The translations under genes were made by a program, and so were the position numbers. A model generated the notes under the pieces. The model worked only from the letters and a program-made list of their open reading frames with translations. It was not told the origin of the DNA and searched no databases. Below, one piece after another: positions 1 to 64,000 of a DNA stretch of 64,000 bases; within the stretch, counting starts at the first letter, position 1; each line of letters begins with the position of its first letter. The stretch is from Pimelobacter simplex (lineage in GTDB: Bacteria > Actinomycetota > Actinomycetes > Propionibacteriales > Nocardioidaceae), in the NCBI GenBank assembly GCA_016803235.1, contig JADCLI010000016.1:46405-110404 (forward strand). Reading direction: 5' to 3'.

Positions 1-852
1 CCGGGCCATGGCCGCGCCGTTCTCGCGCAGGAAGGTGGTCACACCGGTCTCTCCGTCGAGGAGCTCGGGCACGTCGGCCAGCAGCCTCGAGATCTCCGTC
101 CGCTGCTGCACGACGGTCCGGGCCAGCGGCCGGGTGTCGCGCAGCGCCCTGACCAGCTGCGGCTCGACGTCGGCGACCAGGTCGGTGTCGCGGGTGAGCA
201 GCTCGAGGTCCTCGCGCACCTGCGGGTGCAGGTCGGCCCAGCGACCGAGGAAGCCGTCGCCGTCGCGCACCAGCTCCGCGATCCGGGCGCCGCGGCCCTC
301 GAGCGCGTCGGCCAGCTGCGACAGCGCGAGGTCCCACTGGGCCGGGTCGACGGCCGCGAGCAGCCGTTGGGTCGCGGAGAAGGTGTCCATCAGCCGCAGC
401 GTCGCGGTCGAGGTGTCGGCCGGTACGACGGCGCCGTCGAACAGGTGCGCGGTGGCCGTCACCGCGACGGCCGCGTCGGCGCCGACCAGGTCGACGTACT
501 CGTTGCCGAACAGGGTGCCGGGCAGCACCCGCGCGGCCACGGTGGCCGGGATCAGCGCGGCGTGCTCGGGCGCGACGAGCACCTGGGCGCTGGGCCCGGC
601 GGGATCGACCTCGATCACGCGGCCGACCCGCAGGCCGTCGTACTTCACGTCGGAGTTGATGCCGAGCGTGTCGCCGACCGTGGGGAGCTGGACGGTCACC
701 CGCACGTCGTCGCTGACCACGCCGAGCGTCTGCAGGCCGAGGACGCCGGTGAGCGCGCCCAGCAGCAGGAAGCCGGCGACGCCGACCGTGGCCAGCCGCA
801 GCCGCAAGAGGCGCGGGTCGGCCTTCGAGTGGGCGAACAGGAACTCGCTCAT
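1..852 (-). CDS. Mce-family (MlaD domain) protein, C-terminus cut by window edge
   Basis: First mce gene after two YrbE permeases. Mce proteins are envelope-anchored substrate-binding proteins of ABC-type lipid or sterol importers. The visible 284 codons begin MSEFLFAHSKADPR, then one hydrophobic membrane anchor (about residues 20-42) and an MlaD domain with the typical run VRVTVQLPTVGDTLGINSDV and DGLRVGRV. The rest is helical, as in the Mce tail. ATG at 852 lies 4 bases after the stop of the upstream permease, so the two are co-transcribed. The stop codon is beyond base 1. The transported substrate cannot be told from sequence. Confidence 0.9.
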   Translation of the reverse strand, partial: MSEFLFAHSKADPRLLRLRLATVGVAGFLLLGALTGVLGLQTLGVVSDDVRVTVQLPTVGDTLGINSDVKYDGLRVGRVIEVDPAGPSAQVLVAPEHAALIPATVAARVLPGTLFGNEYVDLVGADAAVAVTATAHLFDGAVVPADTSTATLRLMDTFSATQRLLAAVDPAQWDLALSQLADALEGRGARIAELVRDGDGFLGRWADLHPQVREDLELLTRDTDLVADVEPQLVRALRDTRPLARTVVQQRTEISRLLADVPELLDGETGVTTFLRENGAAMAR

Positions 853-856
853 CGAC

Positions 857-1699
857 TCACCCGGAGATCTGCACCTGCTGGTCCGCGCCCCACAGGAGCA
901 GCGTCAGCAGGATGTCGACGACGGTGAGCGAGATGATGCTGGCCCGGATCGCGCGGCCGGTCGCCCGGCCCACGCCCTCGGGGCCGCCGGTGGCGGTGAA
1001 GCCGTGGTAGCAGTGGATCAGGGTGACGACCGTGGTCAGCACGACGACCTTGATCGCGGAGTAGATCACGTCGACGGGCGCGACGAAGGTGCGGAAGTAG
1101 TGGTCGTAGGTGCCCGCCGACTGGCCGTAGAAGGTGGTGACCATCACGTCGGTGGCGACGTAGGTGCCGACCAGGCCGATCAGGTAGAGGGGCAGCACGA
1201 CGATCCATGCGGCGACCAGGCGGGTGCTGATCAGGTAGGGGATCGGGCGGATCGCCATCGACTCCAGCGCGTCGATCTCCTCGCTGATCCGCATCGCGCC
1301 CAGCCGGGAGGTGAAGCCGCAGCCGATCCGGGCGGCGAAGCCGAGCGCGGCGACCATCGGCGCGAGCTCGCGGGTGTTGGCGTAGCCGGAGATGAAGCCG
1401 GTCAGCGGCGCGAGGCCGATCACGTCGAGCCCCTGGTAGCCCTCGAGGCCGACCTCGGTGCCGGTGAGCGTGGAGAGGAGGAGGACCACGCCGACGACCC
1501 CGCCGCCGACCAGGAAGATGCCCGAGCCGAGGGTGACCTCGGCGAGCACCCGCTGGATCTCGCCGCGGTACCGGGTGAGGGCGACCGGCAGCGCAACGAC
1601 GGCGCGCCAGGCCAGGACCAGCTGCAGGCCGATGCCGGCGAGCGGGCCGACGACCGCCCTGTCGACGGTGCCCTCGATCACGGTCACGGGGGTGCTCAT
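857..1699 (-). CDS. YrbEB/MlaE-type ABC permease of the Mce system
   Basis: 280-residue integral membrane permease, the second of the YrbE pair that forms the channel of Mce lipid importers. The MlaE signature is seen as SEEIDALESMAIRPIPYLIS around the middle, with five or six hydrophobic segments. ATG 1699 overlaps the stop of the upstream YrbE gene by 4 bases (ATGA), giving translational coupling. A longer reading frame upstream is only read-through into the first permease's alternative frame. Family assignment is firm; substrate unknown. Confidence 0.92.
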   Translation of the reverse strand: MSTPVTVIEGTVDRAVVGPLAGIGLQLVLAWRAVVALPVALTRYRGEIQRVLAEVTLGSGIFLVGGGVVGVVLLLSTLTGTEVGLEGYQGLDVIGLAPLTGFISGYANTRELAPMVAALGFAARIGCGFTSRLGAMRISEEIDALESMAIRPIPYLISTRLVAAWIVVLPLYLIGLVGTYVATDVMVTTFYGQSAGTYDHYFRTFVAPVDVIYSAIKVVVLTTVVTLIHCYHGFTATGGPEGVGRATGRAIRASIISLTVVDILLTLLLWGADQQVQISG

Positions 1700-2505
1700 C
1701 CGATCGGGCCCCCGGCGAAGGTGCTGTAGACCTGCGAGATCACGAAGTTGGCCGCGAAGAGCAGCACGAAGTTGGTCACCACCGAGCTGGTCACCGCCTC
1801 GCCGACGCCCGTCGGGCCGCGGTCGGCGCGCAGCCCCTTGTACGACGCCACGAGGGCGCAGATCACCGCGAAGATCGCCGCCTTGGCCAGCGAGAGCCAC
1901 AGGTCGGAGACCTGGGCCAGGGTCGTGACGGAGGCGAGGTAGCTGCCGGGGGGCAGGTCCTGCAGCACCACGCTGACGCTGAGCGTGGTGATGATGGTGA
2001 AGAACATGACGACGCCGTTGAGCAGCACCGCGACCGCGACGATCGCGAACATGCGGGGGACGACGAGCCGCTCGACCACGGAGAGGCCCATCACCTCCAT
2101 CGCGTCGATCTCCTCGCGGATCCGGCGCGAGCCCAGGTCGGCGCAGATCGCGGAGCCCGCGACCCCCGACAGCATCAGCGCGGTGATCAGGGGAGAGGCC
2201 TGACGCACGACCGCGAGCGTGTTGCCTGCGCCCGTGAACGCGACGGCCCCGACCTCCTGGGCGAGCACGCCGACCTGCAGCGCGAGGATGATGCCGAACG
2301 GGACCGAGACCGCCAGCGCGGGCAGCGTGCAGACCCGGATCGCGTACCAGGTCTGGACCACGGTCTCGGCCACCGGGAACCGGCGCCCTGCGATCGACGC
2401 GAGCGCGGCCGCGAGGACCCGGCGGGTGAACTCGACCAGTGCGACGACCTCCGCCAGCGGCTTGCCGAGGCCCGGGAGGACCCGCGGGGCGCTGTGGGCG
2501 GGCAT
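1696..2505 (-). CDS. YrbEA/MlaE-type ABC permease of the Mce system
   Basis: 269-residue MlaE-family permease, first gene of the mce operon. The motif REEIDAMEVMGLSVVERLVV marks the family and pairs with the equivalent motif of the next gene. I chose ATG 2505 because an AGGAG ribosome site precedes it by five bases. The next upstream in-frame start (2574) would lie inside the operator palindrome. Transcription very likely begins near 2548 from a TACTGT -10 element embedded in the palindrome at 2553-2569, which makes the adjacent MerR-type protein the probable regulator (inference). Confidence 0.92.
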   Translation of the reverse strand: MPAHSAPRVLPGLGKPLAEVVALVEFTRRVLAAALASIAGRRFPVAETVVQTWYAIRVCTLPALAVSVPFGIILALQVGVLAQEVGAVAFTGAGNTLAVVRQASPLITALMLSGVAGSAICADLGSRRIREEIDAMEVMGLSVVERLVVPRMFAIVAVAVLLNGVVMFFTIITTLSVSVVLQDLPPGSYLASVTTLAQVSDLWLSLAKAAIFAVICALVASYKGLRADRGPTGVGEAVTSSVVTNFVLLFAANFVISQVYSTFAGGPIG

Positions 2506-2552
2506 GGCGCTCCTGTCGTCGTACTGGGCGGTCAGGGTCGGAGGGGGCACAA

Positions 2553-2569
2553 TGACAGTAGAACTGTCA
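2553..2569. promoter_or_regulatory. Operator palindrome over the mce promoter
   Basis: Perfect inverted repeat TGACAGT-AGA-ACTGTCA. On the minus strand it contains TACTGT (2560-2555), a good actinobacterial -10 hexamer for the mce operon. A near copy lies at 2639-2655 beside the MerR gene, and extra half-sites occur at 2576-2580 and 2653-2659. This suggests cooperative control of both divergent units. Confidence 0.65.
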
Positions 2570-2638
2570 CACACGTACTGTCCACGTCGATGTGACGCAC
2601 GTCAACCCTTTGGTGGATCCCGCGTTGCATGCCGCAAA

Positions 2639-2659
2639 TGACAGTCGTACTGTGACAGT
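2639..2659. promoter_or_regulatory. Second operator and leaderless promoter of the MerR-type gene
   Basis: TGACAGT-CGT-ACTGTGA (6 of 7 arm positions match) followed by another TGACAGT half-site. The plus-strand hexamer TACTGT (2648-2653) ends 7 bases before ATG 2661, so the transcript probably starts at or next to the start codon. Operator and -10 coincide, implying autoregulation (inference). Confidence 0.6.
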
Positions 2660-2660
2660 C

Positions 2661-3428
2661 ATGAGTTCTGTTGCGGGGGTCGACTCGGCGCCCCAGTCCG
2701 GCGACGGGGGCCCGCTGCGCACCGTCGACGAGCTTGCCGCGGCCGCCGGCCTGACCGTGCGGACCACCCGCTACTACGCGAGCCTCGGGCTGCTGCCGCC
2801 GCCCGCGCGGCGCGGCCGGATGGCTTGGTACGACGACACCCACCTCGCGCGCCTGGAGATGATCCGCGCGCTGCAGGGTCACGGCTTCACCCTCCAGGCG
2901 ATCGAGAAGTACCTCGCCTCGCTGCCGGCCGACGCCGGCGTCGAGGACCTCGCCGTGCAGCGCGCCATGCTGACGTCGTGGACGGTGGGGGAGCCGCAGG
3001 AGCTCACCCGCCGCCAGCTCGACCAGCACGCCGGGCGCCGCCTCACCGACGACGAGGTGACCCTGATCGAGGAGTTCGGCCTGCTGCGCACGGTCGCCGA
3101 CGAGCGCGGGGGAGTCCGCTACACCCCGGTCCACGGCTTCGACGTCGCCGTCCAGCTGCTCGAGGTCGACATCCCCGTCGCCGGCATGCGCGCGGCCGGT
3201 GACGCCATCGAGCGGCACATGTCCGCGCTCGCCGAGGAGCTCACCCGCGTGCTCCACGACGAGGTCGTCGAGCCCTGGCGCCGCGCCAGCGACCATCCCT
3301 CCCGTGAGGACGCCGAGCAGCTCGAGGCCACCATCAGCACCCTGCGCCGGCTCACGCTCGACGCGATCGTGCGCGGCTTCCAGCGCTCGGCCAACAAGGT
3401 CATCGCGCGCTCGCTGGACCGCGGCTGA
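2661..3428 (+). CDS. MerR-family transcriptional regulator, probable mce-operon regulator
   Basis: 255 residues. N-terminal winged-helix MerR DNA-binding domain (about residues 18-85) with the motifs TVDELAAAAGLTVRTTRYYA, GLLPPP and RLEMIRALQGHGFTLQAIE. The long C-terminal part is helical, has no obvious metal-binding cysteines and resembles no sensor I can name. Start: ATG 2661, directly behind a TACTGT -10 box and two operator half-sites. An upstream frame opening at 2592 would run through the operator and is rejected. Divergent from the mce operon, which it probably controls. Confidence 0.85.
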   Translation: MSSVAGVDSAPQSGDGGPLRTVDELAAAAGLTVRTTRYYASLGLLPPPARRGRMAWYDDTHLARLEMIRALQGHGFTLQAIEKYLASLPADAGVEDLAVQRAMLTSWTVGEPQELTRRQLDQHAGRRLTDDEVTLIEEFGLLRTVADERGGVRYTPVHGFDVAVQLLEVDIPVAGMRAAGDAIERHMSALAEELTRVLHDEVVEPWRRASDHPSREDAEQLEATISTLRRLTLDAIVRGFQRSANKVIARSLDRG

Positions 3429-3449
3429 GTCGCTGCCCGGGCGGCGTAC

Positions 3450-3455
3450 TAAGGT
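3450..3455 (+). promoter_or_regulatory. -10 element of ndk, leaderless type
   Basis: TAAGGT ends 7 bases before GTG 3463, and no Shine-Dalgarno sequence lies between. This spacing recurs at other genes of the window. No convincing -35 hexamer seen. Confidence 0.5.
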
Positions 3456-3462
3456 CACCGCC

Positions 3463-3870
3463 GTGACCCAACGCACTCTCGTCCTGCTCAAGCCCGACGC
3501 GGTCCGCCGCGGCCTGGTCGGCAACGTGCTGGCCCGGTTCGAGGCCAAGGGCCTGGGCATCGTCGCCATGGAGCACCGCCACATCGACGCTGCGATGGCC
3601 GACGCCCACTACGCCGAGCACGTCGAGCGCGACTTCTACCCGCCGCTGCGCACCTTCGTGACGAGCGGCCCGCTCGTGGCGCTGGTGCTCGAGGGCGACG
3701 AGGCGATCGAGGTGGTGCGCGCGCTCAACGGCGCCACCGACGGCCGCAAGGCCGCCCCCGGCACCATCCGCGGCGACCTGTCGCTCTCCAACCGCGAGAA
3801 TTTGGTCCACGGCTCCGACTCGCCGGAGTCGGCGGAGCGCGAGATCGCGCTGTGGTTCCCCCACCTCTGA
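3463..3870 (+). CDS. ndk: Nucleoside diphosphate kinase
   Basis: Transfers the gamma phosphate of ATP to NDPs through a phosphohistidine. 135 residues, the normal size. N-terminus TQRTLVLLKPDAVRRGLVGN is the family signature, and the active-site His (about 116) lies in SNRENLVHGSDS. Starts at GTG 3463. Placement just before mreB is the usual actinobacterial arrangement. Whole length is conserved, with no defects seen. Confidence 0.97.
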   Translation: MTQRTLVLLKPDAVRRGLVGNVLARFEAKGLGIVAMEHRHIDAAMADAHYAEHVERDFYPPLRTFVTSGPLVALVLEGDEAIEVVRALNGATDGRKAAPGTIRGDLSLSNRENLVHGSDSPESAEREIALWFPHL

Positions 3871-4186
3871 CGCGCGCCGTTGCATGAATCACCGGTCGAC
3901 CGGTGATTCCGCCGCTTGTCGGCCGTTGCAACGCCGGACAAGCGGCAGAAGTGCCCGTCCGGTGTGACCCGTGTGACTCCTGAGACGCGCCGCGCCGGTA
4001 CGGCGTGCCTGCGCGTCCAGGCCGGTCTCGTTCCTTACGCTCGCAAGCGGAGACGGTCGGATCGTGCGCTCGGCCGGCTCCCCGGCACACTCCTCACCCT
4101 CACCACGGGACGGAGCGGGCCGGCTTCCCCGACGCGCACGGACGGGCCTGTCAGTCGACCGGTCCGGTGACGTCTTGCGAGGAAGC
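3871..4186 (+). other. Intergenic region between ndk and mreB
   Basis: 316 bases without a credible gene; short frames on both strands are arginine/proline-rich shadows. The first 76 bases hold two strong palindromes (separate entry). The remainder must carry the mreB promoter. I see no unambiguous -35/-10 pair; a GAGGAA ribosome site occurs just before GTG 4187. Confidence 0.6.
3886..3946. repeat. Tandem palindromes downstream of ndk
   Basis: Two adjacent hairpins. 3886-3909 is a perfect 24-base palindrome centred on GGTCGACC, with half-site GAATCACCGGTC. 3911-3946 has a 10-bp stem GCCGCTTGTC/GACAAGCGGC enclosing GGC...GCC. Neither is followed by a T tract. They could terminate ndk transcription, but the perfect first palindrome also looks like a dispersed intergenic repeat or protein-binding site. 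Confidence 0.6.
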
Positions 4187-5218
4187 GTGAGGGCGAACTC
4201 CATCATCGGCCGCGACATGGCCGTGGACCTCGGTACCGCCAACACGCTCGTCTACGTCCGCCGCCGGGGCGTCCTGCTCGACGAGCCGAGCGTGGTGGCG
4301 CTCAACGACAGCACCGGCGAGGTGATCGCGGTCGGGCACCAGGCCAAGCAGATGCTGGGCCGTACGCCGGACAGCATCACCGCCCTGCGGCCCCTGCGCG
4401 ACGGCGTGATCGCCGACTTCGAGGCGACCGAGCAGATGCTGCGCCACTTCATCGCGCGCGTGCACCGCCGCCGCTACTTCGCCAAGCCGCGCATGGTCAT
4501 CTGCGTGCCGAGCTCGATCACGCCGGTCGAGCAGCGCGCGGTCAAGGAGGCCGGCTACCAGGCCGGTGCCCGCCGCGTGTACGTCGTCGAGGAGCCGATG
4601 GCCGCCGCGATCGGCGCCGGACTGCCGGTGCACGAGGCGACCGGCAACATGATCGTCGACGTCGGCGGCGGTACGACGGAGGTCGCCGTCATCTCGCTGG
4701 GCGGCATCGTCACCTCCCTCTCGGTCCGCACGGCCGGCGACGACCTCGACGCCGCGATCATCGCGTGGATGAAGAAGGAGCACGGCGTGATGCTCGGCGA
4801 GCGCACCGCCGAGGACGTCAAGATCACCCTGGGCTCGGCCTTCCCGCGCCCAGGCGAGCCGCAGGGCGAGGTCCGCGGCCGCGACATGGTCACCGGGCTG
4901 CCGCGCACCGTGGAGGTCACCAGCGCCGACATCCGGCACGCGCTCGAGGAGCCGCTGCACGCCATCGTCGACGCCGTCCGGGTCACCCTCGACCAGACCC
5001 CGCCCGAGCTGGCCGGCGACATCATGGACCGTGGCATCGTGCTCACCGGTGGGGGCGCGCTGCTGCGCGGCCTCGACGAGCGGATCCGCCACGAGACCGG
5101 CATGCCCGTCCACGTCGCCGAGGACCCGCTGGTCTCGGTCGCGATGGGCGCCGGCCGCTGTGTCGAGGAGTTCGAGGCCCTCCAGCAGGTGCTCGTGACC
5201 AACCAGCGACGGTTCTGA
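4187..5218 (+). CDS. mreB: Rod-shape actin homologue MreB
   Basis: Bacterial actin that organises lateral cell-wall synthesis. 343 residues. Phosphate-1 motif DMAVDLGTANTLVYV near the N-terminus, VVEEPMAAAIGAGLPV and phosphate-2 motif NMIVDVGGGTTEVAVISLGG mid-protein, and the adenosine motif GIVLTGGGALLRGLDE near the C-terminus. GTG 4187 is chosen because GAGGAA precedes it; the in-frame ATG 30 bases later lacks a ribosome site. First gene of a tightly coupled run to rodA, overlapping mreC by one base. Confidence 0.96.
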   Translation: MRANSIIGRDMAVDLGTANTLVYVRRRGVLLDEPSVVALNDSTGEVIAVGHQAKQMLGRTPDSITALRPLRDGVIADFEATEQMLRHFIARVHRRRYFAKPRMVICVPSSITPVEQRAVKEAGYQAGARRVYVVEEPMAAAIGAGLPVHEATGNMIVDVGGGTTEVAVISLGGIVTSLSVRTAGDDLDAAIIAWMKKEHGVMLGERTAEDVKITLGSAFPRPGEPQGEVRGRDMVTGLPRTVEVTSADIRHALEEPLHAIVDAVRVTLDQTPPELAGDIMDRGIVLTGGGALLRGLDERIRHETGMPVHVAEDPLVSVAMGAGRCVEEFEALQQVLVTNQRRF

Positions 5219-6162
5219 TGGCGATCGACACCCGCCCGCCCGCGACCAAGCCGAGCCCGGTACGCCGTACCGGCACCTCCCGCGACCCCGAGCGCGACGC
5301 CGGCCGGCCGGCCCGCTCGCTCGTCGTGGCCCTGGTGCTCGCGTCGGCCGCACTGATGGTGGTCGACAAGGCGGGCGGCGACAGCTCGCCGGTCGACCCC
5401 GTGCGCCGGGTCGTGGGCGAGGTCGTCGGACCGGTCCAGGCGGGCGTCTCCACCGTGGTCCGCCCGCTCGTCGACCTGCCCGGCGCGCTGCGGAGCAACG
5501 GCTCGCTGCGCGACGACGTCGGCCGGCTCGAGGCCGAGAACGCCGAGCTGCGCAACCAGCTCGGCAAGGCCGGGTACGACGACCAGCGGCTCGCCGACCT
5601 CGAGGGACTGCGGGCGCTGTCGGGCGACATCGGCTACGCCCTGGTCCCGGCCCGGGTGATCGCGATCGGTCCCGCCCAGTCGTTCTCCAGCACGGTCACC
5701 CTCGACGCCGGCTCGGACGCAGGGCTGCGCTCCGACATGACGGTCGTCGCCGCCGAGGGGCTGGTCGGCCGGATCACCTCGGTCACCGCGCACACCGCCA
5801 CCGTCCTGCTCATCGTCGACGACACCTCGTCGGTCGGTGGCCGGATCGGGGAGAACATGGAGCTCGGCTTCGTCCGTGGCCACGGCACGCTCGGCACCGA
5901 CGACCGCCTGGAGATGGAGCTCGCCGACCGCAACCTGGTGCCGAAGCTCGGTCAGCAGGTGCTCACCTGGGGCAGCGAGGGCGGCTCGCCGTACGTCGCC
6001 GGCGTGCCGATCGGCACCGTCGGCAAGGTCTACGAGTCGCTGCGGGAGACCTCGTACCGCGCGGTGATCACCCCCGCCGTCGACTTCACCGCCCTCGACC
6101 TGGTCGGCGTGGTGGTGCCCTACGGGACGAAGGGCCGCGTCATCGAGGAGGCCACGCCGTGA
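5218..6162 (+). CDS. mreC: Rod-shape protein MreC
   Basis: Bitopic scaffold of the elongation machinery. 314 residues: a short Arg/Pro-rich cytoplasmic start, a membrane segment around residues 38-52 (SLVVALVLASAALMVV), a coiled coil (about 100-125, LRDDVGRLEAENAELRNQLG), then the paired beta-barrel MreC domain with DAGSDAGLRSDMTVVAAEGL and GLVGRITSVT. The start codon overlaps the mreB stop (TGATG), implying coupling. Overlaps mreD by 4 bases. Confidence 0.95.
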   Translation: MAIDTRPPATKPSPVRRTGTSRDPERDAGRPARSLVVALVLASAALMVVDKAGGDSSPVDPVRRVVGEVVGPVQAGVSTVVRPLVDLPGALRSNGSLRDDVGRLEAENAELRNQLGKAGYDDQRLADLEGLRALSGDIGYALVPARVIAIGPAQSFSSTVTLDAGSDAGLRSDMTVVAAEGLVGRITSVTAHTATVLLIVDDTSSVGGRIGENMELGFVRGHGTLGTDDRLEMELADRNLVPKLGQQVLTWGSEGGSPYVAGVPIGTVGKVYESLRETSYRAVITPAVDFTALDLVGVVVPYGTKGRVIEEATP

Positions 6163-6767
6163 GCCGCGGTCGCCTCGTCGCCGTCCTGCTCTCCGTCCTG
6201 GCGGCGCTGCTGCTGCAGGTCACGGTGCTCCCGCACTTCGCCTGGGACGTCGGCGGACTCGGGGTCGTCCCCGACCTGGTGCTGCTCGTCGTGGTCGCCA
6301 CCGCGCTCGCGACCGACACCCGGTTCGCGACCCTGACCGGCTTCTGGGCCGGCCTGCTGCTCGACATCGCGCCGCCGGCCGACCACCTCGCCGGCCGCTG
6401 GGCGCTGGCGCTGATGGTCGTCGGCTACGTCGTCGGCCGGCTGGTCCACGACAACGCGGGCGACGCAGGCGGCATGGCTGCCGGGAGCCGCTTCGCCCCC
6501 ATGAACGCGCGCCGCCCGCCGCTGCCGCTCGCCCTCGCCGCCGCCGCGGGCGGCTCCTTCGTCGGCACCTCGGTGTTCGCGTTGACCGGCCTGCTGCTGC
6601 GCGACTCCGGCGCCGGGATCGGCGACCTGCTGCCGGTCGCCCTGATCGCGCTGGTCCTCGACGTGGCCGCGGCACTGGTCGTCGTACCCGCGACGCTGTG
6701 GTTGCTCGACCGCACCACCCGCGACGGCCTTCCCCGCCCCTCCGAGCGGATCCGGGCACGGGTGTGA
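6159..6767 (+). CDS. mreD: Rod-shape membrane protein MreD
   Basis: 202-residue polytopic membrane protein with about five hydrophobic segments, usual MreD size and position. The family-typical segment PDLVLLVVVATALATDTRF precedes GFWAGLLLDIAPPADHLAGR. GTG 6159 overlaps the mreC stop (GTGA). Sequence conservation in MreD is low, so position between mreC and the transpeptidase carries much of the evidence. Confidence 0.93.
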   Translation: MSRGRLVAVLLSVLAALLLQVTVLPHFAWDVGGLGVVPDLVLLVVVATALATDTRFATLTGFWAGLLLDIAPPADHLAGRWALALMVVGYVVGRLVHDNAGDAGGMAAGSRFAPMNARRPPLPLALAAAAGGSFVGTSVFALTGLLLRDSGAGIGDLLPVALIALVLDVAAALVVVPATLWLLDRTTRDGLPRPSERIRARV

Positions 6768-8884
6768 GCGCAGCCGCCTCCCACCGCAGCCGGCTGCGCC
6801 TGATCGTGATCCAGACGCTGGTCTTCTCGCTGCTCGCCACCCTCGGCGCGCGGCTCTACTACCTCCAGATCGTCTCGGGGGAGCGGTACCAGGGCAAGGC
6901 CGCCTCGCAGTCGGTCCGCGAGATCGTCGTGCAGCCACAGCGGGGCCTGATCGTCGACGCGATGGGACGCCCCCTCGTGACGAACCGGCTCACCTGGGTG
7001 GTCTCGATCGACCGCACGCTCATCGGCAAGATGTCGCCGGCCGACCGGTCCGAGCTGCTGGACCGGACCTCCGAGGCGATCAAGGTCCCGGTCGCGGACA
7101 TCGAGGCCAAGCTGCTGCTGTGCGGTGACACCGGTGCCGTCGCTGGCCAGTGCTGGAACGGATCGCCCTACCAGCCGGTCCCGGTCGCGCAGGACGTCAA
7201 GGAGGGGGCCGCGCTGCGGATCCTCGAGCAGCCCGAGGACTTCCCCGGCGTCGTCGTGGACCGGCAGAGCCTGCGGCAGTACCCCGCGCCGTACGGGATC
7301 AACGCGGCCCACGTGCTCGGCTACCTCAGCCCGATCACCAAGGACGAGCTCGAGTCCGCCGAGGACTCCGGCGACAGCTCGGTCAACGGCGCCTCCGTGG
7401 TCGGCCGGGCCGGCGTCGAGAAGGAGTACGACGAGTGGCTGCGCGGGCAGCCGGGCTACGACCAGGTCGCGGTCGACTCCCAGGGCCGGGTCCGCGAGGA
7501 CGTGTCCGGACTCGAGGCACAGCCCGGCGACACCCTGGTCACCTCGATCGACGCGAAGGTGCAGGGCGTCGTCGAGGAGCAGCTGGCCGCGATGATCGCC
7601 AAGCAGCGCAGCACCCGCGACCCGGTCACCAAGCGCAACTTCGAGGCCGACTCCGGCGCCGCCGTGGTGCTGGAGGCGAAGACCGGCCGGATCGTGGCGA
7701 TGGCCAGCCAGCCGACGTACGACCCCTCGCTGTGGGTCGGCGGGATCACCGACAAGCAGCTGAAGCAGCTCTACTCCGAGGCGGCGGGCACGCCGCTGCT
7801 GGCGCGCTCCTTCCAGGGGCAGTTCGCCCCGGGCTCGACCTGGAAGCCGTTCATGAGCGTCGGCGCGCTCACCCACGGCTACTCGCCCTCCACCATCCTG
7901 CCGTGCTCCTCGGCCGTGCAGATCGGCAACCGCGCCTTCCACAACCACGAGTCGGCGGCGTACGGCCCGATCACCTTCGCCCGCGCCCTCGAGGTCTCCT
8001 GCAACACCTTCTTCTTCCAGGTCGGCATGAGGTTCTGGCAGACCCTCGGCTCCGACCCCGACGACGTCGGGGCCAAGGACCCGTTGGTCGAGCAGGCCGA
8101 GAAGTTCGGCTTCGGCGAGCGCACCGGCGTCGACCTGCCGGGCGAGGCGTCGGGCCGGGTGGCCGACCGTAAGTGGAAGCGCAAGTACTACGAGTCGATG
8201 AAGGGCTACTACTGCGGCATCGCCGACAAGCCCCAGGACACGAAGACCTCCGACTTCGTCTACAAGTTCGCGCGCGAGTTCTGCGTCGAGGGCTGGAAGT
8301 ACAAGATCTCCGACGCCGCGAACTTCGCGATCGGTCAGGGCGACACGATCGTGACGCCGCTGCAGCTGGCCCGCGGGTACGCCGCGATCTCCAACGGCGG
8401 CACCCTGTGGGAGCCGCGTGTCGGCAAGGCGATCGTGTCGCCCGACGGCAAGGTGATCCGCGAGATCGCGCCGAAGAAGGAGCGCAGGCTCAAGATCCCG
8501 GCGTCGGTGCTGAGGTACCTCGACGAGGCGCTGCAGGGCGTCGCCACCCGCGGCACGATGAACTGGAAGCTCCAGGGATTCCCGCTCGACCAGGTCAAGA
8601 TCCGCGCCAAGACCGGCTCCGCGGAGGTCTACGGCAAGCAGTCGACCGGCTGGGTCGCGTCGTACACCGAGGACTACGTCGTGGTGATGATGATGAGCCA
8701 GGGCGGCACCGGATCCGGGTCGACCGGTGACGGCATCCGGGCGATCTGGGAGGCGCTGTACGGCGTCGACGGCGACCAGGTGAAGCCGGGGAAGGCCGCG
8801 ATCCCCGGCGTCACCCCACCGGCCCAGCTGCCGACCTTCGGCGACGACGGCTCGATCCTGCCGCCTGCGAAGGGAGACGAGTAG
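6764..8884 (+). CDS. mrdA: Penicillin-binding protein 2, elongation transpeptidase
   Basis: Class B PBP that cross-links peptidoglycan with RodA. 706 residues: cytoplasmic stub, single membrane anchor (about 12-35), PBP dimerisation domain, then transpeptidase. Catalytic SxxK is Ser358-Thr-Trp-Lys361 in FAPGSTWKPF; SxN is the SCN of EVSCNTFFF; KTG occurs in IRAKTGSAE. GTG 6764 overlaps the mreD stop; the longer frame starting at 6698 lies inside mreD. The insert around residues 480-515 before ANFAIGQGDTIVTPLQLARG is typical of actinobacterial homologues. Confidence 0.95.
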   Translation: MSAAASHRSRLRLIVIQTLVFSLLATLGARLYYLQIVSGERYQGKAASQSVREIVVQPQRGLIVDAMGRPLVTNRLTWVVSIDRTLIGKMSPADRSELLDRTSEAIKVPVADIEAKLLLCGDTGAVAGQCWNGSPYQPVPVAQDVKEGAALRILEQPEDFPGVVVDRQSLRQYPAPYGINAAHVLGYLSPITKDELESAEDSGDSSVNGASVVGRAGVEKEYDEWLRGQPGYDQVAVDSQGRVREDVSGLEAQPGDTLVTSIDAKVQGVVEEQLAAMIAKQRSTRDPVTKRNFEADSGAAVVLEAKTGRIVAMASQPTYDPSLWVGGITDKQLKQLYSEAAGTPLLARSFQGQFAPGSTWKPFMSVGALTHGYSPSTILPCSSAVQIGNRAFHNHESAAYGPITFARALEVSCNTFFFQVGMRFWQTLGSDPDDVGAKDPLVEQAEKFGFGERTGVDLPGEASGRVADRKWKRKYYESMKGYYCGIADKPQDTKTSDFVYKFAREFCVEGWKYKISDAANFAIGQGDTIVTPLQLARGYAAISNGGTLWEPRVGKAIVSPDGKVIREIAPKKERRLKIPASVLRYLDEALQGVATRGTMNWKLQGFPLDQVKIRAKTGSAEVYGKQSTGWVASYTEDYVVVMMMSQGGTGSGSTGDGIRAIWEALYGVDGDQVKPGKAAIPGVTPPAQLPTFGDDGSILPPAKGDE

Positions 8885-10114
8885 ATGAGCAACCGCATCC
8901 CCGGCCGCGGCGGGCCCAGCACCCGCCGTACGACGGCGTCGCGGCGGATCGGCCGGCTGCAGTGGGCCGACCTCGACCTGGTCCTGCTCGGCGCGGTGCT
9001 CGTGCTCTCCCTGCTCGGCTGCCTGCTGATCTGGTCGGCCACCCTCGAGCGCGACGCCCTCACCGGGGGCGACACCCGGGCGTTCCTCGTCAAGCAGGTC
9101 GTCAACGTCGTGATCGGGCTGGGGCTGATGCTGCTGGTGGTGGTCACCGACCACCGGTGGGTGCGGATCCTCGCTCCGATCGGGTACCTCCTCGCGGTCG
9201 TCGGGCTGGTCCTCGTGCTGGTGATGGGCACGACCGTCAACGGCTCACGGTCCTGGCTGATGATCGGCGGGATGTCGCTCCAGCCCTCCGAGCTGGCCAA
9301 GCTGGCCGTCGTGGTCGGGATGGCGCTGGTCGTCGCCGAGCGCAGCGAGGGCCGCTGGCGCGACCGGGTCGGCAGCTCCGACGTGCTGCTGATGCTGCTG
9401 GTCGCCGGCGTCCCGGCCGTGCTGATCCTCGCCCAGCCGGACCTCGGCACCATGCTCGTGCTCACCGCCACCGTCTTCGGCGTGATCGCCGCCTCCGGCG
9501 CGCACCGGGGCTGGCTGGCGCTGCTGGCCGGCGGCGGCGTGCTCGCGGCCGTCGCGGCGGTGTCGAGCGGGATGCTCAAGGAGTACCAGGTCGACCGCTT
9601 CCTCGCCTTCACCAACCCCGCCCTCGACCCCAAGGGCGCGGGCTACAACGTCGAGCAGGCCCGGATCGCGGTCGGCAACGGCGGCCTGTTCGGGCAGGGG
9701 CTCTTCAACGGCTCCCAGACCCAGTCCGGCTTCGTCCCCGAGCAGCACACCGACTTCGTCTTCACCGTCGCCGGCGAGGAGCTGGGCCTGGTCGGCGCGG
9801 CGCTGGTCGTGGCGCTGCTCGGTGTCGTGCTGTGGCGCGCGCTGCGGATCGCCACCCGCACCGACGACGTCTTCGGCCGGATCGCCGCGGCCGGCATCGC
9901 CTGCTGGTTCGGCTTCCAGGCCTTCCAGAACATCGGGATGTGCCTCGGCATCATGCCGGTGACCGGCGTACCGCTTCCGTTCGTGTCCTACGGCGGCTCC
10001 TCGATGTTCGCGGGCATGCTCGCCGTCGGTCTGCTGCAGAACATCCACCTGCGTGCGCTGTCCGCCCCCGCGTCGAGACTCGCGCCACAGCAGCGGGTGC
10101 TCGTGCGGGGCTGA
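8885..10114 (+). CDS. rodA: RodA, SEDS peptidoglycan glycosyltransferase
   Basis: Polymerises lipid II during elongation as partner of PBP2. 409 residues, about ten membrane segments. SEDS hallmarks: VNGSRSWLMIGGMSLQPSEL, AQPDLGTMLVL, and EQHTDFVFTVAGEELGLVGA near two thirds, then GVPLPFVSYGGSSM at the end. ATG 8885 immediately follows the mrdA stop. Last gene of the elongation operon. An FtsW role is excluded mainly by context. Confidence 0.95.
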   Translation: MSNRIPGRGGPSTRRTTASRRIGRLQWADLDLVLLGAVLVLSLLGCLLIWSATLERDALTGGDTRAFLVKQVVNVVIGLGLMLLVVVTDHRWVRILAPIGYLLAVVGLVLVLVMGTTVNGSRSWLMIGGMSLQPSELAKLAVVVGMALVVAERSEGRWRDRVGSSDVLLMLLVAGVPAVLILAQPDLGTMLVLTATVFGVIAASGAHRGWLALLAGGGVLAAVAAVSSGMLKEYQVDRFLAFTNPALDPKGAGYNVEQARIAVGNGGLFGQGLFNGSQTQSGFVPEQHTDFVFTVAGEELGLVGAALVVALLGVVLWRALRIATRTDDVFGRIAAAGIACWFGFQAFQNIGMCLGIMPVTGVPLPFVSYGGSSMFAGMLAVGLLQNIHLRALSAPASRLAPQQRVLVRG

Positions 10115-10151
10115 ACAGGCGTCCCGACCACCGGTCCGGCAGGATGGGGCC

Positions 10152-10697
10152 GTGCTGACCGTCCGCCGCGCGCCGCGCTCCCGCGTGCGCCTCTCGGCGA
10201 CGCTCGGCAGCATCGAGAGCGTGACGGCGCTGGTCCTGGCCCACCTGGCGGCCGGGGGAGAGCTCCCGTCGGTCGGCTGGCTGGCCGCCTTCGCCGTCCT
10301 CGTGTACGCCGCCAGCGGCGTCGTGCTGCGCGATCGGGCCGGCATCCGGGTGGTCCTGCCCGCGCTCCTCGCGGCCCAGGTGCTCGGCCACGCCTGGCTG
10401 GTCGCCCTGGGCCCGGACCTGCACGCCGACCACGAGCACGTCACGACGGCCGTCCTCGGTCTCTCCCCGGCGATGCTGGGCGCCCACCTGCTGGCGGCCG
10501 CGGTCACCGGTGGGATGTGGGTGCTGCGTCGCCGCGCGGTGGAGGTGCTGCTGCGCTGGACCGACCCGGGCGTCGTACCGCTGCCGGTCGCGCGTCGGCT
10601 CCGCCCCACCGCCCCGCGCCGGGCCCGCACCGCGCGCGAGCACCGCGCGCTCGCGCCGACCCGCGGCCCGCCGGCGGGCGCCGTCGCGATCGCCTGA
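10152..10697 (+). CDS. Small membrane protein with His cluster, copper-block neighbour
   Basis: 181 residues, about four hydrophobic helices (VTALVLAHLAA, WLAAFAVLVYAASGVV, VVLPALLAAQVLGHAWLVAL, MLGAHLLAAAVTGGMWVL). A loop between helices three and four carries DLHADHEHV, a plausible metal-binding cluster. The C-terminus is basic. GTG 10152 is the first start after the rodA stop; a frame opening at 10053 overlaps rodA and is rejected. Not a family I can name. Immediately precedes a YcnI-like protein and a CopC-CopD fusion, so a role in copper handling is inferred from context only. Confidence 0.75.
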   Translation: MLTVRRAPRSRVRLSATLGSIESVTALVLAHLAAGGELPSVGWLAAFAVLVYAASGVVLRDRAGIRVVLPALLAAQVLGHAWLVALGPDLHADHEHVTTAVLGLSPAMLGAHLLAAAVTGGMWVLRRRAVEVLLRWTDPGVVPLPVARRLRPTAPRRARTAREHRALAPTRGPPAGAVAIA

Positions 10698-10715
10698 CTC
10701 CCCGGGGAGGCAGGC
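10692..10715. terminator. Hairpin overlapping the stop of the membrane-protein gene
   Basis: GCCTG-A-CTCCCCGGGGAG-G-CAGGC: a 24-base palindrome with one mismatch that includes the TGA stop codon. No T tract follows, so it may slow or partly end transcription before the YcnI-like gene rather than act as a strict terminator. Confidence 0.45.
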
Positions 10716-10763
10716 CATTCGCCGCGCCCTCCGCACACCCGAGTCAACGAGAGAGACACACCC

Positions 10764-11492
10764 ATGCAGATCCGACGCTTCACCCTGCCCACCCTCGGCG
10801 CCACCGCCGCCCTCGGCATCGTCGCCCTCACGGCGGGCACCGCCAGTGCCCACGTCACCGTCACGCCGACCACCACCGCCGCCGGCGCCTACGCCGTGCT
10901 CACCTTCAGCGTGGGCCACGGCTGCGAGGGCTCGCCGACCACCCGCCTCGCCATCCAGATGCCGGAGTCGATCCCCGAGGTCACCCCGACCGTCAACCCC
11001 GGCTGGGACGTCGAGAAGGTGAGCGAGAAGCTCGCCGAGCCGGTCAAGGACGACCACGGCAACGAGGTCACCGAGCGCACCGGCCAGGTGGTGTACACCG
11101 CGCGGACCCCGCTCCAGGACGGCTACCGCGACACGGTCGAGCTGTCGGTCCAGCTGCCCGACGCAGCGGGGGAGACGCTCGCGTTCCCCGTGATCCAGAC
11201 CTGCCAGAAGGGCGAGACCGGCTGGACCGAGACCGCGGCCGAGGGCCAGGACCCCGAGGAGCTGGCGAGCCCCGCGCCGGTGGTCACCGTCACCGAGGCG
11301 ACCGGTGAGGGCCACCACGGCGGTGCGGCCGAGGAGGCCGAGGACGAGGCCGAGGAGAAGGAGACCACCGAGGCCGCGGCCAAGGACGACGACGGCGCGG
11401 GCAACGGCCTCGCCATCGGCGGCCTGGTCGCCGGGCTCGGCGGTCTCGCCCTCGGTGGCCTCGCCCTGGCCCGCTCCGGCACGAAGGCCTGA
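10764..11492 (+). CDS. YcnI-like (DUF1775) copper-binding surface protein
   Basis: 242 residues. Signal peptide ends GTASA, leaving mature N-terminal His in AHVTVTPTTTAAGAYAVLTF; in YcnI this His together with a conserved Trp binds Cu(II), and a matching Trp occurs in NPGWDVEKV. The beta-sandwich domain is followed by an acidic Ala/Glu linker and a C-terminal membrane helix (LAIGGLVAGLGGLALGGLAL), so the protein is anchored outside the cell. Directly upstream of the CopC-CopD fusion, 6 bases apart, supporting a joint copper-delivery role. Confidence 0.88.
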   Translation: MQIRRFTLPTLGATAALGIVALTAGTASAHVTVTPTTTAAGAYAVLTFSVGHGCEGSPTTRLAIQMPESIPEVTPTVNPGWDVEKVSEKLAEPVKDDHGNEVTERTGQVVYTARTPLQDGYRDTVELSVQLPDAAGETLAFPVIQTCQKGETGWTETAAEGQDPEELASPAPVVTVTEATGEGHHGGAAEEAEDEAEEKETTEAAAKDDDGAGNGLAIGGLVAGLGGLALGGLALARSGTKA

Positions 11493-11498
11493 CGCTCG

Positions 11499-13145
11499 AT
11501 GGCGCGGCGTGTGCCGGCGTACCTGCTCGCCGTGCTGGTCGCCGTCCTGACGGTGGTCGGGGCGGCGGGTCCGGCGTCGGCGCACGCCACCCTCGTCGCC
11601 ACCGACCCGGCCGAGGGCGCAGTCCTGGCCGAGGCGCCGGGCACGGTGACCTTCACCTTCGACGAGCCGGTGCAGCTGGTCCCCGACGGCCTGCTCGCCT
11701 TCGACGCGGAGGGTCAGCGCGTCGACGTGGAGCCGTCGGCCAAGGGGGTCGAGGTCACCGGCCGGCTCCCGGGCGAGCTCGACGACGGCACCTACGTGAT
11801 CACCTGGCGGGTGGTCTCCGCGGACGGCCACCCGATCGCCGGCTCGCTGACCTTCCACGTCGGCGCGCCCAGCCCGAAGGTCGTGCCGCCGCAGACCGGG
11901 CCGGCCGACCCCGGCGCCGTCCCGACCGTGCAGGGCATCGTGCAGGGCCTCGACTACGCCGCCCTGCTGCTGGCCGGCGGCCTCGCGATCTTCCTGGCCT
12001 GGACGTCGCGGGGCGTCCGGCTGCCCGAGGAGGTACGACGCAGGCTGGTGCGGGTGCTGCGCTGGAGCGCGCTCGTGGCGGTGCTCGCGGCCGCCGCCGC
12101 CGTACCCCTCGCGGGGGCCTACCAGCTCGGCTCCGGGCTCGGCGGCGTGCTCGACCCCGCGTCGCTCGACCCCGCCCTGGTGCAGGACGACCTGCAGGTG
12201 CTGGCCCTCCAGGCCGCCGGTCTCGGCGTGGCCGCCTGGGCCGCGGGCCAGGCCCGGTCGTCGCTCGTCGTCGACCTGGTCACGGCCCTGGCGGTGTGGT
12301 CACCGGCGTTGGTCGGGCACACCCGTGCCTACGAGCCGAGCATGTTGCTCGTGGTCACCGACGCGCTGCACCTCGGCGCCGGCGCGGTGTGGCTCGGTGG
12401 CCTGACCGGCCTGGCCCTCGCCCTGCCCGCGATCGCGGGGCGGCCGAAGGACGCCGCCCGGCTGATCGCCCGGTTCTCCACGCTGGCGGCCGGCCTGCTG
12501 GCCGCGCTCGCCCTGACCGGGGTCCTGATGGGCTGGCGGATCGTCGGTGCGTGGGCGCCGCTGGTCGAGGAGACCTGGGGCCGGCTGCTGCTGGTCAAGG
12601 TCGCGCTCGTGCTGGTGGTGGTCGCGATCGCGGCGTACAACCGGTTCCGGCTGGTGCCGCGCGTGGCGGGCGACGGCGGGCACGACCAGCGCCGGCTCGC
12701 GGCCGGGCTGGTCCGTCGTACCGTCGTCGCCGAGGCGGCCCTGCTCGTCGCGGTCCTCGGCGTGACCGGCTTCCTCACCCAGAAGCCGCCGGGCGGCGAG
12801 GCCCCCGCGCAGGCGCAGACCGCCGACACCGGCGTGGTGACCGGTGTCGCGAGCGACGACCTCAAGGTGCTCGCGGTCCTCGACCCCGGCCCCGGCCTGC
12901 AGCGCAGGCTGATCGTCCAGCTGCAGGACCTCGCGGGCGACCCGCTCGACCTCGACGCCGCGCCGGCGGTCGCGCTGCGCTCGGAGAGCGTCGACCTCGG
13001 TGAGGTCCCGGTCGTGCCGAGCGGCGCCGGGACCTACACCGCCGACGTGGTCTTCCCGCACACGGGCGCGTGGCAGCTGCAGGTCAGCATCCGGGTCGAC
13101 GCCTTCACGAGCCCGGTGACGACGATGGACCTCAGGGTGCGCTGA
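11499..13145 (+). CDS. CopC-CopD fusion copper transport protein
   Basis: 548 residues. Signal peptide to PASA, then a CopC domain starting AHATLVATDPAEGAVL (N-terminal His as Cu ligand) with the second CopC motif SADGHPIAGSLTF (about residues 107-120). A CopD membrane region of about eight helices follows (residues 145-430), with conserved polar sites such as GHTRAYEP and LHLGAGAVWLGGL. The last 110 residues form an exported YtkA-like beta domain. The role is periplasm-side copper binding and import or delivery. Its 3' end overlaps the convergent lipoprotein gene by 14 bases. Confidence 0.92.
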   Translation: MARRVPAYLLAVLVAVLTVVGAAGPASAHATLVATDPAEGAVLAEAPGTVTFTFDEPVQLVPDGLLAFDAEGQRVDVEPSAKGVEVTGRLPGELDDGTYVITWRVVSADGHPIAGSLTFHVGAPSPKVVPPQTGPADPGAVPTVQGIVQGLDYAALLLAGGLAIFLAWTSRGVRLPEEVRRRLVRVLRWSALVAVLAAAAAVPLAGAYQLGSGLGGVLDPASLDPALVQDDLQVLALQAAGLGVAAWAAGQARSSLVVDLVTALAVWSPALVGHTRAYEPSMLLVVTDALHLGAGAVWLGGLTGLALALPAIAGRPKDAARLIARFSTLAAGLLAALALTGVLMGWRIVGAWAPLVEETWGRLLLVKVALVLVVVAIAAYNRFRLVPRVAGDGGHDQRRLAAGLVRRTVVAEAALLVAVLGVTGFLTQKPPGGEAPAQAQTADTGVVTGVASDDLKVLAVLDPGPGLQRRLIVQLQDLAGDPLDLDAAPAVALRSESVDLGEVPVVPSGAGTYTADVVFPHTGAWQLQVSIRVDAFTSPVTTMDLRVR

Positions 13146-13698
13146 CGTCGTACGACAGGGTCAGCTCGACCCCCGGCTCGGCCGTCACCCGGACCGGCCG
13201 GCTCCGGCCGTCGAGCCAGACGTCGGCATCGAGGGAGTCCGGGAGCATCGCCCTGACCTGCGCCGGGACCGAGATCCCGGCGAGCGCGGCCTCGGGGTCG
13301 ATCGTGATCCGGTAGTGCTCGGTCGTCACGCCGTCCACCTGCTCGGTCCCGACGTGGACCAGCTGCTCGGGGAGGTCAGCAGACTCGAGGGCGGCGGCGA
13401 TCTGCGTCGTGTCGACGGTGAGGTCGCGGGCGGGGCCGCCGGCCAGCGAGGCGCTGACCTTGACCCGGCCCGCGGTGCGCAGCGCCTCGGCCACGGCGTC
13501 CAGGACCGGGCCCGCGGCCGTGGTCGTCCCCTCCTCCGGGGACGGCGTGGGCGTCGCGGCCGAGGTGGCGGAGGTCCCGGGAGAGGTCGCGGCCGGCGTC
13601 GAGTCCCGCTTCCCCGGGTCGTCGTCGCCCCCGCAGCCTGCGAGGAGCACCGACGAGGTGATCAGGACGGCGAGCGGGGCGGTGATGCGCGGGTTCAC
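13132..13698 (-). CDS. LppX/LprAFG-like lipoprotein
   Basis: 188 residues from GTG 13698, which overlaps the stop of the preceding lipoprotein (GTGA). Signal peptide with lipobox LLAGC, a Ser/Thr/Pro linker, then an LppX/LprG-like fold: VLDAVAEALRTAGRVKVSAS near the start of the domain and a C-terminal DVWLDGRSRPVRV strand pair. LppX-family proteins carry or sense lipids at the outer face of the membrane. It is truncated relative to typical 220-240 residue members but has the expected motif order. The much longer frame upstream is read-through. Confidence 0.75.
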   Translation of the reverse strand: MNPRITAPLAVLITSSVLLAGCGGDDDPGKRDSTPAATSPGTSATSAATPTPSPEEGTTTAAGPVLDAVAEALRTAGRVKVSASLAGGPARDLTVDTTQIAAALESADLPEQLVHVGTEQVDGVTTEHYRITIDPEAALAGISVPAQVRAMLPDSLDADVWLDGRSRPVRVTAEPGVELTLSYDVSAP

Positions 13699-14585
13699 GA
13701 GGCCTCCTCCGGGGCGGTGACCGGTGCGGTCACCGCGAGCTGGTGGAGCAGCCCGTCGACGCGCACCTGCAGGAACAGCCGGTAGTCGCCCGGCTGGGTG
13801 AAGACGGTGTGGAAGGTGATGACGGTGCCGTCGTCGGCGACCTCGGGGGCGCCGTACGGGTGCACGTGGACGAAGCCGCGCGAGTCGACCGCGAAGCCGG
13901 TCAGGTGGGCGCTGGTGCCGAGGTAGCTGCCCAGCGCCACCGGCTCGCCGTCCGCGTCGGTCAGCCGCAGCCGCAGCCGGCCGTTGGGACCGACCTCGGC
14001 CCCGGCCTGCAGCCGCGCCCGCACGACGCCGTCGTCCCCGGTCCCGGCCGCCTCGCCGCGCGGTACGTCGACGGGAGTCCACTCGCCCGGGACCTCGAGC
14101 GTGGTGCCGAGCACGATCGGGTTGGTCGCGCCCTGCGGGATGAGCTCGGCGACCACGCGCCACCGCCCCGGCGTGCCGAGGTCGACGCGGGCGGTCCAGG
14201 TGCCGTCCTCGGCCAGGGTCGGGTGGAGGTGGCGGAACTGCGCCAGGTCGTCGCGCACGACGTACAGGTGGAGCAGCTTGGTCTGCTCCTCGGTGTAGGT
14301 CATCAGGGGAGCGCCCGACGGGTCGAGGATCCGGAACGCCACGTCGCCGGTGCCGTCGGCGCCGGGCAGCCGGACGTCGGTCATCCGGTAGCCCTCGACC
14401 TCGGCGCTGGTGCCGTCGCCCACCGGGTTGCCGACCGGCTGAGCGCCCGAGCCGCCGTCCTCGGCAGGCGTGAGCGTGATCCGGTCCGCGTCCTCGGGTG
14501 GCTCGTCGGAGGCGCAGGCGGACAGGCCGAGCGCGAGGACGGTCGCGGTGGCCGCGGCGAGCAGCGACGTCGTACGGCGGGTCAT
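13695..14585 (-). CDS. Secreted lipoprotein with His-rich motifs, possible metal role
   Basis: 296 residues. Lipobox LGLSAC, then an acidic linker. Two beta domains follow. The first carries LLHLYVVRDDLAQFRHLHP and the second GFVHVHPYGAPEV; both His-x-His groups resemble metal sites of CopC/YtkA-like proteins. Known annotation of relatives is only as hypothetical secreted proteins, so function is open. Middle gene of a coupled minus-strand trio (4-base overlaps on both sides) with an antiporter and an LppX-like lipoprotein. Confidence 0.75.
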   Translation of the reverse strand: MTRRTTSLLAAATATVLALGLSACASDEPPEDADRITLTPAEDGGSGAQPVGNPVGDGTSAEVEGYRMTDVRLPGADGTGDVAFRILDPSGAPLMTYTEEQTKLLHLYVVRDDLAQFRHLHPTLAEDGTWTARVDLGTPGRWRVVAELIPQGATNPIVLGTTLEVPGEWTPVDVPRGEAAGTGDDGVVRARLQAGAEVGPNGRLRLRLTDADGEPVALGSYLGTSAHLTGFAVDSRGFVHVHPYGAPEVADDGTVITFHTVFTQPGDYRLFLQVRVDGLLHQLAVTAPVTAPEEAS

Positions 14586-15700
14586 GGCGCCACCGTCAGC
14601 AGCAGGAAGGCCGCGAGGAGCAGCAGGTGGACGATGCCGTTGAGCGGCTTCGCGCGACCCGGGACGACGGTCAGGATCCCGACGACCGAGGACAGCGCGA
14701 GCAGCACCAGCTGCAGCGGCTCGAGGCCGAGCGCGAGGTCGCCCTCGAGCCAGATGGACGCCACGGCGATGGCAGGGATGGTGAGGCCGATCGACGCCAT
14801 GGCCGAGCCGTAGGCGAGGTTGAGGCTGATCTGCACCCGCTCGCGCGCGGCCGCCCGCACCGCCGCGATCGTCTCGGGCAGCAGGACCAGCAGGGCGATG
14901 ACGACGCCGACGACGGCATGGGGGAGCCCGAACCAGTCCACGGCGTCCTCGATCGAGTACGACTCGACCTTCGCCAGGCCGACGACGGTCACCAGCGAGA
15001 CGACCAGCAGGACCAGGGAGATCTGCGTCTCCCGCGCGGTCGGCGGGTCGGCGTGGTCGTCGCCGTCGACGTCGTTGGTGGCGGTCCAGCCACCGGGCGT
15101 GGCCGTGGTGTTGGGCAGGAAGAAGTCACGGTGTCGCACGGTCTGGGTGAAGACGAACGAGCCGTAGAGCACCAGCGACGCGAGGGCGGCGAAGGTGAGC
15201 TGCTCGCCGGTCAGCACCGGGCCCGCCTCGCTGACCGTGAAGGTCGGCACGACCAGGGTGAGTCCGGCGAGCGTGATCACGGTCGCGAGCGCGGACCCGG
15301 TGCCCTCGGGGTTGAAGACGGCGAGGTGGTGCCGCACGGCCCCGACCACCAGGGCGAGACCGACGATGCCGTTGACCGTGATCATCACCGCCGCGAACAC
15401 CGTGTCGCGCGCCAGCGTCGAGGTCTCGCCGTTGCCGGACACCATGAGCATCACGATCAGGCCGACCTCGATCACGGTGACCGCGACGGCGAGGAGCAGC
15501 GAGCCGAAGGGCTCGCCGACCTTGTGGGCGACGACCTCGGCGTGGTGGACCGCGGCCAGCACCGCACCGACGAGGGCGACGCCGATCAGGCTGGCCGCGA
15601 GCGGTCCCGGGTGCGAGCCCCAGCTCACCGCGAGCACGATCGCCGCGAGCGGCGGTGTGAACACCGTCCACCCGAGTCGTCCGGAGGTGGAGGCGCTCAT
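14582..15700 (-). CDS. CaxA-type calcium/cation:proton antiporter
   Basis: 372 residues, about eleven membrane segments in two homologous halves. Cation-binding repeats are seen as AVTVIEVGLIVMLMVSGNGE in the first half and VIALLVLLPETIAAVRAAAR with LNLAYGSAMASIGLTIPAIA in the second. This matches the Ca2+/H+ exchanger (CaCA) family: expels Ca2+ or similar cations using the proton gradient. ATG 15700; the 1109-residue frame extending beyond it covers a different gene's antisense strand and is spurious. First gene of the minus-strand trio. Confidence 0.9.
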   Translation of the reverse strand: MSASTSGRLGWTVFTPPLAAIVLAVSWGSHPGPLAASLIGVALVGAVLAAVHHAEVVAHKVGEPFGSLLLAVAVTVIEVGLIVMLMVSGNGETSTLARDTVFAAVMITVNGIVGLALVVGAVRHHLAVFNPEGTGSALATVITLAGLTLVVPTFTVSEAGPVLTGEQLTFAALASLVLYGSFVFTQTVRHRDFFLPNTTATPGGWTATNDVDGDDHADPPTARETQISLVLLVVSLVTVVGLAKVESYSIEDAVDWFGLPHAVVGVVIALLVLLPETIAAVRAAARERVQISLNLAYGSAMASIGLTIPAIAVASIWLEGDLALGLEPLQLVLLALSSVVGILTVVPGRAKPLNGIVHLLLLAAFLLLTVAP

Positions 15701-15759
15701 GGTGCCCGATCCTAGAGGGGGCGCCCAGCGACGATGCCGCTCGCGCCCCCGGCCCCTCG

Positions 15760-15765
15760 TAGAAT
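15760..15765 (+). promoter_or_regulatory. -10 element of the radical SAM gene, leaderless type
   Basis: TAGAAT followed by 7 bases and ATG 15773, with no ribosome site. The sequence from the hexamer to the ATG differs from that of gatC (50090-50105) at a single base. Confidence 0.6.
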
Positions 15766-15772
15766 CGTGGGC

Positions 15773-17713
15773 ATGTCCGTCGAGTCCGTCTTCCCCCGGC
15801 TGGAGCCCCACCTGCTCTCGGTCTCCAAGCCGATCCAGTACGTCGGCGGCGAGCTCAACATGGTCTCGAAGGACTGGGACGCCGCCGAGGTGCGCTGGGT
15901 GCTGATGTACCCCGACGCCTACGAGGTCGGCCTGCCCAACCAGGGCGTCCAGATCCTCTACGAGGTGCTCAACGAGCGGGAGTGGATCCTCGCCGAGCGC
16001 ACCTACGCCGTGTGGCCCGACATGGAGAAGGTGCTGCGCGAGCAGCAGATCCCGCAGTTCACGGTCGACAGCCACCGCCCGGTCGGTGCGTTCGACCTGT
16101 TCGGCGTGAGCTTCTCCACCGAGCTGGGCTACACCAACCTGCTCACCGCGCTCGACCTGGCCGGCATCCCGCTGCACGCCGTCGACCGTGACGAGTCGCA
16201 CCCGGTGGTCGTCGCCGGCGGCCACGCCGCGTTCAACCCCGAGCCGATCGCCGACTTCGTCGACGCCGCCGTCCTCGGCGACGGCGAGGAGGTCGTGCTC
16301 AAGATCTCCGAGGTCGTGCGCGAGTGGAAGGGCGAGGGCCGCCCCGGTGGCCGTCAGGAGCTGCTGCGCCGCCTCGCCGTCTCCGGCACGGTCTACGTGC
16401 CGCAGTTCTACGACGTGACGTACGACGCCAGCGGGGCGATCGCGGCCGTCGTACCCAACCACCCGGAGGCTCCCGACCGGGTCCGCAAGCACACGCTGAT
16501 GGACCTCGACCAGTGGCCCTACCCGCGCAACCCGCTGGTGCCGCTGGCCGAGACCGTCCACGAGCGGTTCTCGGTCGAGATCTTCCGCGGCTGCACCCGC
16601 GGCTGCCGGTTCTGCCAGGCCGGCATGATCACCCGCCCGGTGCGCGAGCGCTCGATCGAGACCATCGGCGCGATGGTCGACAACGGCATCAAGAAGACCG
16701 GCTTCGAGGAGGTCGGGCTGCTCTCCCTGAGCTCGGCCGACCACACCGAGATCGGCGACGTCGCAACCGGTCTCGCCGACCGCTACGAGGGCTCGAACGT
16801 CTCGCTCTCCCTGCCCTCGACCCGCGTCGACGCCTTCAACATCACCCTCGCCAACGAGTTCTCCCGCAACGGTCGCCGCTCCGGCCTGACCTTTGCGCCG
16901 GAGGGCGGCAGCGAGCGGATGCGCAAGGTGATCAACAAGATGGTCACCGAGGACGACCTGATCCGCACCGTCGCGACGGCGTACTCCCACGGCTGGCGGC
17001 AGGTGAAGCTCTACTTCATGTGCGGCCTCCCGACCGAGACCGACGAGGACGTCCTGCAGATCGCCGAGCTGGCCAAACGGGTGATCGCGACCGGGCGCGA
17101 GGTCTCCGGCCGCAACGACATCCGCTGCACCGTCTCCATCGGCGGCTTCGTGCCCAAGCCCCACACGCCCTTCCAGTGGGCCGCCCAGCTCGACGCCGAG
17201 ACCACCGACCGCCGACTCCAGGTGCTGCGCGACACCGTGCGCGCCGACAAGCGCTTCGGCCGCGCCATCGGCTTCCGCTACCACGACGGCAAGCCCGGCA
17301 TCATCGAGGGACTCCTGTCCCGCGGCGACCGCCGCGTCGGCCGGATCATCGAGCAGGTCTGGCGCGACGGCGGCCGCTTCGACGGCTGGTCCGAGCACTT
17401 CTCCTTCGACCGTTGGGCCACGTCGGCCGCGGTCGCCCTCGAGGGCACCGGCGTCGACCTCGACTGGTACACGGTGCGCGAGCGCGAGTACGACGAGGTG
17501 CTGCCCTGGGACCACCTCGACTCCGGCCTCGACAAGGACTGGCTGTGGGCCGACTGGGAGGACGCCCTCGCCGTCGGTGACGGCTCCTCGGACGTCGAGG
17601 TCGAGGACTGCCGCTGGACGCCGTGCTACGACTGCGGCGTGTGCCCGGAGATGGGCACCGAGATCCAGATCGGCCCGACGGGGCACAAGCTGCTGCCGCT
17701 CAGCGTGGTGTGA
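15773..17713 (+). CDS. B12-binding-type radical SAM protein (TIGR03960 family)
   Basis: 646 residues. N-terminal cobalamin-binding-like Rossmann region (about 40-180), then a radical SAM core with the iron-sulfur ligands Cys274, Cys278 and Cys281 in CTRGCRFCQAG. Downstream core motifs include FAPEGGSERMRKVINK and KLYFMCGLPTETDEDV. The C-terminus holds a further Cys cluster, CRWTPCYDCGVCPEMG. Reaction unknown. In actinobacteria this gene normally sits next to a DUF2344 gene, which here is about 14 kb away at 31902. ATG 15773 is fixed by the leaderless -10 box; an earlier frame opening at 15734 precedes the promoter. Confidence 0.94.
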   Translation: MSVESVFPRLEPHLLSVSKPIQYVGGELNMVSKDWDAAEVRWVLMYPDAYEVGLPNQGVQILYEVLNEREWILAERTYAVWPDMEKVLREQQIPQFTVDSHRPVGAFDLFGVSFSTELGYTNLLTALDLAGIPLHAVDRDESHPVVVAGGHAAFNPEPIADFVDAAVLGDGEEVVLKISEVVREWKGEGRPGGRQELLRRLAVSGTVYVPQFYDVTYDASGAIAAVVPNHPEAPDRVRKHTLMDLDQWPYPRNPLVPLAETVHERFSVEIFRGCTRGCRFCQAGMITRPVRERSIETIGAMVDNGIKKTGFEEVGLLSLSSADHTEIGDVATGLADRYEGSNVSLSLPSTRVDAFNITLANEFSRNGRRSGLTFAPEGGSERMRKVINKMVTEDDLIRTVATAYSHGWRQVKLYFMCGLPTETDEDVLQIAELAKRVIATGREVSGRNDIRCTVSIGGFVPKPHTPFQWAAQLDAETTDRRLQVLRDTVRADKRFGRAIGFRYHDGKPGIIEGLLSRGDRRVGRIIEQVWRDGGRFDGWSEHFSFDRWATSAAVALEGTGVDLDWYTVREREYDEVLPWDHLDSGLDKDWLWADWEDALAVGDGSSDVEVEDCRWTPCYDCGVCPEMGTEIQIGPTGHKLLPLSVV

Positions 17714-17723
17714 GCAGGGCGGC

Positions 17724-18380
17724 TCAGGCCCCGACCTGCTCGCCCGCGTCGCGGATCCGACCGGTGATCTTCTCGCCGTCGCCCCGCTCGACGTAGCAGA
17801 AGAAGGCGTCGCCGCTCTCCGGCTCGTCCGCATAGGCGTCGACCTCGACGCGTGGGACGTACTCGGTCCTGAGCGCATCGACGTAGGCAGGGTCCAGGCC
17901 CGGCAGGCCACCGCAGAACTCGTGCCACGAGAGCTCGTCGTAGCGCGCGACCATGCCGTCGTCGAACCGGCCGGCCCAGATCACCTCGCCCGCGTGCGGG
18001 TCGCTGCAGCTGGCCTTGATGGGGTCGCCGAGGAAGTCGATGTCGATGCATTGTCCGGCGCGGGCCTCGTCCTCCCAGACGGTGCGGCTGCCCATCACGC
18101 CGGCGAAGACGACGAACCCGATGCCCGCCAGCAGCGCGACCACACCCACGACGACGCCGGTCACGGCCGCCCAGCGCCCCGAGCGCCGACCCTCGCGGGT
18201 GCGCACGATCCCGGCGATGCCCAGCCCGATCCCCACGGGGGCCGCGCAGCAGGTGAGCGAGCAGACGAGGGCGGCGATCGACAGGCCGTCGTACGGGGGC
18301 CGCGACCGGTACGACGGGCCGTCGTACGGGTTCGGGCCCGGCTCGTAGGACGGGTAGCCGCCGCCGTACGGGTTGGTCAT
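17724..18380 (-). CDS. DUF4190 membrane protein with exported C-terminal domain
   Basis: 218 residues. Gly/Pro/Tyr-rich cytoplasmic tail (YGGGYPSYEPGPNPYDGPSY), a DUF4190 two-helix membrane unit (LSIAALVCSLTCCAAPVGIG and VVVGVVALLAGIGFVVFAG), then an external domain with four cysteines (CIDID, CSDPHAG, FCGG, FCYV) like the septum-formation family of actinobacterial surface proteins. Function unknown. Likely paralogue of the next gene, 18 bases upstream. Weak ribosome site. Confidence 0.8.
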   Translation of the reverse strand: MTNPYGGGYPSYEPGPNPYDGPSYRSRPPYDGLSIAALVCSLTCCAAPVGIGLGIAGIVRTREGRRSGRWAAVTGVVVGVVALLAGIGFVVFAGVMGSRTVWEDEARAGQCIDIDFLGDPIKASCSDPHAGEVIWAGRFDDGMVARYDELSWHEFCGGLPGLDPAYVDALRTEYVPRVEVDAYADEPESGDAFFCYVERGDGEKITGRIRDAGEQVGA

Positions 18381-18398
18381 CCGGGAGGGCCGATCAGG

Positions 18399-19112
18399 TC
18401 AGAGGATCGGCTCGGTGAGCTCGTCGTCGGGCTGCACGTAGCAGACCAGGTGGTCGCCCACCGAGACGTCCTCGGGGTCCTCGATGACGGCATTGACGTC
18501 CTGGGCGTACGGCGCGAGCTTGGCCAGGTCGTCGGGGTCGATCGCCTCGACGCAGTAGGCGGCCATGCTGTCCGCGACCTCGTCGAGGTTGTCGGAGGTG
18601 ACCTTCGCGATGCCGACGATCTCGGCGTCGTGCTCCTCGGTGCACTTCTTCTCGCGGAGGAACACGGTGCCGTCCTCCTCGTCGATGTCGACGCACTGGC
18701 CGACCTCGGCGTTGCCGGGTGTGACGACGGAGTCGGCGAAGACGAAGATCACGACACCCAGGACCGCCGTGCCGATCGACATGAGGAGACCGATCACGAT
18801 GCCGGCGATGGCCAGCCCGCGCCCCTTGCGCTGACCGCCCTTGGTGCGGGACAGGCCCACGAAGCCCAGGATCACGCCGAGCGGCGCGAGGCAGCACAGG
18901 AGGCTGGTCACCAGCGCGGCGATGGAGATCCCGTCGGTCTTCGGCGGCATCGGGTCGGAACCGCCGGGGAAGGCCCCGGGGGCGCCGTACCCGCCACCGG
19001 CGCCGGACGCGTACGGCGCGGGCGGGGGCGGCGCCGGCTGGCCGTAGGGGTTCGGCGGCTGGTTCTGGCCGTACGGGTTCTGCGGCGGGTTCTGGCCGTA
19101 GGGGTCGCTCAC
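18399..19112 (-). CDS. DUF4190 membrane protein, paralogue of its neighbour
   Basis: 237 residues from GTG 19112 (AGGG about 9 bases upstream; GTG 19121 is an alternative). N-terminal repeats of NPYGQ with proline runs, a DUF4190 helix pair (ISIAALVTSLLCCLAPLGVI and IGLLMSIGTAVLGVVIFVFA), and an acidic external domain with cysteine pairs in QCVDIDEEDGTVFLREKKC, YCVEAIDP and LVCYVQPDD. Same layout as the downstream gene, so the two probably arose by duplication. Function unknown; a surface or septal role is only a guess. Confidence 0.8.
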   Translation of the reverse strand: MSDPYGQNPPQNPYGQNQPPNPYGQPAPPPPAPYASGAGGGYGAPGAFPGGSDPMPPKTDGISIAALVTSLLCCLAPLGVILGFVGLSRTKGGQRKGRGLAIAGIVIGLLMSIGTAVLGVVIFVFADSVVTPGNAEVGQCVDIDEEDGTVFLREKKCTEEHDAEIVGIAKVTSDNLDEVADSMAAYCVEAIDPDDLAKLAPYAQDVNAVIEDPEDVSVGDHLVCYVQPDDELTEPIL

Positions 19113-19208
19113 CGGCGTCACCCTAGTGGCCTTCACGGGTCGAGGGGGCCGAATGCGCCTGCGGTACTGTTCTGCGGGCACCCAGCTGACCCTTTCGTGA
19201 GGACGAGG

Positions 19209-19490
19209 ATGATCGACCAGCAGTCGCCCGAAGCATGGCGTGAGCGGGTGTTCGCGGCTGACGAGGAGCTGCTCGCCCGACACGCCGAGCTGGTCGCGAT
19301 CGACAACGTGATCGGCCTCGAGGCCCAGGTCGCGCGCCTCCAGCACGACCTGAAGAAGGCCAAGGAGCGCACCAAGGACCTGCAGGCGCTCGTCCGCGCC
19401 CGCGACGAGGAGCTCGCGGCGATGCGCGCCTCGCGCTCCTGGCGAGTCGGGCGGGCGCTCGTGCGGCCCCTGTCGAGGCTGCGGGGATGA
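19209..19490 (+). CDS. Small coiled-coil protein heading the glycan island
   Basis: 93 residues. A long amphipathic helix (about residues 20-75, ELVAIDNVIGLEAQVARLQH through KERTKDLQALVRARDEELA) ends in ASRSWRVGRALVRPLSRLRG. That SRSWR...P...R tail is often seen at the ends of proteins in polysaccharide clusters. ATG 19209 has GAGG immediately upstream. Overlaps the next glycosyltransferase by 4 bases. A TACTGT -10 candidate lies about 45 bases before the start. Possibly an oligomerisation or membrane-association partner for the glycosyltransferase; function not established. Confidence 0.75.
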   Translation: MIDQQSPEAWRERVFAADEELLARHAELVAIDNVIGLEAQVARLQHDLKKAKERTKDLQALVRARDEELAAMRASRSWRVGRALVRPLSRLRG

Positions 19491-21118
19491 CGGCGGCACC
19501 CCTCTTCTCCGTCGTCACACCGGTCTACGACCCGCCTCCTGCGGTGCTCGTCGCCGCGGTCGAGTCGGTGCTCGCCCAGACCTTCCGCGACTGGGAGCTG
19601 ATCCTCGTCGACGACGCGTCGACGGACCCGGAGGTACGCCGGACCCTGCGCGAGCAGGCGGCCCGCGACCCCCGGGTCAAGCTCGTCGAGCGCCCGACCA
19701 ACGGCCACATCGTTGCCGCGTCCAACGACGGGGTCGCCGCCGCGGCGGGCACCTTCGTCGCCTTCCTCGACCACGACGACCTCCTCGCGCCCGACGCGCT
19801 CGCCGTCAACGCACGCCGGATCGCCGAGCACGACGACGTCGACTACCTCTACTCCGACGAGGACCGGATCCGGGAGGACGGTCGGTTCGCCGACCCCTTC
19901 CACAAGCCGGACTGGTCACCCGAACGACTGCGCAGCCAGAACTACTGCAACCACTTCTCGGTGATGCGCGCATCGCTGGTGCGGGAGGTGGGCGGGTTCC
20001 GCGAGGGCTTCGAGGGGGCGCAGGACCACGACCTGGTCCTCCGTGTCACCGAGCAGGCGCGGCGGATCGTGCACATCCCACAGGTTCTCTACCACTGGCG
20101 TGTCCTGCCCGGCTCGGTCGCCGGTGACGGTGGGGCGAAGCCCTATGCCCTCGAGGCAGGACGACGAGCGGTCCAGGACCACCTGGCACGCGTCGGGATC
20201 GCCGGCACCGTCGAGCTCGTGGGCCCGGGCCGCTACCACACGCGGCGAGTTCTGCCGCCGGAGCGTCGGGTCAGCGTCGTCATCCCCACCCGCGGGTCCA
20301 CCTCGCTCCTGTGGGGGCGGCGTACGACGCTCGTCACGCGGGCGGTGCGGTCGGCCCTCGCGACCACCCGGCACGCCAACCTCGAGATCGTCGTGGTCTA
20401 CGACACCGACACCCCCGACGCGGTCCTGGCAGAGCTCCACGAGATCGCGGGGGAGCGTCTGGTCCTCGTGCCGTACGACGAGCCGTTCAACTACAGCCAC
20501 AAGGTCAACCTGGGAGTGCTGGCGTCGACAGGCGACCGTCTGCTCATCCTCAACGACGACGTCGAGGTCCGCAGCGACCAGTGGCTCGAGGAGCTCATCG
20601 CGCCGCTGGAGCAGCCCGACGTGGGCATGACGGGGGCTCGTCTCCTCTACTCCAGCACCGCGGTCCAGCACGTCGGTCTGGCGTTCTCCCACGGTCGGTA
20701 CGTCCACCCCTACAAGAAGTCACCGGCCGACCTGCAGGGCGGCTGGGGCAAGACGGCGGTGATCGACCGCGAGGTGAGCGGCGTCACCGGGGCCTGCGTG
20801 GGCATCCGGCGCGAGGTCTACTTCGAGGTCGGCGGGCACACCGAGCAGCTCCGCGAGGACTACAACGACGTCGACTTCAGCTACAAGGTGGCCACCGCCG
20901 GCTACCGCATCCTCTTCCTGGCCCACTGCGAGCTCTTCCACTTCGAGTCCCAGACCCGCGAGGCGATCCCGAACCCCGATGACACGCGGTTCCTTCGCCG
21001 TCGTTGGGGCATCCCCTGGCGCGATCGCTACACGCCCGTCTACCCCAACCTGCCGCGCCCCGAGGATCGTGACATCGCGCTCACGAGGCCGCGGCCGGCG
21101 AAGGAAGGTCGATCGTGA
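19487..21118 (+). CDS. Tandem-domain GT2 glycosyltransferase
   Basis: 543 residues with two GT-A domains. The first starts SVVTPVYDPPPAVLVAAVES and has the metal motif FVAFLDHDDLLAPDAL. The second begins VSVVIPTRGS (about residue 260) with LLILNDDVEV and a GACVGIRREVYFEVGG acceptor segment. Cytosolic; transfers sugars from nucleotide donors to a growing surface polysaccharide. Two active sites could build a repeating disaccharide. ATG overlaps the upstream stop (ATGA) and its own end overlaps the methyltransferase by 4 bases. Confidence 0.9.
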   Translation: MTAAPLFSVVTPVYDPPPAVLVAAVESVLAQTFRDWELILVDDASTDPEVRRTLREQAARDPRVKLVERPTNGHIVAASNDGVAAAAGTFVAFLDHDDLLAPDALAVNARRIAEHDDVDYLYSDEDRIREDGRFADPFHKPDWSPERLRSQNYCNHFSVMRASLVREVGGFREGFEGAQDHDLVLRVTEQARRIVHIPQVLYHWRVLPGSVAGDGGAKPYALEAGRRAVQDHLARVGIAGTVELVGPGRYHTRRVLPPERRVSVVIPTRGSTSLLWGRRTTLVTRAVRSALATTRHANLEIVVVYDTDTPDAVLAELHEIAGERLVLVPYDEPFNYSHKVNLGVLASTGDRLLILNDDVEVRSDQWLEELIAPLEQPDVGMTGARLLYSSTAVQHVGLAFSHGRYVHPYKKSPADLQGGWGKTAVIDREVSGVTGACVGIRREVYFEVGGHTEQLREDYNDVDFSYKVATAGYRILFLAHCELFHFESQTREAIPNPDDTRFLRRRWGIPWRDRYTPVYPNLPRPEDRDIALTRPRPAKEGRS

Positions 21119-22182
21119 CCGTTTCCAAGAGCGACATCGCGCAGCGCGCCCCCCGGCGACGCTCGGCCGTGCGCACCGCGAAGAGGGTGCTGGGCAAGCT
21201 CACCGATGGCGAAGCGCCGTCGTCGAGCGCGCTGCGGCGCATCGCCATCCGTCCGCTGCGGAGCGTGCTGCACACCCACGAGTCGAAGTTCCGCCTGCTC
21301 GGTGACGGGTTGGTCGACGTCGGGGGCATCGTCGACGACGACCGGCGCCGTGCCACCGAGCGTATCCGCGAGCTGCGGGCACGCGTGAAGGACCTCGAGC
21401 GGCGCCTGAGCGACCTCGAGCCCCTGCATGGCCGCGTCGACGAGCTCGCTCGCCGCCTCGACTCCACGGACGGGGCCGTCCTGCGACTCGACGCCGAGCA
21501 GCAGGCGACGCCCTACGTCGCGCCCGGGACCCAGGTGCGTGCCACCACGGACGGCGGTACGGAGGTCCTCGCCCTGGGCGCGGACAACGGCTCCGACTAC
21601 GCCGACTTCGAGGACACCTACCGCGGGAGCGAGGAGTTCGTCCGGGACCGGCTGGCGTCGTACGTCGGGCTCGTCGGCGACGGACCGGTCCTCGATCTCG
21701 GCTGTGGACGCGGCGAGTTCCTCGAGCTGATGGCGGCTGCCGGCGTTCCGGCCCGCGGTGTCGACCTCGACGAGAGCATGGCGGCTCGTGCCCGTGCCAA
21801 GGGCCTGGACGTCTCCACTGGCGACGGTCTCGCCCTGCTGCGCGACATCCCCCGAGGGACGCTGGGAGCTGTCACGTCCTTCCAGGTCATCGAGCACATC
21901 CCGGTGCCGCTGGTCCGTGAGCTCTTCGTCGGCGCTGCTGCCGCGCTGCGGCCCGGCGGTGTCCTGGTCGCGGAGACGGTCAACCCGCACTCCCCGGCCG
22001 CGCTCAAGACGTTCTGGCTCGACCTCACGCACGTCCGGCCGCTCTTCCCGGAGTCGTTGCTCTTCCTGGCCCGCGAGGTGGGCTTCGAGGAGGCCTGGAT
22101 CCACCTTCCGCAGGGGACCGGCGACCTCGACCGTGACCTGCGTCTCTGCGGAGAGTTCGCCCTGGTCGCGCGCAAGGCGTAG
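21115..22182 (+). CDS. Coiled-coil plus SAM methyltransferase, WbdD-like
   Basis: 355 residues. Basic N-terminus, a coiled coil about residues 80-125 (ATERIRELRARVKDLERRLS), then FEDTYRGSEEFVRDRLASYV followed by motif I VLDLGCGRGEFLELM (about residue 193) and SFQVIEHIP. The YRGSEE preface is typical of WbdD-like methyltransferases that cap polysaccharide chains. Here no kinase domain follows. Starts at GTG 21115, coupled to the tandem glycosyltransferase. Probably methylates the glycan, possibly ending chain growth (inference). Confidence 0.85.
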   Translation: MTVSKSDIAQRAPRRRSAVRTAKRVLGKLTDGEAPSSSALRRIAIRPLRSVLHTHESKFRLLGDGLVDVGGIVDDDRRRATERIRELRARVKDLERRLSDLEPLHGRVDELARRLDSTDGAVLRLDAEQQATPYVAPGTQVRATTDGGTEVLALGADNGSDYADFEDTYRGSEEFVRDRLASYVGLVGDGPVLDLGCGRGEFLELMAAAGVPARGVDLDESMAARARAKGLDVSTGDGLALLRDIPRGTLGAVTSFQVIEHIPVPLVRELFVGAAAALRPGGVLVAETVNPHSPAALKTFWLDLTHVRPLFPESLLFLAREVGFEEAWIHLPQGTGDLDRDLRLCGEFALVARKA

Positions 22183-22230
22183 CCGCCACGCCGAGCGTTC
22201 GGGAGATTTGCCCGCACTGGCGGTGAGACC

Positions 22231-22236
22231 TACGGT
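22231..22236 (+). promoter_or_regulatory. -10 element before the second GT2 gene, leaderless type
   Basis: TACGGT, then 6 bases, then GTG 22243, with no ribosome site. Lies in the 60-base gap after the methyltransferase, suggesting a second transcription unit within the island. Confidence 0.45.
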
Positions 22237-22242
22237 GACCGC

Positions 22243-23079
22243 GTGCCGTCGGTCTCCATCGTCATCCCCGCCTTCCGGAACGCTCGGTACATCAACGAGA
22301 CCGTCGAGTCCGCGCTCGGCCAGACCTACGCCGACATCGAGGTCGTGATCGCCGACCACAGCTCGGACGACGGCACCTGGGAGGCGATCCAGCGATACGC
22401 GGGTGACCCTCGCGTCCGGCTGATGCGTACCCCGGCTGGCGGCGGCGCAAAGGCGAACTGGAACGCGGTGACAGCTGCGGCCACGGCCACGTACGTCAAG
22501 CTGTTGTGCGGAGACGACCTGATCGCGCCCACGTGCGTCGAGCGGCAGGTCGAAGCCCTCGAGAAGAACCCGACTGCGGTGGCCGTCGCCGCGCGCCGCG
22601 ACCTCATCGACCCGGCGGGGGAGGTGCTGCTGTCCGGCCGGGGGATCGATCCGCTCGACGGCTTGGTCACCGGCCGCGACGCGATCCGCGCCCTGGTCCG
22701 TGCCGGGACGAACCTCCTCGGCGAGCCCGGCTGCGTCCTCATCCGCCGCGAGGTCCTGGAGCAGGTGGGCGGCTGGCTCGATCCGTACCCGTACCTGATC
22801 GACCAGTTCACCTACATGAGCGTGCTCGAGCACGGTGATCTCGTGGCCCTGCCCGAGACCCTCGCCAGCTTCCGGGTCAGCAACACCCAATGGAGCGTGC
22901 GTCTCGCGTCCGACCAGAGCCGGCAGGCCGCAGGCACGCACCGGTACTTCCACACCCGGCTCCCGCAGACGGTCAGCCGGGGTGACGTCGCGCTGGGCAA
23001 CGCACGGGCCCGGGCGACGGCCCTGATGCGCCGCGCGGCCTACATCGTGTGGCGCAAGAGGATGAAGGGCGCGGCGTGA
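22243..23079 (+). CDS. GT2-family glycosyltransferase
   Basis: 278 residues. GT-A fold: SVSIVIPAFRNARYINETVE at the start, EVVIADHSSDDGTWEAI, and LLCGDDLIAPTCVE as the nucleotide-sugar/metal segment (the usual DxD is GDD). EVLEQVGGWLDPYPYLIDQF is the acceptor-side motif. A C-terminal basic helix RRAAYIVWRKRMKG may touch the membrane. GTG 22243. Overlaps the following membrane protein by 4 bases. Sugar and acceptor unknown. Confidence 0.88.
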   Translation: MPSVSIVIPAFRNARYINETVESALGQTYADIEVVIADHSSDDGTWEAIQRYAGDPRVRLMRTPAGGGAKANWNAVTAAATATYVKLLCGDDLIAPTCVERQVEALEKNPTAVAVAARRDLIDPAGEVLLSGRGIDPLDGLVTGRDAIRALVRAGTNLLGEPGCVLIRREVLEQVGGWLDPYPYLIDQFTYMSVLEHGDLVALPETLASFRVSNTQWSVRLASDQSRQAAGTHRYFHTRLPQTVSRGDVALGNARARATALMRRAAYIVWRKRMKGAA

Positions 23080-25379
23080 AGGAGCGCATCGATCCGTCGC
23101 GCTTCCTCGGCCCGGCCGCCTACGTCGCCCAAGCCGTCCTGTCGGGACTCATCGCCTACCGGATCCTCGGGTTCATGGGACGCCCCTTCGCGGTACCGCT
23201 GGTCTACCGCAGCGACGCGCTCGCCGGCGGGTCGCAGGTCAAGGCGACCCTCGAGGGCGGCTGGTACGAGACCAACCGCCTGCTCGGGGCGCCGTACACC
23301 CAGAACCTCCACGACTTCCCGGTCGCCGACAACCTCCAGTTCGCCCTGGCCAAGACCTTCGGGCTGTTCAGTGACCAGTGGGGCGCCGTCTACAACGCGT
23401 GCTACCTGGTCACCTACCCCCTGACCGCGATGGCCGCGATGTGGTTCCTGCGGGTCGTGGGCGCTCGGCTGGCCAGCTCGTTCTTCATGGGCCTGCTGTA
23501 CGCGTTCACGCCGTACCACTTCTTCCACGGCCAGCCGCATCTCGCCCTGTCGATGCTCTTCGTCGTCCCGCTCTTCGCAGCCCTGCTGTTCAAGATCGTC
23601 GACGAGCGACCCATCTGGGTCCGGCGCCCCGGGACCCGCTGGTTCAACCCGCTCGGTCACCTGACCGCGACCTCGCTCGGAACGGTCGCGATCCTCGTGC
23701 TCATCGGCTCGACGAGCTCGTACTACTCGGTCTTCGGGCTCATCCTCATGAGCGTGGCAGTCGTGGTCAGCGCACTGCGCAGGAACTTCGCGCTGTCGGG
23801 CCACGGCGTGGTCGCCATGGGTGTGCTGATCGCGGTCATGATCGCGAACATGGCGCCGGACATCCTCTACCAGCGTTCCGAGGGCGCCAGCCCCGCGGCC
23901 TTCGCGCGGGAGCCGCTCGAGTCCGAGATGTACGCCTTCAAGCTGGCGGGCCTCGTGCTGCCGGTTCCGTGGCACCGGATCGTGTCGTTCGCAGAGTTCC
24001 GCTCCGACTACAACGCGACGTTCCCCCTCCCTTCGGAGAGCCCGGCGCTCGGCGCGGTGGCCGCGGCCGGGTTCCTGTACCTCCTCCTGCTGCCCCTGGT
24101 CGTGGCCGTCGTCCGCCGACGCCTCCAGGTACACGGCCCCTTCGGGCGCAGCCAGCGGATCCTCTCGCTGTTCGCCGTCGTCGCGTTCCTGTGCGGCACG
24201 ATCGGCGGGTTCGGGACCCTGTTCGCGCTGTTCGTGTCGCCCGACATCCGGGCGTGGAACCGGATCATCGTCTACCTCGCCCTGTTCTCGCTCGCATCCG
24301 TGGCGTTGCTCGTCGACGCCGTACTGGGCTGGCTGGACAAGCGCCGTTCCGGCCTGCGACCGGCCGTCGGCCGGGTGCTCGCGGTCGGCGTGTGCGGCGT
24401 GATCGCGCTCGGTGGCCTGTACGACGCGACCCCACCGCGGAAGTGGAACGCGGACCCGGCTGTGCTGCGCGCCTGGGGCAACGACGTCGACTACGTCGCG
24501 CGGATCGAGGAGCGGATGCCGAAGGGCTCGAGCATCTTCGAGCTGCCCGTGATGGCATTCCCCGAGTCCGAGCCGATCCACCGGATGGAGGACTACGAAG
24601 CGATTCGTCCCTACCTCCACTCAAGCCGACTGCGCTGGAGCTACGGCGGGGTCAAGGGGCGTCCGCAGGCGGACTGGCAGACGGCCGCTGCCGAGATGGA
24701 CACCCCCGTCCTGATGACGGCGGTCGCTGCGGCGGGCTTCACCGGCCTCCACGTCGACCGCTTCGGCTACGGCCGCGGGGCGGTTCGCGAGCTCGAGGAC
24801 CAGCTGGACGAGCTGTTCGGCCGACCGATCGTGAGCCGCAACAAGAGGTTCGTCTTCTACGACATGCGCGACTTCGCGGCTGCGGCCGAGCAGGCCTACG
24901 GTGCCACCGAGTGGGAGCGGATCGGCGAGCACCTCGTCGACGTCCCGCACTTCTACTGGCAGTCCGGCTTCCAGAACCCCGGCCGCCCCGACGACAAGGG
25001 TCGGCTGCGGCTGATCGGCTCCGTCCCGGCGCCCGAGGGCATCATCGACAACCCGGGAGCGCCGCTTCCGATGAGGTTCTCGTTCACGGTGGGAGCGGTG
25101 GGCGTCAAGACACCCACCACAGTCACCCTCGGTTGGCCGGACGGCAGCCGCGAGACGGTGCGCGTCGGCCCTGCGGGCACAGCCGTCGAGCGGGAGGTCG
25201 TCATCCCGTCCGGGGAGTCGCGCCTGACGTTGACGGGCGTCGTCGGCGCGTTGAGCGTGAACCTGTTCGACTTCACCATGGTCGACCCGGTCCTCGCGGA
25301 TCTGGAGGTGCGTGGTCCGGCGGCGGCTCTGGCCCCGGCGCCCGACCGCGCCGATCGTTCGCCCAAGCGCGCTGGCTGA
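23076..25379 (+). CDS. Large polytopic membrane protein, GT-C-like
   Basis: 767 residues from GTG 23076, which overlaps the upstream stop. About eleven hydrophobic helices in the first 440 residues, then a roughly 320-residue exported domain. The segment GAPYTQNLHDFPVADNLQFA in the first external loop and LLYAFTPYHFFHGQPHLALS match a widespread family of uncharacterised surface-polysaccharide membrane proteins with GT-C architecture. These use polyprenyl-phosphate sugars outside the cell. The next gene encodes a GtrB/DPM1-like enzyme that would make such a donor, so the two probably act in sequence (inference). Confidence 0.8.
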   Translation: MKERIDPSRFLGPAAYVAQAVLSGLIAYRILGFMGRPFAVPLVYRSDALAGGSQVKATLEGGWYETNRLLGAPYTQNLHDFPVADNLQFALAKTFGLFSDQWGAVYNACYLVTYPLTAMAAMWFLRVVGARLASSFFMGLLYAFTPYHFFHGQPHLALSMLFVVPLFAALLFKIVDERPIWVRRPGTRWFNPLGHLTATSLGTVAILVLIGSTSSYYSVFGLILMSVAVVVSALRRNFALSGHGVVAMGVLIAVMIANMAPDILYQRSEGASPAAFAREPLESEMYAFKLAGLVLPVPWHRIVSFAEFRSDYNATFPLPSESPALGAVAAAGFLYLLLLPLVVAVVRRRLQVHGPFGRSQRILSLFAVVAFLCGTIGGFGTLFALFVSPDIRAWNRIIVYLALFSLASVALLVDAVLGWLDKRRSGLRPAVGRVLAVGVCGVIALGGLYDATPPRKWNADPAVLRAWGNDVDYVARIEERMPKGSSIFELPVMAFPESEPIHRMEDYEAIRPYLHSSRLRWSYGGVKGRPQADWQTAAAEMDTPVLMTAVAAAGFTGLHVDRFGYGRGAVRELEDQLDELFGRPIVSRNKRFVFYDMRDFAAAAEQAYGATEWERIGEHLVDVPHFYWQSGFQNPGRPDDKGRLRLIGSVPAPEGIIDNPGAPLPMRFSFTVGAVGVKTPTTVTLGWPDGSRETVRVGPAGTAVEREVVIPSGESRLTLTGVVGALSVNLFDFTMVDPVLADLEVRGPAAALAPAPDRADRSPKRAG

Positions 25380-25385
25380 TAGCGT
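25380..25385 (+). promoter_or_regulatory. -10 element before the DPM1-like gene, leaderless type
   Basis: TAGCGT begins directly after the previous TGA stop and is followed by 7 bases and GTG 25393, with no Shine-Dalgarno sequence. Suggests separate or additional transcription of the last two island genes. Confidence 0.5.
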
Positions 25386-25392
25386 TTCGGGC

Positions 25393-26433
25393 GTGAGCAG
25401 CGCGCAGACAGGGGCCGATGTCGCGACCGTCCCGGTTCACACCGTGAGCGTGGTCGTGCCGGTCTACCAGGGTGAGCGCACTCTCGAGACACTCCTCGCC
25501 GAGATCGAGCCCTACTACGTCGAGCAGTCGACCCCGGCGGGTCACCGCTACGTCGTCACCGAGGTGCTGCTGGCCTACGACAACGGTCCCGACCGGTCGG
25601 CGGACGTCATCCGGCGCCTGGCCGAGAAGTCCGACAAGGTGCGCCCCGTCTGGCTCAGCCGCAACTTCGGCCAGCACGCGGCGACACTCGCGGGCATGGC
25701 GTCGTCGGGCGGTGACTGGATCGCGACCATGGACGAGGACGGCCAGCACGACCCCGCCTACCTGGCTGACCTCCTCGACACCGCGATGAGCGCTCGGGCA
25801 GGTGTCGTCTACGCCAAGCCGACCAACGCCGCGCCCCACGGCTTCCTCCGCAACGCCGCGTCGAAGGGTGCCAAGCGCGTCGTCGACGTGCTGGGCGGCA
25901 GCCAGGACATCTCGACCTTCCAGAGCTACCGCCTGGTGCTGGGCGAGATGGGCCGCAGTGTCGCCGCCTACGCCGGTGCCGGGGTCTACCTGGACGTTGC
26001 CCTGTCGTGGGTCAACGGCCGCATCGCGCAGTGCCCGATCGAGCTGCGGCAGGAGGGCGACCGTCCCTCGGGATACTCCACGCGGACGCTGCTGTCGCAC
26101 TTCTGGCGACTCGTGCTGACGTCGGGAACCCGTGGCCTGCGGGCGGTCGCTCTGCTCGGGGTCTTGTTCGGCTTCCTGGGCGTCGCATTCGCTGTGTACG
26201 CAGTTGTCGGCAGCATCATCGGCGGCATCTCGGCGCCCGGATGGACCTCCACGGTGGTGCTCATCTCGCTCGGTACGGGTGCGATCCTGCTCTCGCTCGG
26301 CGTGATCGCCGAATACCTCGGTTCGGTCGTCGGCATGGCAATGGGCCGTCCGCTCTACTTGATCAGCCACGACCCGGACGAAGGTCCCCTCGGTCGCCGG
26401 CTGCCCAGCGACGCGGCCCTGCGCGACTCGTGA
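25393..26433 (+). CDS. GtrB/DPM1-like polyprenyl-phosphate glycosyltransferase
   Basis: 346 residues. GT2 catalytic domain with TVSVVVPVYQGERTLETLLA, RNFGQHAATLAGM and the metal motif WIATMDEDGQHDP, then two C-terminal transmembrane helices (ALLGVLFGFLGVAFAVYAVV and GAILLSLGVIAEYLGSVVGM). This is the architecture of enzymes that load a sugar onto undecaprenyl or decaprenyl phosphate on the cytoplasmic face. GTG 25393 sits behind a TAGCGT box; a frame opening at 25312 overlaps the previous gene. Overlaps the epimerase by 4 bases. Confidence 0.9.
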   Translation: MSSAQTGADVATVPVHTVSVVVPVYQGERTLETLLAEIEPYYVEQSTPAGHRYVVTEVLLAYDNGPDRSADVIRRLAEKSDKVRPVWLSRNFGQHAATLAGMASSGGDWIATMDEDGQHDPAYLADLLDTAMSARAGVVYAKPTNAAPHGFLRNAASKGAKRVVDVLGGSQDISTFQSYRLVLGEMGRSVAAYAGAGVYLDVALSWVNGRIAQCPIELRQEGDRPSGYSTRTLLSHFWRLVLTSGTRGLRAVALLGVLFGFLGVAFAVYAVVGSIIGGISAPGWTSTVVLISLGTGAILLSLGVIAEYLGSVVGMAMGRPLYLISHDPDEGPLGRRLPSDAALRDS

Positions 26434-27392
26434 GCACGGCGCCGCTGACCTGGGTCGTCGGGGCCGGTGGACTGCTCGGCGGCGCAGTCGTCGATGCGTG
26501 CATCGCGTCGGGCACGCCTTTGTGGGCGCCGCCCGACCCCATCCGATGGTCGGCGCCGCAGACGGCCGACCAGATCGCTTCCTCCGCGCGGGCCTTCCTG
26601 GCCGCGGCGTCGGTGGCGGGTCTGGACTGGCAGGTGTGCTGGTGCGCGGGCGCCGGTGTCACGAGCACGGCGGCCTCTGCACTCGACGACGAGGCCCGGG
26701 TGTTCGGGGCGCTGCTGGCGGCGCTCACGCCTGCTGCCGGTGACACCGCGGGCTCGCTGTTCCTGGCCTCCTCGGCCGGCGGCGTGTACGCCGGCTCGCC
26801 TGGTTCGCCGCGCGACGAGCTCACCCCGCCGCGACCACTCGCACCCTACGGCCACGCCAAGCTGGCCCTGGAGCAGGCCGCAGCGCAATTCGCGGACGCG
26901 AGCGGCGTGCCGGTCCTCGTCGGCCGCCTGTCGAACCTCTACGGCCCCGGGCAGAACCTCGCCAAGCCGCAGGGCCTGATCTCCCACATCGCCCGGGCCC
27001 ACCTGCTCGGGCAGCCGATCTCCGTCTACGTCCCGCTGGACACGATGCGCGACTACCTCTACGTCACCGACGCCGCTCGTCTGGTCATCGACGGCATGAC
27101 CCGGCTGCGCGCGCCGGGTCACGACAGCCGGGGTGTGACGGTCAAGATCCTCGCCTCGCACCAGAGCGTCACGGTCGGCTTCCTGGTGGCGGAGTTCCGA
27201 CGCGTCACCCGTCGCAAGCCGCGGGTCGTGTACGGCGCGTCCTCCGCTGCCGCCTACCAGGCCAAGGACCTGCGTCTGCGCAGCGTGGTGTGGCCGGAGC
27301 TCGACAGCACGCCCGTCGTGCCACTCCCGGTCGGCATGGCCCAACTGGTGCGCGGCATGGAGGCATCGCTGCGGGCCGGCGACCTGCGCTGA
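26430..27392 (+). CDS. NAD-dependent epimerase/dehydratase (extended SDR)
   Basis: 320 residues. Rossmann start TWVVGAGGLLGGAVVDA, catalytic Ser region LFLASSAGGVYAGSPG and YxxxK as YGHAKLALEQ, then VGRLSNLYGPGQNLAKPQGL and MRDYLYVTDAARLVIDGM, all typical of nucleotide-sugar epimerases or reductases. The region between the glycine motif and Ser is less conserved than in GalE/RmlB, so the substrate is not assignable. GTG 26430 overlaps the upstream stop. Probably supplies a modified nucleotide sugar for the island. Confidence 0.85.
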   Translation: MSTAPLTWVVGAGGLLGGAVVDACIASGTPLWAPPDPIRWSAPQTADQIASSARAFLAAASVAGLDWQVCWCAGAGVTSTAASALDDEARVFGALLAALTPAAGDTAGSLFLASSAGGVYAGSPGSPRDELTPPRPLAPYGHAKLALEQAAAQFADASGVPVLVGRLSNLYGPGQNLAKPQGLISHIARAHLLGQPISVYVPLDTMRDYLYVTDAARLVIDGMTRLRAPGHDSRGVTVKILASHQSVTVGFLVAEFRRVTRRKPRVVYGASSAAAYQAKDLRLRSVVWPELDSTPVVPLPVGMAQLVRGMEASLRAGDLR

Positions 27393-27421
27393 CCGCCGGT
27401 CGCGCAGTCTGGTGCAGGAAC

Positions 27422-29908
27422 TCAGCTCCGCATGGCCGCGCGCAGGCGTCGTGCCGCACGGCGGCCCACCGTGGCCACCGGCTTGGCCGGCGCGGGGGAG
27501 GTGCGACGACGAAACGCCTCGGACGCCCACACCTCGTCGAGGCGGGTGCGGGCGACCCGGGCCAGGGCCTCGTTGGAGAACTCCTCGGCGATGGTCTGCG
27601 CCGCGCGCTCGCCGCGCTGCTTGGCGTCCTCGGGGTTCTCGCGAACGTGGCGCATCAGGCGGGCGGCCTCGTCGAGGTCCGGATCGGCCCACTCGGCGGT
27701 CGTCGGGTAGGGCTCGCAGCCCGGTGGCACGCTCACCTTCGTGAAGGGCACGAGGTACGAGTTGTGCTCGTGGGTGAACTCGAGGTTGCCGGAGTAGGCG
27801 GTGGCGATGACCGGCTTGCCGATCGCCATCATCTCGGCGAGCGTCTGGCCGAAGCCCTCGGACCGGTGCAAGCTGACGTAGCAGTCTGCACGGTGCATCA
27901 GGTAGTCGAGCTCGGGTCGGCTGAGATACCGGTCGATGAGCACGATGTCGGGCCGGCCAGCCGCGGCGTACCGTAGCGCTTCCTGCTCCTGCTGGCGCTT
28001 GCTCCCGTTGATCGCCTTGATGACGAGGCGTGCCTCGCCCGGCTCCGGGTGGGCCCGGAGATAGGCCTCGACCAGCCCAGCGGGGTTCTTGCGATCGAAG
28101 ACACTGAGGTAGTCGAACACGAAGAGGTAGGTGAACACGCCGTCGGCCGGAGCCTCCGCGAGCGCGGCGTCGCTGTAGGTCGGCGCGTGCGCCGGGTGAG
28201 GCACGACGATCACCGGGCGGTCGGTGTGAGGCGCGATGGCTGCCCGGTTGAACTCGCTACACACCCAGATCTCGTCGAGCAGACGAGCGGACTTGCGCAT
28301 CCGCTTCGGGAAGTCGTCGAGCTCCCAGAACCACAGGCCGATCCGGTAGCGGTTGGCGAGGTAGTCCTCCCCGGCGTCCTTGGTGAAGCGACCCAGCTGG
28401 TCGGCGTTCACGCACACGAGTGCGGTGTCGTTGCGCAACCCGGGCGTCGGCTGCCTGTCCTGCCAAGGGGCGCCGAGGCGGCTGAGCGTCCGCGTGTACG
28501 TCGTCGTCGACACCGCAATGCCAGCGATCTCCAGGCTGTCGACGAACTGGCGCCCGGACTCGCCGAGCCCGAGGTCGGCGGTGAGGTAGCCGGCGACCTC
28601 GACGCCGTGCCGCGCCGTGGTCCCGGCGGCCTCGGCCGGACGGCTCAGCAGCGAGCTCGTCTGGGGGGAGGCGGCGAGACGCCGGCCGGCTTCCAGCCGC
28701 TCCGCCGCGACGTTGCCCTTGTCGACACCGAAGCGTTCCACCCACTCCAGATAGGGGCCGATGCTGCCGGTGCGCACGCCCGGGTAGGCCTTCCGCAGGT
28801 CGACGCGGCCGGTGTACAGGGCCTCGAGGTAGCGGGTCAGCCAGGGGAAGCGGGCGTCCTCGGCGGGCGAGTCGAGCCACTCGCGCAGCGGGAGGCCGGT
28901 GTCCTGGCCCAGACGGAGCTCGCTCTTCTCGCCGTTGTCGATGGCGAGGAGCTCGGCGCGCACCAGTCGCTTGGTCAGCTGGTCCAGCTCGACGCCGTCC
29001 AGGGTCGTGAACGGCGCCTTGAAGTCGGCCTGCCGCTGGACGAACCCGTGCCGCTTGAGCCGGGCGCCGTAGTCGTCGCAGAGCTCGCGCAGCAGGGGAT
29101 GCTCGCTGAGCTTGATCCGGGGCTCCGGGCCCTGGTGCTTGCTCAGGAGGTGGGGCTTCTGGGGGGAGTAGCCCGAGTAGTGGATGAAGGTCGGCGGGCG
29201 GCCCGACACCAGGATGCGACCGTCGGCGTCGCGGGTCAGGGGACGCGTCGCGAGGTTCCAGTACGCGGCGTTCCACGACGGGTCCTTGACGATCACGTGC
29301 TCGAAGAGACCCGGCACCAGATCGATGAACCTCTGGTCGGTGAAGAAGCCGTTGGCCACGTCGACCACGGCGTCGGAGCGGAGGCGGGTCCGCCACCAAT
29401 CGAGCATCGCGCGGCCGTCGTCGGTGTTGCCGACACCGACGAAGCCGAGGTTGTAGGTGCCCGAGAGCATGATCGCCTGCTCGCTGGGCGCGCCACCGTC
29501 GCGGGGCATGGGCTCGGTGAGGTGGGGGGTCAGCACGACGGAGTGCTCGCGGGCGAGCCCCGGCAGCTCGTCGATCGACCGCTCGATGGAGATGTCGGGA
29601 TCGAAGTAGACCGCGTGGTCGTAGCCGCGGTCGAGCAGGGACATCAGCGACCACGGCTTCACGGCGGTCGCGAGCTCGATGAGCTCGTACATCGCGCCCA
29701 TCCGCTCGAGGTCCGCGGCAGCCAGGCCGATCTCGTCGAGCATCAGCACGTCCGCGCCGTCCATGACGGGGCGGTCCGTGGCCGGGTCGTCGACCAGGAC
29801 GACGTCGAAGGTGCCGTCCGGGTGGTGCTTCCGGAACGAGTCGACGAGTACCTGGGCCTGGGCCAGGTAGTTGCGCGCCACGATCGTGCACGCGTGCATG
29901 ACAGTCAT
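27422..29908 (-). CDS. Bimodular glycosyltransferase: GT-A-like N-domain plus GT4
   Basis: 828 residues. N-terminal part (about 1-260) looks like a GT-A/GT8-type domain: HACTIVARNYLAQAQVLVDS, YDHAVYFDPDISI with a DxD, and NLGFVGVGNT. A helical connector follows. From about 450 to 800 there is a GT-B fold: GYLTADLGLGESGRQFVDSL, the retaining E-x7-E region HRSEGFGQTLAEMMAIGKPV, and EFTHEHNSYLVPF. Two activities in one chain are likely. ATG 29908; earlier in-frame starts would cross the divergent methyltransferase promoter. Runs opposite to the rest of the island. Confidence 0.85.
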   Translation of the reverse strand: MTVMHACTIVARNYLAQAQVLVDSFRKHHPDGTFDVVLVDDPATDRPVMDGADVLMLDEIGLAAADLERMGAMYELIELATAVKPWSLMSLLDRGYDHAVYFDPDISIERSIDELPGLAREHSVVLTPHLTEPMPRDGGAPSEQAIMLSGTYNLGFVGVGNTDDGRAMLDWWRTRLRSDAVVDVANGFFTDQRFIDLVPGLFEHVIVKDPSWNAAYWNLATRPLTRDADGRILVSGRPPTFIHYSGYSPQKPHLLSKHQGPEPRIKLSEHPLLRELCDDYGARLKRHGFVQRQADFKAPFTTLDGVELDQLTKRLVRAELLAIDNGEKSELRLGQDTGLPLREWLDSPAEDARFPWLTRYLEALYTGRVDLRKAYPGVRTGSIGPYLEWVERFGVDKGNVAAERLEAGRRLAASPQTSSLLSRPAEAAGTTARHGVEVAGYLTADLGLGESGRQFVDSLEIAGIAVSTTTYTRTLSRLGAPWQDRQPTPGLRNDTALVCVNADQLGRFTKDAGEDYLANRYRIGLWFWELDDFPKRMRKSARLLDEIWVCSEFNRAAIAPHTDRPVIVVPHPAHAPTYSDAALAEAPADGVFTYLFVFDYLSVFDRKNPAGLVEAYLRAHPEPGEARLVIKAINGSKRQQEQEALRYAAAGRPDIVLIDRYLSRPELDYLMHRADCYVSLHRSEGFGQTLAEMMAIGKPVIATAYSGNLEFTHEHNSYLVPFTKVSVPPGCEPYPTTAEWADPDLDEAARLMRHVRENPEDAKQRGERAAQTIAEEFSNEALARVARTRLDEVWASEAFRRRTSPAPAKPVATVGRRAARRLRAAMRS

Positions 29909-29982
29909 TCGCCCGTCCCCGAGATGGTGTTTGTGGTCATTGGATGCCTGGCCTGCACGCCGATGATCATACGGGCCACGGC

Positions 29983-29988
29983 TACCAT
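29983..29988 (+). promoter_or_regulatory. -10 element of the class I methyltransferase gene
   Basis: TACCAT, then 7 bases, then ATG 29996. No ribosome site. The same hexamer and spacing, plus one base, precede the DUF2344 gene at 31902. Confidence 0.55.
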
Positions 29989-29995
29989 CCACCGT

Positions 29996-30598
29996 ATGCA
30001 GGACACCACTGAGGCCGACTACACCGCCCGACTTCGAGCGAAGCAGGATGTCTGGTGGAAGCGTGCGCTGCACGTCCAGGCGCCGTACCAATGGAACATT
30101 CGACGACAGGGGCTGGGGCGAACCCTCGAGATCGGATGCGGCATCGGGCGCAACCTGGCGACGCTCGCGGCGGGGTCGGTCGGAGTGGACCACAACGTCG
30201 AGTCCATCGAGGAGGCCCGGTCACGTGGCTACGCCGCGCTGACGGTGGCGGAGTGGGAGGCCTCGGACCTGCGCGTGCCCGACGCCTTCGACGGCTTCCT
30301 CGTCGCTCACGTCATCGAGCACATGGACGCCTCACAGGCCCGCGCCATGATGAACGACTACCTGCCCTACCTTCGACCAGGGGGCCGGGTCCTCTTCGTC
30401 TGCCCCCAGGAGCGGGGCTACGACAGCGACCCGACGCACGTCGAGTTCGTCGACGGTGAGGCGCTGTGCTCCTTGGCAGCCGACGTCGGCCTCGTGCCCC
30501 AGCGCTCCTACAGCTTCCCCTTCCCGCGGTTCACCGGGAAGGCCTTCATCTACAACGAGTTCTGCGTCGTGGCGACGAAGCCGCTCAAGGTCCCGTAG
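29996..30598 (+). CDS. Class I SAM-dependent methyltransferase
   Basis: 200 residues, a stand-alone Rossmann methyltransferase. Motif I is RTLEIGCGIGRNLATLAAG, the post-motif acidic residue lies in VGVDHNVESI, and LVAHVIEHMDASQA and RPGGRVLFVCPQERG are motifs IV and V. The N-terminus ADYTARLRAKQDVWWKRALH resembles other small methyltransferases in glycan clusters. Divergent from the bimodular glycosyltransferase by 87 bases, probably leaderless. Acceptor unknown; glycan methylation is inferred from neighbours. Confidence 0.87.
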   Translation: MQDTTEADYTARLRAKQDVWWKRALHVQAPYQWNIRRQGLGRTLEIGCGIGRNLATLAAGSVGVDHNVESIEEARSRGYAALTVAEWEASDLRVPDAFDGFLVAHVIEHMDASQARAMMNDYLPYLRPGGRVLFVCPQERGYDSDPTHVEFVDGEALCSLAADVGLVPQRSYSFPFPRFTGKAFIYNEFCVVATKPLKVP

Positions 30599-30616
30599 GC
30601 GCGCCGGCGGGCAGGA

Positions 30617-31795
30617 TCACAGCAGGTCGTCGAGGCGACCGGCAGCTCCTGACGGCATGTAGGCCTGGGCGACCTCGCCCGTGCCGGTGACCCGGAGCTC
30701 GCCGTCGCCCTCGTCGGCGTACGCCGCCTCACCTCGCCGCAGGTGGAGCCGTTCGCCCTCCCGGTTGAGGACGGTGACCTCCCCGCCGGTGCACACGAGC
30801 AGGCGCTTGCCCTGGTGGGGGAGCGTGGCTCCGGCACCGTCGGGCTGAGAGCTCTGGGTGACGGACAGCGCGAACTCCCGCGACGGACTGAACACGTCGG
30901 TCGATGTGCCGAACAGCTGCGGGGTGACGCGGGCCAGTCGTGACATGCCCTCCTCGAGGCACAGCACCAGCCCCTCGGGGTCGACGTGCTTGGAGGTCAG
31001 GCCGGCGCGCAGCACGTTGTCCGAGGACACCATCACCTCCAGGCACAGGCCGCTGAGGTGCGCGTGGATGATGCCGGCGTCGAGGTAGGCAGCCTCACCG
31101 GGCTGGAGGGTCAGCCGGTTGAGGAGCAGCGAGATCACGACGCCCACATCGCCCGGGTGGTGGTCGGCGATCTCGACTGCGGTGGCGTACGCACGCTTGA
31201 TGTCGATGCCCTCGGCCAGGGCGACGCGGCACTGGGCGACGACCTCACCCACTGCGGTCGGCGAGGGCGGTGCGACGAGCAGGCCTTCGAGCAGGCGCAC
31301 GATGCCGCCGAAGCCTGGGCGCTCGCGCAGCTGCAGTGCCAGCGCTGCGGTCACGGGGTGCTCGAGTGGCGCGAGGACCCGCAGGATCTCGGCCGTGGGC
31401 CGGAATCCGACCAGCGTGTCGAAGGTCGACAGTGCGTAGACCATCTCGGGCTTCGGGTAGGGGTCCTTGAAGACCCGCTCCGGCGCACCCATCGGGACGC
31501 CGCGCTCCTCCTCGGCTGCGTACCCGGCCCGCGCCCGCGGTGCGTTGGGATGGGCCTGGATCGACAGCGGACGGTCGGCCGCGAGCACCTTGAGCATGAA
31601 CGTCAGCTCGCCCGCGACCTCGGTGAGGTCGCGGCGCACGCCGTCGGCGTCGACGTACTGGGCCGTGCCGAGCGGGTGGGTGCCGATCCACACCTCGGCC
31701 ACGGGGGCACCGTCCGGCTGTCGACCCTGGAATCCGGGGATGGCGTCGGCGGAGCCCCAGTCGTAGGACTGGGCTGGACAGTCGAGCGCGAGCAA
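30617..31795 (-). CDS. manA: Mannose-6-phosphate isomerase, class I, TTG start
   Basis: Interconverts fructose-6-P and mannose-6-P, the entry to GDP-mannose and mannosylated glycans. 392 residues. Type I PMI zinc motifs: LSIQAHPNAPRARAGYAAEE, KPEMVYALSTFDTLVGFRP and AGIIHAHLSGLCLEVM. Protein start LLALDCPAQSYDWGS matches the family N-terminus. The codon is TTG, with GGAGG six bases upstream, and no ATG or GTG fits. A TACCGT -10 candidate lies at 31858-31853 on this strand. Location beside the glycan island suggests it supplies mannose units. Confidence 0.93.
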   Translation of the reverse strand: MLALDCPAQSYDWGSADAIPGFQGRQPDGAPVAEVWIGTHPLGTAQYVDADGVRRDLTEVAGELTFMLKVLAADRPLSIQAHPNAPRARAGYAAEEERGVPMGAPERVFKDPYPKPEMVYALSTFDTLVGFRPTAEILRVLAPLEHPVTAALALQLRERPGFGGIVRLLEGLLVAPPSPTAVGEVVAQCRVALAEGIDIKRAYATAVEIADHHPGDVGVVISLLLNRLTLQPGEAAYLDAGIIHAHLSGLCLEVMVSSDNVLRAGLTSKHVDPEGLVLCLEEGMSRLARVTPQLFGTSTDVFSPSREFALSVTQSSQPDGAGATLPHQGKRLLVCTGGEVTVLNREGERLHLRRGEAAYADEGDGELRVTGTGEVAQAYMPSGAAGRLDDLL

Positions 31796-31887
31796 GCGGG
31801 GCCTCCGGGCGTTGATCGATGCCGCGGGGAGAGCGGTCCTCGGGCGGGCCCCACGGTACTCACGACGCGGACGACCGGCGGCTGACC

Positions 31888-31893
31888 TACCAT
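31888..31893 (+). promoter_or_regulatory. -10 element of the DUF2344 gene, leaderless type
   Basis: TACCAT, then 8 bases, then GTG 31902, in the divergent gap with manA. No ribosome site. Confidence 0.5.
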
Positions 31894-31901
31894 CGTCCCT
31901 C

Positions 31902-32621
31902 GTGGCTCGACAGCTTCCCGAACAACAGGCACCGCCGGTCCAGCGGATCCGGATCCGGTACGCCAAGCGCGGCCGGCTGCGCTTCACGAGTCATCGTGAC
32001 GTCAGCCGGGCCATCGAGCGCGCCGTCGTTCGCGCCGGCATCCCGATGGCCTACTCGTCGGGCTTCCACCCGCACCCGCGGATCTCGTACGCCGGCGCCT
32101 CGCCGACCGGGGCGGCCAGCGAGTCGGAGTACGTCGAGCTGGGGCTCGCCGAGACCCGGGACCCGGGTGCGGTGGGGGAGGCGCTGGACGCCGTGCTGCC
32201 CGACGGGCTCGACGTCGTGGTGGCCGTCGACGCGGCGACGTCGGCCGCGGGGTCGCTCGCAGACCTGCTGACCGCCAGCCACTGGCTGATCGACCTCGGC
32301 GGAGCCGAGGTCGAGCGGGCACAGGCCGCCGTCGACGCCTTCCTCGCGACCGAGTCGGTCACCGTCGAGCGGATGACGAAGAAGGGGCTGCGCTCCTTCG
32401 ACTGCCGTGCCGCGGTGGTCCGCCTGCTGGTGACGCCCGAGGGTGACCTGGACCTGCTCCTGGAGCACACCGTGCCCGCCGTACGGCCCGACGACGTGCT
32501 CACCGGGCTGCGTGCGGTCAGCGGCCTCGAGGTGGCCGCGACCGGCCTGCTCACGCGCGTCGCGCAGGGTGTCCTGGACCGGTCCACGGAGTCGATCGGC
32601 GACCCACTTGCGACCCGCTGA
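31902..32621 (+). CDS. DUF2344 (TIGR03936), radical SAM-associated protein
   Basis: 239 residues. Family signature IRIRYAKRGRLRFTSHRDVS and the Gly/Pro/His stretch GIPMAYSSGFHPHPRISYAG near the N-terminus, with STRTTKKG-like basic loop ERMTKKGLRSFD later. DUF2344 is normally adjacent or fused to the TIGR03960 radical SAM enzyme and upstream of rne; here it is next to rne but separated from its partner at 15773. Molecular role unknown. GTG 31902 is placed by the leaderless -10 box; the frame opening at 31812 overlaps manA. Confidence 0.92.
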   Translation: MARQLPEQQAPPVQRIRIRYAKRGRLRFTSHRDVSRAIERAVVRAGIPMAYSSGFHPHPRISYAGASPTGAASESEYVELGLAETRDPGAVGEALDAVLPDGLDVVVAVDAATSAAGSLADLLTASHWLIDLGGAEVERAQAAVDAFLATESVTVERMTKKGLRSFDCRAAVVRLLVTPEGDLDLLLEHTVPAVRPDDVLTGLRAVSGLEVAATGLLTRVAQGVLDRSTESIGDPLATR

Positions 32622-32936
32622 CGGGCCAGGGATGCCGGGCGTGTGACGGCCGTGTGCGATACTCGCCACAGATTTCCACCCGCGCGCGTCCCACAGGACG
32701 GCGTGCGGAGAGATCGACGACGTTCTCGCCGGACGGCAGGTCACTGACCGCCCGGCACGGTGGAGACGGACCACCGCCCGACGCGACGCACACGGCGACC
32801 GCGGCAGGCGAGCGGCCCCGCCTCCGGCGACGCACGACCGCGGAGGGTGTCGTCCCACGAAGGCTTGTGGCGCCGCCCCGTGCGAGCGCCGACGACACAC
32901 CCCGGGCGCACGGAGCCCGGGTGGAGGAGTAGCGCA
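32622..32936 (+). other. Intergenic region and probable long 5' leader of rne
   Basis: 315 bases with no believable gene. GGAGGAG lies 7 bases before ATG 32937. Many GC-rich short inverted repeats could fold. A GATACT hexamer around 32657 is a weak -10 candidate, which would give a leader of roughly 270 bases. RNase E genes in other bacteria autoregulate through their leader, but I see no element here that proves it. Confidence 0.45.
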
Positions 32937-35885
32937 ATGACCGACGCGCCCACCGACACCGCGACCGAGGCTCCCGACGACGCCGCGACGCCTGCCGAGA
33001 AGCCCGCCAAGGCGGAGAAGGCCGAGAAGCCCGCCAAGAAGGCGGCGGCGAAGAAGACGGCGGCCAAGAAGACCGCCGCGAAGAAGACCACCGCGGCGAA
33101 GAAGACCACCGCGAGCCGGGCGAAGGCCAAGGCGTCTCCCGCTCCGACCTCCGAGCAGCTCGAGCTCACCGCCGAGGTCGAGCAGGCCGCCCAGGCGCCC
33201 GTGGACGTCGAGGCGGCCGAGGCCGCGCCCGCGACCGCCCTGCTGTTCCAGGCGCCGGTCGCCCCGGTGGAGGAGCCGGCGGCGGAGGACGCGCCGGTCG
33301 AGGACGAGGCGGCGGCCGAGACCGAGCCCGCCGAGCAGCCCGCCGAGCAGCCCACCGAGCAGCCCACCGAGGAGCCGGCCGCCGAGGTCGAGGCCGACGA
33401 GGCGCCTGCCGAGGAGGCGACCGACGAGTCCACCGACGAGTCCACCGACGAGTCCACCGACGAGCCGACCGACGAGTCGACCGACGAGTCGACCGACGAG
33501 GACGAGGGCGACGACGAGTCCGGCACCGGGACCGGTGCCGCCCGCCGGCGCCGGCGTCGCGGTGGTCGCCGCCGCCGCAAGCCGGCCGCGAACGCCGAGG
33601 GCGAGGACGGCGAGTCCACCGAGGGCGATGACACCGAGAGCGCCGCCGACAAGGCCGCCGCGGAGCCGACCGAGGGTGAGGACGCCGCAGCCGAGGGTGA
33701 GGACGCCGAGGAGGGCGAGGGCGCCACGTCCGGCGGCTCCTCCTCGTCCCGTCGCCGCCGGCGGCGCCGCCGCGCCGGCGAGGGTGGCGGCGACGGCGAG
33801 GGCGACGACCCGGAGAACACCGTCACCCGGGTCCGCAAGCCGCGCTCGTCCGAGGACGAGATCACGTCGATCTCCGGCTCGACCCGCCTCGAGGCCAAGA
33901 AGCAGCGCCGCCGCGAGGGCCGCGAGGCCGGCCGCCGCCGCGCGCCGATCGTGAGCGAGGCCGAGTTCCTGGCCCGTCGCGAGTCCGTCGAGCGCGTGAT
34001 GGCGGTCCGCCAGCGCAAGGACCTGACCCAGATCGCGGTGCTGGAGGACAAGGTCCTCGTCGAGCACTACGTCGCCCGCGAGTCGCAGACCTCGCTCATC
34101 GGCAACGTCTACCTCGGCCGCGTGCAGAACGTCCTGCCGTCCATGGAGGCCGCGTTCATCGACATCGGCAAGGGCCGCAACGCGGTGCTCTACGCCGGAG
34201 AGGTCAACTGGAGCGCGCTGGGCCACAAGGACGGCGAGCCGCGCAAGATCGAGTCGGTCCTGCAGTCGGGGCAGACCGTGCTGGTGCAGGTCACCAAGGA
34301 CCCGATCGGCCACAAGGGCGCCCGGCTCACCAGCCAGGTCAGCCTCGCCGGCCGCTTCCTGGTCTACGTCCCGGACGGCACCACCTCCGGCATCTCCCGC
34401 AAGCTGCCCGACACCGAGCGCTCGCGCCTGAAGACGCTCCTCAAGGAGATCGTCCCCGACACCGCCGGCGTCATCGTGCGCACCGCGGCCGAGGGCGCCT
34501 CGGAGGAGGAGCTGACCCGCGACGTCGAGCGGCTCAAGGCACGCTGGGAGGACATCGAGGGCAAGGTCGCGAAGGGCAACGCCCCACAGCTGCTGTACGG
34601 CGAGCCGGACCTCACCCTCAAGGTGGTCCGCGACCTGTTCACCGAGGACTTCGCCAAGCTCGTGGTCCAAGGCGACGAGGCCTGGTCGACGGTCAAGGAG
34701 TACGTCGAGCAGGTCGCCCCCGACCTCGCCGAGCGCCTCGAGCGCCACGAGTCGGGCGACGGCGTCCCGGACCTGTTCTCGACGTACCGCATCGACGAGC
34801 AGATCGCCAAGGGCCTCGACCGCAAGGTGTGGCTGCCCTCGGGCGGCTCGCTGATCATCGACCGCACCGAGGCGATGACCGTCGTCGACGTCAACACCGG
34901 CAAGTTCACCGGCTCGGGCGGCAACCTCGAGGAGACGGTCACCAAGAACAACCTCGAGGCCGCCGAGGAGATCGTCCGCCAGCTCCGGCTGCGTGACATC
35001 GGCGGCATCATCGTCGTCGACTTCATCGACATGGTCCTCGAGTCCAACCGCGACCTCGTGCTGCGCCGCCTCGTCGAGTGCCTCGGCCGCGACCGCACCC
35101 GCCACCAGGTCGCCGAGGTCACCTCCCTGGGCCTGGTGCAGATGACCCGCAAGCGGATCGGCACCGGCCTGCTCGAGGCGTTCAGCGAGAACTGCAGCCA
35201 CTGCCAGGGCCGCGGCATCGTGGTCCACGACCTGCCGGTCGAGCCCAAGCGTGGGGGAGGCGAGCAGGAGGAGTCCCGCCGCCCGAGCCGTCGCCGCAAG
35301 GGCAAGGGCAGCCAGGCCGACGCTTCGGCCGACGCGCCCAAGGCCGCTCCGTCGGTGCCGTCCCCGAAGGACATCGCCGCGATGGCGAAGCACGCCGAGC
35401 ACGAGCACCCGGAGGCCGAGCAGCCCGAGGTCGAGCAGCCCGAGGTCGAGAGCCCGGAGGCCGGGAGCCCGGAGGCCGGGAGCTCGGAGGTCGAGAGCCC
35501 GGAGGTCGAGCAGTCCGCTGCGCAGGCTCCGGTCGTCGACGACGCCCCGGTCGAGGCCCCGGAGACGCCGGTCGAGGCGGCACCCGAGCCCGAGCCGGAG
35601 GTCGCCCCCGAGCCGCAGCCGGAGCCCGAGCCGGAGCCCGAGCCCGAGCCGGAGCCCGCCCCCGTGGCCACCACGACCGTGGTGACCCGGACCCGCCGCC
35701 GCGCGGCCACCCGCCCCGCGGGCCCGCCGGCCGAGGCGGCGCCCGAGGCAGCCCCCCAGGCAGCCGTCGAGGCGGCCCCCGACGCCGCCCCCGCGACCGC
35801 GGACGAGCCCGCGGCGGACTCCCACGAGGAGCCGCACGTCGAGCACGTCCCGATCAAGCGCAAGGGCGGCTCGCGCAAGCGCTAG
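32937..35885 (+). CDS. rne: Ribonuclease E/G with long charged N- and C-terminal tails
   Basis: 982 residues. Endonuclease for mRNA decay and rRNA processing. Layout: Lys/Ala-rich stretch (about 20-65), acidic region with TDES repeats (about 160-190), Arg-rich patches [20 protein letters not shown] and [14 protein letters not shown], then the catalytic core. Core features are the S1 domain (SLIGNVYLGRVQNVLPSMEA), DNase I-like sub-domain with IIDRTEAMTVVDVNTGKFTG and GGIIVVDFIDMV, and the Zn-link CxxC in ENCSHCQGRG. The C-tail is a low-complexity Glu/Pro repeat. Tails probably scaffold RNA and protein partners. Confidence 0.95.
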   Translation: MTDAPTDTATEAPDDAATPAEKPAKAEKAEKPAKKAAAKKTAAKKTAAKKTTAAKKTTASRAKAKASPAPTSEQLELTAEVEQAAQAPVDVEAAEAAPATALLFQAPVAPVEEPAAEDAPVEDEAAAETEPAEQPAEQPTEQPTEEPAAEVEADEAPAEEATDESTDESTDESTDEPTDESTDESTDEDEGDDESGTGTGAARRRRRRGGRRRRKPAANAEGEDGESTEGDDTESAADKAAAEPTEGEDAAAEGEDAEEGEGATSGGSSSSRRRRRRRRAGEGGGDGEGDDPENTVTRVRKPRSSEDEITSISGSTRLEAKKQRRREGREAGRRRAPIVSEAEFLARRESVERVMAVRQRKDLTQIAVLEDKVLVEHYVARESQTSLIGNVYLGRVQNVLPSMEAAFIDIGKGRNAVLYAGEVNWSALGHKDGEPRKIESVLQSGQTVLVQVTKDPIGHKGARLTSQVSLAGRFLVYVPDGTTSGISRKLPDTERSRLKTLLKEIVPDTAGVIVRTAAEGASEEELTRDVERLKARWEDIEGKVAKGNAPQLLYGEPDLTLKVVRDLFTEDFAKLVVQGDEAWSTVKEYVEQVAPDLAERLERHESGDGVPDLFSTYRIDEQIAKGLDRKVWLPSGGSLIIDRTEAMTVVDVNTGKFTGSGGNLEETVTKNNLEAAEEIVRQLRLRDIGGIIVVDFIDMVLESNRDLVLRRLVECLGRDRTRHQVAEVTSLGLVQMTRKRIGTGLLEAFSENCSHCQGRGIVVHDLPVEPKRGGGEQEESRRPSRRRKGKGSQADASADAPKAAPSVPSPKDIAAMAKHAEHEHPEAEQPEVEQPEVESPEAGSPEAGSSEVESPEVEQSAAQAPVVDDAPVEAPETPVEAAPEPEPEVAPEPQPEPEPEPEPEPEPAPVATTTVVTRTRRRAATRPAGPPAEAAPEAAPQAAVEAAPDAAPATADEPAADSHEEPHVEHVPIKRKGGSRKR
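33420..33501 (+). repeat. 12-base tandem repeat inside rne
   Basis: Six full copies and a partial one of ACCGACGAGTCC or a one- or two-base variant, encoding TDES/TDEP. In-frame and multiple of three, so copy number can change without breaking the gene. Confidence 0.85.
35405..35660 (+). repeat. Low-complexity Glu/Pro repeat in the rne C-tail
   Basis: Degenerate 9- to 18-base repeats encoding PEVEQ/PEVES/PEAGS units, then a PEPE run (about 35583-35660) made of cccgag/ccggag hexamers. Acidic and proline-rich, likely unstructured. Confidence 0.75.
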
Positions 35886-35899
35886 TCGCCACGTTCGCG

Positions 35900-35939
35900 G
35901 CCGGGCCGGAGGCCCCGTTTTGGTGGAATCCGGCCCGGC
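35900..35939 (+). terminator. Hairpin after rne
   Basis: Perfect 11-bp stem (arm GCCGGGCCGGA, 35900-35910, with 35929-35939). The loop itself holds a smaller GGGCC-GGA-GGCCC hairpin followed by CGTTTT. The small hairpin with its T run is a plausible intrinsic terminator of rne and overlaps the rplU promoter. Confidence 0.55.
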
Positions 35940-35949
35940 TGCGTAACAT
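35920..35949 (+). promoter_or_regulatory. Promoter of rplU-rpmA
   Basis: TTGGTG (35920-35925), an 18-base spacer and TAACAT (35944-35949). This is one of the few places in the window with both hexamers. Predicts a leader of about 115-120 bases before rplU. Confidence 0.6.
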
Positions 35950-35955
35950 TGTTCG

Positions 35956-36073
35956 TCGGTGCGCCGCCGAGGCGTGCCGTTCTGCTGGCACCCGGCATCT
36001 TGCGACGTACGTCGCGGCGTGGGATCCGCAGTGTGCCGTAGACAACAGACGTTGAACCAGAAGGAGCCCGGTG
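35956..36073 (+). promoter_or_regulatory. 5' leader of the L21-L27 operon
   Basis: Non-coding leader with two local hairpins: GTGCC...GGCAC near 35975-35995, and the perfect palindrome GCGACGTACGTCGC at 36002-36015. AAGGAG (36061-36066) is the ribosome site. Ribosomal protein leaders often bind their own product, but no known consensus is recognised here. Confidence 0.4.
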
Positions 36074-36376
36074 GTGTACGCGATCGTGCGCGCAGGCGCG
36101 AAGCAGGAGAAGGTCGCTGTCGGCGACGTCATCGAGATCGACAAGGTCTCCACGCCGGTCGGCGACACCCTGACCCTGCCGGTCGTGCTCGCCGTCGACG
36201 GTGACAAGGTGACGGCCACCGGCCTCGACAAGGCGGCCGTGACGGTCGAGGTCCTCGGTGCCACCAAGGGCCCGAAGATCGTCATCCAGAAGTACAAGAA
36301 CAAGACCGGCTACAAGAAGCGCCAGGGTCACCGCCAGAAGTACACCCAGGTCAAGGTCACCGACATCAAGCTCTGA
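36074..36376 (+). CDS. rplU: 50S ribosomal protein L21
   Basis: 100 residues, standard size, binds 23S rRNA. Motifs [20 protein letters not shown] and [20 protein letters not shown] with the end [13 protein letters not shown]. Two consecutive GTG codons are possible starts (36071 and 36074). The second gives 7-base spacing to AAGGAG and the family N-terminus, so it is preferred. First gene of the rplU-rpmA pair. Confidence 0.96.
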
Positions 36377-36410
36377 CCCCCGGTCAGCACGACACCCCAA
36401 GGACTGAAAC

Positions 36411-36665
36411 ATGGCACACAAGAAGGGCGCGGCGTCCACCAAGAACGGCCGCGACTCGAACGCCCAGCGCCTCGGCGTGAAGCGCTTCGGCGGCCAGGTC
36501 GTCAACGCCGGCGAGATCATCGTCCGCCAGCGCGGCACCCACTTCCACCCGGGCTCCGGCGTCGGCCGCGGCGGCGACGACACGCTGTTCGCGCTGATCC
36601 CCGGTGCGGTGGAGTTCGGCAAGAAGCGCGGCCGCAAGGTCGTCAACATCGTCCCGGGTGAGTGA
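36411..36665 (+). CDS. rpmA: 50S ribosomal protein L27
   Basis: 84 residues. N-terminus [20 protein letters not shown], which reaches the peptidyl-transferase centre, without the extra cleaved leader found in Firmicutes. [20 protein letters not shown] is conserved. AAGGA precedes ATG 36411. Followed by a strong terminator. Confidence 0.97.
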
Positions 36666-36691
36666 GCTGACGCTCGCTTGACCTGAGGCTT

Positions 36692-36722
36692 CGAAGGGCG
36701 TCCCGGTTCGGGGCGCCCTTCG
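36692..36722 (+). terminator. Intrinsic terminator after rpmA
   Basis: Perfect 9-bp stem CGAAGGGCG/CGCCCTTCG with an inner CCC/GGG pair, followed by TCCATTTT. Ends the ribosomal-protein transcript, so obgE has its own promoter in 36723-36784. Confidence 0.8.
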
Positions 36723-36784
36723 TCCATTTTGGTTTCGAGGCTGCATGCTCGCACCTCAACCACCGAGTTTGAAAAGATGAATCC

Positions 36785-38347
36785 ATGGCCGTCCCCACCT
36801 TCGTCGACCGCGTGGTCCTGTCCGTGTCCGCCGGTCGCGGCGGCAACGGCGTCGCGTCCGTGCACCGCGAGAAGTTCAAGCCGCTGGGCGGCCCCGACGG
36901 TGGCAACGGCGGTCCGGGTGGCTCGGTCATCCTGCGCGTCGACCCCGACGTGACGACCCTGCTCGACTACCACCACAGCCCGCGCCGCAAGGCCGAGCAC
37001 GGCGGCCACGGGGCCGGCGACCGGCGCAACGGCTCGCACGGCGCCGACCTGGTCCTCGCCGTACCTGCCGGCACGGTCGTCAAGCACCGCAACGGCGAGG
37101 TGGTGGCCGACCTGGTCACCCCCGGCGCCGAGCTGGTCGTCGCCCACGGCGGTCGCGGCGGCCTCGGCAACGCGGCGCTGGCCTCCAAGACCCGCAAGGC
37201 CCCCGGCTTCGCGCTGCTCGGCGAGCCCGGCGACGAGCTCGAGGTCGTACTCGAGCTCAAGGTGGTGGCCGACGTCGGCCTGGTGGGCTACCCCAGCGCC
37301 GGCAAGTCCAGCCTGATCGCGGCAATCTCGCGGGCCCGGCCCAAGATCGCCGACTACCCGTTCACGACCCTGGTGCCCAACCTCGGCGTGGTCACCGCGG
37401 GCGAGACCGTGTTCACGGTCGCCGACGTCCCCGGCCTGATCGAGGGCGCGGCCGAGGGCCGCGGCCTGGGCCACGACTTCCTGCGCCACATCGAGCGCTG
37501 CGCGGCGATCGTGCACGTGCTCGACACGGCGACCCTCGAGCCGGGGCGCAACCCGCTCGACGACCTCGACGTGATCGAGGACGAGCTGCGTCGGTACGGC
37601 GGCCTGGAGGACCGGCCGCGCCTGGTCGCCCTCAACAAGGTCGACGTGCCCGACGGACGCGGCATCGCCGAGCTGGTCGTCGAGGAGCTGCGCGAGCGCG
37701 GCCTGCGGGTCTTCGAGATCTCCGCGGTGTCCGGCGAGGGCACCCGCGAGCTGGTCTACGCGATGGCCGAGATCGTCCTCGAGGCCCGGCGCGCCAAGGC
37801 CACCGAGATCCCGGCGCGGATCGTCGTACGTCCGAAGGCGGTCGACGACGACGGCTTCACCGTCAAGCGGACCGGTGCCGGCTGGCGGGTCCGCGGCGCG
37901 AAGCCCGAGCGCTGGGTGCGCCAGACCGACTTCAGCAACGACGAGGCCGTGGGCTACCTCGCCGACCGGCTCAACCGGCTGGGCGTCGAGACCAAGCTCC
38001 TCGAGCTGGGTGCCGAGGAGGGCGACGCCGTCCTCATCGGGCCCACGGAGAACGCGGTGGTCTTCGACTTCAAGCCCGGCATCGACGCGGGTGCGGAGAA
38101 CCTGTCCCGCCGCGGCGAGGACGACCGGTTCCACGAGGAGCGGCCGGCGGCCGCCCGGCGCCGGGAGATCCAGGAGCACATGGGCGAGCGCGCCGAGGGC
38201 GAGACCCGCGCCGACGTCGCCCGCCGCCTCGACCGGCCCGACGTCTACGGCCCGAGCTCGTTCGAGATCGGCTCCGAGGAGGACCCGGACACCAAGCCGG
38301 TGACCGGCTTCGAGGACGACTGGCTCGAGGACGACCCCGGTGAGTGA
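36785..38347 (+). CDS. obgE: GTPase ObgE/CgtA
   Basis: 520 residues, long form with C-terminal extension. Gly-rich Obg domain (1-158: [28 protein letters not shown]). G domain with P-loop [11 protein letters not shown], switch [22 protein letters not shown] and NKVD specificity motif. OCT domain (about 340-420) and an acidic tail follow. Involved in 50S assembly and stress control. No strong ribosome site before ATG 36785. Overlaps proB by 8 bases. Confidence 0.96.
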
Positions 38348-39455
38348 GCGCGCCCTGGTGACCGAGGCGCGCCGGATCGTGGTCAAGGTCGGCTCGTCCT
38401 CGCTCACCACCGCGTCCGGCGGGATCGACCCGGAGCGGATGAGCGCGCTGGTCGACGTCCTGGCCGCCGCGCGGGCACGCGGCGCGGAGGTCGTGCTGGT
38501 CTCCTCCGGTGCGATCGCGGCCGGGCTGGCCCCGCTGGGCCTCAGCAAGCGCCCGCGCGGGCTCGCCGCGCAGCAGGCCGCGGCCAGCGTCGGCCAGGGC
38601 CTGCTCGTGCACCGCTACACCGAGGAGCTGGCCCGGCACGGCCTGATCGCGGGACAGGTGCTGCTCACCCTCGACGACGTCACCCGGCGCTCCCACTACC
38701 GCAACGCCCACCAGACGTTCGCGCAGCTGCTCGAGCTCGGCGTGATCCCCATCGTCAACGAGAACGACACGGTCGCCACGACCGAGATCCGGTTCGGCGA
38801 CAACGACCGGCTGGCGGCCCTGGTCGCCCACCTCGTCCATGCCGACCTGCTGCTCCTGCTCTCCGACGTCGACGGCCTGTACGACGGACCGCCGTCGCGT
38901 CCCGGGACGCAGCTGATCCCCGACGTGCGAGGCTCCGGTGACCTCGCCGACGTCGTCGTCGGCTCGGTCGGTGCGGCCGGCGTCGGCACGGGCGGCATGG
39001 TGACCAAGGTCGACGCCGCCGCGATCGCGACCGGCTCGGGCATCCCCGTCGTCCTCACCTCCGCCGACCGCGCCGGCGAGGCGCTCGCGGGCAAGCAGGT
39101 CGGGACGCTGTTCCACCCCACCGGGAAGCGTCGGCCGACGCGCCTGCTGTGGCTGCGCCACGCCACCGAGGCCAAGGGCGCCCTGGTCCTCGACGCGGGC
39201 GCGGTCCGGGCCGTGGTCGAGCGCCGCGCCTCGCTCCTGGCGGCCGGCGTGACCGGCGTGCAGGGCGACTTCAGCGCCGGTGACCCCGTCGACCTGCTCG
39301 ACCCCGACGGCACGGTCGTGGCCCGCGGACTGGTCAACTTCGACGCCGGCGAGGTCCCGAACCTGCTCGGGCGCTCGTCGAAGGAGCTCAAGCGCGAGCT
39401 CGGAGCGGCCTACGAGCGCGAGGTCATCCACCGCGACGACCTCGTCATCCTCTGA
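38340..39455 (+). CDS. proB: Glutamate 5-kinase with PUA domain
   Basis: First step of proline synthesis: ATP-dependent phosphorylation of glutamate. 371 residues. Amino-acid-kinase domain begins [14 protein letters not shown], with [40 protein letters not shown] and [16 protein letters not shown]-terminal PUA domain (about 280-371) has [23 protein letters not shown] 38340 lies inside the end of obgE, giving coupling. Converges with the monooxygenase gene, overlapping it by 11 bases. Confidence 0.96.
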
Positions 39456-40521
39456 GCGCCCTCAGCACGACCCGGTCCGGGACCAGCGCCGACAGCCGGT
39501 GCACGGCACCCGGCGCGTCGACCAGGAGGCTCGCCGCCCGCGAGGCCCGCACCACCCGCCGGGTCGGGCGGCGCCGGGCCCGCTCGAACGCCGCGAAGGC
39601 CGCGGCGGGGACGTCGCCGCGCGCGAGCAGGTCGGCCAGCAGCGCCACGTCGACCAGCGCCTGGCCACCGCCCTGGCCCAGGTGCGGGCGCATCGGGTGC
39701 GCGGCATCGCCCACCACCACGACCGGGCCGTCGGTCCAGTGCCGCAGCCACTCGCGGTCGAGCACGTCGTTGCGGCTCACCGTCGCGGGGTCCGTGGCCG
39801 CCAGCACCCGCGTGACCGGGTCCGGCCAGCCCCGGAACGCGCGTACGACGTGGGCGAGCTCGTCGGCCGCCGTACCGCCCTCGGGCTCGCGGACCGTCGC
39901 GAACCAGTAGGCCAGGTCCGCGCCCAGCGGCACCACGCCGAGCTCCTGGCGCCGGCCCCACAGCTGCACGGGCTCCACCCCCGGCGCGGTCGTCAGCCCG
40001 CGCCAGGCGGGGAAGCCGGCGTAGGCCTCGGCCAGCCCGGGGTGCAGGGTCCGCGCCACGAGCGACCGGAAGCCGTCGGCGCCCACGAGTGCTGCCGCGT
40101 CGATCGGTCCACCGGTGGTCTCCACCCGCACCCCGGTGCCGGTGCACCGGTAGCCGGTGACCCGGCACCCGAAGCCCACGCTGCCCGGTACGACCGCGGC
40201 GTGCAGGATCTCGACCAGCACGCCACGACGTACGGCGAGCAGGGGCAGGTCGAGGGAGCGGATGACGCGGCCCGCGCGGGTGCGGACCGAGCCGGGTCCG
40301 ACCGCATGTCCCGCCGCGCGGACGGCGGCCCCGACACCGACCCGGTCCAGCGCGTCGAGCGCCGCGGGCCACAGCGAGATCGCGCCGCCCGTGCTGCCGA
40401 GGGCGGGTCGTTCGTCGAGCAGCCGGTACCGCCACGGTGCACGCGCGTGGGTCAGTCCGGCGGCGAGGGCGAGGCCCGCGATCCCGGCGCCGGCGATGAC
40501 CAGCTCCGGCTCGTCGCTCAC
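39445..40521 (-). CDS. FAD-dependent monooxygenase (PHBH/UbiH-like)
   Basis: 358 residues. FAD-binding GxGxxG as [17 protein letters not shown], the second FAD motif [19 protein letters not shown], and the third [20 protein letters not shown], all classic group A flavin hydroxylase features. GTG 40521 chosen; the upstream extension is Arg-rich and overlaps the cysteine desulfurase promoter. Divergent from the desulfurase. Substrate unknown, probably an aromatic or quinone-like compound. Confidence 0.88.
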
Positions 40522-40588
40522 CCGGCCACCGTACCGACGACCGGCGGTTGGTCGGCGCTCCCGTGGGCGCCGTAACCTTGGAGGCGCC

Positions 40589-41764
40589 ATGAACGACTCC
40601 CGGACGGTCTACCTCGACCACGCCGCGACGACGCCGATGACCGACGTCGCGGTGGAGGCGATGACCGCCCACCTGCGCGAGGTCGGCAACGCCAGCTCGC
40701 TGCACGCGTCCGGCCGCCGCGCCCGGCGGGTGGTGGAGGAGTCGCGCGAGACCGTCGCGCAGGCGCTCGGGTGCCGGCCCGGCGAGGTGGTCTTCACCTC
40801 CGGTGGCACCGAGGCCGACAACCTCGCGGTCAAGGGCCTGTACTGGTCGCGCCGCGACGCCGACCCGCGCCGCATTCGGATCCTGGCGACCGCGGTCGAG
40901 CACCACGCCGTGCTCGACGCGCTGGCCTGGCTCGAGGAGCACGAGGGCGCCGTCGTCGAGCTGCTGCCGGTCGACCGGGACGGCCGGCTCGAGATCGAGG
41001 CGCTGCGGGCGGCGGTCGCACGGGAGCCGGAGTCGGTCGCGCTGATCACCGTGATGTGGGCCAACAACGAGGTCGGCACGCTGCAGCCGGTCACCGAGGT
41101 CGTCGCGATCGCCGGGCCCCACGGCATCCCCGTCCACACCGACGCCGTCCAGGCCGTCGGCGCCACCCCGGTCGACTTCGCCGCCTCGGGCGTCGACGCG
41201 CTGTCCCTGTCGGGGCACAAGGTCGGCGGTCCGCAGGGCGTCGGCGCCCTCGTCGTACGACGCGAGGTCGAGCTGGCCGCACTGGTCCACGGCGGCGGGC
41301 AGGAGCGTGACGTGCGCAGCGGCACGCTCGACGTGCCGGCGATCGCCGGCTTCGCCGCGGCCGTCGAGCTGGCGGTCAAGCAGCAGAGCGAGCACGCCGC
41401 CCGGCTCACGGCCCTGCGCGACGACCTCGTGGCCGCCGTACGACGGGCGGTGCCGGACGCGGTCCTCAACGGCGACCCGGTCGACCGACTCCCCGGCAAC
41501 GCCCACCTCAGCTTCCCCGGCTGCGAGGGCGACTCGCTGCTCATGCTGCTCGACGCGCGCGGCATCGAGTGCTCGACCGGCTCGGCCTGCTCGGCCGGCG
41601 TACCCCAGCCCTCGCACGTCCTGCTCGCGATGGGCCGCACCAGCGCCGGCGCCCGCAGCTCGCTGCGGTTCAGCCTCGGCCACACCAGCAGCGCCGCCGA
41701 CGTCGAGGCGGTCGCCGGCGCGATCGGTGCCGTCGTCGAGCGCGCCCGCGCGGCCCGCGCCTGA
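40589..41764 (+). CDS. Cysteine desulfurase (IscS/NifS-like)
   Basis: PLP enzyme releasing sulfur from cysteine. 391 residues. N-terminus [22 protein letters not shown]-binding [25 protein letters not shown] lysine Lys211 in [12 protein letters not shown]; catalytic Cys334 in [12 protein letters not shown] 40589 has GGAGG five bases upstream. Sixteen bases before mnmA, so it most likely provides sulfur for tRNA 2-thiouridine. TAACCT at 40573-40578 is a possible -10. Confidence 0.94.
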
Positions 41765-41779
41765 CGTGCGGAGGTCACC

Positions 41780-42907
41780 GTGAAGGTCGTCGCCGCCATG
41801 TCCGGGGGAGTGGACTCCGCCGTCGCCGCCGCCCGCGCCGCCGAGGCCGGGCACGAGGTCACCGGCATCCACCTGGCGCTGTCGCGCAACCCGAAGTCGT
41901 ACCGCACCGGCGCCCGGGGCTGCTGCACCATCGAGGACGCCAACGACGCGCGGCGCGCGGCCGACGTGATCGGCATCCCGTTCTACGTCTGGGACCTCTC
42001 CGACCGCTTCCACACCGACGTGGTCGAGGACTTCATGGACACCTACGCGGCCGGCCAGACCCCCAACCCGTGCCTGCGCTGCAACGAGAGGATCAAGTTC
42101 GCCGCGGTTCTCGACAAGGCGCTGGCCCTGGGCTTCGACGCCGTGGCGACCGGCCACTACGCCTCCGTGCACACGACGGCAGGCGGCGACGTCGAGCTGC
42201 ACCGGGCCGTCGACGGGGCCAAGGACCAGTCGTACGTGCTGGGCGTGCTCGACGAGCAGCAGCTGCGGCACTCGCTGTTCCCGCTGGGGGACACCCCGAA
42301 GCCGCAGGTGCGGGCCGAGGCCGCCGCGCGGGGGCTGCTCGTCGCCGACAAGCCCGACAGCCACGACATCTGCTTCGTCGCCGACGGCGACAACACCGGC
42401 TGGCTGCGCGAGAAGCTGGGGGACCGCGCGCCCAACCAGGGCGGCGAGATCGTCGACGACCTGACCGGGGAGGTGCTCGGCGAGCACAGCGGGACGTACG
42501 GGTTCACGATCGGCCAGCGCAAGGGCCTGCGCCTGGGCCACCCCGCGCCCGACGGCCGGCCCCGCTACGTCCTCGACATCGAGCCCGTCTCCGGCACGGT
42601 CACCGTCGGGCCGCGCGAGCGGCTCGCCGTCGACCGCGTCGAGGGCGACCGGGTCCGCTGGTGTGGCCGCCCGCTCGAGGCCGGCAGCGTCCTCGCCGGC
42701 GACGACGTCACCGTGCAGCTGCGCGCCCACGGCGCCGAGCACCGCGCGGTCGTCCACGTCGGCGCCGACACCCTGCGCGTCGACCTGCTCGAGCACGCCG
42801 AGGGGATCGCGCCCGGCCAGGCCGTCGTGGTGTACGACGGCACCCGGGTCGTCGGCTCGGCCACCATCACGAGCACCCGGCGGGTGACGGTGGGAGCGTC
42901 GCAGTGA
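41780..42907 (+). CDS. mnmA: tRNA 2-thiouridylase MnmA
   Basis: Thiolates U34 of tRNAs for Lys, Glu and Gln. 375 residues. PP-loop [16 protein letters not shown] at the start. First catalytic Cys lies in [16 protein letters not shown], second in [27 protein letters not shown] and the C-terminal beta barrel follow. Starts at GTG 41780 after the desulfurase. Last codons overlap the next gene (GTGA). The actinobacterial form is complete, with no missing residues seen. Confidence 0.95.
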
Positions 42908-43911
42908 GGGGAACCGGCGTCGGCTCCTTCCCGGGCGAGAGCCAGCACGACTACGACGAGGCGCTGTCCGTCGTGCTCGGCGAGCTGGCGCCCGACGAGC
43001 ACGGGTTGGCGTTCGTCCCCGAGGTGCCCGGCCGCGGCGCCGGAGCCGCGATGACGGGCCGCACGCTGGGCCTGGTCACCGAGCTCGACGCCGACCTGCA
43101 ACCCGAGGGCTGGCGGCTCACCGGCACCTCCGGCGCGGCGCCCGTCGACCAGCGCCGCGCACGCAGCCTGCTCGCCCAGGACCTCGACGCCCTCGAGGAG
43201 CGGGCCGCGGGCCACGCCGGGCCGTTCAAGGTCCAGGTCACCGGCCCGTGGACCCTCGCCGCCACCGTCGAGCGCCCGCGCGGTGACAAGCTGCTCGCCG
43301 ACCACGGTGCCCGCCGCGAGCTCGCGCAGGCGCTCGCGGTCGCCGTCACCGACCACCTGGCCGACGTACGCCGCCGCCTCCCGGACGCGACCGAGCTGGT
43401 CCTGCAGCTCGACGAGCCGGCGCTGCCGGCGGTGCTCGCGGCCGGCGTACCGACGGCGTCGGGGTTCGGCAAGCACCGTGCGGTCCATCCGCCGGAGGCG
43501 AGCGAGGCGTTGGAGTGGGTCCTCGCCGCGGCGACGGAGGCGGGCGCGACACCGTGGGTCCACTGCTGCGCGCCGGACGTGCCGGTCGGGCTGCTGCGCG
43601 GTGCCGGTGCCCGGGGGGTGATGGTCGACCTCGACCTGCTCGACGCCGACGGCCACGATGCCGCCGCCGAGGCGCTGGAGGCCGGCGACACCGTCGTGCT
43701 CGGCGTGGTCCCGACGACCGGTGCGCCGTCCAGCGACAAGGTGCTCGTCGAGCGGGTGCTGCGCTGGCTCGACCTGCTCGGCCTCGACCCCGAGAAGGTC
43801 GGCGCCGGGCTGGCCGTCTCGCCGGCCTGCGGGCTGGCCGGCAGCACGCCCGCCGGGGCCCGGCGAGCGCTGGAGCTGGCCCGCGACGTCGCGAGGTCCG
43901 TGTCCGGCTGA
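42904..43911 (+). CDS. MetE-core-like methionine synthase family protein
   Basis: 335 residues. Matches only the C-terminal catalytic barrel of cobalamin-independent methionine synthase. Features: [52 protein letters not shown], zinc-site HCCAPDVPV and the final Cys in [11 protein letters not shown]. Full-length MetE is about 750 residues, so this is the short 'core' type common beside mnmA in actinobacteria. It may methylate homocysteine or have another zinc-thiolate alkyl-transfer role. GTG 42904 overlaps the mnmA stop. Confidence 0.85.
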
Positions 43912-43938
43912 GCCCAGCCGTTCGATCGCCCGGAGGCG

Positions 43939-43988
43939 CCGCGACCCCGACCAAACGGCTCGATCGAGCGCTTTGATCGGGGTCGCGG
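43939..43988. terminator. Long near-perfect palindrome between convergent genes
   Basis: A 12-bp outer stem (arm CCGCGACCCCGA), then CAAA/TTTG, then a central GCTCGATCGAGC palindrome, with small mismatches between: 50 bases in all. Placed exactly between the ends of the MetE-like gene (43911) and the exporter gene (44002), so a bidirectional terminator is likely. Confidence 0.7.
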
Positions 43989-44001
43989 AGCCCGGTCGGG
44001 A

Positions 44002-45654
44002 TCAGCCGACGTGCACGCCCTCGGGGGCGTCGGTCGCCAGCTCGGTGTGCTTGACGTTGAGGAACGCCCAGATCACCGCCGACGCCGTCAGCATCAGGAT
44101 CGACGCGACGAGGAAGGCGTGGACCGCGCCCTCGGGGAAGCTGGAGCCGAAGACGGCGGCCTCGAGGAAGGTCAGGTCCGTGCCCGGTACGACGGCCGTC
44201 GGGTCGCCGCCACCGGCCACGATCGCGTCGGCCATCGGCTTGGCGACCTCGCTGGCCTGGTTGTTGGTGAAGTGGAGGGCGACCGTGCTCAGCGTCGCCA
44301 GGCCGAGCGCACCACCGACCTGCTGCATGGTGTTGAGCACGCCGGAGCCGATGCCCGAGTCCTCGGCGCGGACGTGGTGCACCGCGGTGAGGGTCATCGG
44401 GACGAAGACCAGGCCCATGCCGACGGCCATCAGGATGATGAACGGGAAGACGCGGGTCCAGTAGTTGATGTCGGCGCCGCCGTCGGTCATCGCCTGCAGC
44501 ACCGCCGTCGGCGACTCGTCGACCGGGATCCGGGAGAACATGAACAGCGCGGCGGCGGCGAGCAGGGTGCCGGTGCCGGCGAGGAAGCGGGCGTCGATCC
44601 GGGCGACCAGGTTGGACGCCAGGCCGGCGCCGATCACGATGCCGAAGGAGAACGGCAGGAACGCGAAGCCGGCCTCGAGCGGGCTGAAGCCCATGATCTG
44701 CTGGATGAAGAGGCTCAGGAAGTAGAACATCGCGAACATCGCGGCCGGGGCGATCATCATCGCCACGAAGCTCGTCGCGCGGGTGCGGCTGGCGAAGATC
44801 CGGACCGGCAGCAGCGGGTGCTCGACCCGCGACTCGATGACCGCGAACGCGACCAGGAGGGCGACACCGGCGACCAGCGAGGTGATCGTCTGGGCGTGGT
44901 CCCAGCCGTAGGCCTCCTCGCCCGCACGGGAGAGACCGAACACGATGCCGAGCAGGCCCAGCGTGCCGGTGATCGCACCGGGGATGTCCATCTCGCCGGG
45001 GTGGGACTCGGACTCGGCCAGCACGCGCGGGGCGAGGAAGGCCGCGACCAGGCCGATCGGGACGTTGATGAGGAAGGTCATCCGCCAGCCCTCGACGTCG
45101 AGGCCGAGGAAGGAGTCGAGACCGGTGAGCCAGCCACCGAGGATCAGGCCGATCGCGGCGCCGACGCCGGACATCGTGGCGTAGGCGGCCATCGCGCGGT
45201 TGCGGGCCGGGCCGGCGGCGAAGGTCGTGGTGATCAGGGCGAGCGCGGCCGGCGCAGCCATCGCCGCGCCGACACCCTGGAGGGCACGGGAGGCGAGCAG
45301 CAGGGCCTCGTTGGCGGCGAGGCCACCGAGCAGGGAGGCGATCGAGAACACGGTGAGGCCGCTCATGAAGAGGCGGCGTCGCCCGTACAGGTCGCCCAGG
45401 CGGCCACCGAGGAGCAGCAGGCCGCCGAACGCGAGCGCGTAGCCCGTCACGATCCAGGTCAGGTTGGCCTGGGAGATGTCGAGGTCGCCGCCGATGTAGG
45501 GCAGCGCGATGTTGGCGATGGTGGAGTCGAGCACCACCATCAGCTGGGCGGTCAGGATCAGCACGAGCGCCAGGCCGGCGTGCTTCGTGGTGGTCACCTC
45601 GGCCTCCGCGGGCGAGGTCGTCCCCGCGGGGTCGAGCGATTCGACGTCGGTCAT
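44002..45654 (-). CDS. DHA2-family MFS multidrug exporter (EmrB/QacA type)
   Basis: 550 residues, 14 membrane helices. N-terminal motif LMVVLDSTIANIALPYIGGD (motif D1), GGRLGDLYGRRRLFMSGL (motif A) and GLILGGWL within motif C, characteristic of drug:H+ antiporters. AAGGAACG ribosome site before ATG 45654. Lies 37 bases after a TetR gene in the same direction, so it is probably repressed by it and induced by its own substrates. Substrate unknown. Confidence 0.92.
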   Translation of the reverse strand: MTDVESLDPAGTTSPAEAEVTTTKHAGLALVLILTAQLMVVLDSTIANIALPYIGGDLDISQANLTWIVTGYALAFGGLLLLGGRLGDLYGRRRLFMSGLTVFSIASLLGGLAANEALLLASRALQGVGAAMAAPAALALITTTFAAGPARNRAMAAYATMSGVGAAIGLILGGWLTGLDSFLGLDVEGWRMTFLINVPIGLVAAFLAPRVLAESESHPGEMDIPGAITGTLGLLGIVFGLSRAGEEAYGWDHAQTITSLVAGVALLVAFAVIESRVEHPLLPVRIFASRTRATSFVAMMIAPAAMFAMFYFLSLFIQQIMGFSPLEAGFAFLPFSFGIVIGAGLASNLVARIDARFLAGTGTLLAAAALFMFSRIPVDESPTAVLQAMTDGGADINYWTRVFPFIILMAVGMGLVFVPMTLTAVHHVRAEDSGIGSGVLNTMQQVGGALGLATLSTVALHFTNNQASEVAKPMADAIVAGGGDPTAVVPGTDLTFLEAAVFGSSFPEGAVHAFLVASILMLTASAVIWAFLNVKHTELATDAPEGVHVG

Positions 45655-45691
45655 GAGCGTTCCTTCGTGAGGAGGCGGGTGGAGAGGAAGG

Positions 45692-46297
45692 TCAGCCGCG
45701 GGTGGCGGCCGGGATGATGACCTGGTCGACCACGCGGGCGATCAGGTCCTGGGTCGGGGGGTCGCCGAGCAGGAAGCCGCGGTGCAGCACGATGCCGGGC
45801 AGCGCCGCGGTGAGGATGTCGAGGTCGATGTCGTCGCGGAGCTCGCCGCGCTGGCGGGCCCGCTCGTAGACCTCGCGCGCGACGGCGACCTTGGGGGCGA
45901 TGAACCGCTCCCGGAAGGCGGCCGCGAACTCGGGGTCGCGCCCGATTGCCGTCACGACGCTGCCGAGCAGCGCGGTCTGGTGCTGGTCGGTGAGGCCGCC
46001 GTGTCCGCAGAACATCGCGAGCAGGTCGCCGCGCAGGCTGCCGGTGTCCTCCGGCGTCTCGACCGGCGACTTCTGCGACATGAGGGCGTCGATCACCAGC
46101 GCGGCCTTGCCGTCCCACTTGCGGTAGAGCGTCGCCTTGGACGCCTTGGCCTGGCCGGCCACGGCGTCCATGGTGAGCCGGTCGTACCCGACCTCGACGA
46201 GCACCGCCAGGGCGGCGTCGAGGATCTCCTGCTCGCGGTCGCCCTCCACGCGGGGCCGGACGGGCGCCTCGGGGGAGCTCGGCTTGCGGGGTGTCAC
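45692..46297 (-). CDS. TetR-family repressor of the MFS exporter
   Basis: 201 residues from GTG 46297, with GGAGG five bases upstream; the in-frame extension upstream would run through the operators. HTH: EQEILDAALAVLVEVGYDRL, then MDAVAGQAKASKATLYRKWD. C-terminal ligand domain resembles TetR_C_16-like proteins (GRDPEFAAAFRERFIAPKVA). Two operator palindromes lie just upstream, so autoregulation and control of the exporter are likely. Confidence 0.9.
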   Translation of the reverse strand: MTPRKPSSPEAPVRPRVEGDREQEILDAALAVLVEVGYDRLTMDAVAGQAKASKATLYRKWDGKAALVIDALMSQKSPVETPEDTGSLRGDLLAMFCGHGGLTDQHQTALLGSVVTAIGRDPEFAAAFRERFIAPKVAVAREVYERARQRGELRDDIDLDILTAALPGIVLHRGFLLGDPPTQDLIARVVDQVIIPAATRG

Positions 46298-46322
46298 GGG
46301 TGCCTCCGGTCGATTCGATGAA

Positions 46323-46342
46323 ACGGAACGGTTTCGTTCCGT
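46323..46342. promoter_or_regulatory. TetR operator, perfect copy
   Basis: ACGGAACG-GTTT-CGTTCCGT, a perfect 8-bp inverted repeat, 26 bases upstream of the repressor start. Confidence 0.7.
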
Positions 46343-46350
46343 AATGATGA

Positions 46351-48570
<2,220 letters not shown>

Positions 48571-48574
48571 CCCC

Positions 48575-49609
48575 ATGAGGCGCTGGATCCCGGCCGTCCT
48601 GCTCGCGTTGCTGGCCACGGCCTGCGCCGGCGCGGAGGAGCCGGACAGCGCTCCCACACCGACCGCCACGAGCAGCCCGACCGCAAGCATGCCGGCATCG
48701 CCGTCGGCATCGCTGTCGTCGTCCCCGGCCGCCGTACCGCACCCGGTGTCGCTGCCGGCCCTCGCGCGGAAGACCTTCGACGGGCGTGGGCTGCGGCTCG
48801 GGGACGAGGTGGCCCGCACGGCGCGCCACCGGCAGTACGCCGTCTCCTGGCGCAGCGGAGACCTCACCGTCACCGGCCGGCTCGCGGTGCCGGAGGGCCC
48901 CGGGCCGTTCCCGACGGTGGTGCTCGCGCACGGCTACATCGACCCCGCGGTCTACGTGAACGGGCAGGGGATGACCCGGGAGCGGGCGTGGTTCGGCGAA
49001 CGCGGGTACGTCGCGCTGCACGTCGACTACCGCGGTCACGCCGGCTCCGACCCCGACCCGAGCGGCGGCCTCGACATGCGGCTGGGCTACACCGAGGACG
49101 TCATCAACGCCGTGCTCGCGCTGCGGGCCTGGGACGGTCCGGTCGACGACGAGCGGATCGCCCTGGTCGGCCGCTCGATGGGCGGCGGGGTGGTCTACAA
49201 CGCGCTCGTCGCTCAGCCGGGCCTGGTCGACGCCGCGGTGGTCTTCGCGCCGGTCAGCTCGGACGCGGTGGACAACTTCGAGCGCTGGATCCGCCCGGAC
49301 CCCGGCCGAGGCGGCGTCGCCCGCCGCATCCTGAGCAGGTACGGCGAGCCGTCCGCCCAGCCGGCCTTCTGGCAGGGGATCAGCGCGCGCACCTACTTCG
49401 CCGACATCACCGAGCCGGTGCTCATCCACCACGGCACCTCGGACGACTCCTGCCCGATCGGCTGGAGCCGGGCGACGGCCCGGCTGATGGAGCAGGCGGG
49501 CGTCGACGTGACGCTGCGGACCTACCCGGGCGAGGAGCACGCGTTCGGGCCGCGGTTCGAGCTGTCGATGCAGCGGACCGAGCGGTTCCTGCGTCGCCAC
49601 CTGGCCTGA
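48575..49609 (+). CDS. Lipoprotein alpha/beta hydrolase (dienelactone/S9-like)
   Basis: 344 residues. Lipobox LLATAC, a Ser/Thr/Pro linker, then an alpha/beta-hydrolase domain. Oxyanion region VVLAHGYIDPAVYVNG, nucleophile elbow LVGRSMGGGVVYNALV, acid in HHGTSDDSCPIG and catalytic His in PGEEHAFGPRF. Surface-anchored esterase or peptidase; substrate unknown. ATG 48575 follows the ligA stop by 4 bases, so probably co-transcribed. Confidence 0.88.
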   Translation: MRRWIPAVLLALLATACAGAEEPDSAPTPTATSSPTASMPASPSASLSSSPAAVPHPVSLPALARKTFDGRGLRLGDEVARTARHRQYAVSWRSGDLTVTGRLAVPEGPGPFPTVVLAHGYIDPAVYVNGQGMTRERAWFGERGYVALHVDYRGHAGSDPDPSGGLDMRLGYTEDVINAVLALRAWDGPVDDERIALVGRSMGGGVVYNALVAQPGLVDAAVVFAPVSSDAVDNFERWIRPDPGRGGVARRILSRYGEPSAQPAFWQGISARTYFADITEPVLIHHGTSDDSCPIGWSRATARLMEQAGVDVTLRTYPGEEHAFGPRFELSMQRTERFLRRHLA

Positions 49610-49621
49610 GCGTCGCCGGCG

Positions 49622-50059
49622 TCAGCCCAAGGAGCGCAGCCAGCTCTCGGCGGCGTCCCGATCGGCGAGCCGGACGACCGCCAGCTGCGGGTGGACCGCC
49701 GGTGCGCGGTCGACCCAGCCGAGGTCCGGCTCGCGCTCGCGGGCGTCGGAGCGGATCCGTCGCAGCGTGCGGCGTACCTTCCCGGCGAACGAGGCGGGCT
49801 CCAGCTCGACCCGGACCAGGACCTCGGCGCGCTCGAGGACCAGCGGGCGCGCCCAGGCCTCGTCGGCGGTCGTGACCCAGCCGTCGAAGGCGGCCAGGCG
49901 GGCCACCTCGCTCGGTCCGGACAGCTCCGTCAGTGCGACGAGGGGGACGTCGAGGGTGGTCGCGAGGCGGTGCAGGAAGACCGCCAGGGCGTCGCCCGGT
50001 GTGCCGGCCACGACCACGCGCTGCGGCAGGTGGCGCGGGGCGGGGACGAGGGCGTGCAC
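49622..50059 (-). CDS. Degenerate P-loop protein, topology-modulation-kinase-like
   Basis: 145 residues from GTG 50059 (an ATG at 50104 is possible but would overlap gatC). VVVAGTPGDALAVFLHRLAT lies where FlaR/topology-modulation kinases have GxxGxGKS; here Lys-Ser is replaced, so ATP binding is doubtful. Later parts still fit: FDGWVTTADEAW at the WVIDGNY position, and LERAEVLVRVELEPASFAGK then RRTLRRI, a basic LID-like region. Divergent from gatC. Could be a pseudo-enzyme or a protein with a new function. Confidence 0.6.
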   Translation of the reverse strand: MHALVPAPRHLPQRVVVAGTPGDALAVFLHRLATTLDVPLVALTELSGPSEVARLAAFDGWVTTADEAWARPLVLERAEVLVRVELEPASFAGKVRRTLRRIRSDAREREPDLGWVDRAPAVHPQLAVVRLADRDAAESWLRSLG

Positions 50060-50089
50060 CCGGCGGATTCTAGGGGCGGCCCGACGACC

Positions 50090-50095
50090 TAGAAT
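50090..50095 (+). promoter_or_regulatory. -10 element of gatCAB, leaderless type
   Basis: TAGAAT, then 7 bases, then ATG 50103. The 16-base block from hexamer to ATG is one base different from that at the radical SAM gene (15760). Confidence 0.6.
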
Positions 50096-50102
50096 CGCGG
50101 GC

Positions 50103-50402
50103 ATGTCTCAACTCACCCGCGACGAGGTGGCCCACCTGGCCGACCTCGCCCGGATCGACCTCGACGACGCCGAGCTGGACCACCTGGCGCCCCAGCTCAA
50201 CGTGATCCTCGAGGCGGTCGCGTCCATCAGCGGAGTGGCCGGCGACGACGTGCCGCCGACCTCCCACCCGATCCCGCTCACGAACGTCTTCCGCGAGGAC
50301 GTCGTCCGGCCGAGCCTGAGCGCCGAGCAGGCGCTGTCGGGCGCGCCGGCGGTCGAGGAGCAGCGGTTCCGGGTCCCGCGGATCCTGGGGGACGAGCAGT
50401 GA
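50103..50402 (+). CDS. gatC: Asp/Glu-tRNA amidotransferase subunit C
   Basis: 99 residues, small subunit stabilising Gat[39 protein letters not shown] and [18 protein letters not shown] match the family. First gene of gatCAB, 4-base overlap with gatA. Indicates that Gln-tRNA and possibly Asn-tRNA are made by transamidation. Confidence 0.96.
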
Positions 50403-51925
50403 GTGAGCTGATCAGGAAGACCGCCGCCGAGCTGGCCGACATGCTGGCCGCGGGGGAGACGACGTCGGTCGAGGTCACCCAGGCACACCTCGACCGGATC
50501 GCCGCCGTCGACGGCGACGCCGAGGCCGGCGTGCACGCCTTCCTCCACGTCGACGCCGACGGCGCGCTGGCCCAGGCCGCGGAGTCCGACGCCCGCCGCG
50601 CGGCGGGGGAGAGCCGCCACCTGCTCGACGGTGTCCCGATCGCGGTCAAGGACGTGCTGGCCACGCAGGGCCTGCCCACGACGTGTGGCTCGCGGATCCT
50701 CGAGGGCTGGGTGCCGCCGTACGACGCCACGGTCGTCGGCAAGATCAAGGCGGCCGGCCTGCCGATCCTCGGCAAGACCAACATGGACGAGTTCGCGATG
50801 GGTTCCTCGACCGAGCACTCGGCGTACGGCCCGACCCGCAACCCGTGGGACCAGACCCGGATCCCGGGCGGCTCCGGCGGTGGCTCGGCCGCGGCCGTGG
50901 CGGCCTTCGAGGCCCCGCTGGCGCTCGGCACCGACACCGGCGGGTCGATCCGCCAGCCCGGTGCGGTCACCGGCACGGTCGGCGTCAAGCCGACGTACGG
51001 CGGCGTCTCGCGCTATGGCCTGGTGGCGCTGGCCAACAGCCTCGACCAGGTCGGCCCGGTCACCCGGACCGTCCTCGACTCCGCGCTGCTCCACGAGCTG
51101 ATCGGCGGCCACGACCCGCTCGACTCGACGTCGGTCGACGTCCCCGTCGGCGGCTTCGTGGAGGCCGCTCGCCAGGGCGCCACCGGCGACCTCTCCGGCC
51201 TGAAGGTCGGCGTCATCAAGGAGCTGGCCGGAGACGGCTGGCAGCCCGGCGTGATGGAGCGCTTCGCCGAGACCGTCGCGCTGCTCAAGGACCTCGGCGC
51301 CGAGGTCACCGAGGTGTCCTGCCCGACCTTCGTGCACGCGATGGCGACCTACTACCTCATCCTGCCGGCGGAGTGCTCCTCCAACCTCGCCAAGTTCGAC
51401 GCCATGCGCTACGGCCTGCGCGTCGTCCCCGAGGGCGACCCGAGCGCCGAGGCCGTGATGAAGGCGACCCGCGACGCCGGCTTCGGCGACGAGGTCAAGC
51501 GCCGCATCATGATCGGCACCTACGCCCTGTCGAGCGGCTACTACGACGCCTACTACGGGCAGGCGCAGAAGGTTCGCACCCTCATCTCCCGCGACTTCGC
51601 GGCCGCCTTCGAGGACGTCGACGTGCTGGTCTCGCCGACCTCGCCGACCACGGCGTTCCCGCTGGGCGACAAGCTCGACGACCCGCTGGCGATGTACCTG
51701 CAGGACCTCGCCACGATCCCGGCCAACCTGGCCGGCGTCCCCGGCATCTCGGTGCCCGCCGGCCTCGCCGACGAGGACGGGCTGCCCGTCGGCTTCCAGG
51801 TGCTGGCGCCGGCGCTCGCCGACGACCGGCTCTACCGCGTCGGCGCTGCCGTCGAGGCGGCCCTGACCTCCCGCTGGGGTGGTCCGATCCTTGCTCAGGC
51901 TCCGACGCTGGAGGGTCCCCGATGA
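50399..51925 (+). CDS. gatA: Asp/Glu-tRNA amidotransferase subunit A
   Basis: Amidase subunit that hydrolyses glutamine to supply ammonia. 508 residues. Ser-cisSer-Lys triad region: Lys in [14 protein letters not shown], amidase signature [16 protein letters not shown] and [18 protein letters not shown]-terminal [23 protein letters not shown] 50399 overlaps gatC (GTGA); its end overlaps gatB (ATGA). Confidence 0.97.
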
Positions 51926-53415
51926 CTGAGGTGCTGGTTCCTTTCGACGAGGTCATCGCGAAGTACGACCCCGCCCTCGGCCTCGAGGTGCACGTCGAGC
52001 TCAACACGAACACGAAGATGTTCTGCGGCTGCCCGGCGGTCTTCGGCGGCGAGCCGAACACGCAGGTCTGCCCGACCTGCCTGGGCCTGCCCGGTGCGAT
52101 GCCGGTCGTCAACGGCAAGGCCGTCGAGTCGGCGATCCGGATCGGCCTGGCGCTGAACTGCTCGATCGCCGAGTGGTGCCGCTTCGCCCGGAAGAACTAC
52201 TTCTACCCGGACATGCCGAAGAACTTCCAGACCTCCCAGTACGACGAGCCGATCGCCTTCGACGGCTGGCTCGACGTCGAGGTCGAGGGCGAGACCTTCC
52301 GGGTCGAGATCGAGCGCGCCCACATGGAGGAGGACACCGGCAAGTCCACCCACGTCGGTGGTGCCACCGGCCGGATCCACGGTGCGGACTACTCGCTGGT
52401 CGACTACAACCGCGCCGGCATCCCCCTGATCGAGATCGTCACCCGCCCGATCCTGGTGCCGGCCGAGAAGGCGCCGGCCGTGGCCCGTGCGTACGTCGGC
52501 CAGCTCCGCGACCTGATCCTCGCCCTCGGCGTCTCCGACGCCCGGATGGACCAGGGCTCGATCCGCGCCGACGTGAACCTCTCGCTGGCGCCCAAGGGCG
52601 CCGACAAGCTGGGGACGCGTTCGGAGACCAAGAACGTCAACTCGCTGCGCTCGGTCGAGCGGGCGGTGCGCTTCGAGATGTCGCGGCACGCGGGCATCCT
52701 CGACGCCGGCGGCTCCGTGCTGCAGGAGACGCGGCACTTCCACGAGGACACCGGCACGACGTCCTCGGGCCGCGAGAAGTCCGACGCCGAGGACTACCGC
52801 TACTTCCCCGAGCCCGACCTGGTTCCCGTGGCGCCGTCGCGCGAGTGGGTCGAGGAGCTGCGCGGCACCCTGCCCGAGAACCCGACCCAGAAGCGGGCCC
52901 GGCTGCAGGAGGAGTACGGCTTCTCCGACCTGGAGATGCGCGACGTCTGGGCCGCGGGTGCGCTGCCGCTGATCGAGGCCACGGTCGCCGAGGGCACCGC
53001 CCCGCAGTCGGCCCGCAAGTGGTGGGTCGCCGAGCTGCTGCGCCGCGCCAACGACGCCGGCGTCGAGCTCGCCGAGGTCGGCGTGACGCCCCAGCAGGTC
53101 GCCGAGGTGCAGGCGCTGGTCGACGCCAAGACGATCAACGACAAGCTGGCCCGCCAGGTCTTCGACGGCCTCATCGCCGGTGAGGGCACCGCCGCCGAGG
53201 TCATCGAGAAGCGCGGCCTGGCCCTCGTCTCCGACGACGGCCCGCTGATCGCGGCCATCGACGACGCGCTCGCCGCCCAGCCCGACATCGCCGAGAAGAT
53301 CCGGGGCGGCAACCACGCTGCCGCCGGTGCGGTCATCGGAGCGGTCATGAAGGCCACCCGCGGCCAGGCCGACGCCGCCCGGGTGCGGGAGCTGATCCTC
53401 GAGAAGCTCGCCTGA
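51922..53415 (+). CDS. gatB: Asp/Glu-tRNA amidotransferase subunit B
   Basis: Kinase/transferase subunit activating mischarged Glu-tRNA or Asp-tRNA. 497 residues. [18 protein letters not shown] and [20 protein letters not shown] contain the four zinc cysteines. [37 protein letters not shown] and the C-terminal helical Yqey/tail domain follow. ATG 51922 coupled to gatA. A strong hairpin follows. Confidence 0.97.
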
Positions 53416-53425
53416 GGCCATTGCT

Positions 53426-53467
53426 ACGGAGCCGCCTGTCCCCGGGGAACCGGGCGGGCGGCTCCGT
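53426..53467. terminator. Terminator after gatB
   Basis: Perfect 11-bp stem, arm ACGGAGCCGCC, with a 20-base loop, followed by TGCTGTTC. It lies between convergent gatB and the DUF559 gene and may serve both. Confidence 0.7.
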
Positions 53468-53478
53468 TGCTGTTCGGA

Positions 53479-54309
53479 TCACGCCGCGAGTTCGGCGTAC
53501 GTGTCGCGGAGCACGGCGCGGACCGCGCCCGGATCGTGCATCACCTGCGCCCAGGTGAACCGCAGCACGCGCCAGCCAGTCGCCGTGAGGGCGGTGTAGC
53601 GCTCGCAGTCGGCCTCGAAGGCGCGCTTGTCCTTGCCGTGGAACTCCCACGACTCGGCCTCGAGCACCACCCCGGCCACAGGGTCGACCAGGTCCGGGTG
53701 GAGCACGAGTCCTCGGGCGCGGATCTCGAACTGCGGCACCACGGGTATCGCCTCCTCGATGACCAGCGCTCGCAACGCCGACTCGAAGGGGTTGGCTGCG
53801 CGCTTGGTCGCGTGCAGCAGAACCTGGCGGTCGCGCGCGGTGGCCGCGGTCTGGAGGCCGTCGTACGTCAGCGCGTGGTGACGCAGGGCCGAGTCGGCCA
53901 CGGCCAGTGCATCCGCGAACGGCAGGTCGCGTGCGCACTGGAGCACGGTCGCGAGCGGGCTGGTCGCCCAGCCGTCGGTCGCGGTCCCGCGGGGGAGGCG
54001 GCGTGCGTCGGCGGAACTGACGCTGGGGAGCGGACGCCCGTGGGGTACGCCGACCTGGGGGCGCCGCGGTGGTACGCGCACCTGCCAGCCCCAGTGCAAC
54101 GCGGCGCTGAGGTGCATCACGTAGCCGCCGACCAGCACGGCTGCGCGTCTGGCCTGGTCCGCGGCCGGGAGCGCGTAGCGACCGTGCCCGGCACGGAGGA
54201 TCGTGCGTCGGTCCAGTGCCGTGCGGAGCCGTCTGCGGGAAGTGAGCAGGAGCAGGTCGTGCGCGCTGGCGACACCTCCCAGGCGCTCGAGTGCCTCCAC
54301 CGGACCCAC
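53479..54309 (-). CDS. DUF559 nuclease-like protein with AbiEi-like winged helix
   Basis: 276 residues from GTG 54309 (ATG 54426 would add a low-complexity Arg-rich 39-residue leader). N-terminal winged-helix/AbiEi-antitoxin-like segment: EALERLGGVASAHDLLLLTS then ALDRRTILRAGHGRYALP. C-terminal DUF559, Vsr/PD-(D/E)xK-like: HPDLVDPVAGVVLEAESWEF, FEADCERYTALTATGWRVLR and FTWAQVM. The HPDL(V)D and E-x-(E) acidic residues suit a metal nuclease site. Such orphan proteins are common in actinobacteria; role unknown. No toxin partner adjacent. Confidence 0.78.
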   Translation of the reverse strand: MGPVEALERLGGVASAHDLLLLTSRRRLRTALDRRTILRAGHGRYALPAADQARRAAVLVGGYVMHLSAALHWGWQVRVPPRRPQVGVPHGRPLPSVSSADARRLPRGTATDGWATSPLATVLQCARDLPFADALAVADSALRHHALTYDGLQTAATARDRQVLLHATKRAANPFESALRALVIEEAIPVVPQFEIRARGLVLHPDLVDPVAGVVLEAESWEFHGKDKRAFEADCERYTALTATGWRVLRFTWAQVMHDPGAVRAVLRDTYAELAA

Positions 54310-54473
54310 CCGCTCACTCTCTCCGAGCTCGGGCGTTGGTGCATCCGGCTCTCCACAGGCCAGGTCGCGCACCGGCCCCCGCCCGACACGCCGCCGGCTC
54401 GGCGTGTCGGCGCGCCGGGGATGCACGATCTGGCCGGTCGTGGGCGGATGACGGCACCGGCTCCGGGCGGAGG

Positions 54474-54479
54474 TACCCT
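54474..54479 (+). promoter_or_regulatory. Candidate -10 of the cobalamin-uptake operon
   Basis: TACCCT placed about 7-10 bases before the presumed riboswitch 5' end. ATGACG at 54448-54453 is a weak -35 candidate (spacer 20). Confidence 0.4.
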
Positions 54480-54483
54480 GATC

Positions 54484-54660
54484 CGGTTACATCGAGAACA
54501 CGCCCGTGGTGGGGGAAGCCGGTCGAATCCCGGCGCTGACCCGCAACCGTGGACCGCCCCTCGGGGAGCGGTGAGCCGGAGCACCCGTCATGGCGCGTCC
54601 TGACATCAACGCTGTCGCGGAGAGCAGCGGGTCAGTGGCACAGGAGACCTGGGCCCCGCC
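54484..54660 (+). promoter_or_regulatory. Cobalamin (B12) riboswitch
   Basis: Class I cobalamin aptamer. The conserved core lies at 54514-54551: GAAGCCGGTC-GAATCCCGGC then GCTGACCCGCAACCGTG. GTGAGCCGGAGCAC (54571-54584) follows, and the terminal B12 box CAGGAGACCTGGGCC lies at 54641-54655. About 30 bases separate the B12 box from ATG 54688. No T-tract terminator is present, and CCCG/CGGG pairing reaches up to the GGGAAGG ribosome site, so control of translation initiation is likely. Adenosyl- or other cobalamin binding is expected to shut off the uptake operon. Confidence 0.9.
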
Positions 54661-54687
54661 CGTTCGGTTGCAGCGGGAAGGCACCAC

Positions 54688-56160
54688 ATGTCCACTCCCA
54701 CGTTCGTACGCCGGGCGGTCGCTGCCGTCGCCGGTGGTGCCGTCGTCGCCGGCGGCCTGATGGCGGTCGCCCCGGCCCCGGCCGCGCACGCCGACAGTGC
54801 CGCGCAGAGCGCCGCGGCCACCTGGCTCGCCGGCGAGCTCGACGTCGACGGCCTGCTCCACGGTGACGTGGCCAAGACCATCGACTTCGCGCTGGCGCTC
54901 GACGAGATCGGCGGCCACCAGGCCACGCTCGACAAGATCAAGGCAGGCGTCGACGCCGAGGTCGACACGTACGCCGTCGGCGGCGTCAGCATCGCCCAGG
55001 CGAACCTCTTCTACCGGGCGATCGACGTCGACCCGGCGACGAAGGCGGGAAACCTGGTCACCAAGCTCGAGGCTGCGGTGGACAACACCACCGGTCAGCT
55101 GGACGAGGCGTTCCCTGGAGCGTGGTCGCAGGGTCTCGCTGTCCGCGCGCTGGACGCCGCCGACAGCGCCGAGCTCGCGCTGGCCACCGACTCGCTGATC
55201 GACGATTTCGAGTGCCCGACGGGCGGCTGGGGCTACTACTTCAACGGGTCCTGCACTGCCGACCCGGACGACACTGCCGACATGCTCTTCGCGCTGCTCC
55301 CGCAGAAGGGCACGAGCGCGAAGATCGACGACGCCATCGCCCGCGGCGTCGCCTGGCTCAAGGCCGCGCAGAAGGCCGACGGTGGTTTCGAGAACTTCGT
55401 GGTGAACGCGAGCTCGACGGGTCTCGCGGCGCACGCGCTGCTGCTCGCCGGCGCCACCACCGAGGGGCAGCGGGCGGCCGCCTGGCTGCGCCGCCACCAG
55501 GTGTCGGGGACCGCGTGCGACCTCCTGCTCCAGGGTGAGGCAGGTGCCGTCGGCGGGACCGAGGAGATCATCAAGGAAGGCCGCGACTTCGGCATCGACC
55601 CCGCCGCGGCCGGGTTCGACTGGTACCTCGCGACGGCCCAGTCGATCGTCGCGCTGCAGGCCGCGCCGGCGTCGACCGCGCCGCTGGCGCTCTCGCCCCG
55701 CTTCGTCCACGTGTCCAGCACCGCGAGCCTCCAGGTCACCGGTCTCGCCGCCGGGGAGAACGGCTGCGTGAGCGTCGCAGGCGCGGCCTCGCGGGTCCAG
55801 GGTGGCGCTACCACGACCGCCCCGTTCACGGTCCCGGCCGCTGTCGGGGAGTACCAGGTCACCGTGACGGCGCTCGGCCGCAGCACGACGGCGACCGTCG
55901 AGGCCCTCGACGCGACCAAGCTGAAGGTGAAGGTCCCGGCGAAGGTCAAGGCGAACAAGAAGGCCACCGTCAAGGTCAAGGGCCTCGCCGCCGGCGAGAG
56001 CGTGACCGTCAAGATCGGCAAGAAGGCCGTCACCGGGACCGCGAAGGCCAACGGCGTCGCCAAGGTGAAGATCAAGGTCAAGAAGAAGGGCAAGGCCAAG
56101 GTCAAGGTGGTCGGTCAGTTCCCCGACCGCAAGGGCAAGGCCATCACCCGGGTCGTCTGA
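54688..56160 (+). CDS. Secreted alpha-toroid protein, transcobalamin alpha-domain-like
   Basis: 490 residues. Signal peptide ending APAAHA. Residues about 35-330 form helical repeats of the prenyltransferase/squalene-cyclase type: GGWGYYFNGSCTADPDDTAD, WLKAAQKADGGFENFVVNAS and WLRRHQVSGTACDLLLQG. This alpha6/alpha6 barrel is also the cobalamin-binding alpha domain of intrinsic factor and transcobalamin. The C-terminal 150 residues are beta-rich with Lys/Val repeats (KVKVPAKVKANKKATVKVKG) that may bind wall polymers; no LPXTG is present. First gene behind the B12 riboswitch, overlapping the next gene by one base. Cobalamin capture is inferred. Confidence 0.82.
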   Translation: MSTPTFVRRAVAAVAGGAVVAGGLMAVAPAPAAHADSAAQSAAATWLAGELDVDGLLHGDVAKTIDFALALDEIGGHQATLDKIKAGVDAEVDTYAVGGVSIAQANLFYRAIDVDPATKAGNLVTKLEAAVDNTTGQLDEAFPGAWSQGLAVRALDAADSAELALATDSLIDDFECPTGGWGYYFNGSCTADPDDTADMLFALLPQKGTSAKIDDAIARGVAWLKAAQKADGGFENFVVNASSTGLAAHALLLAGATTEGQRAAAWLRRHQVSGTACDLLLQGEAGAVGGTEEIIKEGRDFGIDPAAAGFDWYLATAQSIVALQAAPASTAPLALSPRFVHVSSTASLQVTGLAAGENGCVSVAGAASRVQGGATTTAPFTVPAAVGEYQVTVTALGRSTTATVEALDATKLKVKVPAKVKANKKATVKVKGLAAGESVTVKIGKKAVTGTAKANGVAKVKIKVKKKGKAKVKVVGQFPDRKGKAITRVV

Positions 56161-57023
56161 TGACCTTCAGCCACACCCTGCGCACGGCAGCCGCGACGAT
56201 CCTCGTCGCGGCTGCCGTCGTGCTGCTTCCACACGTGCCGGCATCGGCGGCAGCCTGCAGTGGGAGCACCGGCATCACCGTCGTGGTCGACTCCAACCAG
56301 CTCGGCGCGGGGATCAGCGCGGGCTGCGATCCCGACGGCGGCGTCGCCGCGAACAACTTCGCCGACGCCGGCTACAAGATCGAGTACAGCCAGGCAGCCG
56401 GCATGAGCGGCTTCGTCTGCAAGGTCAACGGCAGCCCGAGCGACGGTGACTGCACCGAGACCGACGCGTACTGGAGCCTGTGGTGGTCCGACGGGAAGTC
56501 CGGAGCCTGGACCTATGCGGCGCGTGGGGTGAGCAGCCTACGGGTCCCCGACGGCGGCTACGTGGCGTTCGCGTGGCACCAGGGCAGCGGCCAGGCGACG
56601 CCGCCCGACGTGGCCGCAACCCCGCGGTTCGTCGAGCCGAAGCCGACGCCGACCCCCACGAAGGCCTCGACGCCGAAGCCCACCAAGAAGCCCAGCCCCA
56701 AGGCGGCCCCGAGCCCGACCTCGGCGACGCCGAGCGCGTCCCCGAGCGCCAGTGCGACCCCGTCCGCGACGGGCACCACGGCGACCCCGTCCGCGACGCC
56801 GACCGCGACGCCGACCGAGGCGGCACCGACGGAGCCGAGCCAGACCACGACCGTCGGGCTGCCCTCGATCGACGAGATCACCGACGGCCCCCGGGCGACG
56901 GCGGCCGACGCTGACGGCGACGAGGACGCGGGCGGGTTCCCGGCGTGGCTGGGGATCGGGCTGGTCGTGGTCGTGCTGGGGGCGGCGGGCGCCGTGCCCG
57001 TGCTGCGCCGGCGAGGACGATGA
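56160..57023 (+). CDS. Surface DUF4430 protein, transcobalamin beta-domain-like
   Basis: 287 residues. Signal peptide to ASAAA. Residues about 38-150 resemble the DUF4430/transcobalamin C-terminal beta domain: DAGYKIEYSQAAGMSGFVCK, DAYWSLWWSDGKSGAWTYAA and VPDGGYVAFAWHQG, with paired cysteines. A long Pro/Thr/Ser/Ala linker follows, then a C-terminal membrane helix FPAWLGIGLVVVVLGAAGAV and RRRGR, giving surface anchoring. Second gene of the riboswitch operon. Together with its neighbour it would complete a two-domain B12-binding fold, here split into two polypeptides. Confidence 0.82.
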   Translation: MTFSHTLRTAAATILVAAAVVLLPHVPASAAACSGSTGITVVVDSNQLGAGISAGCDPDGGVAANNFADAGYKIEYSQAAGMSGFVCKVNGSPSDGDCTETDAYWSLWWSDGKSGAWTYAARGVSSLRVPDGGYVAFAWHQGSGQATPPDVAATPRFVEPKPTPTPTKASTPKPTKKPSPKAAPSPTSATPSASPSASATPSATGTTATPSATPTATPTEAAPTEPSQTTTVGLPSIDEITDGPRATAADADGDEDAGGFPAWLGIGLVVVVLGAAGAVPVLRRRGR

Positions 57024-58117
57024 GGCTGGCGCGGGACCTCCACCCCGTGGCGTGGTGGGTCTGGGCGGTGGGGCTGGCGGTGGCGGCCTCGTGCACGACC
57101 AACCCGCTGTTGCTCCTCGTCCTGCTCGGCGTGATCAGCCTCGTCGTGCTCACCTGTCGCTCCGACCAGCCGTGGGCGCGCTCGTTCCGGCTCTACGTCT
57201 GGCTGGGCGTGGTGGTGCTCGTGGTGCGGATCCTGTTCCGGGTGCTGCTCGGCGGAGACGCACCGGGGCAGGTCCTGTTCACGCTGCCGAGCATCCCGCT
57301 GCCGGACTGGGCGGCGGGCATCTCGCTGCTCGGGCCGTTCACCCGTGAGGAGCTGCTCGCGGCGACCTACGAGGGACTGCGCCTGGCGACCCTGCTGATC
57401 GCGGTCGGCGCGGCCAACGCGCTCGCCAACCCGAAGCGGCTGATGAAGTCGTTGCCGCCCGCCCTCTACGAGATCGGTACGGCGATGACGGTCGCCATCA
57501 GCGTCGTCCCACAGCTCGCCGACAGCGCCCGCCGGGTGCGCGCGGCGCAGCAGCTGCGCGGGGGACCGGAGGGCCGGTTCCGGCGGATCCGCGGCGTCCG
57601 ACGGCTGCTGGTCCCGATCCTCGAGGACGCCTTCGACCGCTCCCTCGCGCTCGCCGCGGGGATGGACGCCCGCGGATACGGCCGCACCGGCGAGCTGACC
57701 GCACAGCAGCGACGCAGCACCGGGGCGCTGATCATCGCCGGCCTGCTCGGTGTCTGCGTCGGCGTCTACGCCTTCCTCGACAGCACCGCGCCGCGGGTCC
57801 TGGCGCTGCCGATGCTCGCACTAGGGATGCTCCTCGCGCTCGGCGGCTTCGCGCTGGCGGGCCGGCGGGTGCAGCGCACCCGGTACCGCCCCGACCGCTG
57901 GCAGGTCCCCGAGCTCGTGGTCGCCGCATCCGGGATCGCCGCAGGCACGGGCATGTGGGCGCTCCAGCGCTGGGAGAGCGCGGTCGCCCACCCCGGGGTC
58001 CTGGCCCGGCCCGACCTCTCGCTGCTCGCCCTGGTCGCCGCGCTGGTCGCGGTCGTCCCGGTCTGGGCCGCCCCGCTGCCGGTGACCGCCCAGCGCCGTG
58101 AGGAGGCACTCGTCTGA
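57020..58117 (+). CDS. ECF transporter T component (CbiQ/EcfT-like)
   Basis: 365 residues, about seven membrane helices, longer than usual (about 265) because of an extra C-terminal helical block. Coupling helices carry the Ala-Arg-Gly motifs: SARRVRAAQQLRGGPEGRF and LALAAGMDARGYGRTGEL. NALANPKRLMKSLPPALYEI is also family-typical. ATG 57020 overlaps the DUF4430 stop by 4 bases, and its own end overlaps the ATPase gene by one base (TGATG). Links the ATPases to the S component in the membrane. Confidence 0.92.
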   Translation: MRLARDLHPVAWWVWAVGLAVAASCTTNPLLLLVLLGVISLVVLTCRSDQPWARSFRLYVWLGVVVLVVRILFRVLLGGDAPGQVLFTLPSIPLPDWAAGISLLGPFTREELLAATYEGLRLATLLIAVGAANALANPKRLMKSLPPALYEIGTAMTVAISVVPQLADSARRVRAAQQLRGGPEGRFRRIRGVRRLLVPILEDAFDRSLALAAGMDARGYGRTGELTAQQRRSTGALIIAGLLGVCVGVYAFLDSTAPRVLALPMLALGMLLALGGFALAGRRVQRTRYRPDRWQVPELVVAASGIAAGTGMWALQRWESAVAHPGVLARPDLSLLALVAALVAVVPVWAAPLPVTAQRREEALV

Positions 58118-59748
58118 TGCTCGAGCTGCGCGGGATCACGCTGACCTACGAGGACCCGGAGACCACCGGCCGGACCACCGTCCTCGACGGGGTCGATCTC
58201 ACCGTGACCGACGGCGAGCTCGTCGTCCTGGCCGGTCCGACCGGCGTGGGCAAGTCGACGCTGCTCGGCGTGGTGGCCGGGCTGGTGCCGTCGTACTCCG
58301 GAGGCACCCTCACCGGCGACGTCCTGCTCGACGGCGCCAGCATCGTCGCGCAGCCGGCGCGGGAGCGCGCCCACGCGATCGGGTACGTCGGCCAGAACCC
58401 CGCAGCGTGGTTCGTCACCGACACGGTGGAGGAGGAGCTGGCGTTCGGCATGGAGCAGCTCGGCCTGCCCGCACCGACGATGCGCCGCCGGGTGGAGGAG
58501 ACCCTCGACCTGCTCGGCATCGCCGACCTGCGCCATCGCGACCTGCGCACCCTCTCGGGCGGCCAGCAGCAGCGCGTCGCGATCGGAGCCGTGCTCACCA
58601 TCCACCCGCGGCTGTTGGTGCTCGACGAGCCGACGTCCGCGCTCGACCCCACCGCGGCCGAGGACGTGCTCGCGACGCTGACGCGGCTGGTGCACGACCT
58701 CGGCGTCTCGGTGCTCGTCGCCGAGCACCGTCTGGAGCGCGTGGTGCCCTTCGCCGACCGGCTCTGCCTGCTCCGCCCCGGCGGGCGGGTCGAGATCGGC
58801 GAGCCAGCGGAGGTGCTCCGGGACGCCCCGATCGCGCCGCCGCTGGTCGAGCTCGGCCGGCTCGCCGGCTGGCAGCCGCTCCCGCTGACCGTCCGCGACG
58901 CCCGCCGTCGCGCCCCGGCACTGAAGGAGCGGCTGGGCGAGCCACCGCAGCGCGAGCAGCCGTCCGCGACCGCCGAGCCCGCCGTCGACGTACGACGCCT
59001 CGTGCTCGCCCACGGCAGGGTCCCGGTCCTCCGCGAGGTCGACCTGGCGCTGCGTCCCGGCACCGTCACCGCCCTCATGGGCCGCAACGGGTCCGGGAAG
59101 TCGACCCTGCTGTGGGCGCTCCAGGGCCGCCACAGCGCAACCACCGGCACCGTCCGGGTCGCCGGCCAGGACCCCGCGGCGCTCAAGCCCGAGGAGCGAC
59201 GGACGACGACCGGCCTGGTGCCGCAGAGTCCCGCCGACCTGCTCTACCTGGAGACGGTCGCGGGGGAGTGCGCCGCCGCGGACGGCTCGGCCCGCGCGCG
59301 GAGCGGCACCTGCCGTGCCCTGCTCGACCGGCTCGCGCCCGGCATCGACCCCGAGCGGCATCCGCGCGACCTGTCCGAGGGACAACGGCTCGCGCTGGCG
59401 GTGGCGATCGTCCTCACCACCCGTCCGCCGGTGCTGCTGCTCGACGAGCCGACCCGTGGCCTGGACTACCCCGCCAAGCGCGCCCTCGCCGAGCTGCTCC
59501 GTGAGCTCGCGGCCGAGCCCGGTGCCGCCCGGGCGGTGCTCGTCGCCACCCACGACGTGGAGTTCGTCGCGCAGGTCGCCGACGACGTCGTGGTTCTCGC
59601 CGAGGGCGAGGTCGTCTCCGCGGGCCCGGTGGTGCCGACCGTCTCCGAGTCGCCCGCCTTCGCTCCGCAGGTCACCAAGGTGCTCGGCGCCGGCTGGCTG
59701 CGCGTCGACGACGTCGCCGCGCGGCTGGCGGCCGAGGTCGCACGATGA
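58117..59748 (+). CDS. Fused ECF ATPases A and A'
   Basis: 543 residues with two ABC domains. First: Walker A GPTGVGKSTLLGVVAG, signature LSGGQQQRVAIGAV, Walker B LLVLDEPTSALDP. Second (from about 290): Walker A GRNGSGKSTLLWALQG, signature LSEGQRLALAVAI (Gly to Glu change), Walker B VLLLDEPTRGLDYP, and switch His in VATHDVEF. Between halves is a short Pro-rich linker. Powers the importer encoded by its neighbours. Asymmetric signature suggests unequal ATP sites. Confidence 0.93.
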   Translation: MLELRGITLTYEDPETTGRTTVLDGVDLTVTDGELVVLAGPTGVGKSTLLGVVAGLVPSYSGGTLTGDVLLDGASIVAQPARERAHAIGYVGQNPAAWFVTDTVEEELAFGMEQLGLPAPTMRRRVEETLDLLGIADLRHRDLRTLSGGQQQRVAIGAVLTIHPRLLVLDEPTSALDPTAAEDVLATLTRLVHDLGVSVLVAEHRLERVVPFADRLCLLRPGGRVEIGEPAEVLRDAPIAPPLVELGRLAGWQPLPLTVRDARRRAPALKERLGEPPQREQPSATAEPAVDVRRLVLAHGRVPVLREVDLALRPGTVTALMGRNGSGKSTLLWALQGRHSATTGTVRVAGQDPAALKPEERRTTTGLVPQSPADLLYLETVAGECAAADGSARARSGTCRALLDRLAPGIDPERHPRDLSEGQRLALAVAIVLTTRPPVLLLDEPTRGLDYPAKRALAELLRELAAEPGAARAVLVATHDVEFVAQVADDVVVLAEGEVVSAGPVVPTVSESPAFAPQVTKVLGAGWLRVDDVAARLAAEVAR

Positions 59749-60566
59749 GCCAGGTCCGCGCGGCCGCCGTGCCGCTGCGGCTGCGGTCCGGTGTCGTCCT
59801 CGCGATCACGTCGCTCATCGGGCTGCTGATGCTGGCGTGGCCGCTGCTGCTCGACGTCCCCGCCGACACCGAGCGGGTCGACCCGCCGTTCCTCTTCCTG
59901 CTCCTGCTGCCGGTCATCCTCGGCGTCGTGCTCGCCGAGATGAGCGAGGGCGGCATGGACGCCCGGGTGCTCGCGGTGCTGGGCGTCCTCAGTGCGGTCA
60001 ACGCCGTGCTCCGACTGGTCAGCGCGGGTACGGCGGGCCTGGAGCTGGTCTTCTTCCTGCTGATCCTCGGCGGCCGGGTGTTCGGGGCGGGGTTCGGCTT
60101 CGTGCTCGGCTGCACGTCGCTGTTCGCGTCCGCGCTGATGACCGCCGGTGTCGGCCCGTGGCTGCCGTTCCAGATGCTCGTCGCCGCCTGGGTCGGCATG
60201 GGCGCCGGGCTGCTCCCGCGCCGGGTCCGCGGCCGCGGGGAGATCGCCCTGCTGGCGGCGTACGGCGTCGTGTCGGCCTACCTCTACGGCCTGCTGATGA
60301 ACCTGCAGGGCTGGCCGTTCATGGCCGGCATCCAGGTGCCGGGGCAGGACTCGACCGAGATCTCCTACGTCCCGGGCGCCGGCGTGCTCGACAACCTGCA
60401 CCACTTCGTGCTTTACACCCTGCTCACCTCGACCGGCGGCTGGGACACCGGTCGCGCGATCACGAACGCGCTCGCGATCGTCCTGCTCGGGCCGGCGGTC
60501 CTGGTCACCCTGCGGCGCGCCGCCCGCAAGGCCCGGATCGAGCCGGAGACTGCTACGGCTCGATGA
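59745..60566 (+). CDS. ECF transporter substrate-binding S component, predicted cobalamin
   Basis: 273 residues, about six to seven membrane helices: LAITSLIGLLMLAWPLLLDV, FLLLLPVILGVVLAEMS, LVFFLLILGGRVFGAGFGF and LLGPAVLVTLRRAARK at the end. ECF S-like loop GFVLGCTSLFASALMTAGVG before GPWLPFQMLVAAWVGMGAGL. Substrate is inferred as cobalamin (or cobinamide) from the riboswitch and the transcobalamin-like proteins, not from residues. ATG overlaps the ATPase gene by 4 bases. Its 3' end overlaps the convergent dehydrogenase gene by 14 bases. Confidence 0.87.
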   Translation: MSQVRAAAVPLRLRSGVVLAITSLIGLLMLAWPLLLDVPADTERVDPPFLFLLLLPVILGVVLAEMSEGGMDARVLAVLGVLSAVNAVLRLVSAGTAGLELVFFLLILGGRVFGAGFGFVLGCTSLFASALMTAGVGPWLPFQMLVAAWVGMGAGLLPRRVRGRGEIALLAAYGVVSAYLYGLLMNLQGWPFMAGIQVPGQDSTEISYVPGAGVLDNLHHFVLYTLLTSTGGWDTGRAITNALAIVLLGPAVLVTLRRAARKARIEPETATAR

Positions 60567-61728
60567 GCAGGATCCGGTCGTCCTCGGCGCCCGGGTTGCC
60601 GCGACCGTCCTCGTTGCTCGTGGTCAGCCACAGGCGGCCGTCGGGAGCGCGGACCACGGTCCGCAGCCGTCCGTACTCGCCGGGCCCCTGCTTCTCCCCG
60701 GCGAAGTACGCCGTCGGGTCGCTCACCTGGCCGTCGGCCACCTTGATCCGCCACAGCCGCTCGCCGTTGAGCGCCGCCATCCACAGGTAGCCACCGGCGT
60801 GGGCCAGGCCCGAGGGCGAGGCCTCGTCGGTCGACCAGGTCAGGAGCGGCTCGGTGTACTTCGCGGGGCCGCCGGTGCCCTCGACCTCCGGCCAGCCGTA
60901 GTCCTCGCCGGGGACGATCCGGTTGAGCTCGTCGGCCTTGCTGTCGCCGAACTCGGAGGCCCAGAGCAGGCCCTGGTCGTCGAAGGCGAGGCCCTGGACG
61001 TTGCGGTGGCCCCAGGACCACACGGCGTCGCCGAACGGGTTGCCGGGTGCCGGCTGGCCGTCGGCGGTGATCCGCAGGATCTTGCCGGCGTACGACTTCC
61101 GGTCTCGGGCCAGCTGGTCGTCGCCGGTCTCGCCGGTGGAGACGTAGAGGAAGCCGTCGGGGCCGAAGGCGAGCCGGCCGCCGTCGTGGATCCGGCCGTT
61201 GGGGATGCCGGTGAGGACCGGCTCGGTCGCACCGAGCGTCTCCCCGGACAGCTGGGCGCGCACCACGCGGTTGTCCTCGTCGGTGCACACGTAGAAGTAG
61301 ACGAGGCCGTCGGAGGCGAAGCTGGGGGAGACGGCCACGCCGAGCAGGCCGGCCTCGCCGCCGGGCGCCGTCTCGGGGACGGTGCCGACCTCGACGACCT
61401 CGCCCTCCTCCTTCGTGGCCTTGCCGTTGCCGCCCACCTCCGGTGGGGTGACGACCAGGACCCGGCCGCTGTCGCGCTCGGTCACCACGCCGCGGCCGTC
61501 GGGCAGGAAGTCGACGCCCCACGGTGTCGCCAGCCCGCTCGCCACCGTGGCGACCACGTCGGGCACGCCGTCGATCGTGAAGATGACCTCGCCGTCGACC
61601 ACCGATCCGGTGGGGGCTGCCGTCGCGGTACCCATCACGTCGACCTCGCTGACGTTGCCCTCCTGGCCGCAGCCCGTCGCCAGCAGCGCCAGCACGGCGA
61701 GCCCGGCGACCCCGGCACGGCGCCTCAC
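60553..61728 (-). CDS. PQQ-dependent aldose sugar dehydrogenase-like lipoprotein
   Basis: 391 residues from GTG 61728. Lipobox LLATGC. Six-bladed beta-propeller of the soluble glucose/aldose dehydrogenase family: TPWGVDFLPDGRGVVTERDS, LLGVAVSPSFASDGLVYFYV, catalytic-His region GRIHDGGRLAFGPDGFLYVS, and SWGHRNVQGLAFD. Oxidises sugars outside the membrane if PQQ is available; many actinobacterial relatives have unknown substrates. GTG overlaps the upstream hydrolase stop (GTGA), so the two form one unit. The longer frame upstream is antisense shadow. Confidence 0.9.
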   Translation of the reverse strand: MRRRAGVAGLAVLALLATGCGQEGNVSEVDVMGTATAAPTGSVVDGEVIFTIDGVPDVVATVASGLATPWGVDFLPDGRGVVTERDSGRVLVVTPPEVGGNGKATKEEGEVVEVGTVPETAPGGEAGLLGVAVSPSFASDGLVYFYVCTDEDNRVVRAQLSGETLGATEPVLTGIPNGRIHDGGRLAFGPDGFLYVSTGETGDDQLARDRKSYAGKILRITADGQPAPGNPFGDAVWSWGHRNVQGLAFDDQGLLWASEFGDSKADELNRIVPGEDYGWPEVEGTGGPAKYTEPLLTWSTDEASPSGLAHAGGYLWMAALNGERLWRIKVADGQVSDPTAYFAGEKQGPGEYGRLRTVVRAPDGRLWLTTSNEDGRGNPGAEDDRILLIEP

Positions 61729-62660
61729 GACAGCTGCTCCAGGAACTCCAGCAGCAGTCCGTGCACCCGCTCGGGCTGCTCGAGCTGGACGAAGTGGGAG
61801 CCGCGCAGCTCGACGTAGGTGCTGTCCTTGCCGGTCTCGGTGAGCCGCTGCGACGCACTGGCCATGTCGCGAGCGCCGGCCAGCACGTCCCACGTCGCGG
61901 AGACGAACATGGTGGGCACGGTGATCTGGCTGAGCCGCACCCGCGGGTGTCGCGAGGTGCTGATCGCGAGGTGGGCGTACCAGTCGACCGGGGTGGTGGC
62001 GAACTCCTGCAGCCCGATCGCGGCGGCCTCCGCGTCGGCCACGGGGAACATGAAGCCGGTCCGGCCGAGCAGGCGCACCGTGGTCGCGTTGATCGGGAGG
62101 TGGCGGACCAGCGGGTTGACCGCCCAGCCGGCGTACCGCGCCAGGCGGCACGCGTTGACGGTGACGGCGCGCGCGACCAGTCGCGGCAGGTGCAGGGGGC
62201 CGAGCATGGTGGCGAAGGTGTCGCCCGGGACGCCGCACATCGCGAAGATGCCGCGGACCCGCTCGGGGTGGCGGTAGGTCAGCTCGAAGGCGGTGTTGAC
62301 GCCCATCGACCAGCCCATGAGGACGGCGCTGTCGATGCCGAAGTGGTCCATGACGGAGAGCCCGTCCTGGACGAAGTGCTCGATCTCGACGTGCTTCGGG
62401 TCGGCTGGTCGCTCGGAGCCGCCGACCCCGCGGTGGTTCCACGACACCACGCGTACGCCGCAGTCGGGCTCGAGCAGCCACGGCCACAGGTACGGGTTCG
62501 TGCCGAGCCCGTTGCAGAGCACGACGGTCGGGCCGTCGATCTCCCCGTCCGGGTCGTTCGTCCAGGCACGGACGTGGGTCCCGTCGTCGGACAGGATGTC
62601 GCGGAAGGCGATCGACGCGGACCGGACGCGCTGTCCGGGCCGGGGAGCGGAGGTCGACAT
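61725..62660 (-). CDS. Alpha/beta-fold hydrolase
   Basis: 311 residues, cytosolic. Oxyanion loop VVLCNGLGTNPYLWPWLLEP, WNHRGVGGSERPADP, nucleophile elbow AVLMGWSMGVNTAFEL, acid in VSATWDVLAGARDM and catalytic His in LRGSHFVQLEQPERV. Resembles epoxide-hydrolase/haloalkane-esterase-like proteins rather than a named enzyme. ATG 62660; 4-base overlap with the dehydrogenase lipoprotein. Confidence 0.9.
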   Translation of the reverse strand: MSTSAPRPGQRVRSASIAFRDILSDDGTHVRAWTNDPDGEIDGPTVVLCNGLGTNPYLWPWLLEPDCGVRVVSWNHRGVGGSERPADPKHVEIEHFVQDGLSVMDHFGIDSAVLMGWSMGVNTAFELTYRHPERVRGIFAMCGVPGDTFATMLGPLHLPRLVARAVTVNACRLARYAGWAVNPLVRHLPINATTVRLLGRTGFMFPVADAEAAAIGLQEFATTPVDWYAHLAISTSRHPRVRLSQITVPTMFVSATWDVLAGARDMASASQRLTETGKDSTYVELRGSHFVQLEQPERVHGLLLEFLEQLS

Positions 62661-62701
62661 GGTGTCGATTCTGCCGGACCCCGGGCCGGGGGACGCGGAC
62701 G

Positions 62702-62941
62702 TTAGGCGTGCAGCGAGACGGAACCTTCGAGCAGGGGGGTACGACGCGCCTGGTCGTCGGTGCGGGCGCGGGCGGCGAGGTAGGCCTCGACGTCCTCGCG
62801 CTCGGCGCGGCGCTGGGTGCAGGCGGTGAGCGCGACCATGGCGTTGTGACGGGCCTGCTGCTGGACGGCGACGGACCAGCTGTGGGCGAGGCGGGCGACG
62901 TGATCGGGCAGGGACACGGGCAGTGAGACGGGCAGTGACAT
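62702..62941 (-). CDS. Small hypothetical protein
   Basis: 79 residues, codons strongly G/C at third positions like neighbouring genes, so probably real. Starts with a SLPV-type repeat (SLPVSLPVSLPDHVARL), then an amphipathic helix with RHNAMVALTACTQRRAER. No family recognised. A GGAG sequence lies 12 bases upstream, longer than ideal. Confidence 0.55.
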   Translation of the reverse strand: MSLPVSLPVSLPDHVARLAHSWSVAVQQQARHNAMVALTACTQRRAEREDVEAYLAARARTDDQARRTPLLEGSVSLHA

Positions 62942-63007
62942 GGGGGTGTCGGCTCCGGATGGGGGACGGCGGAGTACCGACCCTACGACCGGGCCGGGCG
63001 GCTCAGG

Positions 63008-63889
63008 TCACGTCGGCGTGACATCTGGGTGAACCTCGGCGCGCGTCACGCGCGTCGCGCCGACGCTGGCGACCACGACGCAGCCGATCGCGACCCACTG
63101 CACCGGCGCGAGGGACTCGCCGACCACGGCCAGCCCGGCCAGCGCCGCGGCCGCCGGCTCCAGGCTCATCAGCACCCCGAAGGTCGCCGCCGGGAGGGTG
63201 CGCAGGGCCGCCAGCTCCGCGCTGTAGGGCACGACCGAGCTGAGCAGGCCGACGGCGGCCCCGAGCAGGAGCACCCGCTGGTCGGCCAGGTCGGCGGTGT
63301 CGACGGTGAGCAGCAGCGGCGTCAGCAGCACGACGGCGACCAGGCTGGCGACGGCGAGGCCGTCGATGCCCTCCCACCGCCGGCCGGTGGCCGCGCTGGA
63401 CAGGATGTAGCCGGACCACGCGGCCCCGGCGAGCACGGCGTACAGGACGCCGATCGGGTCGAGGTGCCCGCGCTCGAAGCCGAGCAGCAGCACGCCGAGT
63501 GCGGCGAGGGCGACCCAGCCGAGGTCGCGCGGGCGGCGGAACCCGATCGCTGCGAGGACCAGTGGCCCGATGAACTCGATGGTGACCGCGACGCCGATGG
63601 GGATCCGGGAGAAGGACTGGTAGATGCCCCAGTTCATCGCGCCGAGGCAGGCGCCGTACCGCGCGGCGACGAGCCAGTCCTCGCGCGTGCGTCCGCGCAG
63701 GTGGGGGCGGGCCCACAGCATCAGCACCAGCGAGCTGGTCGCCAGCCGCAGCCACACCACGCCGTTGGGGGCGATGTCGTCGAACAGCAGCTTCGCGAAG
63801 CCCGCGCCGAGCTGGACCGAGCCGATCCCGAGGAGCACCAGCCCGATCGCGACGCCGAGCGGCGGTCCGTGGCGAGGGGTTTGATGCAC
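63008..63889 (-). CDS. EamA/RhtA-family permease
   Basis: 293 residues, ten membrane helices as two EamA repeats. First: GIGSVQLGAGFAKLLFDDIA and NWGIYQSFSRIPIGVAVTIE. Second: LLSSVVPYSAELAALRTLPA with MSLEPAAAALAGLAVVGE. RhtA-like members export amino acids such as threonine or homoserine; substrate not assignable here. GTG 63889 is placed by a minus-strand TACCTT box six bases upstream, and no ribosome site is seen. Confidence 0.9.
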   Translation of the reverse strand: MHQTPRHGPPLGVAIGLVLLGIGSVQLGAGFAKLLFDDIAPNGVVWLRLATSSLVLMLWARPHLRGRTREDWLVAARYGACLGAMNWGIYQSFSRIPIGVAVTIEFIGPLVLAAIGFRRPRDLGWVALAALGVLLLGFERGHLDPIGVLYAVLAGAAWSGYILSSAATGRRWEGIDGLAVASLVAVVLLTPLLLTVDTADLADQRVLLLGAAVGLLSSVVPYSAELAALRTLPAATFGVLMSLEPAAAALAGLAVVGESLAPVQWVAIGCVVVASVGATRVTRAEVHPDVTPT

Positions 63890-63895
63890 GCACAG

Positions 63896-63901
63896 AAGGT
63901 A
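63896..63901 (-). promoter_or_regulatory. -10 element of the EamA gene, leaderless type
   Basis: Minus-strand TACCTT, then 6 bases, then GTG 63889. Confidence 0.5.
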
Positions 63902-63918
63902 GGACGTCTCACCGGAAA

Positions 63919-63960
63919 GCGACGAACCGCCGGCCCCCCATCGGACCGGCGGTTCGTCGC
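63919..63960. terminator. Strong terminator hairpin
   Basis: Perfect 15-bp stem (arm GCGACGAACCGCCGG) with a 12-base loop. On the minus strand it is followed by TTTCC, so it most likely ends the minus-strand gene entering from the right edge, upstream of the EamA promoter. Confidence 0.8.
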
Positions 63961-63978
63961 CCTCCTCGGGCGGATGGG

Positions 63979-64000
63979 CTACTTGGCGGCGACGAGGCCG
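63979..64000 (-). CDS. Last codons of a gene entering from the right edge
   Basis: Minus strand reads GLVAAK then TAG at 63981-63979, 18 bases before a perfect hairpin. Fits the 3' end of a gene, but only seven codons are visible, so no product can be named. Confidence 0.4.

What the first reader, a model, noticed from the sequence alone, without database searches (positions are those of the whole stretch)
54484..60566. Riboswitch-controlled surface capture plus ECF import system for cobalamin
Seen: a complete cobalamin aptamer, then five genes joined by 1- to 4-base overlaps: two exported proteins, an ECF T component, fused A-A' ATPases and an S component. Known: B12 riboswitches regulate uptake or synthesis, and ECF modules import vitamins. 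Inference: the two secreted proteins gather cobalamin at the surface and pass it to a new or poorly described ECF-B12 importer. BtuF-type binding protein and BtuCD are absent.
Basis: partly seen in the sequence, partly recalled or inferred. Interest (0 to 1): 0.9.

Follow-up and report, generated by a model that had tools for sequence, protein, structure and literature searches.

The report
Bacterial transcobalamin-like vitamin B12 importer
A soil actinobacterium carries a gene set, led by a vitamin-B12-sensing RNA, that looks like a two-piece version of our own B12 carrier proteins placed in front of a membrane import pump, which may be how such bacteria capture scarce B12.

Summary

The two exported proteins look like separated halves of transcobalamin/intrinsic factor. 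The second, unmatched in Pfam, has a predicted fold whose 19 best PDB hits are transcobalamin, haptocorrin or intrinsic factor (17) and 3u7z (2). Six relatives carry both halves fused, in either order; one fusion's 14 best PDB hits are these carriers. In 67 of 68 assessable related loci a riboswitch hit precedes the T gene. In two genomes outside the class, a true DUF4430 protein sits among homologues of the other four genes behind a cobalamin riboswitch.

Best reading: a membrane-tethered split transcobalamin that captures cobalamin for a dedicated ECF importer. Binding, transport and hand-off are untested. Burroughs et al. (2007) predicted B12 scavenging by SLBB-CbiO-CbiQ operons, so this is a new variant of a predicted kind.

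The parts
54462..54606 (+). Cobalamin riboswitch aptamer, short form
   Evidence: Rfam RF00174 35.0 bits; session model R1 101.7 bits at 54480-54607 (this sequence was in the model's training set)
54607..54687 (+). Leader between aptamer and first gene; control mode (transcriptional or translational) not determined
   Evidence: RNA folding of 54608-54700 and 54480-54700 no better than shuffles (z -0.49 and +1.17)
54688..56160 (+). Gene 1 (P0001): probably exported alpha/alpha-toroid protein with a Lys-rich tail; proposed equivalent of the alpha domain of transcobalamin/intrinsic factor
   Evidence: Pfam SQHop_cyclase_C 32.4 bits, cut-off 26.1; family profile hits toroid enzymes in the PDB; family HMM matches the toroid part of the natural fusion L119
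56160..57023 (+). Gene 2 (P0002): probably exported beta-grasp domain, Pro/Thr-rich spacer, C-terminal membrane helix; proposed equivalent of the beta domain of transcobalamin/intrinsic factor
   Evidence: AlphaFold2 of residues 26-160, pLDDT 84.7; Foldseek top 19 PDB hits are TC/HC/IF or 3u7z; hydropathy peaks at residues 10 and 264
57020..58117 (+). Gene 3 (P0003): ECF T component (CbiQ family)
   Evidence: PF02361 E 1.4e-13
58117..59748 (+). Gene 4 (P0004): fused ECF ATPases A-A'
   Evidence: two ABC_tran stretches, E 6.7e-55; best NCBIfam hits are the ECF ATPase models, below their cut-offs
59745..60566 (+). Gene 5 (P0005): ECF S component, the likely membrane substrate binder
   Evidence: PF12822 36.8 bits, cut-off 30.7; relatives in 82 of 296 genomes at E <= 1e-8

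Best explanation
This is a dedicated cobalamin (or cobamide) scavenging system. When cobalamin is scarce the riboswitch permits expression (inferred from the usual sense of such switches). Gene 1 (alpha/alpha toroid) and gene 2 (transcobalamin-type beta-grasp domain, held on the membrane by a Pro/Thr-rich stalk and a helix) act together outside the membrane and sandwich one cobalamin between them, as the two domains of animal transcobalamin do. The pair passes the vitamin to the S component (gene 5), which the T component and the A-A' ATPase (genes 3, 4) drive to release it inside. Shown here by computation: riboswitch and genes, their conserved linkage, the predicted beta-domain fold, natural fusion of the two secreted halves in relatives. 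Inferred: ligand binding, joint binding site, hand-off, transport, direction of regulation.
For: (1) Gene 2's domain, folded from a 36-row alignment with the window sequence first, has among 350,542 PDB chains 17 TC/HC/IF chains and two 3u7z chains as ranks 1-19 (E 9.7e-04 to 0.10); rank 20 is an unrelated DIX domain. (2) Six ORFs among the 80 named loci carry both halves in one chain: toroid-beta in L119 and L150, beta-toroid in L136, L137, L141 and L153. (3) The L119 fusion model (pLDDT 91.6) has ranks 1-14 all HC/TC/IF (E 1.1e-08 to 2.6e-07). (4) Riboswitch: R1 hit upstream of the T gene in 67 of 68 loci with more than 250 bases upstream of the first family gene (54 of the 55 not used to train R1); 83 of 91 hits outside the window lie just before a family gene (63 toroid, 18 beta, 2 T), including stand-alone toroid or beta genes away from the ECF genes. 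By Rfam alone at gathering score: before the main cluster in 13 of 24 loci sent (tallied by hand). (5) Beta family in 50 of 296 Actinomycetota genomes; all 50 are among the 59 with a strong S-component match, 43 of 50 within 8 kb. (6) 19 of 23 genomes with only a weak S match have a DUF4430 gene within 6 kb of it. Two of these, of one family, read in full (L190, L191), run: cobalamin riboswitch (88.8 and 106 bits), beta-propeller protein, DUF4430, T, A-A', S, toroid. (7) Profile comparison of the beta family with DUF4430 is collinear over 77 columns, E 0.001; a comparison of the beta family with the toroid family gave 5 columns, E 0.23.
Against: No experiment. Only rank 1 reaches E <= 0.001, and rank 20 follows at E 0.13. 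The fusion model superposes on whole carriers at TM 0.34-0.39 (query-normalised), rmsd about 20-22 A, so the closed two-domain pocket is not reproduced; a squalene-hopene cyclase follows at rank 15 with E 2.7e-07 and a better TM of 0.47. The toroid-beta order was seen only in two metagenome-assembled contigs; of the six fusions L136 and L141 are from isolates. By sequence the beta profile does not find TC/HC/IF in the PDB up to E 10, the toroid profile not up to E 0.01, and only 1 of 36 beta members hits DUF4430, at E 0.029. hhalign probability is only 21.5%. The S profile finds no cobalamin S component in the PDB up to E 1. The genome also has corrin synthesis genes and a BtuCDF-type importer. 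B12-binding domains are in 280 of 296 genomes, so linkage to B12 enzymes says nothing. CbiC occurs in 14 of 59 S-positive genomes against 84 of 296 overall (overlap counted by hand): no clear enrichment in auxotrophs. L145 lacks a riboswitch hit. 9 of the 59 S-positive genomes lack a beta match, though the search scored at most 12 candidates a genome.
Confidence: 0.82

Rival explanations
1. The ECF module imports cobalamin by itself through the S component; the two secreted proteins serve another B12 role (storage, buffering, keeping B12 from competitors) and do not hand it over.
For: ECF-CbrT of L. delbrueckii supports B12 growth and uptake without a capture protein (PMC5997447, passages). 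Stand-alone toroid or beta genes with their own riboswitch lie away from the ECF genes. 9 of 59 S-positive genomes lack a beta match.
Against: All 50 beta-positive genomes have the S component, 43 of 50 within 8 kb; the gene order is conserved.
Confidence: 0.3
2. The system imports a cobalamin precursor or relative (cobinamide, a lower-ligand base, or other cobamides) rather than cobalamin.
For: The genome has its own corrin synthesis genes, so salvage of incomplete corrinoids could be useful; ECF-CbrT also takes cobinamide (PMC5997447, passages).
Against: The halves of a carrier that encloses a whole corrinoid argue against a small base as cargo.
Confidence: 0.2
3. A cobalt (or nickel) importer of the CbiMNQO kind under riboswitch control.
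For: Gene 3 is in the CbiQ family, and some cobalt importers are under B12 riboswitches (PMC2667541, PMC3766115, passages).
Against: The S component matches PF12822, and neither it nor 16 relatives match a cobalt or nickel family; CbiQ covers ECF T components generally (recalled); a transcobalamin-type pair has no evident place in a metal importer.
Confidence: 0.04
4. Gene 1 is a terpene (squalene-type) cyclase and its place next to riboswitch-led transport genes is incidental.
For: Best Pfam and PDB sequence hits are squalene-hopene cyclases; the window protein has DPDDTA, like the cyclase DxDD motif.
Against: It begins with an export-type hydrophobic stretch. DxDD appears in 3 of 32 relatives and at the cyclase position only in the window protein, position judged by eye. 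The family is linked to, and in six ORFs fused with, the transcobalamin-type domain.
Confidence: 0.03

Closest known systems
Transcobalamin-like SLBB proteins with CbiO/CbiQ operons (Burroughs et al. 2007, PMC1796856; passages and part 1 of 2 of section 7 read)
   Same: Exported beta-grasp domain, alpha/alpha toroid (fused on either side in bacteria), CbiQ- and CbiO-like genes in the operon, predicted B12 scavenging.
   Different: The text read places this clade in low-GC Gram-positives, planctomycetes and some euryarchaea, and the word riboswitch occurs 0 times; here an actinobacterial beta family not matched by Pfam DUF4430, usually as two separate proteins, tied to a short cobalamin riboswitch.
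Animal transcobalamin, haptocorrin, intrinsic factor
   Same: Toroid plus beta-grasp pair; the models of gene 2 and of a natural fusion find these first in the PDB.
   Different: Two proteins instead of one in the window, beta part probably membrane-tethered, no sequence-level match, cobalamin binding not shown.
ECF-CbrT of Lactobacillus delbrueckii (Santos et al. 2018, PMC5997447; passages read)
   Same: ECF-type importer for cobalamin.
   Different: CbrT is predicted to share one ECF module with other S components and was active without capture proteins; here the module is in the operon with two exported proteins, and the S profile finds no CbrT chain in the PDB by sequence.
Riboswitch-preceded ECF module of acI actinobacteria (PMC5301498; passages read)
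   Same: Actinobacterial ECF module behind cobalamin riboswitches, proposed as cobalamin transporter.
   Different: Exported transcobalamin-like partners are not mentioned in the passages read; whether the genes are orthologous was not tested.
BtuG surface lipoprotein of Bacteroides (PMC6143338; passages read)
   Same: Surface capture of B12 ahead of a transporter.
   Different: Beta-propeller on an outer membrane, working with BtuB; unrelated fold.

Membership tests
Transcobalamin/haptocorrin/intrinsic factor family | Beta-grasp domain of the transcobalamin type | tested here: met
   Predicted model of gene 2: top 19 PDB hits are TC/HC/IF (17) or 3u7z (2); not visible by sequence
Transcobalamin/haptocorrin/intrinsic factor family | N-terminal alpha/alpha toroid with C-terminal beta domain in one chain | tested here: not met
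   Split in the window; met in relatives L119 and L150
Transcobalamin/haptocorrin/intrinsic factor family | The two domains close on the ligand in the carrier geometry | tested here: inconclusive
   Fusion model whole-chain TM 0.34-0.39, rmsd about 20-22 A
Transcobalamin/haptocorrin/intrinsic factor family | Binds cobalamin | not testable with these tools
   needs a binding assay
Pfam DUF4430 (PF14478) | Score over the curated cut-off | tested here: not met
   Window domain: no match; 1 of 36 family members at E 0.029
NCBIfam SCO2322 family (NF040672) | Score over the curated cut-off | tested here: not met
   Window domain 15.3 bits against 85; 26 of 36 family members match at E <= 0.1, best E 1.4e-09, their scores against the cut-off not shown
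ECF transporter | T component, two ATPase domains and S component | tested here: met
   PF02361, two PF00005 stretches, PF12822
ECF transporter | Energy-dependent substrate uptake | not testable with these tools
   needs a transport assay
CbrT cobalamin S component | Sequence relationship to CbrT | tested here: not met
   Profile A1 finds no S-component chain in the PDB up to E 1; a distant kinship is not excluded
Cobalamin riboswitch RF00174 | Score over gathering threshold | tested here: met
   35.0 bits, threshold 31.5
Cobalamin riboswitch RF00174 | Ligand response | not testable with these tools
   needs in-line probing or a reporter
BtuCDF | FecCD permease, Peripla_BP_2 binding protein, ABC ATPase | tested here: not met
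   No FecCD or Peripla_BP_2 match in the five genes; a separate set exists on contig C22

The most novel reading that the evidence does not exclude
A two-protein, membrane-tethered transcobalamin that hands cobalamin to an ECF transporter: an ECF importer served by an external binding pair, foreseen in outline by the 2007 SLBB-CbiO-CbiQ prediction but not shown for any ECF importer in the passages I read. It is widespread in Actinomycetota, and its natural fusions in both orders show bacterial assembly of the same two-domain design that animals use for B12 transport.
Probability: 0.55. Interest if true: 0.8.

Novelty: new variant of a known kind. Interest (0 to 1): 0.64.

Why it matters
[quoted passage not shown] If true, this gives a testable identity to a nearly unnamed protein family whose operon occurs in Nocardioides, Streptomyces, Amycolatopsis, Micromonospora and others, adds a capture step to ECF transport, and provides bacterial split and fused counterparts of human B12 carriers for studying how that two-domain trap arose.

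Tried and rejected
Sequence routes to identify gene 2 failed: Pfam, NCBIfam and PDB sequence search with single protein and profile; structure prediction identified it. The alignment for the second fold was first mis-built: MAFFT placed toroid-only rows on the beta domain; fewer beta rows cured this in a test, and A6, whose column placement was not checked again, was used. The genome-wide riboswitch list of 50 genomes was capped, so it was not used for counts; 50 of 50 had at least one match. Leader folding to find an expression platform: nothing beyond shuffles. Linkage to B12-binding proteins and to loss of B12 synthesis: uninformative. Riboswitches within 1.5 kb of the DUF4430 match in 20 loci: 0 of 20; in the two read further upstream they lie about 2.7 kb ahead of the DUF4430 ORF. 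Literature: 9 searches; the name SCO2322 found 0 papers. Rodionov et al. 2009 on ECF vitamin transporters is not held; what is known of it here comes from citing papers.

Considered and rejected: a cobalt importer and a terpene cyclase (see rivals).
Full report
What is there. The window lies in a Nocardioides-like genome: the closest named loci by S component include N. carbamazepini and Pimelobacter simplex; the genome has 5.36 Mb in 82 contigs. At 54462-54606 (+) there is a cobalamin riboswitch, then five genes overlapping by 1, 4, 1 and 4 bases up to 60566. Genes 3-5 form an ECF transporter: CbiQ-type T component, two ATPase domains in one chain, and a PF12822 S component. Genes 1 and 2 begin with a hydrophobic stretch and gene 2 ends with one, so both are probably exported and gene 2 is probably anchored in the membrane behind a Pro/Thr-rich spacer (read by eye).

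What the two secreted proteins are. Gene 1 is an alpha/alpha toroid protein (SQHop_cyclase_C). Gene 2 matches nothing in Pfam above cut-off. I collected relatives with the S component as bait: the best 80 named loci were kept. HMMs of the five proteins found gene-1 family members in 64, gene 2 in 71, gene 3 in 74, gene 4 in 79 and gene 5 in 80 of the 80 loci, mostly in the order 1-2-3-4-5; some loci are cut by contig ends, and in some Streptomyces loci the toroid gene follows gene 5. The beta-domain family has four columns with cysteine in 34, 35, 35 and 35 of 35 aligned sequences, as expected of an extracellular disulfide-bonded domain.

Structure of gene 2. AlphaFold2 on the window's own gene-2 domain (36-row alignment, no templates) gave mean pLDDT 84.7 with strand-strand-helix-strand order. 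Foldseek against 350,542 PDB chains put transcobalamin, haptocorrin or intrinsic factor at 17 of ranks 1-19 and the bacterial protein 3u7z at the other two (a DUF4430-type protein by my recollection). E-values run from 9.7e-04 to 0.10, only rank 1 reaching 0.001; rank 20, a DIX domain, has 0.13. TM-scores by query are moderate, 0.41-0.54.

Natural fusions. Six ORFs in the 80 loci carry both domains: toroid then beta in L119 and L150, beta then toroid in L136, L137, L141 and L153. The toroid-beta order is that of animal carriers; both cases are metagenome-assembled contigs, while L136 and L141 are isolates. The L119 fusion modelled well (pLDDT 91.6, pTM 0.77), and its first 14 PDB hits are all haptocorrin, transcobalamin or intrinsic factor, aligned over 467-488 columns, E 1.1e-08 to 2.6e-07. 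The whole-chain superposition is poor (rmsd about 20-22 A, TM 0.34-0.39): the two domains are recognised in order, but their relative placement in the ligand-free model is not that of the closed carrier. A squalene-hopene cyclase follows at rank 15 (E 2.7e-07) with a better TM of 0.47, so the toroid alone is not diagnostic. AlphaFold2 has been trained on PDB entries that include such carriers, which is a caveat.

Regulation. Rfam at gathering score finds a cobalamin riboswitch before the main cluster in 13 of the 24 loci sent (tallied by hand). A model built from 16 such sequences, the window and 15 from 13 loci (R1), gave 92 hits over the window and all 80 loci. Of 74 loci with a T gene, 68 hold more than 250 bases upstream of the first family gene; 67 of these have a hit upstream of the T gene on the same strand, 59 directly before the first family gene; the exception is L145. 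Of the 55 loci not used for training, 54 have a hit. 83 of the 91 hits outside the window have a family gene within 450 bases downstream: toroid 63, beta 18, T 2. Stand-alone toroid, beta or fused genes carry their own riboswitch (L112, L114, L127, L129, L136, L147, L153 on the - strand; L107 at 14617; L158 at 8910), which ties the secreted proteins themselves, not only the pump, to cobalamin. In the 24 loci the 16 Rfam hits before family genes score 31.6-44.1 bits and the 6 other cobalamin hits 85.0-102.4 bits: these operons use a short aptamer type. It is not exclusive to them, since the own genome has two more short hits near its corrin genes. I did not establish ligand preference or the control mechanism.

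Co-occurrence. In 296 Actinomycetota genomes drawn evenly, the S component occurs in 82 at E <= 1e-8, 59 of them strong (weakest E 3.5e-32). The beta family (profile A3) occurs in 50 at E <= 1e-6. All 50 are among the 59; 43 have the two within 8 kb, the other seven on different contigs (Fisher p 8e-48, not corrected for kinship). 9 of the 59 lack a beta match; at most 12 candidates a genome were scored, so some may be missed.

Bridge to the known family. Of the 23 genomes with only weak S matches, 19 have a true DUF4430 (PF14478) gene within 6 kb, two on another contig, two none. I read two of these in full, both of one family outside the window's class (L190, L191): cobalamin riboswitch (88.8 and 106 bits), beta-propeller protein, DUF4430, T, A-A', S, toroid (for L191 the T, A-A' and S genes were matched by the session's HMMs only). 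There DUF4430 takes the place of gene 2's family. DUF4430 against the gene-2 family by hhalign: E 0.001, probability 21.5%, 77 collinear columns; the beta family against the toroid profile gave E 0.23. Pfam membership of gene 2 in DUF4430 is not met, so I say it has the predicted transcobalamin beta fold and works like DUF4430, not that it is a member.

Genome context. The same genome carries FecCD, ABC and Peripla_BP_2 genes behind a 107-bit cobalamin riboswitch and corrin synthesis genes (CbiC, TP_methylase, CbiJ/CobK). So the statement that BtuCDF is absent is wrong beyond the window, and the system is one of at least two candidate importers in a probable B12 producer. B12-binding domains are nearly universal in the sample (280 of 296), and CbiC is in 14 of 59 S-positive genomes against 84 of 296 overall (overlap counted by hand), so neither supports nor refutes the assignment.

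What was known. Burroughs et al. 2007 (PMC1796856; passages and part 1 of 2 of section 7) described the transcobalamin-like SLBB clade, its fusion with toroids in either order, operons with CbiO- and CbiQ-like genes, and proposed B12 scavenging; the text read places this clade in low-GC Gram-positives, planctomycetes and some euryarchaea. PMC5301498 (passages) proposed riboswitch-preceded ECF modules as cobalamin transporters in acI actinobacteria. PMC5997447 (passages) demonstrated an ECF cobalamin importer, CbrT, active without capture proteins. In nine searches (listings, of which eleven papers were opened for passages) I saw no paper that names the actinobacterial secreted pair as transcobalamin-like; most subscription literature is not held, so this is weak evidence of absence.

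Verdict. Shown by computation: presence, linkage, predicted folds, fusions in relatives. Inferred: cobalamin as ligand, joint site, hand-off, import, repression by cobalamin. It is a new variant of a kind predicted in 2007, with an untested and mechanistically interesting capture step for ECF transport.

Noticed in passing
Own genome, contig C33: 163176-163265 (+) and 176048-176189 (-) (loci L005, L004): Two further short cobalamin riboswitch hits (32.2 and 33.3 bits) near the corrin synthesis genes; what they control was not worked out.
   Followed up: no
L190:1753-4359 and L191:2550-5252: A beta-propeller (PQQ_2) + DUF5719 protein, exported by eye, is the first gene of the riboswitch-led DUF4430-ECF operons in two genomes of one family outside the window's class; it may be another B12 surface binder, analogous to the beta-propeller BtuG.
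   Followed up: partly
L189:3575-11134 (cluster of genome G146): One cluster holds a gene-2 family member, T, A-A', S, a toroid gene and, downstream, a protein with a DUF4430 match (E 4.7e-08, 1.5e-05); both beta families may coexist in one operon. A divergent 91.6-bit cobalamin riboswitch lies upstream.
   Followed up: partly
L040-L055 and others: Many of the weak gene-1 matches in other actinobacteria may be ordinary squalene-type cyclases rather than members of this system (L047 and L051 do have gene 2 and 3 relatives beside them).
   Followed up: no
window 55261-55278 (gene 1, DPDDTA): The window toroid keeps a cyclase-like DxDD motif that the 31 aligned relatives lack at that place, judged by eye; meaning not tested.
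   Followed up: partly
window 53479-54426 (-): A divergent gene just upstream has weak matches to MTES_1575/DUF559 nuclease-like families; no evident link to the operon.
   Followed up: no
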